This document shows, piece after piece, positions 1 through 64,000 of a stretch of 64,000 nt of DNA. The DNA comes from Microbacterium sp. AZCO (GTDB lineage: Bacteria; Actinomycetota; Actinomycetes; Actinomycetales; Microbacteriaceae): contig NZ_CP154857.1 in NCBI RefSeq assembly GCF_039614715.1, forward strand, positions 1,178,001-1,242,000, written 5' to 3'. The position numbers and the translations under genes are program-made. The notes under the pieces are model-generated. The model had not been told where the DNA came from, did not search any database, and was given only the letters and a program-made list of their open reading frames with translations. Each line of letters starts with the position of its first letter. Position 1 is the stretch's first letter.

Positions 1-1164
1 CGAGCCGGTGTCGTCGTCACGCGCGGGCGCGGCGGCACGAGCGTCGCCGACCGTGCCCCGGTGGCGCAGGAGGGCTTCGCGAGCGACAGCGTGCTGCGTG
101 ACGTGGGCACCGGGAACCCCGATCCGGACCTCATCCCCGATCCCTCCGCCGCGCTCGCCCGCGTCGCCGGTCGTCCCGTCCTCTACGGCGAGCCCGTCAT
201 CGACCCCGATCTCGCCGCCTGGGCGGATGCGTGGATGCGGGATGCCGTCGATCCGGCGCTCCCGTTCGGCCTGACCGTCACGAGCGGGGCGTCGGACGCG
301 ATCGAGCGACTGCTCGCGCAGGCGCTCACGCGCGACGATGCGGTGGCCCTCGAGGACCCGTGCTTCCTCGCGAGCATCCACACCGTGCGTCTGGGCGGCT
401 ACCGGCCCGTCGCGGTGCCGGTCGACGACGAGGGGATGACGGTCGACGGCCTGCGCTCGGCGCTGGCCGACGGCGTCCGGGCGGTCGTCTGCACACCCCG
501 CGCGCAGAACCCGACGGGCGCGAGCCTCAGCGCCCGGCGGGCGCAGGAGCTGCGGGCCGTGCTCGCCGACCACCCGTACGTCCTCGTGATCGAGGACGAC
601 CACTTCGCGATGCTGTCGTCCCGGCCGTACCACTCGCTCATCGGGCCCGGTCATCGCCGGTGGGCGCTCGTGAGGTCGGTGTCGAAGTTCCTCGGGCCCG
701 ACATGTGCCTCGCGATCGCGGCATCCGATCCCCGCACCGCCGAGCGGCTCGCGATGCGCCTCACGCCCGGCACGACCTGGGTCAGCCACCTGCTGCAGCG
801 GCTCACCCACGCCCTCGTCACCGACGAGGGCGTGCTCGCCGGGATCGCGGAGGCGGGCGCGCACTACGCAGAGCGCAACGCCGCATTCGCCGCGCGGCTC
901 ACCGCGCACGGCGTGCCCGCCGCAGCCGGCGACGGCCTCAACCTGTGGGTCCGCGTGCCGTTCGCCGCGCGCGACGTCACCGAGCGGCTCATGCGTCGGG
1001 GCTGGCTCGCGCGGCCGGGTGACGAGTTCGTCCTCGGCGACGATGACGCCGCCCACCACCTGCGCCTGACCGTCCACGACCTCGACGACGAGGACGCCGA
1101 GCAGCTCGCGACGGACCTCGCGGCCGCCGTGCGCGCCGGGGACCTCGTGCGCAAGGTGGGATGA
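1..1164 (+). CDS. MocR-type GntR/aminotransferase regulator, 5' truncated by window
   Basis: The frame is open to base 1, so the N-terminal DNA-binding part lies outside. The first visible residues (RAGVVVTRGRGGTSVA) look like the wing of a GntR winged helix followed by the linker. The rest is a fold-type I aminotransferase domain with the PLP-lysine motif SVSKFLGP at about 663-690. Proteins of this shape (MocR, PdxR, PtsJ) are PLP-sensing transcription factors rather than enzymes. The next gene is pyridoxal kinase, 7 bp downstream and on the same strand, which fits control of vitamin B6 salvage; PtsJ regulating pdxK in Salmonella is the known parallel. An internal start giving a plain aminotransferase is less likely. 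Confidence 0.8.
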   Translation, partial: RAGVVVTRGRGGTSVADRAPVAQEGFASDSVLRDVGTGNPDPDLIPDPSAALARVAGRPVLYGEPVIDPDLAAWADAWMRDAVDPALPFGLTVTSGASDAIERLLAQALTRDDAVALEDPCFLASIHTVRLGGYRPVAVPVDDEGMTVDGLRSALADGVRAVVCTPRAQNPTGASLSARRAQELRAVLADHPYVLVIEDDHFAMLSSRPYHSLIGPGHRRWALVRSVSKFLGPDMCLAIAASDPRTAERLAMRLTPGTTWVSHLLQRLTHALVTDEGVLAGIAEAGAHYAERNAAFAARLTAHGVPAAAGDGLNLWVRVPFAARDVTERLMRRGWLARPGDEFVLGDDDAAHHLRLTVHDLDDEDAEQLATDLAAAVRAGDLVRKVG

Positions 1165-1171
1165 TCGACCG

Positions 1172-2023
1172 GTGAAGATCCTCTCGATCCAGTCCGCGGT
1201 CGCCTACGGTCACGTCGGCAACTCCGCCGCCGTCTTCCCGCTGCAGCGGATCGGCGTCGAAGTCCTGCCGGTCTACACGGTGAACTTCTCCAACCACACG
1301 GGATACGGCGCCTGGCGCGGCCCGCTCATCGCGCCGAGCGACGTCGCGGACGTCATCACGGGCATCGAGGAGCGCGGCGCGTTCGGCGACATCGACGTCG
1401 TGCTGTCGGGCTATCAGGGCAGCGAGGGCATCGGCGACGTCATCCTGGATGCGGTGGCGCGGGTCAAGGCGGCGAACCCGTCGGCGATCTACTCCTGCGA
1501 CCCCGTGATGGGCAACGCGAAGTCGGGATGCTTCGTCGCTCCCGCCATCCCGATCCTTCTCCGCGAGCGGGTCGTCCCCCGGGCCGACATCATCACGCCG
1601 AACCAGTTCGAGCTCGGCTTCCTCACCGGCACCGAGCCCGCCGACCTCGAGTCGACGCTCGCATCGGCCGATCTCGCACGCGACCTGGGCCCGCGGACCG
1701 TCCTCGTGACGAGCGTCGAGCGCCCCGACCGCCCGGAGGGCACGATCGAGATGCTCGTCGTCACGGACGACGGCGCGTGGATCGTGCAGACGCCGCAGAT
1801 CCCGATGAAGGCCAACGGCTCGGGCGACGTCACGGCGGCGCTCTTCACCGCGCACTACCGCGAGACGGGCGATGCGGCCCTCGCCCTCGCGCGCACGACC
1901 TCGAGCGTCTTCGACCTGCTGCAGAACACCTTCGACTCCGGGCAGCGCGAGCTCCAGCTCGTCGAGTCGCAGGAGGCGTACGCGCACCCCCGTCTGCAGT
2001 TCGAGGTGCGTCAGGTGCGCTGA
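1172..2023 (+). CDS. pdxY: Pyridoxal kinase PdxY
   Basis: ATP-dependent kinase that turns pyridoxal into pyridoxal 5'-phosphate in the salvage pathway. The 283-residue protein starts MKILSIQSAVAYGHVGN and has the family hallmarks NHTGYG in the substrate site, YSCDPVMGN near residue 110, ITPNQFELGFLTG near 145, and the ribokinase-type anion hole NGSGDVTAA near 215. Length matches the PdxY/PdxK family. The start is a GTG just after the stop of the upstream MocR-type regulator, so the two are probably one transcript and the regulator may sense the PLP made here. It converges with the HIT gene, with only 4 bp between the two stops. Confidence 0.95.
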   Translation: MKILSIQSAVAYGHVGNSAAVFPLQRIGVEVLPVYTVNFSNHTGYGAWRGPLIAPSDVADVITGIEERGAFGDIDVVLSGYQGSEGIGDVILDAVARVKAANPSAIYSCDPVMGNAKSGCFVAPAIPILLRERVVPRADIITPNQFELGFLTGTEPADLESTLASADLARDLGPRTVLVTSVERPDRPEGTIEMLVVTDDGAWIVQTPQIPMKANGSGDVTAALFTAHYRETGDAALALARTTSSVFDLLQNTFDSGQRELQLVESQEAYAHPRLQFEVRQVR

Positions 2024-2027
2024 GCGC

Positions 2028-2582
2028 TCAGGCGTCCCACGCGGCGGCGACGGACTGGCGCACCTCGCCCAGCAGCTGCGGCAGCGCCTTCGTCTTCGCG
2101 ATGATGGGGAAGAAGTTGGCGTCCGTCGCCCACCTCGGCACGATGTGCTGGTGCAGGTGGGCGTCGACCCCGGCCCCCGCCACACTCCCCTGGTTCATGC
2201 CGATGTTGAAGCCGTCGCACCGCGACGCGGCGCGCAGCACGTGCATCGCGCGCTGCGTCAGCGCTCCGATCTCGGCGACCTCCTCCGCGGTCGCCTCGTC
2301 GTACGTCGAGATGTGACGGTACGGGCAGACGAGGAGGTGGCCCGAGTTGTACGGGAAGAGGTTCAGCAGCACGTAGGACGTGACGCCGCGGTGCACGATG
2401 AGCCCGTCGGCGTCCGACATCCCGGGCGCGGCGCAGAACGGGCACGTCTCGCGGTGCGGCTCCGGCCCCGCCGAGATGTACGCCATGCGGTGGGGCGTCC
2501 ACAGCCGCTGGAACTCGTCGGGGACGCCGGGGAGCGTGCTCGCCTCGACGAGTCTCGCGTCCCCGGCGTCGCCGTCGCTCAA
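2028..2582 (-). CDS. HIT family nucleotide phosphorylase/hydrolase
   Basis: 184-residue histidine-triad protein. The triad [10 protein letters not shown] is near residue 142 and is followed by the usual TDANFFP segment. CPFC near residue 47 is the conserved Cys pair of this actinobacterial subfamily. The M. tuberculosis counterpart next to thrS (Rv2613c) is a diadenosine tetraphosphate phosphorylase, so a similar role in Ap4A turnover is likely. That fits its partner, because aminoacyl-tRNA synthetases make Ap4A as a side product. The start is taken as a TTG whose first bases overlap the thrS stop (TTGA), implying translational coupling. A shorter start at an internal ATG near residue 33 would cut the conserved N-terminus. 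Confidence 0.88.
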
Positions 2583-4588
2583 GCGAAGTCCTCGCTCGTG
2601 CTGACGAGCGCCTTCGAGTCGATCGCCGCGCGCACGCGGGCGACGGCCTCATCGATCGGGATGCCGTTGAGCTGGGATCCGTCGCGGAACCGGAACGACA
2701 CCGTACCCGCCGACCGGTCCTGCTCCCCCGCGATCAGGATGAGCGGCACCTTGTGCGTCGTGTGGTTGCGGATCTTCTTCTGCATGCGATCGTCGCTGCG
2801 ATCGAGCTCCGCCCGCACCTCGACGCCCCGCAGGCGGTCGACGACCTCGCCGAGATAGTCGGCGTACTCGTCGGCCACGGGGATGCCCACGACCTGCACG
2901 GGCGAGAGCCACACCGGGAAGTCGCCGGCGTAGTGCTCGAGGAGGATCGCGAAGAACCGCTCGATCGAGCCCATGAGGGCGCGGTGGATCATGACCGGAC
3001 GCTTCTTCTCACCGTCTCGGTCGGTGAACTCGAGGTGGAAGCGCTCGGGCAGGTTGAAGTCGATCTGCACGGTCGACAGCTGCCACGTGCGGCCGAGCGC
3101 GTCCTTCGTCTTGAGGTCGATCTTCGGGCCGTAGAAGGCGGCCTCGCCCGGCACCTCGGTGAGCTTGAGCCCGGATGCCTGCGCGACACGCCGTAGCGCG
3201 TCGGTGGCCTCCGCCCAGTGCGCCTCGTCGCCGATCCACTTCGACTTCTCGTCGTCGCGCATCGAGAGCTCGAGCTCGAACTCCGTGAGGCCGAAGTCGC
3301 GCAGGAGCGACAGCACGAAGTCGAGGACCTTGCCCGCCTCGTCCTCGAGCTGGTCGGGCGTGACGAAGAGGTGCGCGTCGTCCTGGGTGAAGCCGCGCAC
3401 CCGCGTGAGGCCGTGCAGGGCGCCGGAGAGCTCGTTGCGGTAGACGGTGCCGTTCTCGGCCAGGCGCATCGGGAGATCCCGGTAGCTGCGTGCGCGCTCG
3501 CGGTAGATCAGGATGTGCATCGGGCAGTTCATCGGCTTGAGGTAGTAGTCGATGCCCTGCTTGGTGATCTCGCCGTGCTCGTCGCGTTCCTCATCGAGGC
3601 GGATGGGCGGGAACATGCCCTCCTTGTACGTCACGAGGTGGTTGGACTCGATGAAGAGATCCTTCTTCGTGATGTGCGGCGTGTAGACGTAGGTGTAGCC
3701 GCCGGCGATGTGGCGGCGACGGGCGTGCTGCTCCATCTCCCCGCGGACGATGCCGCCCTTCGGGTGCCACACGGACAGGCCGGACCCGATCTCGTCGGGG
3801 AACGAGAACAGGTCGAGCTCCTTGCCGAGCTTGCGGTGATCGCGCTTGGCGGCCTCCTCCAGACGCAGCTGGTAGGCGCGCAGATCGTCCTTGGTCGGCC
3901 ACGCGGTGCCGTAGATGCGCTGCAGCTGCGGGTTCTTCTCGCTGCCGCGCCAGTAGGCGCCGGCGATGCGCGTGAGGTCCCAGCCGTTGCCCAGGACACG
4001 GGTGCCCGAGACGTGCGGTCCACGGCAGAGGTCCTTCCATACCGTCTCGCCGTCGCGGTTCACGTTGTCGTAGATCGTGAGCTCGCCCGCGCCGACCTCG
4101 ACGCTCGCACCCTCTGCGGCCTCCTTGGAACCGCCCTTCAAGCCGATGAGCTCGAGCTTGAACGGCTCGTCGGCCAGCTCCGCGCGCGCTTCGTCGTCGG
4201 TCACGACGCGGCGCACGAACCGCTGGTTCTCGCGCACGATCCGTTCCATCTCCTTCTTGATGGCCTTCAGGTCATCGGGAGTGAAGGGGTCGTCCACGCC
4301 GAAGTCGTAGTAGAAGCCGTCGGTGATCGGAGGACCGATCCCGAGGTTCGCCTGCGGCTTGATCCGCTGCACGGCCTGCGCGAGCACGTGCGCCGTCGAG
4401 TGGCGCAGGATGGCGAGGCCGTCGGCGCTCTCGATCGTCACCGGCTCGACGGCATCCGTCTGGTGGACGACCGTCGCGAGGTCTTTCAGCTCGCCGTTGA
4501 CACGGAGGGCGACCACGGAGCGGTCGGGGAACAGGGCGAAGCCGTCGGCGGGGAAGGCCACGTCCGACGAAGGGGCGACGTCAGTCAA
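2579..4588 (-). CDS. thrS: Threonyl-tRNA synthetase
   Basis: Class II synthetase of 669 residues that charges tRNA-Thr. In order it has a TGS domain, the editing domain with [12 protein letters not shown] near residue 75, the catalytic core with motif 2 ([20 protein letters not shown] region) and the zinc-site Cys in LKPMNCPMH, and a C-terminal anticodon-binding domain starting near [12 protein letters not shown]. The reading frame stays open far upstream, but the start chosen is a TTG with a GGAG Shine-Dalgarno site 7 bases before it; the protein then begins [12 protein letters not shown], where homologues begin. The 165-bp region upstream is shared with a divergent hydrolase gene. No T-box was seen there. 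Confidence 0.95.
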
Positions 4589-4753
4589 GGGAGATCTCCA
4601 AGATGTGGTTCGGTCAAGGCTACCGTTCGCCGTGTCGCACAGAATCCAGTGACGCGGACGCACCCTTGCCAATATGCTGAATCGTCGCGCGGGCGGGGCA
4701 AGTGGGGGCTCAACCTCGACGACGCAGGTCATGGCATCCGTTCGGGGGCTGAT

Positions 4754-5833
4754 ATGAGCGATGGCGACGCAGTGGGCACGGTCACGGATGCCCACGACCG
4801 GGTTCGACGGCCGCTTCGGTGCGGCGAGCCGACCGTGTACGAGTTCACGACGGAGGACGGCGTCCGGCTTCAGCTGACGCGGTTCCAGGGCGGCACGAAG
4901 GGGCCCGTCATCCTGACGCCCGGCTTCGGCACCTCGTCGATCGCGTACACGATCGACACGACCGAGACGAACTTCCCGGAGTACCTCTACGAGCACGGGT
5001 ACGACGTGTGGGTGCTCGACTACCGGGCCAGTCCCCTGCTGCCGTCGGCGAGCACGCAGTTCACCCTCGACGACATCGCCCGATACGACTATCCGGCTGC
5101 GGTCGACAAGGTGCGCGAGGAGTCGGGCGCCGCGGACGTGCAGATCGTCGCGCACTGCGTCGGCTCGCTGACGATGCTCATGGCCCTCGGGCTGAAGCTG
5201 CAGGGCGTGCGCTCCGCCGTCGCATCGCAGGTGACCCTGCATCCCCGGGGCGGCACGCTCAACGAGCTGCGCGCCGGCATCTACGCCGGCAACATCCTCG
5301 ACGCGCTCGGCTTCGACACCCTGACGACCGAGTTCGACGACGACCCGTCGTGGGGCGAGAAGCTGTACGACAGGGCGCTCGCCGTCTACCCGTCGGGCGA
5401 TGAGCCGTGCGACCGGCCGTTCTGCCGACGCGTCATGTTCATGTACGGCGAGGTCTACGACCACGACAAGCTCAACGATGAGACGCACGACCACCTCGAG
5501 GAGGCGTTCGGCGTCGCCAACATCCGCACCCTGACCCACGTCACGAAGATGCTGCGCGCCGACCACGCCGTGAGCTGGGACGGCGACCACGACTACCTCG
5601 ACGACGTCGAGGGGCTCAAGGTGCCGATCGCCTTCCTGCACGGCGAGAACAACCGCCTCTTCCTGCCCGAGGGCAGCAAGCTCACCTACGAGTTCCTGAT
5701 CGAGCGCAACGGACCCGAGCTGTACTCGCGCCACGTCATCCCGGACTACGCCCACATGGACTGCTTCATCGGGAAGGATGCCGCGCGCGACGTCTATCCC
5801 ACGATCACCGCCCAGCTCGACCTGCACAACTGA
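4754..5833 (+). CDS. Alpha/beta hydrolase with Cys predicted nucleophile (lipid cluster)
   Basis: 359-residue alpha/beta hydrolase. The nucleophile elbow reads VAHCVGS, placing Cys135 where Ser normally stands. The acid is probably in [10 protein letters not shown] and the catalytic His in the C-terminal DYAHMDCF. It is a paralogue of the hydrolase at 14632-15693 (shared pattern of W(V/L)(L/F)-(D/N)(Y/W)R and the AHC-x-GS elbow). In some actinobacteria I recall a similar domain fused behind a GMC oxidoreductase, as in cholesterol-oxidase-like proteins. It is first in a two-gene unit with the nitroreductase-like gene 19 bp downstream. Substrate unknown; an ester or thioester of an oxidised lipid is my inference. 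Confidence 0.8.
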
Positions 5834-5852
5834 ACGAACCAGGAGCAGACGT

Positions 5853-7313
5853 ATGACCACGATCGACGACTCCGTCTCGCCGGACGCCGAGGCCACCGGC
5901 ATCCATCCCGCCCTCGCCGACCTCGCGAGCTATCCGTTCCTGTCGGCGCTGACAGACCGGCGGACGCGGCGGATCCCGCGGGGCTTCTCGGTGGACGCCG
6001 GGCCGCTCAGTCATGAGAGCCACAACGCGCCCGCTCCCCTGAGCAAGCTCGAGGAGGCGATCCTCATCACGTGCGTCACGGGCATCACGGGCATCACGAC
6101 CCACGACGGCCCGCTCGTGGAGAAGAACGGCCTTCCCGAGCTCGGCACGCCGTTCCTCAACATCCTCGCGCGCACGGGCAGCAGCGCCGACAACGCGCAG
6201 GCCACCTACTTCTTCATGATCAACGACGACGGCATCTTCCTGCTGAAGCCGCCGAAGGGCGCCCGCGCGCTCGAGCTGCTGAAGGACCTCCCGCCCAAGT
6301 GGGGCGACTGGTCCGAGGACGACTGGATCACAGCCGCCGCAGAGTGCACGATCCGCATCTCGGACAAGCGGCTCGACTTCCCGCGGGAGTGGCCGTACTA
6401 CCTGGGCTGGAACAACCAGGCGTCGAACACGCCCGGCACGACGATCTTCTTCCCGGTCGTGGACTGCACCTGGCAGTACATCAACGCGATCATCATCCTG
6501 CTGACGGAGCCGGGCGGCATGCGTCCGCTCTTCCTCGACGACTGGCGCAGCTTCCACCCCAAGGGCTTCGTGGAGTGGTTCGCGAAGATCGGCGGCGGCC
6601 TCGGCATCAGCCCGAAGATCCCCTACCACCCGATCGGCGGGCTCTCCCGCGTTCGCAGCGGCTACGTCAACAAGGACAGCCAGGCGCCCCTCGGCTTCGG
6701 GCACGCGCTGCGCACCGACTACGAGGCGTTCTTCTACTTCCAGAACCTCATGCTGCTCGGCCAGGCGATGGGCCTCGGCGGCTGGATCCACGGCTCGGTC
6801 TTCCCGCCGTACATCTGGCAGCAGGACGAGTCGAAGGGGTGGCACGGGCTCGGGTTCCGCCTGGAGGACCCGAAGAAGCACCGCAAGTGGCCGCCGGTGC
6901 CGGCCTCCCAGCCGAACCCCGTCGGCATCGACGGGATCCTCGAGGGGCTCACGCCCCCGTACGTGTCGTCGATGGACGAAGCCGTCGATCGCGTCGTCGA
7001 GTCGAAGTACAGCGCCGACGGCCCCGCCTACGGCAACGAGGCGGTGTGGTCGAGCCCGTACCGCAACAAGGACGACGCGAAGGCCTTCTTCGAGAAGGGC
7101 ACGAAGTTCGGCCCCGACGAGATCGCCTACACGAAGGACATCTGCAACTACATCTGGGACACCTACGGGCGCTTCCCCGCGCACGTCGACGCGTTCTACA
7201 CGCCGGGCATGTGGCTGCAGTTCTCGCATCTGGAGCTCGAGTACTACGACCGGTTCTTCGACCCGCGCCAGTACACGCGCCAGAAGGCGCATGACGGGCT
7301 CTGGCACCCCTGA
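5853..7313 (+). CDS. Divergent nitroreductase-like protein (FMN-type fold suspected)
   Basis: 486-residue soluble protein with an AGGAG ribosome site 7 bases before its ATG. No textbook family is obvious. Three segments resemble the nitroreductase/SagB fold: an N-terminal [18 protein letters not shown] stretch near residue 64, an [18 protein letters not shown] stretch near 114 that recalls the PSAG flavin-binding region, and [20 protein letters not shown] near 300 that recalls the QN-LLA-ALGLG helix. It is much longer than usual nitroreductases (about 200 residues), with aromatic-rich inserts. If flavin-dependent, it could reduce an enone or similar product of the neighbouring oxygenases. Convergent with the Ser hydrolase gene. 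Confidence 0.5.
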
Positions 7314-7321
7314 TCACGAGT

Positions 7322-7350
7322 GCGGGCCGGGGATGGATGCCTCGGCCCGC
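7322..7350. terminator. Possible hairpin between convergent genes
   Basis: GCGGGCCG and CGGCCCGC form an 8-bp stem with a loop of about 13 bases between two convergent stop codons. There is no clear T-run on either strand, so termination activity is uncertain. Confidence 0.3.
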
Positions 7351-7376
7351 CGCTCGGTCGTGAGCGGCGTTCCTGA

Positions 7377-8300
7377 CTAAAGGTGCGCCGTGAAGAAGGC
7401 CGCGACGTCGTCGGCCTGCTTGCTGACGTACTGGTACCCCTCGTAGCGTCCGGCCGAGGGGAAGTGGATGACGCCGAGCGAGTGGGGCGTGAGATCGGAG
7501 AACTCCTCCACGATGCTCATCCGGCCCCAGGGATCGCCCGTCCCCTGCACGTACTGCACGACGGTGTCCCCGAGCTTCGGGGCGACGTCGGCGGGGTTGT
7601 GCCGGCTCGGCAGCGGCGCCCGCAGGAAGACGTAGAGCAGGTCGGTGCTCTTCGCCGCCATCGGCCCCAGGGGGCCGAGCTCGTCGCGGGAGAAGTTGCG
7701 GTTGAACACCGGGAGCCGCGTCGGCTGCACCGCGAGGAAGGCCTTGACGGGCGGTCCGTCGGGGATCGCGTACATGACGGTGTTCGCGCCGGCGGACGTG
7801 CCCAGAGCGCCGATGCGATCCGGATCGACGTCGGGGCGCCCGCGCAGATAGCCCAGTGCGCCGTTGAAGTCCCGCGCCTCCCACCGCCCCATCGTGAGCG
7901 GCGGCCGCTTTCCGCTCGCGCCGTGGTTCGACAGGTCGAAGAGCAGCACGCTGTACCCGGCGTCGTGCAGAGCCTTCGTCGGCGGCAGGAAGTCGACGTC
8001 GCGGTCGACGAACGGCACGCGTCCCGCCGCATTGCCCGCACGGTTCCACAGCCAGCCGTGCACGAACACGACCGCCGGTCCTCGCTCGAGGCCGGACGGG
8101 ATGAACCAGCCGCGCAGGGGCACGCCGTCGGTGGCCTGGAAGGCGACCTCCTCGAACGCGAGGCCGAGGTCGGCGGGCGTGCGCGTCACCGGCTGACGAT
8201 CGCCCCACACCATGAGCTTCGTCAGGTGGGTGAGCTTGCGGATGCCGTGCTCGTCGAGCGGCGGCGTGTCGCTGCGCGTGTCAGCCGGCGACGGGGACAT
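7377..8300 (-). CDS. Alpha/beta hydrolase, serine type (lipid cluster)
   Basis: 307-residue hydrolase with the classic elbow GTSAGAN around residue 173, oxyanion region FVHGWLWNRAGN near 83, and a C-terminal region ending PSAGRYEGYQYVSKQ where His would be expected. The N-terminus shows TDGVPLRGWFIP, typical of dipeptidyl-peptidase/BAAT-like esterases. Its ATG lies 20 bp inside the end of the P450 gene, with a GGAG site 9 bases upstream, so it is translated from the same message as the dioxygenase, NTF2-like and P450 genes. It differs from the two Cys hydrolases of the cluster. Cleavage of an oxidised-lipid ester is plausible but not shown. Confidence 0.85.
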   Translation of the reverse strand: MSPSPADTRSDTPPLDEHGIRKLTHLTKLMVWGDRQPVTRTPADLGLAFEEVAFQATDGVPLRGWFIPSGLERGPAVVFVHGWLWNRAGNAAGRVPFVDRDVDFLPPTKALHDAGYSVLLFDLSNHGASGKRPPLTMGRWEARDFNGALGYLRGRPDVDPDRIGALGTSAGANTVMYAIPDGPPVKAFLAVQPTRLPVFNRNFSRDELGPLGPMAAKSTDLLYVFLRAPLPSRHNPADVAPKLGDTVVQYVQGTGDPWGRMSIVEEFSDLTPHSLGVIHFPSAGRYEGYQYVSKQADDVAAFFTAHL

Positions 8301-9624
8301 GCGCCCGGAACTCCACCCGCAGCCCGCTCGCGGGCAGGGGGAACAGCTCGTTCGTGAGGGTCAGGTCCTGATCGGGGATCGACCAGTCCGCCTTGCGCAG
8401 GAGCAGGGTCAGGTAGACCTTGACGGCGACTGTGACGATGTTCTCGCCGGGGCAGCGGTGGTGCGTGGACTGACCGTCGCCGTGCGGCACGTAGCTGCCG
8501 GGTGCGAGAGCGGCCTCCCGCTTCGGCGCGAACCGGTCGGGATCGAACCGGTCCGGGTCGGGGAAGACGTCGGGATTGCGCATGTTGATGTGGATGCCGC
8601 CGATGGCGCCCCACCCCTTCGGGATGCGGTATCCCCCGACCTCCATGTCTTCCTGCACGCGTCCGAAGAACGTCGCGGAGTTCATCGCGAAGTAGCGGCG
8701 GAGCTCCTTCGAGATCTGCTCGAGGTACTCCATCCGCTCGATCTGATCCATCGTGATGGGCCCGTCGGGCGAGATCGCGAGCACCTCGGCGCGAGCCTTC
8801 TCCATGATGTCGGGATGCTGACCAAGGATCATGGTCACGAGCGTCAGCGGCACGAAGTACCCGCCCTGCCCCGCGAAGATCAGGTGCCGGATGTCGCCGC
8901 GGAGCTTGTCGATCGGCACATCGGCCTCTGTCGCGGCGGTGATCATGCGCGAGACGATGTCGTCGTAGCCGCCGCGCTGATGCTTCTCGAGCGCGTCGCC
9001 GATGATCTGGTCCATGCGCTTGCGGCCCGCGATCGCCTTGCCGTACTTCGTCCCCGGGATCGGCAGCGGAAGCGTCATGAACGCCTCGCGCATGTTGGCG
9101 AGGTGGTAGTCGAGCTCGGCGGCATGCTCCTCGGTGAGATCGCCGGTGTACAGCGCGCCGGTCAGGCGTGCGGCGAACCGCTGCAGGTCGGCGCGGAGGT
9201 TGGCGCCCTCGCCGCTCTCGAGCCACGGGTCGATCGTCCGCTCGAGCAGCGACTGCATCGTCGGCAGATACGACGCGATGGCCGAGCGGAAGCCGACCGC
9301 GCGGAGCATGACGGACTTGCGCGTGTGGTGCTCGACGCCGTCGATGAGCGCGAGCGAGTTCAGGAAGATCTGCTCGGCGGAGATGGGGTCGGCGTCGCCG
9401 CGGACGATGCGCGCGTCCGTCGCGAAGGTGTGGAACGCCTCGTGGCCCGAGAACACGACGAAGCTGTTGCCGAACAGCCGCGTCTTGAAGATGGGGCCGT
9501 ACTTCGCGAGCCGGTCCTTGTAGAACCCGTGGTTGTTCTTGATGATGTCGAAGGTCTCCCCCAGCCACGGCATGCCGAAGCGGCCGGGAGGCAGAGGCTT
9601 CTGATTCGGGCGGGACTTCGCCAT
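8281..9624 (-). CDS. Cytochrome P450, peroxygenase/hydroperoxide type (CYP152/CYP74-like)
   Basis: 447-residue soluble P450. The haem cysteine is Cys391 in GDGQSTHHRCPGENI. This loop lacks the usual Phe and Gly of the P450 signature and, from memory, resembles the HRCPGE loop of fatty-acid peroxygenases (CYP152). The helix K motif ELRR is at 307-310. The I-helix reads FAGQGGYFVP at 250-259, so the acid-alcohol pair (D/E-T) needed to activate O2 is missing. P450s with this loss (CYP74, CYP152, prostacyclin-type) act on hydroperoxides and need no electron donor, and no ferredoxin or reductase gene is nearby. The start (MAKSRPNQ) overlaps the stop of the NTF2-like gene by one base (TGATG). Confidence 0.9.
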   Translation of the reverse strand: MAKSRPNQKPLPPGRFGMPWLGETFDIIKNNHGFYKDRLAKYGPIFKTRLFGNSFVVFSGHEAFHTFATDARIVRGDADPISAEQIFLNSLALIDGVEHHTRKSVMLRAVGFRSAIASYLPTMQSLLERTIDPWLESGEGANLRADLQRFAARLTGALYTGDLTEEHAAELDYHLANMREAFMTLPLPIPGTKYGKAIAGRKRMDQIIGDALEKHQRGGYDDIVSRMITAATEADVPIDKLRGDIRHLIFAGQGGYFVPLTLVTMILGQHPDIMEKARAEVLAISPDGPITMDQIERMEYLEQISKELRRYFAMNSATFFGRVQEDMEVGGYRIPKGWGAIGGIHINMRNPDVFPDPDRFDPDRFAPKREAALAPGSYVPHGDGQSTHHRCPGENIVTVAVKVYLTLLLRKADWSIPDQDLTLTNELFPLPASGLRVEFRAHVPVAG

Positions 9625-10094
9625 CACTTCTTCCTCTTCTTGGGAAGCAGCTTGGTGACCCACCCGAACCACCGCGACGAGCGGAAGACCCAGTTGATCA
9701 TCTGCTGGTTCCACTCGTGGAGCCAGTACTCCTTGATGAGGTGGTTCTCGTCGAGGATGAAGATACCCGTCGCACGCCCCTGCAGCGTCTTGATCGGCAT
9801 CCTGATCTCGTATTTCAGGATGACGGTCGTGAAGATCTCGCCGACCGTGATGTCGAGCACCTCGCCGACGAAGACGCCGTCCTTGATGAACTGCGTGAGC
9901 TGCGTGTACAGGCCCACGATGTCGTCGGTCGTGCGGTAGTCGCCGGACATGTAATTCTGGCCCGGGTAGTGGATGACGGCACCGGGGGCGAGCAGCTTGC
10001 GGAAGGCCACCATGTCGGCGGCCATCAACACGTCCCAGTACGTGCGGATGAGGGTGATCCGCGCTTCGCGGTCTTCCTCGGTCGTGGTGGTCAT
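9624..10094 (-). CDS. NTF2/SnoaL-like protein (lipid cluster)
   Basis: 156-residue protein of the cone-shaped NTF2-like fold: an N-terminal helix pair (ITLIRTYWDVLMAADM), then FRKLLAPGAVIHYPGQN, and sheet strands to LIKEYWLHEWNQQMINW; a basic tail ends KKRKK. The fold includes ketosteroid isomerase, limonene-epoxide hydrolase and polyketide cyclases. Between a haem dioxygenase and a hydroperoxide-type P450, a role as isomerase, cyclase or epoxide hydrolase on the oxygenated product is the natural guess, but no catalytic residues could be assigned. A strong AAGGAG site lies 5 bases before its ATG, 26 bp after the dioxygenase stop; its own stop overlaps the P450 ATG. Confidence 0.75.
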   Translation of the reverse strand: MTTTTEEDREARITLIRTYWDVLMAADMVAFRKLLAPGAVIHYPGQNYMSGDYRTTDDIVGLYTQLTQFIKDGVFVGEVLDITVGEIFTTVILKYEIRMPIKTLQGRATGIFILDENHLIKEYWLHEWNQQMINWVFRSSRWFGWVTKLLPKKRKK

Positions 10095-10120
10095 GGAACT
10101 CCTTGCCGGACGCCGGGGCG

Positions 10121-11971
10121 TCACTCGTGCTGGCCGGCGGCGGCTGTCGCGGCGCTGGTGGTGGTGCGGGGCGCGCTCACGTTCCAGGGCACGAAGGCGT
10201 TCGGCACGCCGTCGAGCGCCTTGTGGAGCTGGGGGAAGTGCCGCAGCAGGACGGTGCGCATGTCGCTGTCCGCGATCCACTGCAGGCCGGTCTTCGTGTA
10301 GTACTCCTCCGTGTAGCAGTCGGTGATGAAGCGGTCGCTCTTCAGCCGGCGGCTGGCCATCAGGATGAACACGCGGAACGCCGTGTCGCTGAAGCCGAAG
10401 CCCGCAGGCGGCGTCTCGGCGTGCATGCCGACCTGGAGGTCGACCTTCTCGACGTCGCCGTAGATCTCCTCGAGCTCCTTGGCCCAGACCGGGTTGTCGG
10501 TGAGCTCCGCGAAGGTCGCGGCGGGCTTGAGGTGCAGCTGGCGGCGGAACTCGTTGTAGCGCGGCACGCCCCGCTCGCGGTCGCGCGTGATGTCGAGCGC
10601 CGCGATGTCGAGGCGCACGCCGTCCGGAAGCGTGATGTCCTGCATCCATCGCGGGAAGTTGTGCAGCTGCACTGCGCCCGGGTTCTGGATGCCGAACGAG
10701 TACCAGAGGTCCTCCACCTCCTGCGGACCCTCGAGCACCCGCTGCGCGTTCAGGAGGATGATCTCCTTGAAGTCCATCGAGTCCAGCAGCGAATCGTCGT
10801 CGAGCGAGCGCACGTCGAGCTGCTCCGGCAGAAGCGGATGCAGGCGGTAGACGGCCGCGAACTCCTCCGTGAGCTGGTACGGCGCGCCGTGGTGATCGTG
10901 CGCCGATCCGGGGATGCCGCTGATCACGTCGCTCTTGCTGATGCGGCCGAACTTGCGGTGGAGCTTCTCCTCGGCGAGGCCCCACCAGTTCGCCCGCATC
11001 GCGACCTTCAGAACCGGGTGCGCGATGATCGCCGGCGTCCACTCGACAGTGTGGATCTTGGCCAGCAGCGCCGAGTTCACGAGCCGCGCGATGCCGAACA
11101 GCTCGTCCTCTGTGAGATGCGGGTGGTTCTTCTTGAGCGCATCGCAGATCGCGTTGTGCTCGAGAGTGAACAGCGTATGTAGCATCCCGAGCCCGACCCA
11201 CCAGTTCTCGCTGAATCCCGTGAGCGCGACGCCGGAGGCCGGATCGAGCGGAAGCTGTCCGTTCTTGAGCACGAGCTTGCCGTCGACGAAGCTGCGGACG
11301 GCCTTCTGCTTGGCCTCCGTGCTGCCGTAGATCGACGAGGCGTCCCACCAGTGCGAGTTGGTGTTGATGTACGTCGGCGGCAGGTGCTTGTCGGCGTCGA
11401 CGCGTGTGCCGTCCTGCTTCGTGCGCGGGATGCGCATGGGGTCTTCGAACCACTTGTCGCCCTCGGGCAGCGGGATCTCGATGTCGTCGTGGTCCTCACG
11501 GCCGTGGGCGAACCAGTCGTGCGTCTGGAACTGGATCCAGGATGCCGCGAGCAGGTTGATCGACGTGGCCGGCGTGAACTCGTCGCGGCGCATCAGCCGC
11601 TGACTCACTTCGCGCGGATTCGGGGTGAGCAGCTCCTCCGGCGTGCCCGGCCACGCCTTGTCGAGGGCGACGTTGCGGGCGAAGCGCGTGCCGGTCTTGC
11701 CCATATCCGGGTCGCTCAGGTCGTCATAGCCGCCGTCCGCCGTGCGGAAGCGACGTACCGCGTCAGGCGCGTCGGCCAGTGCGACTCCCGGCGTGAGCCC
11801 GGCACCGCCGGGCGTGCGGGTGTCGACGAGGTTGTCCTCGCGCAGCTGATCGCGCAGCGCGATCAGGTTGAAGAGCCCGAACACGAACGGAAGCTTGTGC
11901 CAGGGCGTGCGCTGATTGACGCGCGAGTACACCCGGATCAACGCGCGCCCGAACACGGATGGTTTGCTCAC
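10121..11971 (-). CDS. Haem dioxygenase of the alpha-dioxygenase/cyclooxygenase (animal haem peroxidase) family
   Basis: 616 residues, the size of plant and bacterial fatty-acid alpha-dioxygenases. Distal His151 lies in QFQTHDWFAH, the proximal His378 and radical Tyr375 in AAVYRLHPLLP (same Y-x-x-H spacing as Tyr385/His388 of cyclooxygenase). NSHWWDASSIYGST near 205 is the alpha-dioxygenase counterpart of the peroxidase active-site segment. The family adds O2 to fatty acids to give hydroperoxides. It has no signal peptide; the N-terminal part may be membrane-associated. The start is a GTG with GGAG 8 bases upstream; longer in-frame starts would add sequence without homologous character. First gene of a four-gene unit running to the Ser hydrolase. 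Confidence 0.9.
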   Translation of the reverse strand: MSKPSVFGRALIRVYSRVNQRTPWHKLPFVFGLFNLIALRDQLREDNLVDTRTPGGAGLTPGVALADAPDAVRRFRTADGGYDDLSDPDMGKTGTRFARNVALDKAWPGTPEELLTPNPREVSQRLMRRDEFTPATSINLLAASWIQFQTHDWFAHGREDHDDIEIPLPEGDKWFEDPMRIPRTKQDGTRVDADKHLPPTYINTNSHWWDASSIYGSTEAKQKAVRSFVDGKLVLKNGQLPLDPASGVALTGFSENWWVGLGMLHTLFTLEHNAICDALKKNHPHLTEDELFGIARLVNSALLAKIHTVEWTPAIIAHPVLKVAMRANWWGLAEEKLHRKFGRISKSDVISGIPGSAHDHHGAPYQLTEEFAAVYRLHPLLPEQLDVRSLDDDSLLDSMDFKEIILLNAQRVLEGPQEVEDLWYSFGIQNPGAVQLHNFPRWMQDITLPDGVRLDIAALDITRDRERGVPRYNEFRRQLHLKPAATFAELTDNPVWAKELEEIYGDVEKVDLQVGMHAETPPAGFGFSDTAFRVFILMASRRLKSDRFITDCYTEEYYTKTGLQWIADSDMRTVLLRHFPQLHKALDGVPNAFVPWNVSAPRTTTSAATAAAGQHE

Positions 11972-12002
11972 TGCCGACTCCAATCGCGCAGGACGGCGGT
12001 CC

Positions 12003-12038
12003 CCCAGTGGATCTGCCCTCATCCCAGTGGATCTGCCC
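12003..12038. repeat. Two 16-bp direct repeats, period 20 bp, in the divergent lipid-cluster promoter
   Basis: CCCAGTGGATCTGCCC occurs at 12003-12018 and again, identical, at 12023-12038. The 20-bp period puts both on nearly the same face of the helix, as expected for paired sites of one regulator. They lie 32 bp or more upstream of the dioxygenase GTG and next to a candidate -10 element for that gene. Confidence 0.7.
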
Positions 12039-12040
12039 GA

Positions 12041-12046
12041 ATCATA
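12041..12046 (-). promoter_or_regulatory. Candidate -10 element for the dioxygenase operon
   Basis: On the minus strand this reads TATGAT, five of six bases of the primary-sigma consensus and unusual in this GC-rich DNA. No good -35 was found. Transcription would start inside or just before the direct repeats, so a protein bound there would repress. Confidence 0.35.
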
Positions 12047-12235
12047 GTGAAGGGGAGGATGCCGCGGCCATCATCATTCGTCGCGAACCGCTGCAATCGC
12101 CCATCGCGGCGTCCGAACCGGCGGATCCTCGCATGCTCCGGCGGTTATGCGTTGCGGCGCGAGGGTCGCGCTCACTAGCGTGTGGTCTGGTGCGGGCGGG
12201 GGCCGGGCGATGGAGCGCGCACGGAAGGGACAGCT

Positions 12236-14635
12236 GTGGGGGCACAGGTTGAGCACGTCGACGCTGTCGTCGTGGGGTCGGGGTTCGGCGCGTCGGTCTC
12301 GGCGTTCCGCCTCGCCGAGGCGGGCCGGTCGGTCGTCGTCCTCGAGCGCGGTCGCGCGTACCCGCCGGGAAGCTTCGCGCGCAATCCGTACGAGATGAGC
12401 CGCGCGTTCTGGGAGCCGAAGGACGAGCTGTTCGGGCTCTTCGACATCCGCTCCTTCCGCAAGCTCGAGGGCATCGTGTCGGCGGGGCTGGGCGGAGGAT
12501 CGCTCATCTACGCCAACGTTCTGCTGCGCAAGGACGAGAAGTGGTTCGTCCACGACTCGCCGCTCCCCGGCGGCGGATACGAGAACTGGCCCATCGGCCG
12601 CAACGACCTCGACAAGCACTACGACGCCGTCGAGGCGATGATGACGCCGACGCCGAGCCCCTACCCCGATCTTCCGAAGTCCAAGGCGCTCCGGGATGCC
12701 GCCGTGAGCCTCGGGATGCCGAGCTTCGAGCCGCCCCTCGCGGTGACGTTCGCGCCCCGGCCGGGCGCCGCGCCGCAGCCCAAGCAGATGATCGAGGAGC
12801 CCGCGTACGGCAACATCCACGGCGCGACGCGTCTGACCTGTCGTCTCTGCGGAGAGTGCGACATCGGCTGCAACGAGGGGTCGAAGAACACGCTCGACCA
12901 CAACTACCTCTCGGCCGCGGTGGCCAAGGGCGCGGACATCCGCACGCTCGCGGAGGTCTACGGCATCTCGCCGCTGCCCGGCGGCGGCTACGAGGTGCGG
13001 TACCGGCAGTACGGCACGGAGGCCGAGGCGGACGGCAAGCGCTCGCGCACCGAGCTCCGGATCACGTGCGATCAGCTCTTCCTCGGCGCCGGCACCTTCG
13101 GGACGACGGCCCTCCTGCTTCGCAACCGCGCCAACCTGCCGGCCCTCGGCCGGGCGCTCGGCAGTCGCTTCAGCGGCAACGGCGACCTCATCACGTTCTG
13201 CATGGATGCGACGTCGACGTCGGAGGCGGGGCAGATCCGCTTCATCGACCCGACCTACGGACCCGTCATCACGACGGCGATCCGTCAGCCCGACGGCGTC
13301 GACGAGGCCGGCCGCGGCCGGGGCTACTACGTGCAGGAGGCGGGATTCCCGGAGTTCGCGAACTGGCTCATCGAGACGTCGCAGGTCACGTCGTCGCTCA
13401 AGACGGCGGCGGCCGTCGTGCGCCAGATGGTCGGCAACCGCCTCAGCGGCCGGAACGAATCGACCATCTCGGCCGAAGTCGCCAAGCTGGTCGGCCAGGG
13501 GCGCCTCACCTCGAGTTCGCTCCCGCTCCTGGGCATGGGACGCGACACGCCGGATGGGCGCATGACGATCCGCGACGGCGAGCTCGACATCGAGTGGACC
13601 ACGGCGACGAGCGCGGCGTACTTCGACGCCATGCGCAGCACCATGAAGGACATCACCGAGACGCTCGGCGGCACCTTCCGCGACAACCCGCTGTGGTGGA
13701 CGAAGCGCGTCATCACGGTGCATCCGCTCGGCGGCAGCCCGATGGGCCGGCACGTGCACGAGGGCGTCGTCGACAACTGGAACGAGTCGTTCGGGCATCC
13801 CGACCTCTTCGTCGTGGACGGCTCCGCCGTCCCGGGTCCGGTGGGGCCGAACCCGTCGCTCACGATCGCCGCGATGGCCGACCGGGCGATCGAGCACATC
13901 CTCGAGAAGCCGCGCCCCGTGCGCCGTCGCGCGGCAGAGACCGCGCCGGTCGACGCGGACGTCCCGGTGGTCGTCGATCCCGTGCCGGGCCGCAGCATGG
14001 AGTTCACCGAGAAGATGAAGGGCTACATCGCTCTCGGTGCGACCGACTCGATGACGGGCTGGCACACGGGGCGGCGGCTCGGGCAGCGATTCATGTTCAG
14101 ACTCACGATCACGGCTCCCGACGTGGAGCGGTTCGTCTCGAGCGAGGATCACACGGCCGTCGCCGAAGGCTACGTCGAGAGCGACGTGCTCGGCGGGCAG
14201 CTGCCCGTGCAGCGCGGCTGGGCCAACCTCTTCGTCGACACCGCGCACGCGCGGACGCGGGAGATGCGGTACCGGCTGTGGTTCAGCGACATCTCGGGCA
14301 GCCCCCTGACGATGTACGGCTTCAAGACCGTGCGGGACGACCCCGGCCTCGACGTCTGGAGCGACACCTCGACGCTCTACGTCCGGATCATGAAGGGGCA
14401 CGTCCCGCCGGGCGAGAACGGCGCGGACGACGGCAGCGGCGAGACGATCGCGGCGGGGATGCTGCGGATCCTCCCGCAGGACTTCGCACGCCAGCTCACG
14501 ACGTTCCGCGGCGCCGGCCGAGGGCCGCTCGCTTCGATCGGCCGGTTCGGGATGTTCTTCGGCAAGTCGGTCGCCGACGCCTATCTGCCGCCGGCGCCGC
14601 CGCGGGAGAGCGCATCCGAGGGGGCGGCGCGATGA
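12236..14635 (+). CDS. GMC-type FAD oxidoreductase, cholesterol-oxidase-like, with C-terminal extra domain
   Basis: 799 residues. The FAD dinucleotide motif VVVGSGFGAS is near residue 11, a cysteine cluster CRLCGECDIGC near 203-213, and HPLGGSPMG near 497 followed by GPVGPNPSLTIAA, the GMC active-site His region and C-terminal FAD loop. This layout is that of actinobacterial cholesterol-oxidase-like GMC enzymes that oxidise secondary alcohols. After about residue 580 comes an extra beta-rich domain (FTEKMKGYIALGA onward) of unknown role. The start is a GTG with GGAAGGGA 6 bases before it. Its stop overlaps the ATG of the next hydrolase (ATGA), so the two are coupled. It is divergent from the haem dioxygenase. 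Confidence 0.88.
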   Translation: MGAQVEHVDAVVVGSGFGASVSAFRLAEAGRSVVVLERGRAYPPGSFARNPYEMSRAFWEPKDELFGLFDIRSFRKLEGIVSAGLGGGSLIYANVLLRKDEKWFVHDSPLPGGGYENWPIGRNDLDKHYDAVEAMMTPTPSPYPDLPKSKALRDAAVSLGMPSFEPPLAVTFAPRPGAAPQPKQMIEEPAYGNIHGATRLTCRLCGECDIGCNEGSKNTLDHNYLSAAVAKGADIRTLAEVYGISPLPGGGYEVRYRQYGTEAEADGKRSRTELRITCDQLFLGAGTFGTTALLLRNRANLPALGRALGSRFSGNGDLITFCMDATSTSEAGQIRFIDPTYGPVITTAIRQPDGVDEAGRGRGYYVQEAGFPEFANWLIETSQVTSSLKTAAAVVRQMVGNRLSGRNESTISAEVAKLVGQGRLTSSSLPLLGMGRDTPDGRMTIRDGELDIEWTTATSAAYFDAMRSTMKDITETLGGTFRDNPLWWTKRVITVHPLGGSPMGRHVHEGVVDNWNESFGHPDLFVVDGSAVPGPVGPNPSLTIAAMADRAIEHILEKPRPVRRRAAETAPVDADVPVVVDPVPGRSMEFTEKMKGYIALGATDSMTGWHTGRRLGQRFMFRLTITAPDVERFVSSEDHTAVAEGYVESDVLGGQLPVQRGWANLFVDTAHARTREMRYRLWFSDISGSPLTMYGFKTVRDDPGLDVWSDTSTLYVRIMKGHVPPGENGADDGSGETIAAGMLRILPQDFARQLTTFRGAGRGPLASIGRFGMFFGKSVADAYLPPAPPRESASEGAAR

Positions 14636-15693
14636 CGACGACCATCACCGCCGCGCGCCGGGCGCAGGTCGACGAGCACCACTTCATCAAGGCCGACGAC
14701 GGTGTCCCCCTCACCCTCATCCACGTGCGCGGTCCGGTCGCCCCGACGAAGCCGCCCGTGCTGCTCGTCCACGGCGCGGGCATGCGCGCCGAGTCGTTCC
14801 GCCCGCCCGCCATCCGGTCGATCGTCGACGTCCTGCTCGCCGACGGCTGGGATGTCTGGCTCTTCAACTGGCGCGGGTCGACCGACCTCGATGCCCTGCC
14901 CTGGACGCTGGACGACGTCGCGCGGTTCGACCATCCCGCCGCCGTGCGGCACATCGTCGCCGAGACCGGCGCCGACTCGATCAAGGCGATCGCGCACTGC
15001 CAGGGCTCGACGAGCCTGAGCATGGCGGTCGTCGCGGGTCTCGTGCCGCAGATCGACACCGTCGTCTCGAACGGGGTGTCGCTGCATCCCGTCGTCCCCC
15101 GGTTCACCAAGGTCAAGCTGCACATGCTCCGCCCGCTCTTCCAGCGAGGCCAGCCGTACGTGGACGTCGCGTGGGGCGACGGGCCAGAGAAGGGCGTGCA
15201 CCTCGTGACGCGCTCCGCCGTGCGGCTCTGGCACGTCGAGTGCAGCAATCCGGCGTGCAACATGGCCAGCTTCGCCCTCGGATCGGGGCATCCCGCGATC
15301 TGGCGGCACCGCAACCTCGATCGCGAGACGCACGAGTGGCTCGCGACGGAATTCGGCAAGATCCCCCTCGCGATGTACGCCCAGATCGCGAAGTCGGAGC
15401 GCGCCGGACAGGTCGTCGCGTTCCAGCCCGTGGACGGGATGCCTGCTCGGTACGCGAGTGCGGCCCCGCGATCGACGGCGCGCTTCGCGCTCTTCACGGG
15501 TGCGGAGAACCACGCGTTCCTTCCGCAGAGCCAGCGGGCCACCCACGCATACCTCGAACGCCACCAGCCGGGCCGCCACACGCTCCACGTCATCCCCGGG
15601 TACGGCCACGCCGACGTGTTCGTCGGGCATCGAGCGCACCTCGACGTCTTCCCCGCGATCATGGCGGAGCTCAACCGCCCCTCGGGAGCCTGA
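14632..15693 (+). CDS. Alpha/beta hydrolase with Cys predicted nucleophile, coupled to GMC oxidoreductase
   Basis: 353-residue alpha/beta hydrolase. Elbow AHCQGSTS puts Cys123 in the nucleophile position; oxyanion motif HGAGMRAESF near 41; acid candidate in FTGAENHAFLP; catalytic His in GYGHADVF near the C-terminus. It is a paralogue of the gene at 4754-5833. The ATG overlaps the GMC stop, so both proteins are made together and may form a complex, consistent with my recollection of single-chain fusions of these two modules in other actinobacteria. With a Cys nucleophile it may be a thioesterase, lactonase (as dienelactone hydrolase) or acyltransferase; which one cannot be told. Confidence 0.82.
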   Translation: MTTTITAARRAQVDEHHFIKADDGVPLTLIHVRGPVAPTKPPVLLVHGAGMRAESFRPPAIRSIVDVLLADGWDVWLFNWRGSTDLDALPWTLDDVARFDHPAAVRHIVAETGADSIKAIAHCQGSTSLSMAVVAGLVPQIDTVVSNGVSLHPVVPRFTKVKLHMLRPLFQRGQPYVDVAWGDGPEKGVHLVTRSAVRLWHVECSNPACNMASFALGSGHPAIWRHRNLDRETHEWLATEFGKIPLAMYAQIAKSERAGQVVAFQPVDGMPARYASAAPRSTARFALFTGAENHAFLPQSQRATHAYLERHQPGRHTLHVIPGYGHADVFVGHRAHLDVFPAIMAELNRPSGA

Positions 15694-15697
15694 GCCG

Positions 15698-16852
15698 TCA
15701 GAGCAGGATGCGAACCTGCCGGGTAGGGCTCGTCGAGCCCAGCAGCCGTTCGGAGCCGCCGAAGACGGCGACCACGGTGTGGGGACCTCTGCTCAGCGCG
15801 GGCAACCGGAGGACTGCGGAGGCGGAGCCGGTTCCCACGACCGTCGTCGCGGGTCCGCTTCTGCCGTCGACGATGAGCGTGACGGTGCCGTCGACCTGAC
15901 CGCCCGCGGGATCCGTGACGACCACGCGGGCGTTGACGGCTGTCCGCGAGGTGAGCGCGTAGCGCCGATCGAGGGTGAGCGCCGTCGTCGTGGCCTGCTT
16001 CTCCGCTACGACGAAGGAGTGGTTCCACAGGCGCGTCAGCACCTGGTCCGCTGACGTCGCGCCGCCGGACACCGTCGAGGTCGACTCGACGAACACCCTG
16101 AGCCGGTCGCCGGGTGCGGCGGCGATGCCGCTCGGGATGGTGAGACCCAGCACGGACCCGTCCGACGTCGCGGACACCTGCTCGGCGGGCACCGTCCCGC
16201 CCGAAGACCCTTCGATCCGGGCCTCGAGGCGAACGGCGGATCCGAGAGGGAACCAGATGCCCGCCGATCCCCGGATGCGGATGCGCTCACCCGGAGCGAT
16301 CGCGATGTCGTCCGGCGCGCAGCATCCGTCGAGGGGGTCGCGTTCGGTGATTCTCGTCGCCTTCTCCGCAGAGTGATTCAGCGTCAGCTCAGCGGGGGCG
16401 CCGGCGTCACCCACGAGGGTCCACCTCGCCTCGGATCGGGATTCCATCTGAGTCACGCAGGACGCGGTATACAGCGCACCGTCATCGGAGATCGCGCCGG
16501 CCGGCACGTCCAGTCCGTGGTCGGTCGACCACCAGTCGTCCTCCCAGAGGCGCTCAGCGATCGTCGTGCCATCGCTTGCGACCAGCTTGCAGAACATCTC
16601 GGGGCCGGCCGGTCCGAAAGGCGGATCGAACAGGATCCTCGTCGTGTCCGATCCGATCGTGAGGAGACGACTCGGTGGTGATGGTGCGCCGTACTCGAAA
16701 ATGAAGCTCGAGTCGCCGGAGTTCCCGGCGGGCAGGTCGATGGCGGGGACGGTCGGCGGCGCGGCGTTCGCGGTCGCGGCACTGCCTGCAACCAGGGCGA
16801 TGGTCGTTGCGGCTGCGGCGAGCGAGACGCCCCAGCGGTGGCCGGGTGTCAT
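15698..16852 (-). CDS. Secreted protein with C-terminal Ig-like (Big_3-type) domain
   Basis: 384 residues. A Sec signal peptide is clear: MTPGHRWG, then a hydrophobic Ala-rich core ending near ATANAAP (about residue 33). The mature part has two beta-rich sections. The last 90 residues (TTALTLDRRYALTSRTAVNARV onward, with GPHTVVAVFGGS) match the bacterial Ig-like repeats common in actinobacterial surface and secreted proteins. There is no sorting signal or late membrane span, so it is probably released. A GGGAG site lies 5-6 bases before the ATG; the longer reading frame upstream is not needed. Function unknown; its stop faces the end of the hydrolase operon 4 bp away. Confidence 0.75.
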   Translation of the reverse strand: MTPGHRWGVSLAAAATTIALVAGSAATANAAPPTVPAIDLPAGNSGDSSFIFEYGAPSPPSRLLTIGSDTTRILFDPPFGPAGPEMFCKLVASDGTTIAERLWEDDWWSTDHGLDVPAGAISDDGALYTASCVTQMESRSEARWTLVGDAGAPAELTLNHSAEKATRITERDPLDGCCAPDDIAIAPGERIRIRGSAGIWFPLGSAVRLEARIEGSSGGTVPAEQVSATSDGSVLGLTIPSGIAAAPGDRLRVFVESTSTVSGGATSADQVLTRLWNHSFVVAEKQATTTALTLDRRYALTSRTAVNARVVVTDPAGGQVDGTVTLIVDGRSGPATTVVGTGSASAVLRLPALSRGPHTVVAVFGGSERLLGSTSPTRQVRILL

Positions 16853-16959
16853 GCGGACTCCCTGCGGTCGGCGGATCCGGTCAGAAGAGTGGAGCGTCTG
16901 GCCCAGTATGCCTCGCGGCTCGGCCGTCGACCAAGGGGTCATGAATTCTATGACCGCTG

Positions 16960-17616
16960 TCAGAGGTGCTTGAGCGCCTCGCGGGTGCTGAGCGGGCTCA
17001 GCTCGTGCGTGGAGACGAAACGGCGCACCCACTCGGGCTGCACGCGCGCGTACTCGCGCAGCGCCCAGCCGATCGCCTTGCGGATGAAGAACTCCCGGTC
17101 GGCTGTGTTCGGCTCGATGACGTCCGTGAGGAGAACGGGGTCGACGCGGTCGCGGCGGCCCAGCTGCGAGATGATCGCGACGCGCCGTATCCAGAAGTCG
17201 TCGTCACAACTCCATCGGCGCAGCAGTCCCGCCGTCTCCTCGGGCCGCTCGTCGAGCGCGTCGGCGAACCGGTGCGCCAGCTCGTCGGTGATGTCCCACC
17301 ACTGCCCCGTGCGCACCATGTGCTCTGCGAGCGGGAGCACGGCCGGTTCCCCCTTCAGCGGCCGAAGTGCGAGCACGTGCATGGCCGCGTAGCGCTCTTC
17401 TCGATGGGATGCCCCGTCCCACAGTTCCCGCGCCGCCGCGAGCAGCGGCCCGGCATCCGTCTCGCCCGTGAACGCTGCGCGCGTGAGACGCCGCACCTCC
17501 GGCAGCGAAACGCCGTAGAAGGGCATGGTCGACTTCATGTACGCCTGCTGACCAGGAGCGCGCGCGGGGTCGCCCGCAGCGCGGAGCCGCGCGCGGATGT
17601 CCTCGACCGGGGTCAC
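16960..17616 (-). CDS. AlkD-like DNA alkylation repair protein
   Basis: 218-residue all-helical HEAT-like protein of the DNA-glycosylase AlkD family, which removes bulky or positively charged alkyl adducts. Recognisable parts are KSTMPFYGVSLPEVR near the N-terminus, MVRTGQWWDITDELAHR near residue 105 with the conserved Trp-Trp-Asp, and FWIRRVAIISQLG and FFIRKAIGWALREYA with the Arg/Lys-bearing helices. Length is usual for the family. The start is a GTG. It reads away from the tRNA block and towards the secreted-protein gene, with 107 bp between them. No partner gene is evident. Confidence 0.85.
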   Translation of the reverse strand: MTPVEDIRARLRAAGDPARAPGQQAYMKSTMPFYGVSLPEVRRLTRAAFTGETDAGPLLAAARELWDGASHREERYAAMHVLALRPLKGEPAVLPLAEHMVRTGQWWDITDELAHRFADALDERPEETAGLLRRWSCDDDFWIRRVAIISQLGRRDRVDPVLLTDVIEPNTADREFFIRKAIGWALREYARVQPEWVRRFVSTHELSPLSTREALKHL

Positions 17617-17652
17617 GCGGCAACCCTAGCCGTCGACGCGGCGCTGAGAAAC

Positions 17653-17680
17653 GAAAAACCCCCGGCGAGCCGGGGGTTTC
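17653..17680 (-). terminator. Rho-independent terminator of the Gly-Cys-Val tRNA operon
   Basis: AAACCCCCGG and CCGGGGGTTT form a perfect 10-bp stem with a 4-base loop. On the minus strand it is followed by TTTTT, directly after the CCA end of tRNA-Val. Confidence 0.88.
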
Positions 17681-17683
17681 GGG

Positions 17684-17758
17684 TGGTGCGCGATACTGGG
17701 ATCGAACCAGTGACCTCTTCCGTGTCAGGGAAGCGCGCTACCGCTGCGCCAATCGCGC
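17684..17758 (-). tRNA. tRNA-Val (GAC)
   Basis: Cloverleaf read on the minus strand: acceptor GCGCGAT pairs with ATCGCGC, the anticodon loop is CTGACAC (anticodon GAC, codon GUC), and the T-arm is ACTGG-TTCGATC-CCAGT. The CCA end is encoded. Last of three tRNAs in one unit. Confidence 0.95.
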
Positions 17759-17783
17759 CTAAAAGGCTGTTCAGTTAGAGGAG

Positions 17784-17857
17784 TGGAGGTGGCGACGGGA
17801 TTCGAACCCGTGTAAACGGCTTTGCAGGCCGGTGCCTAGCCGCTCGGCCACGCCACC
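17784..17857 (-). tRNA. tRNA-Cys (GCA)
   Basis: Acceptor GGTGGCG pairs with CGCCACC; anticodon loop CTGCAAA gives GCA; T-loop TTCGAAT. The discriminator base is T (U in RNA), as usual for tRNA-Cys, and CCA is encoded. Middle gene of the Gly-Cys-Val unit. Confidence 0.95.
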
Positions 17858-17912
17858 GCGTGTGGTTTGACCCCACGTGCCGTGACTCCCCTGAAGGGAA
17901 TCCCTGCACTCG

Positions 17913-17985
17913 AGCGGATGACGAGACTCGAACTCGCGACCCTCACCTTGGCAAGGTGATGCGCTACCAACTGCGCTACATCCGC
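17913..17985 (-). tRNA. tRNA-Gly (GCC)
   Basis: Acceptor GCGGATG pairs with CATCCGC; anticodon loop TTGCCAA gives GCC; T-loop TTCGAGT. CCA is not encoded. First gene of the minus-strand Gly-Cys-Val unit, an order common in actinobacteria. Confidence 0.95.
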
Positions 17986-18138
17986 ATTTCGTTCCCGGGA
18001 TTCTCACCCGGGCACTTGAAAGACTCTATCCGATCCCCGCGCAGGTGCAAAACCGAGCGACCCCCGCGCGTGTCTTGCCGGCGATTCGTGGGACCCCGTC
18101 GCATCTAGTAGGATCATGACTCGGCCCCCACGGGCCAC

Positions 18139-18211
18139 GGGCGATTGGCGCAGTTGGTAGCGCGCTTCCTTCACACGGAAGAGGTCATCAGTTCGAGTCT
18201 GGTATCGCCCA
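18139..18211 (+). tRNA. tRNA-Val (CAC)
   Basis: Acceptor GGGCGAT pairs with ATCGCCC; anticodon loop TTCACAC gives CAC (codon GUG). CCA is not encoded. It is divergent from the Gly-Cys-Val unit and has its own terminator 9 bases downstream. Confidence 0.95.
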
Positions 18212-18219
18212 CAGAAACC

Positions 18220-18246
18220 GAAAGCCCGGGCATCACCCGGGCTTTC
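18220..18246. terminator. Terminator after tRNA-Val (CAC), shared with convergent gene
   Basis: GAAAGCCCGGG and CCCGGGCTTTC form a perfect 11-bp stem with a 5-base loop. It ends 1 bp before the stop codon of the convergent PemK-like gene, so it can serve both directions. Confidence 0.8.
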
Positions 18247-18247
18247 G

Positions 18248-18796
18248 TCATCTCTCCCCCACGGTCCACCCGTAGCGCCGATGCAGCGCGTCCGCGACGA
18301 TCGTGAACCTCTTCCGATCGAGGGCGGATGCCTCGCGGCGCATGCCGTCGGCATGCACGCTGTACAGCTGCTCGATGTCGACCCAGGAGGGGCGGCCCTT
18401 CGTGTCCCAGGGCCCGGAGCCGAGTGCGAGGAAGTCGCGGTCGCCGTCGTGCGATTTGCTCGTGAGTCGCACGGCGTACACGCGATCCGCGCTCTGCCTG
18501 CCGATGACGAGCACGGGCCGGTCCTTGCCGCGCCCGTCGTTCTCGGCGTAGGGCACCCACGTCCACACGATCTCCCCGGCATCCGGGTCGCCGTCGTGAT
18601 CGGGCGCGTACGTGATCCTGAGACCGCCCGCGGGCGGGGGTGCGACGGCCGTCGTCGCGGCGGTCCCCGATCGTCCGGCCACGTCATGGGCCGGTGCGGC
18701 GGGGGCGGGTGCTGCGCGCTCGTGAGGCGTCGACGGCGTGCGAGAAGGCGTCAGGAGGCTCTTCAGGGCGCCCAGCAGGCTGCGACGAGGGCTCAT
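18248..18796 (-). CDS. PemK/MazF-like protein with long N-terminal extension
   Basis: 182 residues. The first 70 are low-complexity, rich in Ala, Pro and Ser, after a basic start (MSPRRSLLGALKSLL). The C-terminal 110 resemble the PemK/MazF fold: GEIVWTWVPY with the acidic strand, GKDRPVLVIGR near 95, VYAVRLTSKSHD, and DIEQLYSVHADGM. MazF enzymes are RNA endonucleases of toxin-antitoxin systems, but no antitoxin gene flanks this one: the upstream neighbour is amt and the downstream one a tRNA. It may be a stand-alone housekeeping member of the fold. The start ATG is the first that keeps a clean boundary with amt (75 bp). Confidence 0.65.
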   Translation of the reverse strand: MSPRRSLLGALKSLLTPSRTPSTPHERAAPAPAAPAHDVAGRSGTAATTAVAPPPAGGLRITYAPDHDGDPDAGEIVWTWVPYAENDGRGKDRPVLVIGRQSADRVYAVRLTSKSHDGDRDFLALGSGPWDTKGRPSWVDIEQLYSVHADGMRREASALDRKRFTIVADALHRRYGWTVGER

Positions 18797-18870
18797 GACC
18801 TCACACCCTAACCGGACGCGCGAGAGGGGCGCCGCGCGATGCGCGACGCCCCTCCCCTGCCGTATGCGGA

Positions 18871-20145
18871 TCAGCCGCGGGCGTCGGTGAGGACGTAGCC
18901 CTCCTCGCCGTGCACGACCGTGTCGATGCCGGCGATCTCGTCCTCGTTCTTGACGCGGAAGCCGATCGTCTTCTGGATGATCCAGCCGATGGCGTACGCG
19001 AGCACGAACGAGTAGATCAGCACGGAGAAGGCGGCGATAGCCTGCACCATCAGCTGCGTGAAGCTGCCGCTGTAGATGAGGCCCGTGTTGTTGGCGAAGA
19101 AGCCGAGGAAGAGCGTTCCGATGAGACCGCCGACGAGGTGGACGCCCACGACGTCGAGCGAGTCGTCGAAGCCCCACTTGAACTTCAGGTCGATCGCGAG
19201 CGCGCACACCGCGCCGGCGATGAAGCCGAGCAGGATCGCCCACACCGGCAGCAGCGACGCACACGCCGGGGTGATGGCGACGAGGCCCGCGACGGCGCCC
19301 GAGGCGGCACCGACGGACGTCGGCTTGCCGTCGCGGATCTTCTCGACGACCAGCCACGCGAGCAGCGCCGCGGCAGGGGCGGCGATTGTGTTGACGAACG
19401 CGATCGCGGCGGTGTTGTCGGCGGCGAGCTCGGAGCCGGCGTTGAAGCCGAACCAGCCGAACCACAGCAGACCCGCGCCGAGCAGGACGAACGGCGGGTT
19501 GTGGGGAACCTGGATGCCCTTCTGGAAGCCGACGCGCTTGCCCAGGACGAGGGCGAGGGCGAGGGCTGCGGCACCGGCGTTGATGTGCACCGCCGTGCCG
19601 CCCGCGAAGTCGATCGCACCGACTCCGAACCAGGTCTGCATGCCGTAGGTGATCCAGCCGCCGTACGAGAAGCTGCCGTCGTCGGCGAGGCCGAAGTTGA
19701 AGACCCAGCTCGCGACCGGGAAGTAGACGATCGTCGCCCAGACGGCCGCGAAGATCATCCACGCGCCGAACTTGGCCCGGTCGGCGATGGCGCCGGAGAC
19801 CAGGGCGACGGTGATGATCGCGAACGTGGCCTGGAAGGCTACGAAGGCGAGCGGCGGGTACGCGGCGCCGTCAGGAGCCTCGAGCAGGCTGGACAGCCCG
19901 AACTCCGCCGGGTCGATCGTCCACGGGAACTGGATCTGACCGACCGCGGTCGACGGGAATGCGATCGCGTAGCCGTAGAGCACCCAGAGCACCCCGATGA
20001 GACCCATCGCGCCGAAGCTCAGCATCATCATGCTGATCACGCTCTTGGCCTTCACGAGTCCGCCGTAGAAGAACGCCAGGCCGGGCGTCATCAGGAGAAC
20101 CAGTGCGGCTGCTATGAGGATGAATGCGGTGTTGCCTTGATCCAT
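18871..20145 (-). CDS. amt: Ammonium transporter Amt
   Basis: 424-residue inner-membrane channel of the Amt/Mep/Rh family with about 11 spans. MDQGNTAFILIAAALVLLMTPGLAFFYGG at the N-terminus, GAIDFAGGTAVHINAG near residue 175 with the conserved Asp and first pore His, and VGVHLVGGLIGTLFLG near 325 with the second pore His are all present. The frame extends upstream, but the family N-terminus fixes this start. No PII gene (glnK) follows, unlike many amt loci. A GlnR-type site about 70-105 bp upstream predicts induction under nitrogen limitation together with glnA at 58995. Confidence 0.95.
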   Translation of the reverse strand: MDQGNTAFILIAAALVLLMTPGLAFFYGGLVKAKSVISMMMLSFGAMGLIGVLWVLYGYAIAFPSTAVGQIQFPWTIDPAEFGLSSLLEAPDGAAYPPLAFVAFQATFAIITVALVSGAIADRAKFGAWMIFAAVWATIVYFPVASWVFNFGLADDGSFSYGGWITYGMQTWFGVGAIDFAGGTAVHINAGAAALALALVLGKRVGFQKGIQVPHNPPFVLLGAGLLWFGWFGFNAGSELAADNTAAIAFVNTIAAPAAALLAWLVVEKIRDGKPTSVGAASGAVAGLVAITPACASLLPVWAILLGFIAGAVCALAIDLKFKWGFDDSLDVVGVHLVGGLIGTLFLGFFANNTGLIYSGSFTQLMVQAIAAFSVLIYSFVLAYAIGWIIQKTIGFRVKNEDEIAGIDTVVHGEEGYVLTDARG

Positions 20146-20213
20146 CTCGGGAGGAACCTCTCTGCAGGGACGCAGGAAATCAGCGTCGGGTCCGCCCATT
20201 CTGACGAGCGCCG

Positions 20214-20251
20214 GTTACCGCGGCTTGGGGACGCTGTTTCGCATCGGTTAC
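20214..20251 (-). promoter_or_regulatory. GlnR-type nitrogen box upstream of amt
   Basis: On the minus strand GTAAC-N6-GAAAC (20236-20251) matches the actinobacterial GlnR consensus gTnAC-N6-GaAAC exactly. At the right 6-bp step follows a weaker second box, CCCAA-N6-GTAAC (20214-20229). Total 38 bp, the same length as the double box before glnA. Confidence 0.72.
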
Positions 20252-20313
20252 GCGAGGAGGCTGTGTGTAAACATCAGGTTTCCGGATGCCGCGAGTCGGC
20301 TACGGAACCGGTC

Positions 20314-21342
20314 TCACTCGTGCGTGAGCGCGACCAGACGCGAGATGGCCCGCAGGTACTTCTTGCGGTAGCCGCCGTGCAGCATCTCCTCGCCGAACAC
20401 GAGGTCGAGCGAGGTGCCGGTGGCCCGGATCGGGATCTGCGCGTCGTAGGCGCGGTCGACGAAGGCGACGAACCGCAGCGCTGCGGACTGGTCGTCGAGC
20501 TCGACGACGTCGCGGAGGCCGATCCCGGCGAGTCCGTCGATGAGCCGGATGTAGCGGCTCGGATGCACGTGGGCGAGGTGCTCGACGAAGCGCGGGAAGG
20601 CGTCGTCGGACACGAGGCCGCGCGTCGAGGCATCCATCGTCGTCCGCTCGTACTCCGCGGGCGTCAGCACGGCGGCATGCCCGTCGATCGCTCGCTGGCG
20701 GTAGTCGGTGCCGTCGATGCGGATGGTCTGGAAGTTGGCGGCCATCGCGTGGATCTCGCGGAGGAAGTCCTGCGCCGCGAAGCGGCCTTCCCCGAGCGCG
20801 TTCGGCGGGGTGTTGGATGTCGCGGCCATGCGGGTGCCGCCCGAGACGAGCTCGCCGAGGAGCCGCGTCATGACCATCGTGTCGCCCGGGTCGTCGAGCT
20901 CGAACTCGTCGATGCAGAGGAGGTCGGCGCCGCGGAAGAGCTCGACGGTGTTCTGGTAGCCGAGTGCTCCGACGAGCGCCGTGTACTCGATGAACGATCC
21001 GAAGTACTTCCGTCGTGCCGGTAGCGCGTGGTAGATCGACGCCAGGAGGTGCGTCTTCCCGACGCCGAAGCCGCCGTCGAGGTACACGCCGGGCTTCACC
21101 TCGGGCCCCTTCTTGGCGCGGCGGAAGAAGCCGCCCTTCGCCGCCGGCTGGCCGAGGCCGGAGAAGGTCATGAGCAGATCCTTCGCCTCCTGCTGGGAGG
21201 GGAAGGCGGGGTCGGCGCGGTAGGAGTCGAACGTCGCGCCGTCGAACTGCGGCGGGGGCACGAGCGCCGCCACCATCTCGGCACCCGACACCTGCGGCGT
21301 GCGCTCCGTCAGGTGCACGATTCCGGCAGCCGTGGTGGTCAT
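20314..21342 (-). CDS. zapE: ZapE/AFG1-family ATPase
   Basis: 342-residue P-loop ATPase of the AFG1/ZapE family, a cell-division-associated ATPase in E. coli. Walker A is GGFGVGKTHLL near residue 95, Walker B LLCIDEFELDD near 142, and the sensor region MAATSNTPPNALGEG near 172. The C-terminal part holds FVAFVDRAYD and the family end LHGGYRKKYLRAISRL. Size is normal. It is divergent from the sulfurtransferase gene (119 bp between) and lies close to the RibD-like reductase, a pairing also known from M. tuberculosis (Rv2670c, Rv2671). Confidence 0.9.
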   Translation of the reverse strand: MTTTAAGIVHLTERTPQVSGAEMVAALVPPPQFDGATFDSYRADPAFPSQQEAKDLLMTFSGLGQPAAKGGFFRRAKKGPEVKPGVYLDGGFGVGKTHLLASIYHALPARRKYFGSFIEYTALVGALGYQNTVELFRGADLLCIDEFELDDPGDTMVMTRLLGELVSGGTRMAATSNTPPNALGEGRFAAQDFLREIHAMAANFQTIRIDGTDYRQRAIDGHAAVLTPAEYERTTMDASTRGLVSDDAFPRFVEHLAHVHPSRYIRLIDGLAGIGLRDVVELDDQSAALRFVAFVDRAYDAQIPIRATGTSLDLVFGEEMLHGGYRKKYLRAISRLVALTHE

Positions 21343-21461
21343 CTCGTCCTGTGTCGCCGTCTTACAAGGGTGGTGCGCCGCCCTGTGCGGGAATCTAGGG
21401 TCGAGGAGCGCGGTTCAACCCTACGCCGTCGCAGTGCACGCCCCGACCCGAGGAGCATCCC

Positions 21462-22361
21462 GTGTCCGTCGAGTTCGACACCTCGTCCGCCAAGTTCGCC
21501 GACTACTCCGATCCCGGACGGCTCGTGACCGGCGAGTGGCTCGAACAGCGGCTCGGACAGCCGGGTCTCGTGGTCGTCGAGTCCGACGAGGACGTGCTGC
21601 TCTACGAGACGGGCCACATCCCGGGCGCCGTCAAGGTCGACTGGCACACCGAGCTGAACGACCCGGTCGTGCGCGACTACGTCGACGGCGCGGGCTTCGC
21701 CGAGCTGCTGAGCCGCAAGGGCATCTCGCGCGACGACACCGTCGTCATCTACGGCGACAAGAACAACTGGTGGGCCGCGTACGCCCTCTGGGTGTTCTCG
21801 CTCTTCGGACACGAGGACGTCCGCCTGCTCGACGGCGGACGCGACAAGTGGATCTCCGAGGGGCGTCCGCTCACGACCGAGCCGGCCGGCCGAGAGGCGA
21901 CGGAGTATCCGGTCGTCGAGCGCGACGACTCGACGCTGCGCGCGTACAAGGAGGACGTCCTCGCGCACCTCGGCAAGCCCCTCATCGACGTCCGCTCGCC
22001 CGAGGAGTACAACGGCTCCCGCACGTCGGCACCCGCCTACCCCGAAGAGGGCGCGCTGCGCGCGGGACACATCCCCACTGCGCAGAGCGTGCCGTGGGCG
22101 CGTGCCGTCGCCGCGGACGGCGGCTTCAAGCCTCGCGCCGAGCTCGACGCCATCTATCGCGGCGACGCGGGCCTGAAGGACGACGACGAGATCGTGGCCT
22201 ATTGCCGCATCGGCGAGCGCTCGAGCCACACGTGGTTCGTGCTGCACCACCTGCTCGGCTTCGACAGCGTCCGCAACTACGACGGCTCCTGGACCGAGTG
22301 GGGCAGCGCCGTGCGCGTGCCGATCGTCACCGGCGACGAGCCGGGGGCACTCCCGGCCTGA
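21462..22361 (+). CDS. Thiosulfate/3-mercaptopyruvate sulfurtransferase (rhodanese)
   Basis: 299 residues made of two rhodanese domains. The active-site loop CRIGERSSH with catalytic Cys is near residue 247 in the second domain; the first has YGDKNNWWA in the matching place and is inactive, as normal for SseA/CysA proteins. It moves sulfur from thiosulfate or mercaptopyruvate to an acceptor. The start is a GTG with GAGGAG 6 bases upstream. Next comes a SufE-like gene after 34 bp, suggesting that the persulfide sulfur is handed on; M. tuberculosis has the same pair. Confidence 0.92.
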
Positions 22362-22395
22362 GCCCGCGGCATCCCGGCGTGGGAGGATGGGAGCG

Positions 22396-22836
22396 ATGAC
22401 TGAGATCGCTCTTCCCGCGTCGCTCGCCGACATCCGCGAGGAGTTCCTCGAGCTGCCCGAGTCCGATCGGCTGCAGCTGCTCCTCGAGTTCTCGAACGAG
22501 CTGCCCGCCGTGCCCGCTGAGTACGACGGACACCCCGAGCTCGCCGAGCGCGTCGCCGAGTGCCAGTCGCCGGTCTACATCATCCTCGATGTCGACGCCG
22601 ACGGCGTGGTCGCGATGCACGCGACAGCGCCCGCGGAGGCACCCACGACGCGCGGATTCGCCAGCATCCTGGTGCAGGGCCTCACCGGCCTCACGGCCGA
22701 CGAGGTGCTGGCCGTGCCCGACGACTTCCCGCAGAGCATCGGCCTGACCCGCGCGGTCTCCCCCCTGCGCATCGCGGGGATGACGGGCATGCTGATGCGC
22801 GCGAAGCGGCAGGTGCGAACGAAGCTCGCGGCCTGA
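22396..22836 (+). CDS. sufE: SufE family sulfur acceptor
   Basis: 146-residue SufE-like protein. The sulfur-accepting Cys is in ERVAECQSPVYI near residue 54, and the C-terminal half has GFASILVQGLTGLTADEVL, the usual GF-ILV-GL motif. SufE proteins receive sulfane sulfur and pass it on to cluster assembly. Two ATGs are available; the second was chosen because GGGAGG then stands 9 bases before it. Its stop overlaps the ATG of the RibD-like reductase (TGATG), and the sulfurtransferase precedes it, so all three are probably one operon. Confidence 0.88.
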   Translation: MTEIALPASLADIREEFLELPESDRLQLLLEFSNELPAVPAEYDGHPELAERVAECQSPVYIILDVDADGVVAMHATAPAEAPTTRGFASILVQGLTGLTADEVLAVPDDFPQSIGLTRAVSPLRIAGMTGMLMRAKRQVRTKLAA

Positions 22837-23579
22837 TGACCGACGGCTCCCCCGCCGCCGCGGGCGTCGTCACGGAGGTCGTCCCGCGCACGCTCGCGAC
22901 AGCCGAGGTCCGGTCTCCGGGAACGCATGCCTGGATGGCCGAGCGATATCGGCCGCCGACCCCTGACTACGTGCGCCTCAACCTCATCACGACCGTCACG
23001 GGCGCGACGGCAGGAGCCGACGGGACGAGCGAGACGATCACGTCGCGTACCGACCGCTACGTCCTCGGCGCGATCCGCCGCGCGGCGGACGTCGTAGTCG
23101 TCGGCGCCGAGACGGTCCGCGCCGAGGGCTACCTGCTGCCCAAGACCGCGCGACTGGCGATCGTGACGTCGACGGGCGACCTGGCGGGGCGCCTGCGCAC
23201 GCAGGGTCGCGAAGACCGGCCGCCGGCGATCGTCCTGTGTCCTGCGACGCGCGTCGAGACGGTGCGGCATGCGGTTCGGGATGCCGCGGCCGAGGTCTGG
23301 GCGGTGCCCACGGACTCCGACCGGCTCTCCCCCGCCGCCATCGTCGCGACGCTCCGCGCGCACGGCCTCCGCGGGATCGTGTGCGAAGGCGGTCCGGCCC
23401 TCGCGACGCAGTTCGTGGATGCCGCCGTCGTCGACGAGATCTGCGTGACCGTGTCACCCGTGCTCGAGCGGTCGGGGCATCCCTTCGTCAGCCCGGCCGA
23501 GCGCACGGAATCGACGGTGGCGGGGATGCTGGTCGACGACGCGGGGTTCAGCTATCTGCGTCTGCGCCCGCGGGGATGA
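22836..23579 (+). CDS. RibD C-terminal/dihydrofolate-reductase-like reductase
   Basis: 247 residues of the RibD C-terminal (DHFR-like) family without the deaminase domain. YVRLNLITTVTGATAG near residue 48 is the pyrimidine-reductase start, ADVVVVGAETVRAEGYLLP near 82 the NADPH-site segment, and GIVCEGGPALATQF near 182 the substrate-site Gly-Gly. The M. tuberculosis homologue Rv2671 beside the AFG1 ATPase is known as a DHFR-like reductase that can affect antifolate response. Here it is coupled to sufE. Its last 32 bases overlap the tail of the convergent hydrolase gene. Confidence 0.82.
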   Translation: MTDGSPAAAGVVTEVVPRTLATAEVRSPGTHAWMAERYRPPTPDYVRLNLITTVTGATAGADGTSETITSRTDRYVLGAIRRAADVVVVGAETVRAEGYLLPKTARLAIVTSTGDLAGRLRTQGREDRPPAIVLCPATRVETVRHAVRDAAAEVWAVPTDSDRLSPAAIVATLRAHGLRGIVCEGGPALATQFVDAAVVDEICVTVSPVLERSGHPFVSPAERTESTVAGMLVDDAGFSYLRLRPRG

Positions 23580-24771
23580 GGTCGTGCCGCGACAGCCAGG
23601 ACCGGATGCTCCGGCTCCAGCGCTCCTGGTCGTAGTTCCACAGCTTCGTGTGGCGGGCGACCTCGAAGACCTGCATCTCGACGAGGTCGGGGCGGCGCAC
23701 GACGAGATCGTGCGATGCGTCGGACGGCACGAATCCGTCGTCGTCGCTGTGCAGGATGAGGATGGGATGCCGGAGCTCATCGGCGCGCGAGACGACGTCG
23801 AGACGGTCGAACGGGATCGCGCTTCCCGTGCGGGTGAGGGGCGTCGCCCATTCGGACTGCAGGGCGCCGATCGCCAGGTCGGTGACGGCGTGCGGGATGC
23901 GCAGGAGCTTGGCCTGGTAGTCGAGCACGACCCGCCAGTCGACGACCGGAGACTCGAGCACGAGCCCTGCGATGAGCTCGCCGTGCGCCGAGTTGAGAGC
24001 GACCTGCAGCGCGATCGCCCCGCCCATCGACCACCCCATGAGGATGATGCGACGGGCGCCGCGGCGTCGGGCGAAGCCGATGGCGGCGTCGACGTCGCGC
24101 CACTCCGTCGCGCCCAGGGCGTAGGTGCCCGTGCGGCTGCGCGGCGCCTCGCCGTCGTTGCGGTACGAGACGACGAGCGACGTGATGCCCGCGGCATGGA
24201 AGAGCGGCACGGCGCGCAGGCACTCCTGGCGATTCGTGCCGCGCCCGTGGATCTGGATGACCCAGGTGTCGGTGGGCTCGACCGCCGGGAAGAGCCACGC
24301 GGGGCACGGCCCGACGGACGATCCGATGAGCTCCGGCGTGAAGGGAAGGTGCAGCTCGCCCGGCTGCGCGTAGTACCAGCCGCTGAAGGCCGCCTCCGCT
24401 GCGAGCTGAGACGTCGGCGGCACGTGGGTCAGCAGCTTGCGCTTCACGGTTCCGTCGTCCTGGCCGAGCACCGATCCGAGCTTCACGTACGACGCGGTTC
24501 CCGTCGTGAACAGGCCGTACCGGCCGGGCAGCTCGGTGTCGGGCGTCCGCGAGAGGGTGATGGTCTGCGCCGCCGTGTCGAGGTCGACGATGGTGATGTC
24601 GGCGCGTCGACGAGCGGGCGTCACGACCTCGCGCGCGATGCGGACCGACAGGAGGCCCAGGACGGTCAGAACGCCGGTCAACGCGAGGCTCAGGGTCACG
24701 AGAGCCGCGCGGATGCCGGCGATCAGGGCGGGGGTAGCGCCACGCGTCGCGGCGCGCCTGGGAGTGACCAT
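23548..24771 (-). CDS. Membrane-anchored alpha/beta hydrolase
   Basis: 407 residues. A single hydrophobic segment (about residues 18-45, ALVTLSLALTGVLTVLGLLS) follows a basic N-terminus, so the enzyme is tethered with its catalytic domain probably outside. The hydrolase core shows IQIHGRGTNRQECLR as oxyanion loop near 168, nucleophile elbow MGWSMGGAIA near 240, HSDDDGFVP with the acid near 345, and VARHTKLW with the catalytic His near 370. This is the PhoPQ/BAAT-like family common in actinobacteria; the substrate is unknown. It overlaps the convergent RibD-like gene by 32 bp and is divergent from the DUF3000 gene with 25 bp between the starts. Confidence 0.82.
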   Translation of the reverse strand: MVTPRRAATRGATPALIAGIRAALVTLSLALTGVLTVLGLLSVRIAREVVTPARRRADITIVDLDTAAQTITLSRTPDTELPGRYGLFTTGTASYVKLGSVLGQDDGTVKRKLLTHVPPTSQLAAEAAFSGWYYAQPGELHLPFTPELIGSSVGPCPAWLFPAVEPTDTWVIQIHGRGTNRQECLRAVPLFHAAGITSLVVSYRNDGEAPRSRTGTYALGATEWRDVDAAIGFARRRGARRIILMGWSMGGAIALQVALNSAHGELIAGLVLESPVVDWRVVLDYQAKLLRIPHAVTDLAIGALQSEWATPLTRTGSAIPFDRLDVVSRADELRHPILILHSDDDGFVPSDASHDLVVRRPDLVEMQVFEVARHTKLWNYDQERWSRSIRSWLSRHDLIPAGADADS

Positions 24772-24784
24772 CGAGCCCTCACTC

Positions 24785-24790
24785 TAGTCT
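24785..24790 (+). promoter_or_regulatory. Candidate -10 for a leaderless DUF3000 transcript
   Basis: TAGTCT (TANNNT) ends exactly 6 bases before the GTG start at 24797, and no ribosome site is present. This spacing is typical of leaderless mRNAs in actinobacteria. Confidence 0.4.
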
Positions 24791-24796
24791 GTCCGC

Positions 24797-25387
24797 GTGG
24801 CTGAGCTTCGACCCCCGGCGCCGCCGCCGTCGTTCGAGCGCGCGGCCGCCGACGTGCGCGACACGGCCTTCCGCGACGACCTCGTCGTGCGGGAGATCCC
24901 GTCGCCATCCGGGCTCGCGCCGCACGCACTCGCACTGGCCGGAGACGTGCGTCCCGACGATCGGGGCCAGGACTCGGCGTACGGTACAGGTAGATTCATC
25001 CTCCTTCACGACGAGGACGAGCCGGCTGCATGGGAAGGAGCGTGGCGCATCGTGTGCTTCGCCCAGGCGCCGCTGGAGCCGGAGATCGGCATCGACCCCA
25101 TGCTCGCCGATGTGGCGTGGTCGTGGCTGATCGATGCCCTGGACTCCCGCGGAGCGGCCTATCACGCGGCGTCCGGCACCGCGACGAAGACGCTCTCGAA
25201 GGGCTTCGGGTCGCTCGCGGCCGAGGGCGACGGGGCGCAGATCGAGCTGCGCGCCTCGTGGTCGCCCGCCGGGCCCATCGGACCCCACGTGCAGGCGTGG
25301 GGCGAGCTCGTCTGCATGCTCGCCGGGCTCCCGCCCGGGTCGGAAGGGATCCCCGTCATCGGAGCAGGCAGGTCCCCGCGTGGCTGA
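24797..25387 (+). CDS. DUF3000 domain protein
   Basis: 196-residue soluble protein of the actinobacterial DUF3000 family, function unknown. Recognisable blocks are REIPSPSGLAPHALALAGDV near residue 33, GRFILLHDEDEPAAWEG near 65 and DPMLADVAWSWLIDAL near 100, with a C-terminal ASGTATKTLSKGFGSL. It sits directly before the RNase D-like gene, overlapping it by 8 bp, as in other actinobacteria where the pair lies near dxs. The GTG start follows a TANNNT element by 6 bases, so translation may be leaderless. Confidence 0.85.
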   Translation: MAELRPPAPPPSFERAAADVRDTAFRDDLVVREIPSPSGLAPHALALAGDVRPDDRGQDSAYGTGRFILLHDEDEPAAWEGAWRIVCFAQAPLEPEIGIDPMLADVAWSWLIDALDSRGAAYHAASGTATKTLSKGFGSLAAEGDGAQIELRASWSPAGPIGPHVQAWGELVCMLAGLPPGSEGIPVIGAGRSPRG

Positions 25388-26579
25388 GTACGACGTCATC
25401 GACGACCTCGCGGGACTCGAGGCCGCGGCATCCCGCCTCGCTCGAGGCACGGGGCCCGTGGCCGTCGACGTCGAGCGCGCCTCCGGCTTCCGCTACTCGC
25501 AGCGCGCCTACCTCGTGCAGGTGTTCCGTCGCGATTCGGGCATCTTCCTCTTCGACCCGCCCGCGATCGGCGACTTCTCCGCGCTGCAGGCGGCGATCGG
25601 CGATGCGGAATGGGTCTTCCACGCCGCGAGCCAGGACCTTCCGTCGCTGCGGGAGCTGGATCTTGTGCCGTCCTCGATCTTCGACACCGAGCTCGCGTCC
25701 CGCCTCCTCGGCCGCGAGCGCGTCGGCCTCGGCGCCGTCGTGGAGGAGACGCTCGGCATCAGCCTCGCGAAGGCGCATTCGGCGTCGGACTGGTCGCAGC
25801 GGCCTCTCCCCCAGGACTGGCTCGAGTACGCCGCCCTCGACGTCGAGCACCTCGTCGACGTGCGCGACGTGCTCGCCGGCGAACTCGACGCGCAGGGCAA
25901 GCGGGGCTTCGCCGAGGAGGAGTTCCAAGCCGTGCTCGACCGGCTGCCCAAGCCCCCGCGTGAGGAGCCGTGGCGCCGCCTGAGCGGCCTGCACACCGTG
26001 CGCGGGCGGCGGAACCTCGCCATCGCGCGCGCCCTGTGGACGGCCCGCGAGGACTTCGCCCGTGAGGAGGACGTCTCGCCGGGTCGCCTGGTCCCCGACC
26101 GGGCACTCGTCGCCGCGGTGCTCGCCGACCCCAAGAGCAAGCAGGATCTCGCGCGCGTCAAGGAGTTCACGGGCCGCGCCAGCCGCACGCAGCTGGACCG
26201 CTGGTGGGCCGCGATCGAAGCGGGCCGCGCCACGACCGAGCTTCCCAACGATCGGGCGACGGGCGGGGACTCCCTGCCTCCGCCGCGCGCCTGGAGCGAC
26301 CGCAACCCGGCCGCCGACGCGCGACTCAAGACGGCGCGACCTCGCGTCGAGGAGCGGGCGGAGCAGCTCTCCATGCCCGTCGAGAACCTCCTGACTCCCG
26401 AGCTCCTGCGGCGTGTGGCCTGGGCTCCGCCCGAGCCCGTGACCGCGGCATCCATCGGCGAAGCCCTCGCCGAGCTGGGCGCGCGGGCCTGGCAGATTGA
26501 GCAAACCTCACAGGTGATCGCCGATGCCTTTGTGGTTTCCGTGCAAGCTCCCGCGGAGGCCTCGGAAACCGCTTCGTAG
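25380..26579 (+). CDS. RNase D-like 3'-5' exonuclease with HRDC domain
   Basis: 399 residues. The N-terminal DEDDy exonuclease domain carries Asp-x-Glu in VAVDVERASGFRY near residue 30, the second Asp in FHAASQDLPSLREL near 82, and Tyr/Asp in WLEYAALDVEHLVDV near 150. The C-terminal part (from about RRLSGLHTVRGRRNLA near 205) is the HRDC nucleic-acid-binding domain, then a second helical region. It trims the 3' ends of structured RNAs such as tRNA precursors. The GTG start overlaps the end of the DUF3000 gene. The same pair stands near dxs in M. tuberculosis (Rv2680-Rv2682c). Confidence 0.88.
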   Translation: MAEYDVIDDLAGLEAAASRLARGTGPVAVDVERASGFRYSQRAYLVQVFRRDSGIFLFDPPAIGDFSALQAAIGDAEWVFHAASQDLPSLRELDLVPSSIFDTELASRLLGRERVGLGAVVEETLGISLAKAHSASDWSQRPLPQDWLEYAALDVEHLVDVRDVLAGELDAQGKRGFAEEEFQAVLDRLPKPPREEPWRRLSGLHTVRGRRNLAIARALWTAREDFAREEDVSPGRLVPDRALVAAVLADPKSKQDLARVKEFTGRASRTQLDRWWAAIEAGRATTELPNDRATGGDSLPPPRAWSDRNPAADARLKTARPRVEERAEQLSMPVENLLTPELLRRVAWAPPEPVTAASIGEALAELGARAWQIEQTSQVIADAFVVSVQAPAEASETAS

Positions 26580-26585
26580 GTTTCC
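26534..26585. promoter_or_regulatory. GGTTTCC half-sites before the fatty-acid oxidation operon
   Basis: GGTTTCC at 26534-26540, its complement GGAAACC at 26564-26570, and GGTTTCC again at 26579-26585. The last two form an inverted repeat with 8 bp between. They overlap the end of the RNase D gene and lie 68-119 bp before the thiolase start; they could be an operator. Confidence 0.35.
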
Positions 26586-26652
26586 GCCACCCGATTCTTC
26601 GGCCGCGGAGGCCCTTCCTAGGCTGGCGGCATCCCTACTTTCTGGAGGCAGA

Positions 26653-27858
26653 GTGGCCGAGATTTCGGACGTCTTCTTCGTCGACGGCATGCGCACCCCG
26701 TTCGGGCGCGCCGGCGAAAAAGGCATGTACTGGAACACCCGTGCCGATGACCTCGCCGTCAAGGCGACCATCGGACTCATGGAGCGGAACCCCGGAGTTC
26801 CCAAGGACCGCATCGACGATGTCGCGATCGCCGCGACGTCGCAGACGGGCGATCAGGGCCTCACCCTGGGCCGGTCGGTCGCGATCCTCGCGGGCCTGCC
26901 GCAGACCGTGCCGGGCTTCGCGATCGACCGCATGTGCGCGGGTGCGATGACGAGCGTCACGACCATGGCGGGCTCGATCGGCGTCGGCATGTACGACATC
27001 GCCCTGGCGGGCGGCGTCGAGCACATGGGCCACCACCCCATCGGCGGAAACGCCGACCCGAACCCGCGCTTCGTGGCGGAGCGCATGGTCGATCCCGGCG
27101 CCCTCAACATGGGCGTCACGGCGGAGCGCATCTTCGACCGCTTCCCGCACCTCACCAAGGAGCGCTCGGACCGCTACGGCATGCTCAGCCAGCACAAGGT
27201 GCAGGCCGCCTACGACGCGGGCAAGATCCAGCCCGACCTCGTGCCGGTCGCGACCAAGGGCGCCGACGGCGCCTGGGGACTGGCGACCGAGGACGAGGGC
27301 CGTCGCCCGCAGACGACGATGGAGGATCTGGCCGCCCTCAAGACCCCGTTCCGTCCGCACGGCCGCGTCACGGCCGGCACGTCGTCGCCCCTCACCGATG
27401 GCGCGACGATGTCGCTCCTCGCCGGCGGCGGAGCCGTCAAGGAGCTCGGGCTCGCGCCCAAGATGAAGCTCGTTTCGTTCGCCTTCGCCGGCGTCCAGCC
27501 CGAGATCATGGGCATCGGCCCGATCCCCTCGACCGAGAAGGCCCTCAGGAAGGCCGGCCTCACGATCGACGACATCGGCCTGTTCGAACTGAACGAGGCC
27601 TTCGCGATCCAGGTCATCTCGCTGCTCGACCACTTCGGGATCGCCGACGACGACCCGCGCGTCAACCCGTGGGGCGGCGCCATCGCGTTCGGCCACCCGC
27701 TCGCCGCCTCCGGCGTGCGACTCATGATCCAGCTCGCGGCCCACTTCGCCGAGCGTCCCGACGTCCGCTACGGCCTCACCGCGATGTGCGTCGGCCTCGG
27801 ACAGGGCGGCTCGGTCATCTGGGAGAACCCGCACTACGACGGCAAGAAGCGCAAGTAA
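26653..27858 (+). CDS. fadA: Acetyl-CoA acyltransferase (thiolase) of beta-oxidation
   Basis: 401-residue thiolase. Nucleophile Cys is in DRMCAGAMTSV near residue 93, the GHPLAASG His near 347 and the second Cys in MCVGLGQGG near 380; GGVEHMGHHP near 118 is the usual loop. It cleaves 3-ketoacyl-CoA with CoA in fatty-acid breakdown. The GTG start has TGGAGG 4-5 bases upstream. The following gene, 16 bp later, is the multifunctional hydratase/dehydrogenase, so together they form a FadAB-type complex operon. Many actinobacteria keep this pair beside dxs. Confidence 0.93.
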   Translation: MAEISDVFFVDGMRTPFGRAGEKGMYWNTRADDLAVKATIGLMERNPGVPKDRIDDVAIAATSQTGDQGLTLGRSVAILAGLPQTVPGFAIDRMCAGAMTSVTTMAGSIGVGMYDIALAGGVEHMGHHPIGGNADPNPRFVAERMVDPGALNMGVTAERIFDRFPHLTKERSDRYGMLSQHKVQAAYDAGKIQPDLVPVATKGADGAWGLATEDEGRRPQTTMEDLAALKTPFRPHGRVTAGTSSPLTDGATMSLLAGGGAVKELGLAPKMKLVSFAFAGVQPEIMGIGPIPSTEKALRKAGLTIDDIGLFELNEAFAIQVISLLDHFGIADDDPRVNPWGGAIAFGHPLAASGVRLMIQLAAHFAERPDVRYGLTAMCVGLGQGGSVIWENPHYDGKKRK

Positions 27859-27874
27859 GGGGCCCTCGCGAACA

Positions 27875-30019
27875 ATGACGAATTACGACGAGATCGACTT
27901 CTCGCCCCTCGACGCCCTGACCGATGGAGAAGTGATCACGCACTCCCCCGTGCGCGACATCCGCCTCCCCTCCGGCAAGGTGCTCGCCCTCATCACGCTC
28001 GACAACGGCCGTGACCACAACCGCCCCAACACGCTGGGCCCGGCGACCCTGACCGAGCTCGGTGCGACGCTCGCGACCCTCAAGGCGCGAGCTGCCGCGG
28101 GCGAGATCCACGCGGTCGGCATCACGGGCAAGCAGTACATCATGGCCGCCGGCGCCGACCTGTCCGACATCTCGCGCGTCGGCTCGAGGGACAACGCCCG
28201 CCTCATCGCGCAGCGCGGGCACCAGGTCCTCGGCAGCCTCTCCGAGCTCGGCGTGCCCTCGTTCGCCTTCGTCAACGGGCTCGCGCTCGGCGGCGGGCTC
28301 GAGATCGCGCTGAACTCGACGTATCGGACCGTGGATGCCTCGGCCGCGGCCGTCGCGCTCCCCGAGGTCTTCCTCGGCATCATCCCCGGCTGGGGTGGCG
28401 CCTACCTCCTGCCGAACCTCATCGGCATCGAGAACGCGCTCGAGGTCGTCGTGTCGAACCCGCTCAAGCAGAACCGCATGCTCAAGCCGCAGCAGGCATA
28501 CGACTACGGGATCTTCGATGCGATCTTCCCCGCGGCGAACTACCTCGAGGATTCCCTCACGTGGGCCGACCGCGTGCTGAGCGGCACGGTGAAGGTCGTC
28601 CGCAAGAACGAGCCCGGCAAGATCGAGCGCCTCACGAAGTGGCCCATCGCGATCAAGGTGGCGCGCGGCATGCTCGAGTCGAAGATCGGCACGGTTCCGA
28701 AGTCGCCGTACGCCGCGCTCGAGCTGCTCGAAAAGGCGAAGGGCGGCACGAAGGCCGAGGGCTTCGCCCGTGAGGACGAGGCTCTCGCCGAACTCGTGAC
28801 GGGCGACCAGTTCGCGGCATCCATGTACGCCTTCGATCTCGTGCAGAAGCGCGCCAAGCGCCCGGTGGGTGCTCCCGACAAGGAGCTCGCCAAGAAGGTC
28901 ACGAAGGTCGGCATCATCGGCGCGGGGCTGATGGCCAGCCAGTTCGCGCTGCTGTTCGTGCGCAAGCTCCAGGTGCCGGTGCTCATCACCGACCTCGACC
29001 AGGCGCGCGTCGACAAGGGCATCGCGTACATCCACGAGGAGATCGGCAAGCTCGAGGCGAAGGGCCGCCTCGACGGCGACACCGCCAACAAGCTCCGCGC
29101 GCTCGTGACCGGCACGACCGACAAGAGCCTCTACGCGGACTGCGACTTCGTCATCGAGGCCGTCTTCGAAGAGGTCGGCGTGAAGCAGCAGGTGTTCGGC
29201 GAGATCGAGCAGATCATCGCCGAGGACGCGATCCTCGCCACCAACACCTCGTCGCTCTCGGTCGAGGAGATCGGCGCGAAGCTCGCCCACCCCGAGCGGC
29301 TCGTCGGCTTCCACTTCTTCAACCCCGTCGCCGTCATGCCGCTCATCGAGATCGTCAAGACGCCGCAGACGACGGATGCCGCCCTCTCGACCGCATTCGT
29401 CGTGGCGAAGGGCCTCGGCAAGAACGCGGTCCTGACCGCCGATGCGCCCGGCTTCGTCGTGAACCGGCTCCTCGCGAAGGTCATGGGCGAAGCGGCGCGC
29501 GCCGTCTACGAGGGCACGCCGCTCCTCACCGTCGAGAACGCGTTCCGTCCGCTCGGGCTGCCGATGACGCCGTTCCAGCTCATCGACCTCGTCGGCTGGA
29601 AGGTCGCGGCGCACGTGCAGGACACGATGGCGCACGCGTTCCCCGACCGCTTCTACGCCAACGAGAACTTCCACCGGCTCGCAGAGCTGCCGGAGGTCGT
29701 CGAGAAGGACAAGTCGGGTCGCGTGACGGGCTGGTCGAAGGCCGCCTCGAGTGTGCTCAAGGGCGCCGTCGGCCAGACGCCCGCGAGCGAGGACGAGATC
29801 CTCCGCCGCGTGCAGGACGGCCTCGCGCAGGAGATCAAGCTCATGCTCGACGAGGGCGTCGTCCCCGAGGTCGAGGACATCGACCTCTGCCTCATCCTCG
29901 GTGCCGGCTGGCCCTTCATCGACGGCGGCGCCTCGCCCTACCTCGACCGCGAAGGCGCGTCGGAGCGGGTCTTCGGCGACACCTTCCACCACCCCGTGAT
30001 CAAGGGCATCGGCGGCTGA
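27875..30019 (+). CDS. fadB: Multifunctional enoyl-CoA hydratase/3-hydroxyacyl-CoA dehydrogenase
   Basis: 714 residues. N-terminal crotonase domain (about 1-300) with the oxyanion segment AGADLSDISRVG near 92 and GLALGGGLEIALNS near 130, including the catalytic Glu. NAD-binding domain from about 345 with GIIGAGLMASQFALLF, then AVFEEVGVKQQVFGEIE near 430 and the catalytic His in VGFHFFNPVAVMPL near 475, and a C-terminal helical dehydrogenase domain. It performs two steps of beta-oxidation and pairs with the thiolase upstream. Size and layout are those of FadB/FadJ alpha subunits. Followed by a strong hairpin terminator. Confidence 0.93.
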   Translation: MTNYDEIDFSPLDALTDGEVITHSPVRDIRLPSGKVLALITLDNGRDHNRPNTLGPATLTELGATLATLKARAAAGEIHAVGITGKQYIMAAGADLSDISRVGSRDNARLIAQRGHQVLGSLSELGVPSFAFVNGLALGGGLEIALNSTYRTVDASAAAVALPEVFLGIIPGWGGAYLLPNLIGIENALEVVVSNPLKQNRMLKPQQAYDYGIFDAIFPAANYLEDSLTWADRVLSGTVKVVRKNEPGKIERLTKWPIAIKVARGMLESKIGTVPKSPYAALELLEKAKGGTKAEGFAREDEALAELVTGDQFAASMYAFDLVQKRAKRPVGAPDKELAKKVTKVGIIGAGLMASQFALLFVRKLQVPVLITDLDQARVDKGIAYIHEEIGKLEAKGRLDGDTANKLRALVTGTTDKSLYADCDFVIEAVFEEVGVKQQVFGEIEQIIAEDAILATNTSSLSVEEIGAKLAHPERLVGFHFFNPVAVMPLIEIVKTPQTTDAALSTAFVVAKGLGKNAVLTADAPGFVVNRLLAKVMGEAARAVYEGTPLLTVENAFRPLGLPMTPFQLIDLVGWKVAAHVQDTMAHAFPDRFYANENFHRLAELPEVVEKDKSGRVTGWSKAASSVLKGAVGQTPASEDEILRRVQDGLAQEIKLMLDEGVVPEVEDIDLCLILGAGWPFIDGGASPYLDREGASERVFGDTFHHPVIKGIGG

Positions 30020-30037
30020 GGCATCCCGATCCGCTTC

Positions 30038-30069
30038 GAGGGCGGTCCTCCTTCGGGAGGGCCGCCCTC
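30038..30069. terminator. Terminator between fadB and dxs
   Basis: A 14-bp stem (GAGGGCGGTCCTCC with GGAGGGCCGCCCTC, one G-T pair) with a TTCG tetraloop, 18 bp after the fadB stop and followed by TTCT. It can work in both directions. Confidence 0.78.
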
Positions 30070-30092
30070 TTCTGCTCGACGCGTGCGAAGGC

Positions 30093-30156
30093 GAGGAGAT
30101 GCGCAGAAGCGAGGAGCGGATCGCCGCGATCGGTCCTCGGTTCTGCGCATCTCCTC
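30093..30156. repeat. Inverted repeat with 16-bp perfect arms
   Basis: GAGGAGATGCGCAGAA at 30093-30108 and its exact complement at 30141-30156. The inner 32 bp are also partly symmetric, so RNA would fold into a long hairpin. It has no T-run, is separate from the fadB terminator and looks like a mobile or REP-type intergenic element. Confidence 0.6.
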
Positions 30157-30162
30157 GATTCT

Positions 30163-30226
30163 GCGCGGAGCGTGGGTGCGCAGCCCTCCGAGCGGCGCGG
30201 AGCGTGGGTGCTCAGCTCTCTGAGCG
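30163..30226. repeat. 32-bp tandem duplication at the 3' end of dxs
   Basis: Two adjacent 32-bp units (30163-30194 and 30195-30226) that differ at 3 positions. The dxs stop codon lies inside the right unit, so the left one is probably a copy of the end of the gene. Confidence 0.65.
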
Positions 30227-32167
30227 GCGCGTCGCCCACTCGGGGATCGTGGGGATCTCGCTCGTCGGCGTTTGACGCGCGACGGGGATGCGGGTGCCGA
30301 GCACCTGGGCCACGACGTCCTGCGCGATCTTGGGGGCCGTCAGGCCGGCATCCTCGAGGATCTGCTCGCGCGTCGCGTGGTCGATGAACTCGTCGGGCAC
30401 GCCGAGCTCGTCGACGGCCGTGTCGATGCCCGCCTCCCGCAGCACCTGGCGCACGCGCGTCCCGATGCCGCCGACGCGGATGCCGTCCTCGATCGTGATC
30501 ACGAGGCGGTGGGATGCCGCGAGCTCGACGATCGACGGCTGCACGGGCACGACCCACCGCGGGTCGACGACGGTCGCGCCGATGCCCTGCGCCCGCAGGC
30601 GCTCGGCGACGTCGACGGCGAGATGGGCCATCGGCCCGATGCCGACGAGCAGCACGTCCTTCGCCTCGCTCTGCACGAGCACGTCGACACCGTCGGCCAG
30701 GCGCTCGACGGCGGGGAGCTCGGGGCTCACGGTGCCCTTGGGGAAGCGGAGGACGGTGGGCCCGTCGTCGACCGTGACCGCCTCACGCAGCTCCTCACGC
30801 AGCCGCTCGGCGTCGCGCGGCACCGCGATGCGGATGTGCGGGACGATCTGCAGCATCGCGAGGTCCCAGATGCCGTGGTGGCTCGGGCCGTCGGGACCCG
30901 TCACGCCGGCGCGATCGAGCACGAAGGTGACGCCCGCGCGGTGGAGGGCGACATCCATCAACACCTGATCGAAGGCGCGGTTCATGAAGGTCGCGTAGAT
31001 CGCGACGACGGGATGCAGCCCGCCGTAGGCGAGTCCCGCAGCCGAGGCGACCGCGTGCTGCTCGGCGATGCCGACGTCGTAGACGCGATCGGGGAAGCGC
31101 TGCGAGAAGGGCAGGAGGCCCGTCGGACGCAGCATGGCGGCCGTCATCGCGATGACGTCGTCACGCTCCTCGCCGATGTGCGGCAGCTCCTCCGCGAAGA
31201 CGTCGGTCCAGGCGATGCCGCCGCTGCTGCCGAGCGCCTCGCCGGTGACCGGGTCGATGCGTCCCACCGCGTGGAACTGGTCGGCCTCGTCGAGCAGCGC
31301 CGGCTCATAGCCGCGGCCCTTCTCGGTGATGGCGTGGACGATGACCGGCGCCCCGTAGTCCTTCGCGAGCTTGAGGGTCTCGATGAGGGACGGAAGATCG
31401 TGACCGTCGACGGGGCCGAGGTACTTGATGTCGAGGTTGGAGTACAGCGCCGCATTGTTGACGAACCGGCTCAGGAAGCCGTGCGTGCCGCCACGGAGGC
31501 CGCGGTACATCGCGCGGCCGGCGGCGCCAAAGGCGCGGAAGAGCGACTCCGACCCGCCGCGCACGGTCTCGTACGCGTCGGCCGTGCGGACGCGGTTGAG
31601 GTAGCGGGCCATCCCGCCGATCGTCGGGGCGTACGAGCGGCCGTTGTCGTTGACGATGATGACCAGGTTGCGGTCATTGTCGTCCGAGATGTTGTTCAGC
31701 GCCTCCCACGTCATGCCGCCCGTGAGCGCGCCGTCGCCGACGACGGCGACGACGTGGCGGTCGCGACGCCCGGTGCGGGTTAGCGCGCGGGAGACGCCGT
31801 CTGCCCAGCTGAGCGAGCTCGATGCGTGCGAGGACTCGACCACGTCGTGGGGGCTCTCGGAGCGCTGCGGGTAGCCGGCGAGCCCGTCGCGCGACCGCAG
31901 GCGCGAGAAGTCCTGCCGCCCCGTGAGCAGCTTGTGCACGTACGACTGGTGGCCCGTGTCGAAGATGATCGGGTCGGCCGGTGAGTCGAAGACGCGGTGG
32001 AGTGCGAGCGTGAGCTCGACGACGCCCAGGTTCGGCCCGAGGTGACCGCCCGTGCGGGCGACGTTCTCGATCAGGAACCGGCGGATCTCGCCCGCCAGCT
32101 GCTCGAGCTGTTCGTCGCTCAGAGCATCGAGGTCTCGGGGTCCGTTGATGGACGGAAGAATCGCCAT
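30212..32167 (-). CDS. dxs: 1-deoxy-D-xylulose-5-phosphate synthase
   Basis: 651-residue thiamine-diphosphate enzyme that joins pyruvate and glyceraldehyde 3-phosphate in the first step of the MEP isoprenoid pathway. The TPP/Mg motif GDGALTGGMTWEALNN is near residue 150, DTGHQSYVHKLLTGR near 70, and the transketolase pyrimidine domain has YDVGIAEQHAVASAAGLA near 365; the C-terminal transketolase domain ends VARQTPTSEIPTI. Length is typical. It converges on the fadAB operon. The gene's last bases lie within a short tandem duplication. Confidence 0.96.
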   Translation of the reverse strand: MAILPSINGPRDLDALSDEQLEQLAGEIRRFLIENVARTGGHLGPNLGVVELTLALHRVFDSPADPIIFDTGHQSYVHKLLTGRQDFSRLRSRDGLAGYPQRSESPHDVVESSHASSSLSWADGVSRALTRTGRRDRHVVAVVGDGALTGGMTWEALNNISDDNDRNLVIIVNDNGRSYAPTIGGMARYLNRVRTADAYETVRGGSESLFRAFGAAGRAMYRGLRGGTHGFLSRFVNNAALYSNLDIKYLGPVDGHDLPSLIETLKLAKDYGAPVIVHAITEKGRGYEPALLDEADQFHAVGRIDPVTGEALGSSGGIAWTDVFAEELPHIGEERDDVIAMTAAMLRPTGLLPFSQRFPDRVYDVGIAEQHAVASAAGLAYGGLHPVVAIYATFMNRAFDQVLMDVALHRAGVTFVLDRAGVTGPDGPSHHGIWDLAMLQIVPHIRIAVPRDAERLREELREAVTVDDGPTVLRFPKGTVSPELPAVERLADGVDVLVQSEAKDVLLVGIGPMAHLAVDVAERLRAQGIGATVVDPRWVVPVQPSIVELAASHRLVITIEDGIRVGGIGTRVRQVLREAGIDTAVDELGVPDEFIDHATREQILEDAGLTAPKIAQDVVAQVLGTRIPVARQTPTSEIPTIPEWATRRSES

Positions 32168-32303
32168 CCGACTCCCTCGCTTCGCTCGCGGTCGAGGCTC
32201 CCGCGGGGCGCGGATGCCTCCCCCGAGTCTAGCCGCCGGCGCCTGGGCGACCGGCGAGGACGGTTCCGTCTGGAGATATCGCCGGCGCCCGGGCGAACAC
32301 GCC

Positions 32304-32339
32304 GAGAGGCCCCGGATCCGAAGGATGCCGGGGCCTCTC
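32304..32339. terminator. Hairpin downstream of acnA
   Basis: GAGAGGCCCCGG and CCGGGGCCTCTC form a perfect 12-bp stem with a 12-base loop, 14 bp beyond the acnA stop. Only a weak T-rich tail follows on the minus strand. Confidence 0.6.
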
Positions 32340-32353
32340 GCTGTCGCCGTGGC

Positions 32354-35182
<2,829 letters not shown>

Positions 35183-35294
35183 GTCTGTCTCCTTCGTCGG
35201 CGGCGGAAGCGGGCGCGAAGCCCAGCACTCCCCTATCTTTCCCCTCGCCGGAGGCCTCGGCTAGTGAGGATCGCCTAAGCGTCGCAGAGGGGCA

Positions 35295-35318
35295 ATTTAT
35301 CTCGATATCGAGATAAAT
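35295..35318. promoter_or_regulatory. Perfect 24-bp palindrome upstream of acnA
   Basis: ATTTATCTCGAT followed at once by its exact complement. It is AT-rich in a GC-rich genome and lies between the acnA start and the upstream DUF3159 gene. The form is that of MarR-family operators; TamR, a MarR protein, acts on aconitase in Streptomyces. The regulator is not in this window. Confidence 0.65.
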
Positions 35319-35321
35319 GTA

Positions 35322-36056
35322 TCACTCGGCGGACGGCTGGGAGCGCGGATACAGCGTCCGCACCGCGAGCCACGTGACGGCGACGAGGGGCGCGAACAGA
35401 GGCAGGCCCATGATGAGCTTCGTCGTGGCGAGAGCCGTCACGTCGTTCGCGAAGTAGAGCGGAAGCTGCACGGCGAGACGCAGGGCGAACAGGCAGGCCC
35501 ACGCGATCGAGAGCCAGAAGAAGACGCGGCGCTTGCGCGCATCGGCCCGCCAGGCGGTGCCCTCGCTCATGAGGAAACCCACCGCCAGGCCGATGAGCGG
35601 CCAGCCGATCAGCGCCGACACGAGGAACGCGGTGCCGTACACCCCGTTGGTGATGAAACCCCACACGAAGTTGTCGGCAGCGCGACCCGTCCACAGCGAC
35701 AGCGCGGCCGCCGCACCCGTGGCGACGAGTCCGCCGATGGCCGCGCTCGCGGGCTGGCGCATGGCGAGCCGCACGATCGTGAAGACGAGGGCGATGCCCA
35801 CCGCGACGACGAGCGAGATCAGCAGCTCCTGCGTGACCGTGTAGATCACGAGGAACGCGAGCGACGGCAGGACGGATTCCAGGATGCCTCGCCAGCCGCC
35901 CATCGCCCGCCACACGACGTGGCCCGTCGTTGCCTCGGTCGCCGGATCGAGTCCAGCGCGACGGGCCGCGCCGCCGAGCGCCGCGCCCAGCAGATCGGGA
36001 GTCGACGGCGCCTCGGGCTCGTTCGGTGCGGGCGAGCCGTCGCGGTCGTCGGTCAT
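35322..36056 (-). CDS. DUF3159 membrane protein
   Basis: 244 residues. After a 50-residue polar N-terminus come about five to six membrane spans (ILESVLPSLAFLVIYTVTQ, LISLVVAVGIALVFTIVR, IGGLVATGAAAALSL, YGTAFLVSALIGWPLIGLAVG, FFWLSIAWACLFALRLA, and a last one near the C-terminus). This is the actinobacterial DUF3159 family, which resembles intracellular septation/transport proteins; function unknown. Its ATG overlaps the DUF3710 stop (ATGA), so it is the third gene of a dut-DUF3710-DUF3159 operon. Confidence 0.85.
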   Translation of the reverse strand: MTDDRDGSPAPNEPEAPSTPDLLGAALGGAARRAGLDPATEATTGHVVWRAMGGWRGILESVLPSLAFLVIYTVTQELLISLVVAVGIALVFTIVRLAMRQPASAAIGGLVATGAAAALSLWTGRAADNFVWGFITNGVYGTAFLVSALIGWPLIGLAVGFLMSEGTAWRADARKRRVFFWLSIAWACLFALRLAVQLPLYFANDVTALATTKLIMGLPLFAPLVAVTWLAVRTLYPRSQPSAE

Positions 36057-36679
36057 GCCGCGCCGGGCGTCGCCGGCATCTTCAGCGGGATGAGGTCGCG
36101 CGGGGGCATCGGCGAGCCGCCGCGCACCACCACGATCGACCGGAAGAGATCCTCGACCTTGGCCGCGGCATCCACGTCCGTCGTCGCCTCTCCCCCGATG
36201 ACGCCGCGCAGGAACCAGCGCGGACCGTCGACGCCGACGAACCGCGCCAGGCGCTTGCCCGTCGTGCCCTCGGGGCCGGCCATCACGGGCACCTCGGCGA
36301 GGAGCTCGGGGCCGAGCGGGCCCTCGCGCTCCTCGACGCGTCCGCCCTGCTGGCGGATCTGCTGCCGGATCTGCTCGCGCGTCTCCTCCCAGAGACCGGT
36401 CGAGCGCGGCGCGGCGAAGGGCTGCACCTGCAGCGTCGAGCCGGCGTAGTCGAGTCCGACGGCGACGATGCGCTTGGTCTGCTCCTCGACCTCGAGGCGC
36501 AGGTTCAGCCCCTCGCGGGGCAGGATCTTGATGCCGCCGAGGTCGATGTAGGGGCGGACCGGGTTCGCCTCGGATTCGTCGAACGGTCCGGCTGTCGCAC
36601 GGTCGGCCATCGTGGGCTCGGCGACGATCTCGGCGTCGACCTCGTCGGGGGTGCCGTCTGCGGGAGTGGCGTCGGTCAT
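36053..36679 (-). CDS. DUF3710 protein
   Basis: 208-residue soluble protein of the actinobacterial DUF3710 family. Conserved parts are YIDLGGIKILPREGLNLRLE near residue 47, LQVQPFAAPRSTGLWEETR near 85 and GVDGPRWFLRGVIGG near 148. The N-terminal 40 residues are acidic. Role unknown. It lies directly behind dut with an ATGA overlap on both sides (dut stop/own start, own stop/DUF3159 start). The same order beside dut is known in M. tuberculosis (Rv2696c-Rv2697c), which points to a constant but unexplained link. Confidence 0.85.
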   Translation of the reverse strand: MTDATPADGTPDEVDAEIVAEPTMADRATAGPFDESEANPVRPYIDLGGIKILPREGLNLRLEVEEQTKRIVAVGLDYAGSTLQVQPFAAPRSTGLWEETREQIRQQIRQQGGRVEEREGPLGPELLAEVPVMAGPEGTTGKRLARFVGVDGPRWFLRGVIGGEATTDVDAAAKVEDLFRSIVVVRGGSPMPPRDLIPLKMPATPGAA

Positions 36680-37152
36680 GCCGATACTCCGTCCTTCTCG
36701 TTCTCGTTCGTGGAGCCCCCCGTGTAGCCGGTGGAGCCGAACCCGCCCTCGCCCCGGACGCTTTCGGGCAGCGTCTCGACGGGGACGAAGCGCGCGCGGG
36801 GCACGGGCATCACGATGAGCTGGGCGATGCGGTCGCCCACGGCGATGTCGTGCGCATGCTCGGTGTCGGTGTTCAGCAGCGTGACCTTGATCTCGCCGCG
36901 GTAGCCGGCGTCGACGGTGCCCGGGGAGTTGACGATCGTGATGCCGTGCTTGGCTGCCAGGCCGCTGCGCGGCACGACGAAGGCGGCGTAGCCCTCGGGC
37001 AGTGCGATGCGGACCCCCGTGCCGACGAGGGCGCGCTGCCCGGGCTCGAGGCGGAGCGCCTCGGTGGAGACCAGATCGGCGCCGGCGTCGCCGGGGTGGG
37101 CGTAGCTCGGAACCTCGGGCGCGATAATGAGGACGTCCACGGTTTCGGTCAC
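36676..37152 (-). CDS. dut: dUTP diphosphatase
   Basis: 158-residue trimeric dUTPase that hydrolyses dUTP to dUMP and keeps uracil out of DNA. The five motifs are visible: AHPGDAGADL (1), PRSGLAAKHG (2), GTVDAGYRGEI (3), GDRIAQLIVMP (4), and the C-terminal RGEGGFGSTG (5). A short acidic tail follows. The GTG start is only 12 bp from the start of the divergent DUF3093 gene, so their promoters must overlap or lie within each other's coding sequence. First gene of a three-gene operon. Confidence 0.95.
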   Translation of the reverse strand: MTETVDVLIIAPEVPSYAHPGDAGADLVSTEALRLEPGQRALVGTGVRIALPEGYAAFVVPRSGLAAKHGITIVNSPGTVDAGYRGEIKVTLLNTDTEHAHDIAVGDRIAQLIVMPVPRARFVPVETLPESVRGEGGFGSTGYTGGSTNENEKDGVSA

Positions 37153-37164
37153 TCGTAGAGGCTA

Positions 37165-37665
37165 ATGCAGAAGACAGCAGGCAGCGGCGTCGGTGCACAG
37201 GCACGCCCGCTCTTCCGGGAACGGCTCAGCCCCTCACTCTGGGTGCTCGTCAGTGCGGCCGTCGTCGCGCCCATGGCGGCGCTCGTTTTCGCGCCGATCG
37301 ACACGACGGCGGCGCTCGTCGCCGGCATCGTCGTGGGGGTCGCGTTCGTCTGGCTCCTCATCGCGGGCTCGCCCGTCGTGGAGGTTCGCGACGGGATGCT
37401 GCGCGCCGGGCGCGCACGGATCCCGGTCGAGCTGCTCGGCGATCCCGTCGAGCTCAGGGCTGAGGAAGCGCGCAACGCGCGCGGGCCGGGACTCGACCCG
37501 CGCGCGTGGCACGTCATTCGTGGGGGGATCGATGGCGTCGTCGTGATGTCGGTCGAGGATGCCGACGATCCGACTCCGGTCTGGGTCGTCTCGTCGCGCA
37601 CTCCCGACCGCCTGGCGGCCGCGATCCGGCGGGCTCAGGCTATGCCGCGCACTCCGCGCAGATAG
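37165..37665 (+). CDS. DUF3093 membrane protein
   Basis: 166 residues. Two membrane helices (LWVLVSAAVVAPMAALVFA and TTAALVAGIVVGVAFVWLLIA) are followed by a soluble beta-rich domain with VRDGMLRAGRARIPVELLG and VWVVSSRTPDRLAAAI, the actinobacterial DUF3093 family of unknown function. Divergent from dut with 12 bp between starts, an arrangement shared with M. tuberculosis (Rv2697c/Rv2698). Its 3' end overlaps the convergent DUF4193 gene by 26 bp. Confidence 0.85.
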   Translation: MQKTAGSGVGAQARPLFRERLSPSLWVLVSAAVVAPMAALVFAPIDTTAALVAGIVVGVAFVWLLIAGSPVVEVRDGMLRAGRARIPVELLGDPVELRAEEARNARGPGLDPRAWHVIRGGIDGVVVMSVEDADDPTPVWVVSSRTPDRLAAAIRRAQAMPRTPRR

Positions 37666-37933
37666 GCCCGTCGGCCGTGTCGTGGTCGAGCTGCGAGCGG
37701 TGCTTCACGAGGAAGCAGTTGACGCAGGTGAACTCGTCCTCCTGCGGGGGCAGCACGACGACATCGAGCTCGAGGTCGGACAGGTCGGCGCCGGGCAGTT
37801 CGAAGCCCGACGGGTTGTCGGCATCCTCGACATCCACCGAACCCGACATCTTGTCGGGAACCCGCTCCTTGAGGGCCTCGATCGACTCGCTGTCGTCCTC
37901 GGTCTTGCGGGGGGCGTCGTAATCGGTAGCCAT
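37640..37933 (-). CDS. DUF4193 small acidic protein
   Basis: 97 residues, strongly acidic. It starts MATDYDAPRKTEDDSESIEA and ends with CVNCFLVKHRSQL and ICAECAA, two CxxC pairs that probably bind one zinc. The family is DUF4193, universal in actinobacteria and highly expressed in several, but of unknown role. It overlaps the end of the convergent DUF3093 gene and is divergent from sepH with 215 bp between. Size and sequence match the family exactly. Confidence 0.88.
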   Translation of the reverse strand: MATDYDAPRKTEDDSESIEALKERVPDKMSGSVDVEDADNPSGFELPGADLSDLELDVVVLPPQEDEFTCVNCFLVKHRSQLDHDTADGPICAECAA

Positions 37934-38148
37934 GCGTGAACGTCTCTACTTCCGGAAATCTGGTGTCGCATGCCCGTATGGGCGGCGATAGTTTGCACGA
38001 CGGCGGGGCATTTCGCAAATGCTCGCCCGACGGGTTCGGCGTCGCGTGCATCCGTGAAACTCGCGGCGCGCCCGCGTTATTCCCGTCCGCCGGCTTCCGG
38101 GCGTGTGAGCATGGACGGACCACGGCTGGATCGGAGAGGGCGTTTCGC

Positions 38149-39195
38149 ATGGAACAGCTCAAGGTCATCGCAACCGAGGACGACGTCATCGTCCTCGCGA
38201 CCGAGTCGGGCGAGCGCTTCTCGCTCGCCATCGACGACGTGCTGCGTGCCGAGGTGCGACGCGCGCGCCGCGAGCGCGACGGCGACGAACGCTCGGCCCC
38301 CCGTCCGAGCCCGCGTGAGATCCAGGCGCACATCCGCGCAGGCCTGTCGACCGAGGAGATCGCCGCCCTCCTGGGCGCGCGTGCCGAGGACATCGCGCGC
38401 TTCGAGGGGCCCGTCCTCGCCGAGCGCGAGCACATCGTCGGTCTGGCTCTCGCCGTTCCCGTGCTGCTCGGCTCCGATCTCGACGGCGACACGCACCCGA
38501 CGTTCGGCACGGCCGTCCGCGCCAAGCTCGCCGAGGCGGGCGCCTCGGGAGAGCGCTGGACGAGCTGGAAGGAGGCGACGGGCTGGATCGTGAAGCTCGA
38601 GTTCACGGCCTCCGAGATCGACCACGACGCGCGCTGGAGCTTCGAGCCGCGCCGCTCGACCCTCTCGCCCCTTAATCCCGACGCGATCCAGCTCTCGCGG
38701 CAGGGCTCGCTTCCGGAGGGTCTCATCCCTCGCCTGCGCGCCCTCGAGACGCCGCTGGTCAAGGACGACACGCGCTTCGACAGCGGCGCCTTCGGTCCGC
38801 GTCGCCTGCCCGACCCCGAGGCCGACCTCGAGAAGCCCGAGGTGCCCGCGCCCGTCGCGCCCGCCGTGCAGCAGGCCGCGATCAAGCGCGCCGACGAGCC
38901 GAACACCACGTCGCCGGAGACGGCCGACCTCCTCGAGGCGCTGCGTCGCCGGCGGGGGCAGCGCGAGCCGCTGCCCGGCGCGGACGAGATCGCGGCCCCG
39001 CGCTCGGGCGCGCCCGTCGCGCTCTTCGACGCGCTCGAGCCCGGGTACGAGGAGACGGCCGCCCCTGAGCCGGAGCCCGGCTACACCCCCGACCGCCCGG
39101 TAGCGGCGGAGGCGTCCGGACGCCGCAAGGGGCGCACGTCGATGCCGTCGTGGGACGAGATCGTCTTCGGCGCCGGCAGCCGCGCCGACGATTAG
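38149..39195 (+). CDS. sepH: Septation protein SepH
   Basis: 348 residues. The N-terminal half is the DUF3071/SepH domain: MEQLKVIATEDDVIVLATESG, EIQAHIRAGLSTEEIAALLG near residue 62 (helix-turn-helix-like), and WSFEPRRSTLSPLN near 163. The C-terminal half is Pro/Ala/Glu-rich and disordered, ending in a conserved basic-to-acidic tail with SMPSWDEIVFG. In Streptomyces and mycobacteria SepH binds FtsZ and promotes division-ring assembly. GGAGAGGG precedes the ATG by 8-9 bases. Its stop overlaps that of the convergent phosphodiesterase gene by 4 bp. Confidence 0.88.
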   Translation: MEQLKVIATEDDVIVLATESGERFSLAIDDVLRAEVRRARRERDGDERSAPRPSPREIQAHIRAGLSTEEIAALLGARAEDIARFEGPVLAEREHIVGLALAVPVLLGSDLDGDTHPTFGTAVRAKLAEAGASGERWTSWKEATGWIVKLEFTASEIDHDARWSFEPRRSTLSPLNPDAIQLSRQGSLPEGLIPRLRALETPLVKDDTRFDSGAFGPRRLPDPEADLEKPEVPAPVAPAVQQAAIKRADEPNTTSPETADLLEALRRRRGQREPLPGADEIAAPRSGAPVALFDALEPGYEETAAPEPEPGYTPDRPVAAEASGRRKGRTSMPSWDEIVFGAGSRADD

Positions 39196-40319
39196 GCGAA
39201 AGCGCCCAGCCTGATGAGAGGCACGGTCCGCTCCTCGTCGGTGAGCGAGCCGTGCTGCCCGACCATGTTCTGCGGACCCTTGTCGCTCAGCCGGTCGTCG
39301 TAGTACGCGATGCCTGAGCGCGCCGCGACCACAACGTCGCCGATGCGCGCGCGCACCGCATCGTCCACCCGGCCGAAGAGCCCGGCGTCGATCGCCTCGT
39401 CCCGCGAGACGACCCAGGAGCGCGCGGACTCCGAGGCCCGCCAGGCGCCGAGCACGGCATCCTCCCTGCCCTCCTCCGCGTAGAGGTGCAGCATGCGGGG
39501 CTCGCCGCCGATGACGCGCACGTCGTCGACGAGACCGTCGCCCTCGGAGAGCAGGACGTGGCGGTGGCGAGGGACGTCGACGATGCCGTGGTCCGCCGTC
39601 ACGAGAGCGCCGACACCGGGCCGCAGCGCGGCCGCGAGCGACCGTGCCGCGGCATCCACCGTCTCCAGGCCTTCGGCCCACTCGTCGGACTCCCAGCCGC
39701 GCCGGTGGGCGATGCCGTCCAGCTCGGGTGCGTACAGGTAGACGAGAGAGCCGGGATGCTGCGCCGCGAGGTCGGCGGCGATGGCGGCGCCCGTGTCTGC
39801 GTTGGGGGCAGGGACGAACTCGGCGCCGCGCATCGTCGCCGTCGTGAAGCCCGAACCGACGAACTTCGGCCGCGAGACGACGAAGCACGGCCTGCCGTCG
39901 GCCGCCTCCCGCTCGAAGACGGGCTGAGCGCGCTGCCAGGTCCGCGGATCGAGTCCGTCGGTCTCCCAGCCCTTGAGCTGATTGGGCGCGTCGTCGGTGC
40001 CCGGGATCCGCACGCGGTAGCCGACGAGGCCGTGCTCGCCGGGGTCGACGCCCGTCAGAAGGGACGTGAGCGACGCGACGGTGGTCGAGGGGAAGACCGA
40101 GCGCGCGACGTCGCGACGTCCGCCCCTCTCGGCGAGGAACCGCGAGTGGCCCGTGCGGGCGCCGAGGTTGCGCGCGCCGAGCCCGTCGACCACGAACACG
40201 ATCGCGCTGGTGGCGGGGCCGAACCACTCTCCTCCCCCGCCGAGGGCCGCGAGCAGCTCGGGCACGACACGGGTGAGGCTCCGGGCGCGGGGCGGCTCCG
40301 CGGGTAGGCTGAGGGACAT
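39192..40319 (-). CDS. Alkaline-phosphatase-superfamily nucleotide pyrophosphatase/phosphodiesterase
   Basis: 375 residues of the type I phosphodiesterase/nucleotide-pyrophosphatase branch. Metal-site Asp in [13 protein letters not shown] near residue 42, nucleophile Thr in [15 protein letters not shown] near 80, LDGIAHRRG near 205 and [10 protein letters not shown] near 248 with Asp-His. No signal peptide or membrane span, so it acts in the cytosol. Substrate unknown. The frame is open far upstream; the ATG chosen ([12 protein letters not shown]) is at the family start and 75 bp from the divergent parC. Confidence 0.88.
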
Positions 40320-40394
40320 CCGGGCCAGTCTCGCACACCGGCGAGCAGCCCCCGCCGGCCTCCGCGCCGGCCCGTCACCCGAGGCCAGATCGTC

Positions 40395-42854
40395 ATGCCC
40401 GCTCCCCGCACCGAACCAGTTCCCGCCGATCACGGACGCATCGAAGACATCGACGTCGCGGCGGAGATGCAGGGCTCCTTCCTCGAGTACGCCTACTCCG
40501 TCATCTACTCGCGGGCCCTTCCCGACGCCCGCGACGGGCTGAAGCCCGTGCAGCGCCGCATCCTGTTCCAGATGGCCGACATGGGGCTGCGCCCCGATCG
40601 AGGGCACGTCAAGAGCGCCCGCGTCGTCGGCGAGGTGATGGGAAAGCTCCACCCCCACGGCGACGCCCCCATCTACGACGCGCTCGTCCGTCTGGCGCAG
40701 CCCTTCTCGCTGCGCGTCCCGCTCGTCGACGGTCACGGCAACTTCGGCTCGCTCGACGACGGCCCTGCCGCGCCGCGCTACACGGAGGCGCGCCTCGCAC
40801 CGCCGGCGCTCGCGCTGACCGAGAACCTCGACGAGGACGTCGTCGACTTCATCCCCAACTACGACGGCCAGTTCCAGCAGCCTTCCGTGCTGCCGGCCGC
40901 GTTCCCCAACCTGCTCGTCAACGGTGCGACGGGCATCGCCGTCGGCATGGCGACGAACATGGCTCCTCACAACCTCATCGAGGTCGTGGGCGCGGCCATC
41001 CATCTCCTCGACAATCCCGAGGCGACGGTCGAAGAGCTCATGGAGTTCGTGCCCGGCCCCGACTTCCCGTCGGGCGGCATCATCGTCGGACTCGACGGCA
41101 TCAAGGACGCCTACGCCACCGGCCGCGGCAGCTTCCGCACCCGCGCGAAGGTCGCCATCGAGTCGCTCGGGCCGCGCCGGACCGGCCTCATCGTGACCGA
41201 GCTGCCGTACCTCGTCGGGCCCGAGCGGATCATCGAGAAGATCAAGGACGCGGTCCAGTCGAAGAAGCTGCAGGGCATCTCCGACGTCACCGACCTCACC
41301 GACCGGCACAACGGGCTGCGCCTCGTCATCGGCATCAAGACGGGCTTCGACCCGCAGGCCGTGCTCGAGCACCTCTACCGGCTGACGCCGCTCGAGGACT
41401 CCTTCAGCATCAACAATGTCGCCCTCGTCGGCGGCCAGCCGAAGACGCTCGGCCTCAAGGAGCTGCTGCGCGTCTACCTCGACCACCGCCTGCAGGTCGT
41501 GACGCGCCGCAGCGAATACCGCCTGGCCCGTCGCAAAGAGCGCCTGCACCTCGTCGAGGGCCTCCTCATCGCGATCCTCGACATCGACGAGGTCATCCAG
41601 GTCATCCGCTCGTCCGACGACGGCGAGCAGGCGCGCGGGCGTCTCATGGAGGTCTTCGACCTCTCGCAGCTGCAGGCGGAGTACATCCTCGAGCTGCGGC
41701 TGCGCCGCCTGACGAAGTTCTCCCGCATCGAGCTCGAGACCGAGCGCGACGCTCTCCTCTCCGAGATCGCGGCGCTCGAGGAGCTCCTCGGCAGCGAGGT
41801 GCTCCTGCGCGCCCAGGTCGCCCGTGAGCTCGATGCCGCGGCCGAGACCTACGGCACGCCGCGGCGCACCCTGCTCCTCAACGGCGGTCCCGTCGCGCCG
41901 CGCTCGCGCGCCGCCGCGTCGGCGCCCGACCTGCAGATCGCCGACGCACCGTGCCGCGTGTACCTCTCCGCGACGGGTCGCATGGTGCGCGCCGAGCTGA
42001 CGCCCGAAGCGCCCAACGGCGGCATCGTGACGCCGTCGCGGCGCTCGAAGCACGACGCGATCCTCTCCGCCGTCGACGCCACCACCCGGGGCGATCTCGG
42101 CGCCGTCACGTCGACGGGGCGGCTCGTGCGCTTCACGCCCGTCGACCTGCCGTCGGTGCCGGGCAACTCCGTGCAGCTCGCGGCCGGGACACGAGCCGAC
42201 CAGTACCTCGGCCTCGGCGCGGGTGAGCACGTCGTCGGCCTCGTGCCGCTCGTCGACGCGCCCCCCATCGCGCTCGGCACGCTGCAGGGCATCGTCAAGC
42301 GTGTGTCGGCGACGGAGCTCGGCAGCAAGCACGACCTCGAGATCATCGCCCTCAAGGACGGTGACCGCGTCGTGGGCGCAGCGCCCGCGACCGACGGCGC
42401 CGAGCTCGTCTTCGTCGTCTCCGACGCGCAGCTGCTGCGCTTCGACGCCGACTCGGTGCGGCCGCAGGGCCGCTCGGCCGGTGGGATGGCGGGCGTGCGC
42501 GTCGCGCCGGGCGAGCGGGTCGTCTACTTCGGCGTCGTCGGCGCGTCGGCGTTCGACGCGGTCGTCGTGACGGTCGCCGGCAGCACGCAGGCGATCGCCG
42601 GAGCCGATGCAGGGTCGGCGAAGGTGTCCGACTTCACGGAGTTCCCCGCGAAGGGCCGGGCGACCGGAGGCGTGCGCGCACAGCGCTTCCTCAAGGGCGA
42701 AGACACCCTCACCCTCGCGTGGGTCGGCAGCGATCCTCGCGCCGTCGGCCCGGACGGTGCGACCCGCACCCTCCCGCCGTCGGGAGCGAAGCGGGATGCC
42801 TCGGGAGCGCCCCTCGACGGCGTCGTGGGCGCCGTCGGCACCGCCATCCGCTGA
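40395..42854 (+). CDS. parC: DNA topoisomerase IV subunit A (GyrA/ParC family)
   Basis: 819-residue type IIA topoisomerase A subunit. The breakage-reunion domain starts [21 protein letters not shown]; the catalytic Tyr is in APRYTEARL near residue 130, after [18 protein letters not shown] (the quinolone-resistance region). A coiled-coil gate follows ([15 protein letters not shown] near 435), and the C-terminal beta-propeller has the repeated GGxxGxxV/I patterns. It relaxes and decatenates DNA together with the B subunit encoded convergently next door at 42901-44970. A separate gyrase is expected elsewhere. Confidence 0.93.
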
Positions 42855-42878
42855 GGCGAGGCGGGCAGACTCCGCCCC

Positions 42879-42901
42879 GGTCCCCGAGCCTGTCGAGGGG
42901 C
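42879..42901. repeat. REP-like GC element between parC and parE
   Basis: GGTCCCCGAGCCTGTCGAGG (with GGC after it) is a close variant of the GAGCCTGTCGAAGGG element scattered between genes in many actinobacteria and proteobacteria. It fills the gap between two convergent stops; a weak GGCGG/CCGCC hairpin precedes it at 42860-42876. Confidence 0.5.
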
Positions 42902-44970
42902 TACGCGTCGATCGACTCGCGCGACAGCCGGTCGCTCGAACTGACGATGAACTCGCGGCGCGGCGCGACCTCGTTGCCCATCAGCAGCTCGAACACCGTC
43001 GTCGCGGCCTCGGCATCCTCGAGCCGCACGCGGCGCAGCGTGCGGCCGTTGCGGTCCATCGTGGTGGTCGCCAGCTGCTCGGCATCCATCTCGCCGAGGC
43101 CCTTGTAGCGCTGCACGGGCTCCTGCCAGCGCTTGCCCGACTTGCCGAGCTTCGTGAGCAGCCCGTGGAGCTCCTGCTCGCTGTAGGTGTAGATTGTCTC
43201 GTTGGGCTTGGAGCCCGGGTTCATGACGACGACGCGGTGCAGCGGCGGCACGGCGGCGAAGACACGGCCCTCCTCGATGAGCGGGCGCATGTAGCGGAAG
43301 AACAGTGTCAGTAGCAGCGTGCGGATGTGCGCGCCGTCGACGTCGGCGTCGCTCATCAGGATGACCTTGCCGTAGCGCGCCGCGTCGATGTCGAACGAGC
43401 GGCCTGAGCCGGCGCCGATGACCTGGATGATCGACGCGCACTCGGCGTTGCCGAGCATGTCGCTGATCGACGCCTTCTGGACGTTGAGGATCTTGCCGCG
43501 GATCGGCAGCAGCGCCTGGTACTCGCTGTTGCGGGCGTGCTTCGCCGTGCCGAGTGCCGAGTCGCCCTCGACGATGAAGAGCTCCGACTGGGCCACGTCG
43601 TTCGTGCGGCAGTCGGCGAGCTTCGCGGGCAGCGACGACGACTCCAGCGCGTTCTTGCGGCGCTGCGTCTCTTTGTGCGTGCGCGCCGAGATGCGCGCCT
43701 TCATCTCGGAGACGATCTTGTCGAGGAGGAGCGCCGTCTGGTTCTTGTCGTCGCGCTTGGTCGACGTGAAGCGCGCGGTGAGCTCGCGGGTCACGACGTT
43801 GGCGACGATCTGGCGCACCGCGGGCGTGCCGAGCACTTCCTTCGTCTGCCCCTCGAACTGCGGCTCGGGGAGGCGGACGGTGAGGACCGTCGTGAGCCCC
43901 GCCAGGATGTCGTCCTTCTCGAGCTTGTCGTTGCCCACCTTCAGGCGGCGGGCGTTCTGCTCGACCTGCGACCGGAGCACCTTCATGAGACCGAGCTCGA
44001 AGCCCTGCTGGTGCGTGCCGCCCTTCGGCGTGGAGATGATGTTGACGAAGGAGCGCCCGACGGTCTCGTAGCCGGTCCCCCAGCGCACAGCGATGTCGAC
44101 CTCGCACTCGCGCTGCACCTCGGTGGGCACCATGGCGCCGGACGGCTGGAGCACGGGCACGGTCTCGGTGAAGGTGCCGGAGCCCGTGAGCCGCCACGTG
44201 TCGGTGATCGCCGCGTCGGGGGCGAGGAAGTCGGCGAACTCCGAGATGCCGCCGTCGAAGCGGAAGCTCGTTTCGTTGACGCCGCCTTCGCGCTGGTCGC
44301 TGATGACGATCTCGAGGCCCGGTACGAGGAACGCCGTCTGACGCGCGCGCTGCTCGAGCTCCTCGAGGTTGAAGGTGGCGTCCTTCGTGAAGATCTGGCG
44401 GTCGGCCCAGTAGCGGATGCGGGTTCCCGTGACGCCCTTCGCGGCTCGACCGGCGACGCGCAGCTCCGAGCTCTTCTCGAACGGCGAGAAGGGGGCGTCG
44501 GGAGTGCCGCCGGCGAAAGTGCCCGGCTCGCCGCGGTGGAACGACATCGCCCACGTCTTGCCGCCTCGATCGACCTCGACATCGAGGCGCTCGGAGAGGG
44601 CGTTGACGACCGACGCGCCCACTCCGTGCAGGCCGCCCGACGCGGCGTACGACCCTCCGCCGAACTTGCCGCCGGCGTGGAGCTTCGTGAAGACGACCTC
44701 GACGCCGGAGAGTCCGGTGCGGGGCTCGATGTCGACGGGGATGCCGCGGGCCCGGTCGCGCACCTCGACGCTGCCGTCGGGGTGCAGGACGATGTCGATC
44801 CGCGTGCCGTGACCGGCGAGGGCCTCGTCGACGGAGTTGTCGATGATCTCCCACAGGCAGTGCATGAGGCCGCGCGAGTCGGTGGAGCCGATGTACATGC
44901 CGGGGCGCTTGCGGACCGCCTCGAGACCCTCCAGAACCTGCAGATGATGGGCGGAATACTCGGAGGTCAC
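42901..44970 (-). CDS. parE: DNA topoisomerase IV subunit B (GyrB/ParE family)
   Basis: 689-residue ATPase subunit of topoisomerase IV. The GHKL ATP site has [15 protein letters not shown] near residue 40 and [15 protein letters not shown] near 103; the TOPRIM domain has [16 protein letters not shown] near 450 and the metal site [17 protein letters not shown] near 520; the C-terminus ends with the usual [14 protein letters not shown] segment. The start used is a GTG giving [11 protein letters not shown], the family N-terminus; a TTG nine bases upstream is possible. Convergent with parC. Confidence 0.93.
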
Positions 44971-45149
44971 AATCGTCAAGGGTATCCGCGGGCGCCGACA
45001 TCCCCGCGCACACACACGGGCGCCCCGACACCCCGTACGCGCACAGCGAAATGTGACCCGTTCGCGGCATTCTCGAAACAAACGCGTGGTTGTATGTCAT
45101 GACCCGCAGAAGCGATGCACCAAGACACGCAGCACGAGGAGGCACCGAG

Positions 45150-45368
45150 ATGAACACGCTATCGACACCCACCGAGCCCGGCACCGTCCTCGAATACCGC
45201 CTGTCCGCGATGGACCGCTGCGACTCGTGCGGTGCGCAGGCCTACATCGCCGCTGAAGTGAACGGCAGCGAGCTGCTCTTCTGCGCGCACCACGGACGCA
45301 AGTACGAGGAGAAGCTGCGTGCCGTCGCCACCTCGTGGCACGACGAGACGGCCCGACTCAGCGAGTAG
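45150..45368 (+). CDS. Small zinc-ribbon-like protein (DUF7455 type)
   Basis: 72 residues. MDRCDSCGAQAYIAAEVN near residue 20 and LLFCAHHGRKYEEKL near 43 supply Cys, Cys, Cys and His-His for one zinc, a pattern seen in small actinobacterial proteins found near sigA and parE. GAGGAGG stands 8 bases before the ATG; an upstream in-frame start would add 20 residues without support. Function unknown. It is divergent from parE and convergent with the alanine-racemase-like pair, with 3 bp to the latter. Confidence 0.8.
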   Translation: MNTLSTPTEPGTVLEYRLSAMDRCDSCGAQAYIAAEVNGSELLFCAHHGRKYEEKLRAVATSWHDETARLSE

Positions 45369-45371
45369 TCC

Positions 45372-46403
45372 TCACCGACCGCGGTACACCCGCGGGATGC
45401 CGGGAGCCACGCGCAGCGCGATCTCCTCGCCGATCGTCCCGATCCGCTCGGCTGCGTCCGTCGCGCTGACGGGCGCGCCCGCTCCGAAGATCAGCACCTC
45501 ATCACCGGGCTGGGCCGTCTCCCACGCCTCGACGACGCTATCGTCGACCCCGATGCTGCGCAGGGCGCGGGGGCCCTCGACCGTGCCGACGTCGATCCTT
45601 CCCGCGAGCGTCGACGGGAGTCCGTCGAGGCTTCCGGCATCCACGGACACGGTCTCATCCCCCGCCGTCGACACGCGCGCGACGAGCGCGGAGATGGGGT
45701 GGATGCCGAGCTCCGCCTCGCCCGGACCACCCGCGGGGCGGATCCCGTACGCGAAGGCGCCGATGCGCACGAGGTCGTACCGGAACTCCGGCCGGGCGAA
45801 TCCGGCTGCCGAGGCGGCCAGGTGCAGCAGCCGAGGCTGGAGGCCGGCATCCCGAGCCTGCTGCACCGCGGTGTCGAAGGCGGCGCGCGCGAGATCGTCC
45901 TCGGCGTCGGATGCTTCGGCGATGTGGCTCCAGATGCCCACTACCTCGATCGACCCGGCGCGCTCGAGCTCGGCGGCGCGTGCCACGAATCCGGCCCACT
46001 CCTCCGGGCGCACCCCGTTGCGGTGAAGGCCCGTGTCGATCTTCAGGTGCACGCGGGCGAGTCCGGTCGACGCCGCGAGGTCCTCGAGCAGCGCTTCATC
46101 CCCCACTCCCACGTCGAGGCCGGCATCGACCGCTGCCTGTGCCTCGTCCGCGGTCGCGACGATCCACACGAAGATTCCGGCGTCCTCGCCGACGGCGGCG
46201 CGGACCGCGGTGCCCGTTCGCACGTCGAAAGCGCCGAACCAGTGCACGCCTTCGTCGCGTGCGCGCGTCACGATCGCGTCGAGGCCGTGCCCGTAGGCGT
46301 CGTCCTTCACGACGAGCATGTGCGCGGCGGGCGATACGCGGTCTCTGATCACAGCGAGGTTCTGGGCGAAGGCGTCGAGGTCGACGCGGAGCTCGGCCGT
46401 CAC
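45372..46403 (-). CDS. Alanine-racemase-like protein with intact PLP barrel, catalytic Tyr lost
   Basis: 343 residues. The PLP barrel is intact: Lys33 in MLVVKDDAYGHG, LKIDTGLHRNG near 130, WSHIAEASD near 158, HLAASAAG near 194 and VRIGAFAYGI near 212. In the C-terminal beta-domain the usual VSYG loop, whose Tyr is the second catalytic base, is SVDAG (252-256), and the GYADG and MDQ motifs are missing, although the final EIALRVAPGIPRVYRG is kept. In alanine racemase that Tyr is supplied across the dimer interface. The gene just upstream encodes a protein with the opposite defect. Start GTG overlaps the stop of that gene (GTGA). See findings. Confidence 0.85.
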   Translation of the reverse strand: MTAELRVDLDAFAQNLAVIRDRVSPAAHMLVVKDDAYGHGLDAIVTRARDEGVHWFGAFDVRTGTAVRAAVGEDAGIFVWIVATADEAQAAVDAGLDVGVGDEALLEDLAASTGLARVHLKIDTGLHRNGVRPEEWAGFVARAAELERAGSIEVVGIWSHIAEASDAEDDLARAAFDTAVQQARDAGLQPRLLHLAASAAGFARPEFRYDLVRIGAFAYGIRPAGGPGEAELGIHPISALVARVSTAGDETVSVDAGSLDGLPSTLAGRIDVGTVEGPRALRSIGVDDSVVEAWETAQPGDEVLIFGAGAPVSATDAAERIGTIGEEIALRVAPGIPRVYRGR

Positions 46404-47122
46404 GACACGTGCTCGCGTTGCGCTCGGGCGCCCACCGCTGTCACGAGCTCGGGCGCCGTCATGCCGGTGTGCTCCGTCCAGACCGCGAGGTCGGGGTCGT
46501 CGACGTGCGCGCCGAAGAACACCGCCTCATCGCCGCGGACGACCTCGGCATCTCCGATGTCGACGACGCAGGCATCCATGGCGACCCGCCCCACGATGCC
46601 GTGACGGCGTGCGCCGATGCGGACGCGCGCGTGGTCGCCGAGCGAGCGGACGATGCCCTGCGCATAGCCGCCGGTGACGAGTGCGATGCGCGTGTCGGCC
46701 CGGGCGCGGTGGCTGAAGCCGTACGAGACGCCCTCCCCCGCGCGCAGCGCCTTGACGAGCAGCACGGAGCCCGCGAGCCGCATGACGGGCGTGCCGGCGG
46801 TGCCCGGCAGGCCGAAAAGCGCCGACGAGTCGAGCGTCGAGTCTCCCGACGCCTCCACCGCCACGCCAGGAAGCTCGTCGCTCAGCCCGTCGCGCACCGA
46901 ACGGTCCACGACGAAGCCGTCGACGCCCGCCTCCACGAGGGTGCGGGCGATCTCCCGCACGCCGTGTCCCCACGCATCGTGCCGCAGGTCCGCGATCGCG
47001 TACTCCCCGCCCGTCATGAGCAGCAGCGCCTCGACGTTCGCGCGGAGGATGCGGTGGTCGATGCGGGCGACGGGTGCGCTGCGCCGGGGCGCGGCACCCG
47101 GCATCCGATCCCCCGAAGTCAC
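46400..47122 (-). CDS. Alanine-racemase-like protein with intact C-terminal domain, barrel shortened and Lys lost
   Basis: 240 residues, far below the usual 360-380. The first 95 are a shortened barrel: LRHDAWGHG at 46-54 aligns with the PLP motif but has Arg47 in place of Lys, and the later barrel motifs are gone. The last 130 keep the full racemase beta-domain: GEGVSYGFSHRA (Tyr134), TGGYAQGIVRSL and VGRVAMDACVVD. It complements the next gene, which has the barrel but lacks the Tyr loop, and is coupled to it by a GTGA overlap. Start: a GTG 7 bases after a TANNNT element (leaderless); an ATG at 47104 with GGGGGA upstream is the alternative. Confidence 0.75.
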   Translation of the reverse strand: MTSGDRMPGAAPRRSAPVARIDHRILRANVEALLLMTGGEYAIADLRHDAWGHGVREIARTLVEAGVDGFVVDRSVRDGLSDELPGVAVEASGDSTLDSSALFGLPGTAGTPVMRLAGSVLLVKALRAGEGVSYGFSHRARADTRIALVTGGYAQGIVRSLGDHARVRIGARRHGIVGRVAMDACVVDIGDAEVVRGDEAVFFGAHVDDPDLAVWTEHTGMTAPELVTAVGARAQREHVS

Positions 47123-47128
47123 GCCGTC

Positions 47129-47135
47129 TAGACTA
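47129..47135. promoter_or_regulatory. Overlapping divergent -10 elements
   Basis: TAGACT on the plus strand (47129-47134) and TAGTCT on the minus strand (47130-47135) share five bases. The minus one ends 7 bases before the GTG of the racemase-like gene; the plus one would serve the ATP-grasp gene starting at 47169. The two promoters would exclude one another. Confidence 0.4.
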
Positions 47136-47168
47136 TCGGGGTCCCCCTCACCCGACCCTGGAGAGCTC

Positions 47169-48191
47169 ATGCCTCGGAAGGGCCTCGGCCTCGCGCCGCG
47201 CCTTCGCTACCTCGCCGGACGCGCACGTCGCATCGACGTCGGATCGGTGCTCGAACGCGCCTCCGAGGCGTCGGAGGAGCACGGCAAGTGGCGTCCCGCG
47301 ATCGTCGTCGACATGCTCTGGCAGGCGGGCGTCCGCAACGTGGGGTTCCAGGACTACATCGATTACGACTTCGCGATCCTCAACGCGCGCGAGCGGGCGA
47401 CGTATATGACGCATCCGGTCTCGAACCAGCTGTCGCAGAAGTACGACCACCCGGATTTCCGCGGGCTCTTCCAGGACAAGATCGAGTTCGACAAGGCGTT
47501 CAGCGAGCACCTGCACCGCGAGTGGATGGTGGTCGAGGAGGGCAACGCCGACGCCGTGCGCGCGTTCGCCGAGCGCCTCGGCACGATCGTCACGAAGGAG
47601 CCCGTCGGTCAGGCCGGTACGGGCGTCCACCGGTATCACGCGGCCGAGATCGAGGATTGGGATGCCTTCCACCGCGGCCTGCTCGAGCGCGGCGAGCTCC
47701 TCATCGAGGAGGTCATCCAGCAGCACCCCGACCTCGCCGCCGTCTGCCCCGGCACCGTCAACACGACGCGCGTGACGGCCTTCTTCGACGGCTCGACGAC
47801 GCACATCCTCGCCATCGCGCAGAAGTTCGGGCGAGGCGCCGTGAGCGACCAGATGACCTACGGCGGCTTCTACACGATGCTCGACGACTCTGGCCGCGCT
47901 CTCGGCAAGGGCTACGACTCGCATGGGCACATCCACGAGTTCCACCCCGAGTCGCGCGTGCGCATCCCCGACTTCCAGCTGCCGCTCATGGACGAGGTCG
48001 TCGCGTTCGTCGACCGCGTCGCCCGGGTCGTGCCGCAGGTGCAGTACGTCGGCTGGGACATCGTCGTGACCCCGACGGGGCCGGTGCTGGTCGAGGGCAA
48101 CTGGGCCGCCGGCGTCTACGAGAACAAGCCGACGGCGACCGGCATCCGCACGGGCCACAAGCCGCGCTATCAGGCCGCGATCGGCTTCTGA
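47169..48191 (+). CDS. ATP-grasp protein (sugar-transfer-associated type)
   Basis: 340 residues. The middle shows an ATP-grasp fold: TIVTKEPVGQAGTGVHRYH near residue 135 (first ATP lysine and glycine loop), LLIEEVIQQHP near 178, NTTRVTAFFDG near 197, and VGWDIVVTPTGPVLVEGN near 297 with the Glu/Asn metal ligands. This matches the sugar-transfer-associated ATP-grasp family often found with polysaccharide genes. Such enzymes form amide or similar bonds by acyl-phosphate. Here no glycosyltransferase is near; instead it is divergent from the racemase-like pair and convergent with a CofE-like ligase. GGAGAG precedes the ATG by 4 bases. Confidence 0.75.
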   Translation: MPRKGLGLAPRLRYLAGRARRIDVGSVLERASEASEEHGKWRPAIVVDMLWQAGVRNVGFQDYIDYDFAILNARERATYMTHPVSNQLSQKYDHPDFRGLFQDKIEFDKAFSEHLHREWMVVEEGNADAVRAFAERLGTIVTKEPVGQAGTGVHRYHAAEIEDWDAFHRGLLERGELLIEEVIQQHPDLAAVCPGTVNTTRVTAFFDGSTTHILAIAQKFGRGAVSDQMTYGGFYTMLDDSGRALGKGYDSHGHIHEFHPESRVRIPDFQLPLMDEVVAFVDRVARVVPQVQYVGWDIVVTPTGPVLVEGNWAAGVYENKPTATGIRTGHKPRYQAAIGF

Positions 48192-48232
48192 CCCGCCCCC
48201 GCCCGGTCGATCGGCTCGCAGCTCCACGCAGA

Positions 48233-48267
48233 AGAAGGCCGGCTCCCTTGGGGAGCCGGGCTTCTTT
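48233..48267. terminator. Bidirectional terminator
   Basis: A 16-bp stem with one mismatch (AAGAAGGCCGGCTCCC with GGGAGCCGGGCTTCTT) around a short loop, between two convergent stop codons, with A/T-rich outer ends. Confidence 0.75.
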
Positions 48268-48281
48268 CGAGCTGCGGCGGG

Positions 48282-48976
48282 TCAGGCCGCGCGGACGATG
48301 CCGAGCGGCGTCGACTGGTGCCCCTGGCCGAGCGGGTTGTCGCGCAGGATGGCGACGAGCTCCCGCTCGCGGTCCTTGAGCAGCGTCGAGCCCAGGATGT
48401 TGCCGCCGATGTCGTTGATGTCGACGACGGCGACTTCGACCCCGTGGCCGAGCAGGCCCTTGAGGTGCGCGGCGACGGCGCGCGGACGCTCCGGGCCGAG
48501 CACGACGGCCTTGTTGTACGGCGGGATCGTGCCGCTCGTCGGGCCGTCGATCGACCGGGCCTTGTCGCCGGCGATGCGGTAGAAGTCGCCCTTGCGCCCG
48601 AAAGCCTTCGTGACGGCCGAGACGCCCGCCGCGAAGAGGATGCGGATCGTGCCGCACTCGCGCAGCGCCATCTCCATCGTCTCCGGCATGCCGAGCCCGA
48701 TGCCGTAGGGCGTCTTGACGACGAACTTCGACAGGAAGAGCGCGAGCCGGCGGGGCTTGATCGAGTCGACCGGGAACGAGCGCCCCTGCGTGATCGCGAC
48801 GATCTTCTCGGTCACGAAGAGGATGTCCCCCGGCTGAACCTCGCCCTTGGCGTACTCGAGCACGAACGCGTCGAGGTCGTCTCCCGGCATGACGACACGC
48901 GTCTTGATCGGGATGCGGGCGAAGGTCTTGCCCTCGAGAGCGACGGTCAGCGCCTTGCCGGCGTTGGCCTCGCCGC

Positions 48977-48980
<4 letters not shown>
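48282..48980 (-). CDS. CofE-like (F420-0:gamma-glutamyl ligase family) protein
   Basis: 232 residues of the CofE fold, which in coenzyme F420 synthesis joins glutamate by GTP-dependent amide formation. Visible parts: [32 protein letters not shown] near residue 52, [20 protein letters not shown] near 88, [20 protein letters not shown] near 145 and [14 protein letters not shown] near 185. No other F420 genes are in the window, so the substrate may not be F420. Its ATG overlaps the stop of sigA (ATGA), so it is made from the sigma-factor message. With the ATP-grasp and racemase genes next door it may serve an unknown amide-forming pathway. Confidence 0.75.
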
Positions 48981-50338
<1,358 letters not shown>

Positions 50339-50404
50339 GGTTCGCCTTTCATCGGCGGACGCGGTGCGGCGTCCCCCGATCGTTTCGGACACTAGTAAGA
50401 CCCT

Positions 50405-50410
50405 TGTCAA
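50405..50410 (-). promoter_or_regulatory. Possible -35 element upstream of sigA
   Basis: TTGACA on the minus strand, 67 bp before the sigA GTG, a perfect -35 hexamer. No convincing -10 was found at the normal distance. A second TTGACA occurs on the plus strand at 50445-50450 with no gene to serve nearby. Confidence 0.25.
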
Positions 50411-50548
50411 GTCCACAGCCCGTCGAGAAACCTCGAGGACCGCGTTGACAACGGGTCAGGTCATCTATTGTCTCACACTCGCCGCGCACTCAACGGCGGC
50501 GGGAGACACCTTTATCACAACGCGCCGAACCGGCGTCGCATTCCCCTG

Positions 50549-51469
50549 TCAGGGACGCTTGTCGTCGTCGCCCGACGGGCGTGTCGCAAGGAAGCGCTCG
50601 AGCTCCGCGGCGAGCTCGTCTGCGCTCGGCAGATCGCCCGCGTGGATGATCGGGGTGGCCGACGTCGACCCCGCCATATAGGAGTCGTAGCGCTCCTCGA
50701 GGCCCTGCAGCATGCGCGACAGCTCTTCGCTGCCGGCGACCTGCTCCTCGACCTTCGTGAGGTACTCGCGGTTCTGCTCGCGCAGGTCGTCGCCCGTGAA
50801 GACGAGACCGGTGGCCGCCGTGATGCTGTCGAGCGCGGCGAGCGTCGCGGCGGGGTACTCGGTGTCGCCGAGGTAGTGCGGCACGAGGAGCACGAATCCG
50901 GCGATCTTGAAGCCCTCTTCCGTGAGGCGGTACTCCAGCAGGTGGCCGGCCGTCGCGGGCACCTGGGTGTGCGGCTGCCACACGGAGTGGGCAGCGGTCA
51001 GGTCCTTGCGCGTGCCGCTGACGGTCGTGCCGATCGGCCGCGTGTGCGGGACGGGCATGGGGATCGCGTGCACCCACGTGATCGTCGAGACGGCGAGGGT
51101 GCGCGCGAAGTCGACGACGGCGGCGGCGAAGCCGTCCCAGGCGAAGTCGGGCTCGTAGCCCGCGAGCACGAGGAACGGCTTGCCCAGTGCATCATGGGCG
51201 AGCGAGAGCTCGAGGCGCGGGGGACGGTAGTCCGTCAGGTGATCCTGTTCGAACGACACGATCGGCCGGCGAGCGCGGTAGTCGAGCAGGACGTCGTTGG
51301 TGAAGACGGCGACGGGAGTCGGGTCGAGCTCGTCGCGGACGTAGTCGACGAGTCCGCTGACGGCGTTCCCGGCATCCGTGAATCCCGTCAGCGCGATGAC
51401 GAGCGGGAGTCCGGTCGGCACGGGGGGCGCCGACACGGCACGCTCGAACAGGGGCGCGGACTGGGGCAT
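50549..51469 (-). CDS. PAC2 family protein
   Basis: 306 residues of the PAC2 (proteasome assembly chaperone 2-like) family, widespread in actinobacteria; the M. tuberculosis member is Rv2714, also close to sigA. Conserved stretches: LVIALTGFTDAGNAVSGLVDY near residue 23, DYRARRPIVSFEQDHLTDY near 63, VLAGYEPDFAWDGF near 100, and TVSGTRKDL and HTQVPATAGHLLEY around 155-180. The C-terminal third is a helical coiled-coil-like segment (LREQNREYLTKVEEQV). Biochemical role unknown. Divergent from pepA with 84 bp between starts. Confidence 0.88.
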   Translation of the reverse strand: MPQSAPLFERAVSAPPVPTGLPLVIALTGFTDAGNAVSGLVDYVRDELDPTPVAVFTNDVLLDYRARRPIVSFEQDHLTDYRPPRLELSLAHDALGKPFLVLAGYEPDFAWDGFAAAVVDFARTLAVSTITWVHAIPMPVPHTRPIGTTVSGTRKDLTAAHSVWQPHTQVPATAGHLLEYRLTEEGFKIAGFVLLVPHYLGDTEYPAATLAALDSITAATGLVFTGDDLREQNREYLTKVEEQVAGSEELSRMLQGLEERYDSYMAGSTSATPIIHAGDLPSADELAAELERFLATRPSGDDDKRP

Positions 51470-51540
51470 GGCTCCATGCTACGAGTCGGGCCCTCCCACA
51501 CGGGTCGCGCCGGTCCCGCTGACAGCGAACAGTCCCTCCC

Positions 51541-51546
51541 TAGGAT
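51541..51546 (+). promoter_or_regulatory. Candidate -10 for a leaderless pepA transcript
   Basis: TAGGAT ends 7 bases before the pepA ATG, with no proper ribosome site between. Fits the TANNNT-N(6-7)-start pattern also seen at 24785 and 57711. Confidence 0.35.
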
Positions 51547-51553
51547 GGTGGGC

Positions 51554-53032
51554 ATGTCGTTCCCCGACCTCGAGTACACCACCGCTCCCCCTCGAGAGAC
51601 TGACGCAGAAGCGATCCTTCTGGCTCTCCCCCCGATCGACAAAGAGGACTCCCCCGCCCTCGACGACTGGCCGGGCCTCCGCGACGCGCTGCTGGCGACC
51701 GGCTTCACGGGCGCACCCGGCTCGTTCCAGCGCGTCTACGCGCCGGAGAGCACGTCGCTCCCCCTCGCCGTCGTCGGCACGGGATCCGATCCCGATGCCG
51801 GTGCGATCCGGGATGCCGTCGGTGCGGGAATCCGCACCTGGACGGGCCAGTCGACGGTCTCAGTCGCGCTGCCCTTCGCCGAAGCCGCGCTCTGGCGCGC
51901 CGCCGCCGAGGGCGCCGCACTGGGCGGCTACCGCTTCGACGGCTACAAGTCGGAGGCGCCCAAGCCCCGCGCGGCGACCGTCCGGATCCACGGGACGATG
52001 GATGCCGACCCCGACGCGCTTGCCGCTGTCACCGCCGCCGCCGAGGCGGCCGCCCTCGTGAGAGACCTCGTCTCGATCCCCGCCGAGTGGCTCGGGCCCG
52101 CCGACTTCGCCGAGCGCGCGACCAACGCCGTCGCGGGACTCCCCGTCACCGTCGAGGTGCTCGACGAGCAGGCCCTGACGGCCGGCGGATACGGCGGCAT
52201 CCTGGGTGTCGGGCAGGGCTCCGACCGTCCGCCGCGTCTCGTCCACCTGGAGTACGCGCCCGACGGCGCATCGCGCCACATCGCCCTCGTGGGCAAGGGC
52301 ATCACGTTCGACACGGGGGGCCTGTCGCTCAAGCCGGCCGCCTCGATGGTCGGCATGAAGTACGACATGTGCGGCGCCGCGACCTCTCTCGCCGTGCTGC
52401 GCGCCGTCGCGACCATCGGCCTTCCCGTTCGCGTGAGCGCCTGGCTCTGCATCGCCGACAACATGCCGTCGGGGCGCGCTACGCGCCCGGGCGACGTCCT
52501 GCGCCTGCTCGACGGCTCGACCGTCGAGGTGCTCAACACGGATGCCGAGGGCCGGCTCGTGCTCGCCGACGGTCTGGTCGCGGCCAGCCGCGAGCATCCC
52601 GATGTCATCGTCGACGTCGCCACGCTCACCGGCGCGATCACCGTCGCGCTCGGAACCCGCCACGTGGGCGTCATGGGTGAGGATGCCGTCGTCGCGCGGT
52701 ACCTCGCTGCCGCCGCCGACGTCGACGAGCTCGCGTGGCAGCTGCCGCTGCCCGAGCACATGAACGACGAGCTCGACTCCCCCATCGCCGATCTCGTCAA
52801 CGCGAAGGTCGGCGACCCCGCAGGCGGCTCGCTCTTCGCCGGGCTGTTCCTGCGTCGCTTCGTCGGCCGCGCCTCCGAAGAGGCGGATGCTCCGCGCATC
52901 CCCTGGGTCCACCTCGACATCGCCGGCGTCGGCATGAACAAGGGCGGCGGCTTCGGCTTCACCGACAAGGGGCCGACCGCCGCGACGGTGCGCTCGCTCA
53001 TCCGCTTCATCGAGGGCGAGGCCACGCGATGA
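51554..53032 (+). CDS. pepA: Leucyl aminopeptidase (M17)
   Basis: 492-residue M17 metallopeptidase that removes N-terminal residues. Metal and catalytic motifs: GKGITFDTGGLSLKP near residue 250 (Lys and Asp), KYDMCGAATSL near 273, and NTDAEGRLVLADGL near 330, the family signature. The N-terminal 160 residues form the usual macro-like domain. It is cytosolic. The ATG chosen gives MSFPDLEYTT. The stop overlaps the lpdA ATG (ATGA), so these are co-translated. The same order pepA then pyruvate/2-oxoglutarate dehydrogenase subunits occurs in mycobacteria. Confidence 0.95.
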   Translation: MSFPDLEYTTAPPRETDAEAILLALPPIDKEDSPALDDWPGLRDALLATGFTGAPGSFQRVYAPESTSLPLAVVGTGSDPDAGAIRDAVGAGIRTWTGQSTVSVALPFAEAALWRAAAEGAALGGYRFDGYKSEAPKPRAATVRIHGTMDADPDALAAVTAAAEAAALVRDLVSIPAEWLGPADFAERATNAVAGLPVTVEVLDEQALTAGGYGGILGVGQGSDRPPRLVHLEYAPDGASRHIALVGKGITFDTGGLSLKPAASMVGMKYDMCGAATSLAVLRAVATIGLPVRVSAWLCIADNMPSGRATRPGDVLRLLDGSTVEVLNTDAEGRLVLADGLVAASREHPDVIVDVATLTGAITVALGTRHVGVMGEDAVVARYLAAAADVDELAWQLPLPEHMNDELDSPIADLVNAKVGDPAGGSLFAGLFLRRFVGRASEEADAPRIPWVHLDIAGVGMNKGGGFGFTDKGPTAATVRSLIRFIEGEATR

Positions 53033-54402
53033 CCGATCACCCGTTCGACGTCGTCGTGCTCGGCGGCGGGAGCGGCGGCTATGCCGCCGCCATCCGCGCC
53101 GCGGAGCTTGGCAAGTCCGTGGCCCTCATCGAGAAGGACAAGGTCGGGGGCACGTGCCTGCACCGCGGCTGCATCCCGACGAAAGCCCTGCTGCACGCGG
53201 CCGAGATCGCCGACAACGTGCGCGAGTCGGCGTCCTTCGGCGTGCGCGCGACGTTCGAGGCAATCGATCTCGAGGGAGTGCGCGCCTACCGCGAGGGCAT
53301 CGTCGCGAAGAAGTACAAGGGGCTCGAGGGCCTCATGAAGGCGCGGCGGATCACGGTTGTCACGGGCGAGGGCCGGCTCGAGCCGGGCCGTGCCGTGCGC
53401 GTCGGCGACGATCGTTACATCGGCGCGGACGTCATCCTCGCGACGGGCTCGTACAGCCGAACGCTGCCGGGGCTGGAGATCGGCGGCCGTATCCTCACGA
53501 GCGAGCAGGCGCTCGAGCTCGCCGAGATCCCGCGTCGCGTCGTCGTCCTGGGCGGCGGAGTCATCGGGGTCGAGTTCGCGAGCGTGTGGCGGTCGTTCGG
53601 CGTCGAGGTCACGATCGTCGAGGCGCTCGATCACCTCGTGCCCGTCGAAGACGTCGCCCTGAGCAAGGGGCTCGAGCGTGCGTTCCGCAAGCGCGGCATC
53701 GCGTACTCCCTCGGGGTGCGCTTCGCGAGCGCGACGCAGACGGCGGATGCCGTCACCGTCACCCTCGAGGACGGCAAGACCTTCGAGGCGGACTACCTGC
53801 TCGTCGCCGTCGGCCGCGCGCCGCTGACGGCCGGACTCGGCTATGAAGACGCGGGCGTGACGCTCGACCGCGGGTTCGTCGTGGTGGACGAGCGCCTGCG
53901 CACGTCGGCCGAGCGCGTCTGGGCGGTGGGCGACATCGTTCCTGGGCTCCAACTGGCGCACCGCGGGTTCGCGCAGGGCATCTTCGTCGCGGAGGAGATC
54001 GCGGGGCTCTCGCCGGTCACGGTCCCCGACGCACACGTGCCGCGCGTGACGTACTCGCACCCCGAGGTCGCGTCGGTCGGCATCAGCGAGGCGAAGGCAG
54101 TCGAGGAGCTGGGTGCCGACGCCGTCGTCGCCTACGAGTACAACCTCGCCGGCAACGGGCGCAGCGAGATCCTCGGCACCGCCGGGATCGTCAAGGTCGT
54201 GCGACGCAAGGACGGCCCCGTCGTCGGCGTGCACCTCATCGGCGACCGCGTCGGCGAGCTCATCACCGAGGGCCAGCTGGCCGTCGGGTGGGAAGCGCAC
54301 CCCGAAGACATCGCGCCGTTCGTCCACGCGCACCCGACTCAGAGCGAAGCCCTCGGCGAGGCGTTCCTCGCCCTCGCGGGCAAGCCCCTGCACGCCCTGT
54401 GA
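53029..54402 (+). CDS. lpdA: Dihydrolipoyl dehydrogenase (E3)
   Basis: 457-residue FAD disulfide oxidoreductase that reoxidises dihydrolipoyl groups of 2-oxo-acid dehydrogenase complexes with NAD. FAD motif [15 protein letters not shown] near residue 8, redox pair in [15 protein letters not shown] near 41, NAD motif [16 protein letters not shown] near 170, second FAD loop [15 protein letters not shown] near 300, and the catalytic His-Glu in [16 protein letters not shown] at the C-terminus. Coupled to pepA by a stop-start overlap and followed by the lipoyl-bearing E2 gene 64 bp downstream, its natural substrate. Confidence 0.95.
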
Positions 54403-54466
54403 ACCCCGACGCCTGAGCGGCGTCACTAAGCTAGACAAGACATCTGCATCTGAAGGAGACAGTCCT

Positions 54467-56251
54467 ATGAGCACATCCGTGGTCCTCCCCGCGCTCGGCG
54501 AGAGCGTCACCGAGGGAACGGTCACCCGCTGGCTCAAGAAGGTCGGTGACACGATCCAGGCCGACGAGGGACTGCTCGAGATCTCCACGGACAAGGTCGA
54601 CACCGAGATCCCGTCGCCCGTCAGTGGCGTCATCGAGGAGATCCTCGTCCAGGAGGACGAGACCGTCGAGGTCGGCGCCGTGCTCGCGAAGATCGGCGAC
54701 GGCTCCTCCGCCCCCGCTGAGACGCCGGCCCCCGCGGCCGAGGCGCCCGCCGCCGAGGCTGCTCCGGCCGAGGCCGCGCCCGAGCAGCCCGCTCCGGCCG
54801 AGGCTCCTGCGGCCGCCGCCGAGGCCCCGGCCCCCGCGGCCGAGGCTCCCGCCGCCCCCGCCGGCGGCGGCAACGAGGTCGTGCTCCCCGAGCTCGGCGA
54901 GAGCGTCACCGAGGGCACGGTCACCCGCTGGCTCAAGCAGGTGGGCGACCAGGTCGAGACCGACGAGCCGCTGCTCGAGATCTCCACCGACAAGGTCGAC
55001 ACCGAGATCCCGTCGCCGTTCAGCGGCATCGTGCAGGAGATCCTCGTGAAGGAGGACGAGACGGTGGCCGTCGGCTCCGCGCTCGCCCGCATCGGCGACG
55101 GCGCCCCGGCTGCCGCCGCCACGGAGGCACCCGCCCCCGCCCAGGCCGCCCCCGCTCAGGAGGAGGCTCCCGCTCCGGCCGAATCCTCTCCCGCGACGCC
55201 GGAGCCCGCTCCGGCTCCGGCACAGGCAGCCCCCGCTGCCCCCGCACCGGCTCCCGCACCCCCGGCCGCTCCCGCGGCGGCTCCCGCCGCACCGGCGGCG
55301 CCCGCGGCCGCGGCCGCTCCCGCAGGCGAAGAGGCCGATGGGCCGACCTATGTCACGCCCCTCGTCCGTCGTCTCGCGCAGCAGCAGGGCGTCGACCTTG
55401 CGACCGTCACCGGCACCGGCGTGGGCGGCCGCATCCGCAAGGAGGACGTGCTGAAGGCCGCCGAGGCCGCGTCGGCTCCCGCCGCAGCCGCCCCGGCCCC
55501 CGCTGCCCCCGTCGCGCCGAAGCTCGAGGTCTCGCCGCTCCGCGGCACGACCCAGCCGATGTCGCGCCTGCGCAAGGTCATCGCCGAGCGCGCCGTGGCG
55601 TCGATGCAGGCGACCGCGCAGCTCACGACGGTGGTCGAGGTCGACGTGACCAAGCTCTCCGCGTACCGCGACGCCGTGAAGGCCGACTTCCAGGCCAAGA
55701 CCGGCGACAAGCTGTCGTTCCTGCCGTTCTTCGCCGTCGCTGCGGTCGAGGCGCTGCAGGCGTACCCGATCATCAACGCGACGGTGGACGGCAACGACAT
55801 CGTCTACCCCGGTACGGAGAACATCTCGATCGCCGTCGACACCGAGCGTGGCCTCCTCACCCCCGTGGTGAAGGACGCCGCGGGCAAGAGCCTCGCTCAG
55901 TTCGCCCGCGAGATCGCCGATCTCGCCGCGCGCACCCGCGACAACAAGCTGAAGCCCGACGAGCTCGCCGGCGGCACGTTCACGCTCACCAACACCGGTT
56001 CGCGTGGCGCGCTGTTCGACACGCCGATCGTGTTCCTGCCGCAGTCGGCGATCCTCGGCCTCGGTGCGGTCGTGAAGAAGCCCGGTGTCGTGACGGTCGA
56101 CGGCAAGGACGCGATCTCGGTGCGTTCGTACGTGTACCTGGCACTCTCGTACGACCACCGCATCATCGACGGCGCCGATGCCGCCCGCTTCCTCGGCGCG
56201 GTCAAGTCGCGCCTCGAGGCGGCCGACTTCCAGGGTCAGCTCGGCATCTGA
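54467..56251 (+). CDS. sucB: Dihydrolipoamide acyltransferase (E2) with two lipoyl domains
   Basis: 594 residues. Two lipoyl domains (about 1-80 and 137-215), each with the lipoyl lysine in [14 protein letters not shown], joined by Ala/Pro/Glu-rich flexible linkers; a peripheral-subunit-binding domain ([16 protein letters not shown] near 300) and a catalytic domain from about 365, with the active-site His-Asp in [16 protein letters not shown]. The domains are 399 bp apart and nearly identical in DNA. Actinobacterial E2 proteins annotated as SucB often serve the pyruvate dehydrogenase complex (DlaT), so either complex is possible. GAAGGAG precedes the ATG by 8 bases. Confidence 0.93.
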
Positions 56252-56253
56252 GT

Positions 56254-57600
56254 TCACTGTGGGTGCTCCGTGACGTCGTGCACGTCGCGGAGTACCCATT
56301 TCTCGTCTCGGCGGACGATCACGACGAGCTGAGCAGTCCCGGCTGCGCCGTCCGGCGCGACGCGCAGGACGGCGGCACCGCCGAACTCGTCGAGCAGGGT
56401 GACGCTCCGACCGCTCGACGGCAGATCGATGGCGCCCGGCGGCAACGCGCTCGAGGGGTTCTCGAGCAGCGGGGCGAGGCATCCCGGATCCTCTCCGCAG
56501 GCTGTGCGGGCCGTGAGGAGGGCGTCGACGACGGATTCGAGGGATGCTTCATCCGCCGCCGCCGGGGTCTGTCCTGCCTCCTCGTCCGGCGCCGCCGGCG
56601 GGGTCTGCGCGTCCTCGGCCGTCGTCGAGACCACGGGGTCGGGGGTGGAGGACGACGGGGCAGTCGCCTTGGAGCCGGATTGCGCGGTCGCCGGCCCTGC
56701 CGCGCCTGTCGGCCACAGCAGCCCGCCCAACACGACGACGGCGGCCGCGATACCGGCGACGAGGAGCGGACGCCGTCTCCCCGCCGGCTCGGCGCCGTCT
56801 CGGCGGAAGCGCCGCCATACCGCCGTCGTCGCCTGGGAGAGCGCGTCCGCGAGATCGGCGTCGACGTGGCCGGCGAGCTGGCTCAGGAGCGTGCGCCGGC
56901 GAGGCTCGGCGTCCGCAGCATCCGCCGGGGCGGATCGCTCGCCGAGGGACCCCTCGTGACGCACGCGGCGCGGGGCGAAGACCGTGATCGCGAGCGCCTC
57001 CGGCGATGCCGTCGAGAACAGCAGATCCTCGAGCCGCGCGAGACTGCGCGCGAGGCGGCGAGGCTCCGCCGCGACCTCGCGGGCTTCGCCGAGCGCCGCC
57101 GCGAGGGGATGGCCGGCGCCGCGCGCGAGATGGTCGAGCAGCGTATCCGTCGCCGAGGAGATCTCGTCGCCGCCGGCGATCGAGGCGAAGACGGGTAGCC
57201 CTCCCTCCGCGAGCCACCAGGTGCCGAGGCATCCCTCGTCCTGAAGGGCCGCCGCTTCGGCAGAGCCGCGCAGCAGGCTGACCGCGAGGGTGAGCCGCTC
57301 CCCATCGCTCAGCGGCGCGTCGACGCGCCGGGCGAGGAAGTCGTCGAGACGCTCCGTGCAGACTGGGAGAGCGACGACGTGACCGTCGCCGGTGCGGACG
57401 ATGTCGAGCGGACCGAGCAGATGTCCGTTCGGAGAGGCCCGCCATCCGAGCCAGTCCTCGCCCAGGGCGTCCGCCTCGACGAGCACGCTCGCGCCCATCG
57501 CGGCGTCGTGGGCGAGCAGCCCCGCGTACGGGGCGTCGGGAGGCCCGTCGAGGCGGCGCATGATGCGATACGCGTCGAGCAGGGGGTCTGGGGAAGGCAC
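56254..57600 (-). CDS. Single-span membrane protein, possible pseudokinase-like domain
   Basis: 448 residues. The N-terminal half is soluble, with Ala/Leu-rich helices (GERLTLAVSLLRGSAEAAALQ near residue 100, GGLPVFASIAGGDE near 130) that distantly recall the lobe of protein kinases, without a catalytic Asp or DFG. One membrane span (RRPLLVAGIAAAVVVLGGLLW near 285) is followed by a Ser/Thr/Pro-rich stretch and an outer domain with a Cys pair (TACGEDPGCLAPLL) ending in beta strands. Function unknown. The GTG start is the nearest sensible one to the divergent DUF4191 gene; it ends 2 bp from the sucB stop. Confidence 0.6.
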   Translation of the reverse strand: MPSPDPLLDAYRIMRRLDGPPDAPYAGLLAHDAAMGASVLVEADALGEDWLGWRASPNGHLLGPLDIVRTGDGHVVALPVCTERLDDFLARRVDAPLSDGERLTLAVSLLRGSAEAAALQDEGCLGTWWLAEGGLPVFASIAGGDEISSATDTLLDHLARGAGHPLAAALGEAREVAAEPRRLARSLARLEDLLFSTASPEALAITVFAPRRVRHEGSLGERSAPADAADAEPRRRTLLSQLAGHVDADLADALSQATTAVWRRFRRDGAEPAGRRRPLLVAGIAAAVVVLGGLLWPTGAAGPATAQSGSKATAPSSSTPDPVVSTTAEDAQTPPAAPDEEAGQTPAAADEASLESVVDALLTARTACGEDPGCLAPLLENPSSALPPGAIDLPSSGRSVTLLDEFGGAAVLRVAPDGAAGTAQLVVIVRRDEKWVLRDVHDVTEHPQ

Positions 57601-57710
57601 GTTCCCAGTCTCGGCAGCCCACTTCGCCTGCCGCGCCGGCCTTCGTGATCTGGGGACTGTCGGCCGCGCACGGTGCTTGGGGAGGAGCGGATGCGGAGGC
57701 ACGCGAAAGG

Positions 57711-57716
57711 TAGGCT
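57711..57716 (+). promoter_or_regulatory. Candidate -10 for DUF4191 transcript
   Basis: TAGGCT ends 6 bases before the ATG at 57723, overlapping a GGAG that could also serve as a ribosome site. Leaderless or very short leader. Confidence 0.35.
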
Positions 57717-57722
57717 GGAGTC

Positions 57723-58433
57723 ATGTCCGGCCGTACGACCGCGCCCGAGAAGCGTCAAGGCTTCTTCCGGCAGCTGAGCACCCTCTACACGTTCACCCAG
57801 AAGTCCTTCCGGTGGCTTCCGTGGCTCCTCGCGGGCATCTTCGTGCTCTCGATCGGCGTCGGCGTGGCCGTCGGCTTCCTCATCCCGCCGGTCGCGTGGT
57901 GGAGCATCCTCCTCTGGGGCGTCACCGGTGTGATGCTCGGCATCCTCGTCTCCCTCATGACGATGACCCGCCTCTCGACGAATGCCATGTACAAGCAGAT
58001 CGACGGGATGCCGGGTGCGTCCGGCCACGTGCTGTCGACCTCGCTCGGGCGCAACTGGACGGCGAGCGACATGCCGGTCGGCATCAACCCGAAGACCCAG
58101 GAGGCCGTGTACCGCGTGGTCGGTCGCGGCGGCGTCGTCATCGTCGGCGAGGGAGCTCGCGGACGACTCACGCGACTCGTCAACGAGGAGCGCTCGAAGG
58201 TGCAGCGCGTCGCCTCGGGTGTTCCCGTGACGGTCCTCTACGTCGGACACGGCGACGACGAGGTCACGATCGCCAAGCTCGCGCCGACGATCAAGGCGCT
58301 GCCGAAGAAGATCGACCCCTCGACGCAGGCGGCCGTGATCAAGCGCCTCGAATCCGTGTCGCAGTCGCTCGCCTCGCTGCCGATCCCGAAGGGCATCGAC
58401 CCGTCGAGGGTGCGCGCGCCGCGCCCTCGCTAG
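57723..58433 (+). CDS. DUF4191 membrane protein
   Basis: 236 residues. A basic start is followed by two membrane helices (WLPWLLAGIFVLSIGVGVAVG and WWSILLWGVTGVMLGILVSLM), then a cytosolic alpha/beta domain with GASGHVLSTSLGRNW near 98, VYRVVGRGGVVIVGEG near 128 and VLYVGHGDDEVTI near 168. This is the actinobacterial DUF4191 family, found before the RDD gene and glnA in M. tuberculosis as well (Rv2219). Function unknown. Convergent with the RDD gene here. Confidence 0.88.
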   Translation: MSGRTTAPEKRQGFFRQLSTLYTFTQKSFRWLPWLLAGIFVLSIGVGVAVGFLIPPVAWWSILLWGVTGVMLGILVSLMTMTRLSTNAMYKQIDGMPGASGHVLSTSLGRNWTASDMPVGINPKTQEAVYRVVGRGGVVIVGEGARGRLTRLVNEERSKVQRVASGVPVTVLYVGHGDDEVTIAKLAPTIKALPKKIDPSTQAAVIKRLESVSQSLASLPIPKGIDPSRVRAPRPR

Positions 58434-58465
58434 GACTCGGAACCTCGACCCGGCGGTCGGTCCGT

Positions 58466-58858
58466 CTATGCGCGCAGCAGGACGGTGCCGGCCGCTTTGT
58501 CGTGCAGCCCGCGCTGGTCCGCGTCCCAGATGACGGCCGGGATGACGAGCACGAGCAGGACGGTGCGGACGATCGGACGCCAGAGGCCCACCCATGCTCC
58601 GTCGAGCCGTACCAGGCGGAGCCCGAAGATGCGGTGACCCGGGCTGCCCTGCAGAGTCGGCAGGAACACGAGCTGGATGATGGCGAAGATGACAAGGATC
58701 GAGATCGCGTCCCAGCCCCAGAATCCCGAGATCAGGTACGCCGCTCCGTAGTCGATGAAGATGGCGCCCACACGACGTCCGAGCCGCGCGACCGATCCGC
58801 TGCCCTCTCGGGGCAGTCCGAGTCGCTCACCGGGGTAGGTCTCGCCTGTCTGGGTCAC
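58466..58858 (-). CDS. RDD family membrane protein
   Basis: 130 residues with three membrane spans typical of the RDD family: GRRVGAIFIDYGAAYLI (Arg and Asp of the RDD motif), WDAISILVIFAIIQLVFLP, and IVRTVLLVLVIPAVI, with GSPGHRIFGLRLVRLDG between the second and third and the final Asp-rich DADQRGLHDKAAGT. Function unknown. The longer open frame upstream is not coding; GTG at 58858 gives the right family start. The double GlnR box for glnA lies in the divergent region just beyond this start, so it too could be affected. Confidence 0.85.
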   Translation of the reverse strand: MTQTGETYPGERLGLPREGSGSVARLGRRVGAIFIDYGAAYLISGFWGWDAISILVIFAIIQLVFLPTLQGSPGHRIFGLRLVRLDGAWVGLWRPIVRTVLLVLVIPAVIWDADQRGLHDKAAGTVLLRA

Positions 58859-58881
58859 GATTCCAGGGTATCCAGCCGCGC

Positions 58882-58919
58882 GTAACATGCCGGAAACAAT
58901 GGTGTCACTGCCGGGCAAT
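58882..58919 (+). promoter_or_regulatory. Double GlnR-type nitrogen box upstream of glnA
   Basis: GTAAC-N6-GAAAC at 58882-58897 followed after 6 bp by GTCAC-N6-GCAAT at 58904-58919, against the GlnR consensus gTnAC-N6-GaAAC repeated with 6-bp spacing. Three half-sites match fully and the last in part. It is 76 bp before the glnA ATG. Confidence 0.82.
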
Positions 58920-58994
58920 CCCCCCTCGGTACGGTTCTGATAAGCCCGCGCGCCGGCGGGCGGCACTTCCCGATGCCCTACCCCTGGAGCCTCC

Positions 58995-60419
58995 ATGTTC
59001 AATGATTCCTCCGAGGTGCTGAAGTTCATCAAGGACGAGGACGTCAAGTTCCTCGACATCCGTTTCACGGACCTTCCTGGCGTGCAGCAGCACTTCAACA
59101 TCCCGGCCTCCACCGTTGACGAAGAATTCTTCACGGTCGGCCAGCTGTTCGACGGCTCCTCGATCCGAGGCTTCGCGAACATCCACGAATCGGACATGCA
59201 GCTGATCCCCGACGTGTCGACGGCGTACCTCGACCCGTTCCGCGAGGCCAAGACGCTCATCATGGTCTTCGACATCTACAACCCTCGCAACGGCGAGATC
59301 TACTCGAAGGACCCCCGTCAGGTCGCCAAGAAGGCCGAGAAGTACCTCGCGTCGACCGGCATCGCCGACACCGCGTTCTTCGCTCCCGAGGCCGAGTTCT
59401 ACATCTTCGACGACGTCCGCTACGAGGTGAAGCAGAACTCCAGCTTCTACTCGGTGGACTCCGAAGAGGGCGCCTGGAACACGGGCCGCGTCGAAGAGGG
59501 CGGCAACCTCGCCAACAAGACGCCCTTCAAGGGCGGCTACTTCCCCGTCTCCCCCGTCGACAAGCAGGCCGACCTGCGCGACGACATCAGCCTCAAGCTC
59601 ATCGAGGCCGGCCTCATCCTCGAGCGCGCACACCACGAGGTGGGCACGGGCGGCCAGGCCGAGATCAACTACCGCTTCGACACGATGGTGCACGCGGCGG
59701 ACGACATCCTGAAGTTCAAGTACATCGTCAAGAACACGGCCGAGCAGTGGGGCAAGACCGCCACGTTCATGCCGAAGCCGCTGTTCGGCGACAACGGCTC
59801 GGGCATGCACACGCACCAGTCGCTGTGGAACGGCAACCAGCCCCTGTTCTACGACGAGAAGGGCTACGGCGGCCTGTCCGACATCGCCCGCTGGTACATC
59901 GGCGGCATCCTGGCCCACGCCCCCGCCGTCCTCGCCTTCACGAACCCGACGCTCAACAGCTACCACCGCCTGGTGAAGGGCTTCGAGGCTCCCGTCAACC
60001 TCGTCTACTCGGCGGGCAACCGCTCGGCGGCGATCCGCATCCCGATCACGGGCACCAACCCCAAGGCCAAGCGCATCGAGTTCCGTGCGCCGGATGCCTC
60101 GGGCAACCCCTACCTCGCCTTCGCGGCGCAGCTCATGGCGGGTCTCGACGGCATCAAGAACCGCATCGAGCCCCACGAGCCGGTCGACAAGGACCTCTAC
60201 GAGCTTCCCCCCGAGGAGGCCAAGGGCATCCCGCAGGTGCCGAACTCGCTGCAGGACTCGCTGGACGCCCTCGCGGCCGACCACGCGTTCCTCCTCGAGG
60301 GCGGCGTCTTCACGCAGGAGCTCATCGACACCTGGATCGAGTACAAGATCGAGAACGAGATCAAGCCGCTCGCGCAGCGTCCGCACCCGTTCGAGTACGA
60401 GCTGTACTACGGCGTCTGA
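58995..60419 (+). CDS. glnA: Glutamine synthetase type I
   Basis: 474-residue GSI that makes glutamine from glutamate, ammonia and ATP, a dodecamer. Features: [13 protein letters not shown] near 50, [10 protein letters not shown] near 131, [15 protein letters not shown] near 217, [12 protein letters not shown] near 267, and the adenylylation site Tyr in [12 protein letters not shown] near 400. That Tyr makes it a target of GlnE encoded just downstream on the opposite strand. A double GlnR box upstream predicts nitrogen control. Order DUF4191-RDD-glnA-glnE-second glnA is the same as in M. tuberculosis. The ATG follows a TGGAG site. Confidence 0.97.
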
Positions 60420-60433
60420 CCCCTGTGTCAGCA

Positions 60434-60465
60434 CAGAAGGGCCCCGGGAGACCGGGGCCCTTCTG
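60434..60465. terminator. Terminator of glnA
   Basis: CAGAAGGGCCCCGG and CCGGGGCCCTTCTG form a perfect 14-bp stem with a GAGA loop, 14 bp after the stop, followed by a T/C-rich stretch. Confidence 0.85.
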
Positions 60466-60585
60466 CGTTCCGTCTCCGTGTCGTTCGATCCGGTTCTCGC
60501 AGGTTCGGGATGCTGAGAGCCGGCGTTTCCTGGACGCCGCGGCGGGGGTGTCCCCGGCTCAGCCGCAGAGCAGCTTCTCCCCGGA

Positions 60586-63500
60586 TCAGCCGTAGAAGAG
60601 CTTCTCGAAGACCCGACGGGCCCGGCGGGTCGCGCCGAGGTAGTCCTCTTCGACCTGGGTCGCGGAGCGCGGCGGGTACTCGAGCAGCCGCCCGATGCCA
60701 TCGAGGCGCTTGCGGTCGACGGGGAGCACGTCGCTCGTCTGGCCCGACAGGAGGGTGTTGGCGGAGCGCAGCCGGCTGGCGAGGCGCCACGCTTCGGCGA
60801 GGCGGTCGGCCGAGGCATCCGGAATCAATCCGGCGTCGACCGCCGCGCGCAGGGCCCTCATCGTGGACGTCGTGCGCAGAGCGGGCACGTCGTGCGCGTG
60901 CTGCAGCTGCAGCAGCTGCACGAGCCACTCGACGTCGCTCAGCGAACCGGGGCCGAGCTTGAGGTGGCGTGCGGGGTCGGCGCCCTGCGGCAGGCGCTCG
61001 TTCTCGACGCGCGCCTTGATGCGCTTGATCTCGCGGATGCCTTGAGGATCGGCGCTTTCCGGATACCGCACTTCGTCGGCGAGCTTCATGAACTCGCTGA
61101 TGAGCTTGACGCTGCCCGCGACGCCGCGCGCGCGCAGGAGCGCCTGCGCCTCCCACGACAGCGACCAGCGCCGGTAGTAGGCGACGTAGGCGTCGAGCGA
61201 CCGGGCGAGCGGGCCGTTGCGCCCCTCCGGTCGCAGGTCGGCGTCGAGGTCGAGGGGCACGCGGTGGTCCTCGGAGTGGGTGCGCAGGGCCGCGACGAGC
61301 TGAAGTGAGAGCTCGTGCGCGCGCTGCGGATCGACCCCGTTGGGCCGGTAGACGTACATGACGTCGGCGTCCGAGCCGAAACCGAGCTCCCGCCCGCCGA
61401 AGCGGCCCATCGCGATGACGGAGAAGTCGAGTGCGGAATCCTCCGGGGGCACGATCTCCCGGCGGACGGCCCGCAGCGTCGCCTGGATCGTCACCTCCGT
61501 GATCGTGGTGAGCGCATCGGCGAGCTGCTCGACGGTGATCACCCCGAGGATGGCCCCCATCGCCACGCGCAGCAGCTCCCGCCGCCGGAGGGCCCTGACC
61601 GAGCGCATGGCATCGACGGTCGTGGCGTGCCGGGTCTGGATGGCGCGCGCCTCCTGCTGCAGCGCATGGCCCGTGCGGGGAACCAGCAGCTCCTCGTCGT
61701 CGAGCCACGCGGCCGATTCGGGGATCCATTCCATGAGCTCGCCGACGTAGCGCGAGCCGGACAGCACGCGGGTGAGGCTCTCGGCAGCCGCCGACGAGTC
61801 GCGCAGCATCCGCAGGAACCACGGGCTGTCCCCCAGCCGCTCGCTGATGCGGCGGAAGGCGAGCAGTCCGTAGTCCGGATCGACGCCGTCGGCGAACCAG
61901 CGGATCATGACGGGCATGAGGTGGCGCTGGATCGTCGCCTTGCGGCTCAGACCGCTCGTGAGCGCCGCGATGTGCCGGAGCGCGCCGGCCGGATCGGCGA
62001 AGCCGATCGCGGCGAGACGGTCGTGCGCCTGCTCCGTCGACAGCGTGCGCTCCTCGGCGGGGAGAGCCGCGACGGCGGACAGGAGCGGACGGTAGAACAG
62101 GCGGACGTGGATGTCGCGCACCTCGCGCTTCACCGACTCCCACACCTGCCACACGGCGGGTCCGTTGTCGGCGAGCCGGGTCGCACGGGCGAGGACCCGG
62201 AGCTCCTCGGGTCTGGAGGGCATGAGATGCGTGCGGCGGAGGTTGCGCAGCTGCATGCGGTGCTCGAGCACGCGCAGGATCCCGTAGTCGCGCGCGAACG
62301 TGGCGGCCTCCGGCCGCCCGATGTATCCCTCCGTCACGAGCGCCTCGAGCGCCTCGAGCGTGCCGCGCTGCCGGATCCGGTCATCGCTCAGGCCGTGGAC
62401 GAGCTGCAGCAGCTGCACGGTGAACTCGATGTCACGGATGCCGCCGGGGCCCAGCTTGATCTGATGCGCGAGCTCGTCGGCGGGGATGTGCTCCGTGACG
62501 CGCTCGCGCATGCGCTGCACGCTGTCGACGAAGTTCTCTCGCGCTGCGCTCGTCCAGATCTTGGGCTGGACCGCACGCACGTACGCTTCCCCCAGTGCGG
62601 AATCGCCCGCGATCGGCCGCGCCTTCAGCAGCGCCTGGAACTCCCAGCTCTTCGCCCACCGGTCGTAGTACGACAGGTGCGAGTCGAGCGTGCGGACGAG
62701 CGCGCCCTGCTTGCCCTCTGGGCGCAGGTTGGCGTCGACCTCCCAGAGGGCCGGCTCGATCTCCGCGCCCGACACGCCTCGCATGGTCTGCACGGCGAGG
62801 CGCGTCGCGATGTCGACGATGCGGCTCTCCCCCACCTCCTCGATGAGCTGGTCGTCGGCGCCCCCGACGAAGATGACGTCGACGTCGCTGACGTAGTTGA
62901 GCTCCCGCGCGCCCGTCTTGCCCATCCCGATGATCGCGAGCTGCGTGCCGGCGACCTGCTCGCGCGGGAACAGGGCGGCACCCGAGCCGCCCGAGATGCG
63001 CGTGCGGGCGACGCAGAGGGATGCCTCGAGCGCGGCGCCCGCGGCGTCCGCCAGCATCGCCGATACGGCCGCGACCTCGCCGACCGGATCTGCACTCAGG
63101 AGGTCGTAGGCGGCGATGCGAGCGAGCATCGCCCGGTAGCGAACGCGCAGCGCGATCCACGCGCTCTCGCCCCCCTCGGCCGCGAAGCCGTCGACGGCGC
63201 CGACCGCGTCGAGGAGCGCGTGTCGCAGCTCCTCGGCGGACGGGAGGTAGTCGCCCGCGCCTTCGAGATGGACGAGTTCGTCCGGATGCCGCAGGTAGAA
63301 CTCGCCGAAGCCCGTCGACGCTCCGAGCAGGGCCCACAGTGCACGCCAGCCGCGTGCATCGGTCTGCTGCAGGGACGTCACGGGGGCGGGGTTGCGGCGC
63401 ACCACGCGCACCAGCGCGCTGAGCGCGGCATCCGGATCCGCCGCATCGCCGACGTGCGCCGTCAGGGTGTCGCGATCGAGAGCCAGCGCCTGCTCGAGCT

Positions 63501-63588
63501 CGGTCAGCAGCGACTCCGCCTCGGTGAGGTCGCTGAAGCCGAGCCGCGCGAGCTCGGTGAGACTCGAAGACCGCTCGCCCGTCGTCAT
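60586..63588 (-). CDS. glnE: Glutamine synthetase adenylyltransferase/adenylyl-removing enzyme
   Basis: 1000-residue bifunctional GlnE. Two nucleotidyltransferase domains in tandem: the first has ELNYVSDVDVIFVGGADD near residue 230 (de-adenylylation), the second ELGFGSDADVMYVYRPNG near 735 (adenylylation); each is followed by its helical GlnE domain (KLGPGGIRDIEFTVQLLQ near 380 and KLGPGSLSDVEWLVQLLQ near 885). It switches GlnA off when nitrogen is plentiful by modifying its Tyr. The gene lies between two glutamine synthetase genes and converges on glnA; only 16 bp separate it from the second synthetase upstream on its strand, so those two form an operon. Confidence 0.96.
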   Translation of the reverse strand: MTTGERSSSLTELARLGFSDLTEAESLLTELEQALALDRDTLTAHVGDAADPDAALSALVRVVRRNPAPVTSLQQTDARGWRALWALLGASTGFGEFYLRHPDELVHLEGAGDYLPSAEELRHALLDAVGAVDGFAAEGGESAWIALRVRYRAMLARIAAYDLLSADPVGEVAAVSAMLADAAGAALEASLCVARTRISGGSGAALFPREQVAGTQLAIIGMGKTGARELNYVSDVDVIFVGGADDQLIEEVGESRIVDIATRLAVQTMRGVSGAEIEPALWEVDANLRPEGKQGALVRTLDSHLSYYDRWAKSWEFQALLKARPIAGDSALGEAYVRAVQPKIWTSAARENFVDSVQRMRERVTEHIPADELAHQIKLGPGGIRDIEFTVQLLQLVHGLSDDRIRQRGTLEALEALVTEGYIGRPEAATFARDYGILRVLEHRMQLRNLRRTHLMPSRPEELRVLARATRLADNGPAVWQVWESVKREVRDIHVRLFYRPLLSAVAALPAEERTLSTEQAHDRLAAIGFADPAGALRHIAALTSGLSRKATIQRHLMPVMIRWFADGVDPDYGLLAFRRISERLGDSPWFLRMLRDSSAAAESLTRVLSGSRYVGELMEWIPESAAWLDDEELLVPRTGHALQQEARAIQTRHATTVDAMRSVRALRRRELLRVAMGAILGVITVEQLADALTTITEVTIQATLRAVRREIVPPEDSALDFSVIAMGRFGGRELGFGSDADVMYVYRPNGVDPQRAHELSLQLVAALRTHSEDHRVPLDLDADLRPEGRNGPLARSLDAYVAYYRRWSLSWEAQALLRARGVAGSVKLISEFMKLADEVRYPESADPQGIREIKRIKARVENERLPQGADPARHLKLGPGSLSDVEWLVQLLQLQHAHDVPALRTTSTMRALRAAVDAGLIPDASADRLAEAWRLASRLRSANTLLSGQTSDVLPVDRKRLDGIGRLLEYPPRSATQVEEDYLGATRRARRVFEKLFYG

Positions 63589-63604
63589 CGTGCCGCCGGA
63601 GGCC

Positions 63605-64000
63605 TCAGAGCATCTCGAGGTTGCTCTTCAGCTCGAAGGGCGTCACCTGCGTGCGGTACTCCTGCCACTCCGTGCGCTTGTTGAGGAGCACGTAGTTGAA
63701 CACCTGCTCGCCGAGGGTCTCGGCGACGAGCTCGGACTCCTCCATGTACTCGAGCGCATGGTCGAGGCTCGCGGGGAGCGGCGCGTACCCGAGGGCGCGG
63801 CGCTCGGCATCCGTCAGCGACCACACGTTGTCCTCGGCCTCGGGCGGCAGCTCGTACTCCTCCTCGATGCCCTTGAGGCCCGCTGCGAGCATGAGCGCGT
63901 AGGCGAGGTACGGGTTCGCGGCGGAGTCGAGCGCCCGATACTCGACGCGCGAGGACTGGCCCTTGCTCGGCTTGTAGAGCGGCACGCGCACGAGCGCCGA
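63605..64000 (-). CDS. Second glutamine synthetase (GlnA2-like), 5' end outside window
   Basis: Only the last 131 residues are inside; the frame runs to the edge. SSRVEYRALDSAANPYLAY is the C-terminal catalytic segment (substrate Arg) of GSI. Where GlnA has its adenylylated Tyr (LYELPPEE), this protein has NVWSLTDAE, with Trp in place, so it should not be controlled by GlnE. The end TQVTPFELKSNLEML is typical of actinobacterial GlnA2-type proteins. It precedes glnE by 16 bp on the same strand. Whether it makes glutamine or acts on another amine cannot be judged from the visible part. Confidence 0.88.
   Translation of the reverse strand, partial: SALVRVPLYKPSKGQSSRVEYRALDSAANPYLAYALMLAAGLKGIEEEYELPPEAEDNVWSLTDAERRALGYAPLPASLDHALEYMEESELVAETLGEQVFNYVLLNKRTEWQEYRTQVTPFELKSNLEML

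Follow-up and report, generated by a model that had tools for sequence, protein, structure and literature searches.

The window, the whole 64,000-nucleotide stretch of DNA analysed here, lies within a single 4.23-Mb contig (bases 1178001-1242000), and its close named homologues are from Microbacterium. The initial annotation had assigned eight genes to positions 4754..15693: a haem dioxygenase (DOX), a cytochrome P450, an NTF2-like protein (NTF2), a GMC enzyme, three alpha/beta hydrolases (HydA, HydB and HydC) and a nitroreductase-like protein (X). Using profile searches and open reading frame positions, we found all eight where they had been placed. Housekeeping genes flank the cluster, with threonyl-tRNA synthetase on one side and, further out on the other side, an ammonium transporter and others. 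Since the cluster is conserved in other genomes, the grouping is more than chance.

Judged from the sequence, the genes apparently form three transcription units: HydA-X on the plus strand, DOX-NTF2-P450-HydB on the minus strand and GMC-HydC on the plus strand. HydA and X are 19 nt apart, NTF2 and P450 meet in TGATG, P450 and HydB have 20 bp in common (8281-8300), and GMC and HydC share an ATGA overlap. The likely ATG of NTF2 lies 26 nt past the DOX stop and is preceded by AAGGAG, which we take to be its ribosome-binding site; an alternative GTG at 10124 would overlap DOX. The TGATG and the 20-bp overlap named for the minus-strand genes are thus confirmed. Codon-position G+C selects the frames of X, HydB, P450, DOX and GMC in a filtered list, outside which HydA, NTF2 and HydC fall. 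Between DOX and GMC, a conserved non-coding block (12025..12051, no strand assigned) is a candidate promoter or operator and overlaps a 20-bp tandem direct repeat at 12003-12042; a scan for sigma-70 promoters found none.

The dioxygenase and the P450

DOX (10121..12022, minus strand, likely start GTG 11971) matches PF03098 with 366 bits and is the sole match to that profile in the genome. Its best relatives in the PDB are plant alpha-dioxygenases (412, 410 and 383 bits), whereas all others (cyclooxygenases and peroxidases) score at most 81 bits, the value for lactoperoxidase, which comes next. The residues named beforehand, His151, Tyr375 and His378, are correct if counted from GTG 11971 (616 aa). 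We aligned 98 rows: the window, 80 loci (the best 80 of 586), 11 Microbacterium clusters, L119, L104, Nostoc L122 and three plasmid proteins, with L070 and L122 being the same gene. Counted on 633 aa, the catalytic Tyr392 and the proximal haem ligand His395 are present in 98/98 rows, as is each of His324, Thr329 and Arg559, which correspond to the carboxylate and alpha-carbon residues His311, Thr316 and Arg559 of the rice enzyme. The distal His position holds His in 69 rows, Arg in 27 and Lys in 2. The accessible part of PMC8720084 describes the roles of the alpha-dioxygenase Tyr, the proximal His, the carboxylate-binding His311 and Arg559, and Thr316; it also reports that the distal His is only partially conserved and that two cyanobacterial members are active on C10-C14 acids. 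Among the best 80 of 586, the loci from Nostoc and Calothrix match DOX at 50-53%. DOX is very probably an alpha-dioxygenase, and the product predicted from its family and residues is a 2-hydroperoxide. A dioxygenase of the Ppo or cyclooxygenase type was also considered and was ruled out by the scores and residues.

The P450 gene (8281..9624, minus strand; PF00067, 134 bits) is the sole P450 match of the genome, and its best PDB match is CYP120 (200 bits). In the I-helix, it reads AGQGG where CYP120 reads AGHET. Aligning 122 rows (the window, Nostoc and 120 homologues among the matches listed, some partial), we found Gly at the alcohol position in 122/122 and Asp or Glu at the acid position in 0/122. 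Hence, the acid-alcohol pair of canonical NAD(P)H-dependent monooxygenases occurs in 0/122 rows, which bears out the earlier remark that the O2-activating residues are lacking. The haem loop, HRCPGE in the window, conforms to H(R/K)C(P/A)(G/A)E in 117/122 rows; four rows are gapped there and one, P0358, is out of frame.

The best NCBIfam match of the P450 is CYP152 CypC, with 107 bits where the cut-off is 600; the CYP152 haem loop is of the HRC(P/A)GE type. Like the CYP152 fatty-acid peroxygenases, the P450 lacks the acid-alcohol pair, but the accessible part of PMC5377825 states that in CYP152 this pair is replaced by Arg-Pro, and the carboxylate-binding Arg-Pro is found in 0/122 of our rows. 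Since that pair is absent throughout, family membership gives no ground for calling the P450 a peroxygenase; CYP152 membership itself was ruled out by the missing pair and the sub-cut-off score. Gln254 is kept in 113 of the 122 rows (Glu in 7, Tyr in 2) and is suggestive at most, since I-helix amide residues, which hydroperoxide-converting P450s have, can be dispensable according to the accessible part of PMC13049297.

In the clusters read, DOX and P450 are separate genes and not one fused protein, and the lone long match, P0358, joins P450 with HydB. We dropped P0358 as evidence of a P450-HydB fusion, as its middle resembles a frame shift, and it is still within the 122-row counts. We searched the genome for PF13370, PF13459 and Fer2 ferredoxins, which we presume to be P450 partners, and found no match to PF13370 or PF13459 (each control was positive in 5/14 genomes) and three Fer2-domain matches, which could serve a P450. 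It is plausible, and in our judgement probable, that the P450 works without a reductase.

X, the GMC enzyme, the hydrolases and NTF2

X (5853..7313, plus strand) is a conserved protein of 486 aa. It has no match among the Pfam and NCBIfam profiles and no useful match by sequence in the PDB, though its predicted fold is that of a nitroreductase (FMN reductase), in keeping with its first description as nitroreductase-like. X may bind FMN, of which a conserved N-terminal RRTxR is suggestive at most. Its family holds at least 1,073 proteins, and the names given among the 120 matches listed are hypothetical or uncharacterized.

The GMC gene (12236..14635, plus strand) encodes a cholesterol-oxidase-like flavoprotein with an extra C-terminal domain. 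It passes both GMC_oxred_N (33.1 bits, cut-off 23) and GMC_oxred_C (53 bits, cut-off 24.6), and its 205 bits against the NCBIfam cholesterol oxidase equivalog do not reach the cut-off of 850. We found a CxxCxxCxxxC motif in the GMC of the window, in 13 other Microbacterium GMCs and in L116, L118 and L007, and a degenerate form in L006, L028, L066 and L117 (4/20 other GMC loci). This motif may point to a dehydrogenase in Microbacterium, and the earlier name of alcohol oxidase is unproven.

Two of the hydrolases carry Cys in the nucleophile motif: HydA (4754..5833, plus strand; AHCVGS; PF00561, 40.8 bits) and HydC (14632..15693, plus strand; AHCQGS; PF00561, 50.2 bits), which also weakly matches acid/gastric lipases (~30 bits). 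HydB (7377..8300, minus strand; PF12697, 31.3 bits) has the Ser motif GTSAG; hence, the description of Cys-hydrolases suits HydA and HydC (AHCxGS) but not HydB. The Cys of both HydA and HydC is kept in 13/13 other Microbacterium clusters and the Ser of HydB in 11/12 of those having HydB, with Ala in L138. L028 and L066 have relatives of GMC and HydC together, with the P450 absent, so this pair may be a module of its own. NTF2 (9624..10094, minus strand), a small NTF2/SnoaL-like protein that is not always present, matches SnoaL_2 below the cut-off (E 0.0011).

Conservation of the cluster in Microbacterium

Among 247 Microbacterium genomes, we found the P450 (E 1e-60) in 10 and DOX in 13. DOX adjoins the P450 in 10/10 P450 carriers, with 29-531 nt between match ends; this gap leaves room for NTF2 in some carriers and none in others. 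The DOX carriers without the P450 (3/13) are G156 (75% identity), G137 (49%) and G100 (48%, with one internal stop). X (E 1e-100) was found in 15/366 genomes, and we read all 15 X loci (the window, L138-L149, L119 and L004, which is the same place as G1111). HydA, X, P450, DOX, GMC and HydC occur together in 14/15 X carriers, and among the same 15 X-bearing Microbacterium genomes HydB is present in 13 and NTF2 in 7. Hence, the co-occurrence in other genomes that had been named as a check was found, and the objection that these genes do not co-occur fails; as for the remaining genes, HydA, X, GMC and HydC are conserved, whereas HydB and NTF2 are so only in part.

Threonyl-tRNA synthetase flanks 13/13 full clusters besides the window. 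L149 has X alone, beside a gene starting like threonyl-tRNA synthetase, and L003/L121 (G156) has DOX alone, its neighbours being, by their protein starts, the same repair gene and the synthetase. The simplest reading is one genomic slot with gains or partial losses.

Distribution beyond the genus

Among the best 80 of 586 DOX loci, this P450 (62-69% identity) is present in three, from Microbacterium sp. CPCC 204701, Nocardioides islandensis and N. agariphilus. The other 77/80 lack it in the available DNA, many of their contigs being short, and L081 has an unrelated P450 (22%). Hence, most of the bacterial alpha-dioxygenases seen do without this P450. In N. islandensis, GMC-HydA-X lies on a separate contig, which ends 144 nt after X. 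Among the 120 matches listed for each of DOX, P450 and X, the contigs taken as shared because their lengths are equal were 23 for DOX and P450, seven for X and P450 and one for X and DOX, a small overlap that weighs against the pathway proposed below; in Oryzobacter telluris, DOX, P450 and X are all present among the matches listed. In M. thalassium, DOX was found on reading its cluster.

The DOX tree was built from 61 of the 98 aligned rows: every P450-linked row, the fusions, four that we picked and every second one of the rest. As read from the tree, a clade of 17 rows (95/87) unites the 16 P450-linked rows with L003 and no others, and this clade joins the Gemmatimonadetes L007 at 100/100. 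X was found in 0/121 genomes of the phylum of L007, which shows little, since Gemmatimonadota-labelled proteins are present among the X homologues listed. In the phylum of Nostoc, X occurs in 1/244 genomes, the centre genome itself, and in the phylum of the window it occurs at E 1e-40 in 6/396 including the window, the five others having 30-44% identity.

The claim of an actinobacterial version was too narrow, as a GMC/HydA/X/P450/HydB set is present in a Nostoc. The order in Nostoc sp. B(2019) L116 is GMC (30%), DUF6765, a protein in which HydA (55%) is fused to a GMC-C-terminal-like domain, X (60%), a RoxA-like di-haem cytochrome, P450 (38%), HydB (39%) and a metallo-beta-lactamase fold. The DOX of this Nostoc lies ~16.5 kb away and falls among the cyanobacterial rows, outside the cluster clade; hence, L116 is weak or contrary evidence for the link to DOX. 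By their protein starts, the genes between the Nostoc cluster and DOX look unrelated.

A second kind of locus with X

Of 72,556 plasmid records searched, 16 contain relatives of X (35-37% identity, query coverage 92-99%), whereas a search of all 72,556 for the P450 at E 1e-60 found none. The 16 comprise 14 from Rhizobium, one from Phyllobacterium (match in two pieces) and one from Nonomuraea (a chromosome-sized record), and they represent about four lineages. A 948-aa protein near X in R. jaguaris has matches of at least 80% coverage in 16 plasmid records, the same 16 accessions as X. Three shorter DOX plasmid records have no X match (Streptomyces, Calothrix and Qingshengfaniella).

Scanning the N-terminus of the DOX protein near X in the Kim5 and Nonomuraea copies, we found it to be catalase-like. 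In Kim5, one chain matches both PF00199 catalase (28.1 bits, cut-off 25) and PF03098 (327 bits); in Nonomuraea, the N-terminal part is nearest to PDB 3e4w (42 bits), which we take to be a catalase-related peroxide enzyme. Between match ends, the distance from X to the catalase-like/DOX protein is 20-98 nt in six records; in the other ten, the R. phaseoli group, it is 2,368 nt. Kim5 and R611, the members of this group that we read, have a small gene and an annotated cytochrome c in the gap; Pfam shows the Kim5 cytochrome c to be RoxA-like. RoxA-like proteins thus lie near X both in Nostoc L116 and on the Kim5 plasmid. The X proteins of the two systems align nearly end to end, with a common N-terminal RRTxR and a C-terminal GRFPAHxxAxxxPGxWxQ block.

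Since the catalase-like domain stands in the place of the P450 in this other system, gene content suggests that the P450 may act on the product of DOX. Of the new evidence for such a role of the P450, this replacement near X is the strongest.

Proposed pathway and alternatives

We propose, with a probability of roughly 0.57, that the genes of this locus together oxidise lipids, as an oxylipin/alpha-oxidation cluster, and that DOX would act first, then the P450, then X, GMC and the hydrolases. By its family and residues, DOX would take a free fatty acid, or another hydrophobic carboxylic acid, and use a Tyr radical to add O2 at its alpha carbon, which would yield the 2-hydroperoxide. The P450 would take the 2-hydroperoxide (or H2O2) as oxygen donor with no reductase and would isomerise, cleave or reduce the 2-hydroperoxide; the missing acid-alcohol pair, the failure to find redox partners and the catalase-like domain seen with DOX near X elsewhere all point to such a step. 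For the later steps we can guess from the folds: flavoprotein X may reduce or oxidise the product, the GMC enzyme may oxidise an alcohol, and the Cys/Ser hydrolases may release the substrate or transfer or hydrolyse acyl groups. That DOX feeds the P450 is plausible, and we lean towards it; the pairing of a dioxygenase with a hydroperoxide enzyme is the most economical reading and is strengthened by the catalase-like/DOX proteins near X elsewhere.

The P450 could instead be a peroxygenase supplied with H2O2 by the GMC flavoenzyme, with this H2O2 also activating the alpha-dioxygenase, so that DOX and P450 work on fatty acids in parallel and not in series. This arrangement would fit the cholesterol-oxidase-like GMC, the CypC match with its HRCPGE haem loop and a reference title that names the activation of rice alpha-dioxygenase by hydrogen peroxide, but the Arg-Pro pair of CYP152 is missing in 122/122 rows, and the CxxCxxCxxxC motif of the Microbacterium GMCs, degenerate in 4/20 others, suggests electron transfer over O2 reduction. 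We therefore consider parallel action unlikely.

An equally improbable role is catabolism of an exogenous lipid, terpenoid or sterol ester, in which the lipase-like Cys hydrolases would free an acid and an alcohol, GMC would oxidise the alcohol, and DOX and P450 would attack the acid or ring. Against the weak acid/gastric-lipase likeness of HydC, the cholesterol-oxidase likeness of GMC, the CYP120-like P450 (some homologues are named retinoid hydroxylase) and the patchy distribution (15/366 genomes) stand the absence of a transporter and a CoA ligase from the eight genes, the Cys in place of the lipase Ser, which argues for a different reaction, and the DOX residues kept, which are those holding a fatty carboxylate. 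It is very unlikely that the P450, with its unusual I-helix, works as a normal NAD(P)H-dependent monooxygenase and draws on ferredoxins encoded elsewhere in the genome: some P450s without the Thr still function with O2, and there are the three Fer2-domain matches, but Gly stands at the alcohol position in 122/122 rows and no row has the acid, PF13370 and PF13459 were not found in the genome, and a catalase-like domain accompanies DOX near X elsewhere.

Returning to the hydroperoxide pathway, a wider reading, which we hold tentatively and at somewhat short of even odds, is that X marks an undescribed class of oxylipin/alpha-oxidation pathways, in which an alpha-dioxygenase would be joined by an exchangeable, reductase-free haem enzyme converting the 2-hydroperoxide and by a nitroreductase-fold flavoprotein finishing the product. 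The exchangeable enzyme would be the P450 in Microbacterium, Nocardioides and relatives and the DOX-joined catalase-like domain in Rhizobium, Phyllobacterium and Nonomuraea.

Comparison with known systems and significance

DOX resembles the plant and cyanobacterial alpha-dioxygenases AtDOX1, OsaDOX, CalDOX and LepDOX in family, Tyr, proximal His, carboxylate-binding His and Arg, and Thr; those enzymes have been studied singly and lead to fatty aldehydes, whereas DOX here is clustered with a P450 and, in the second kind of locus, shares its chain with a catalase-like domain. In the main text of PMC8720084, 'P450' and 'gene cluster' each occur 0 times; the same text suggests that alpha-oxidation may exist outside plants.

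The fungal DOX-CYP fusions (linoleate diol, allene oxide and epoxy alcohol synthases; accessible part of PMC13049297) share with this locus the logic of a dioxygenase of the COX superfamily with a P450 companion. They differ in that the genes here are separate, DOX is of the alpha type and not an 8/9/10-DOX, the P450 is near CYP120, and X, GMC and the hydrolases are added. Hence, the oxylipin-type logic of a dioxygenase and a hydroperoxide P450 gains from the co-occurrence and the missing acid-alcohol pair, but the parallel drawn with fungal Ppo enzymes does not extend to the families, as DOX is of the alpha-dioxygenase type and the P450 has CYP120 as its nearest relative and a haem loop like that of CYP152.

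The 10S-DOX of Nostoc punctiforme has a catalase-related hydroperoxide lyase as its partner, and this system resembles the Rhizobium and Nonomuraea proteins near X in combining a dioxygenase with a catalase-related enzyme, differing in the type of dioxygenase. To our knowledge, X is not part of it. The accessible part of PMC13049297 gives the Nostoc punctiforme enzyme as a linoleate 10S-DOX. The oleate diol synthase of P. aeruginosa (PA2077/PA2078, RoxA-like di-haem; accessible part of PMC4496055) is a bacterial two-step fatty acid hydroperoxide pathway, as is proposed here, but its enzymes are unrelated, and a RoxA-like gene is absent from the eight genes. In that text, a rubber oxygenase is also counted as RoxA-like, alongside the fatty-acid dioxygenase and diol synthase of P. 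aeruginosa. A literature search found no description of such a cluster, a weak result with most subscription journals outside its reach. What is new is probably a variant parts list, with X as third partner, for a known kind of dioxygenase/hydroperoxide-enzyme pathway.

Bacterial alpha-dioxygenases are common, and the cluster with the P450 and the catalase-like locus name candidate enzymes for the fate of their hydroperoxide. A P450 able to convert 2-hydroperoxides without a reductase would serve as a self-sufficient biocatalyst, and the dioxygenase/P450 logic, familiar from animals, plants and fungi, would possibly have arisen here independently. If X does mark a class of pathways, the P450 would be a natural partner of an alpha-dioxygenase, giving a defined product in place of the aldehyde that forms spontaneously, and a function for X would cover its whole family.

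A conserved block between DOX and GMC

We found a 20-bp tandem direct repeat and a conserved non-coding block at window 12003-12051, between the divergently oriented genes for the alpha-dioxygenase-type haem dioxygenase (DOX) and the flavoprotein GMC. The 13 other Microbacterium clusters that we inspected also carry this block between their divergent DOX and GMC genes, either as TGGATCTGCCCGAATCATAGTGA or in a variant form; at loci L147, L148 and L119, its right half is clear and its left half is not. The repeat and block are a candidate promoter/operator.

At the edge of the cluster, the adjoining gene (window 15698-17032) encodes a protein with a bacterial Ig-like domain (Big_3_5, 37.8 bits), which had a match in one of the 20 loci tested (L144), some of these being too short to reveal one.

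Variant clusters and neighbourhoods

In L147 (genome G1162), two further genes separate P450 from DOX, one for a DyP-type peroxidase and one for a protein with a metallo-beta-lactamase fold (L147:6913-10293), and we found no gene for the alpha/beta hydrolase HydB in this cluster. A metallo-beta-lactamase-fold gene is also present in the Nostoc cluster, after HydB. In one genome (G200), the HydB nucleophile Ser is replaced by Ala (L138:10059-10988). In a single 1147-aa Gemmatimonadetes protein (L007:16885-20328), a middle part links GMC to an alpha/beta hydrolase, which has VAQGFGA aligned at the nucleophile motif.

In two conjugative bean-Rhizobium plasmids (L150 and L156), genes for a peroxidase, cytochrome c and X, the protein with a predicted nitroreductase fold, are followed by those for an M4 metallopeptidase and a tyrosinase. 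X also occurs without the rest of the cluster at L149:11085-12722, adjoining a synthetase-like gene. There, its reading frame opens with a stretch resembling the start of the hydrolase HydA, and this lone X is possibly a deletion remnant.
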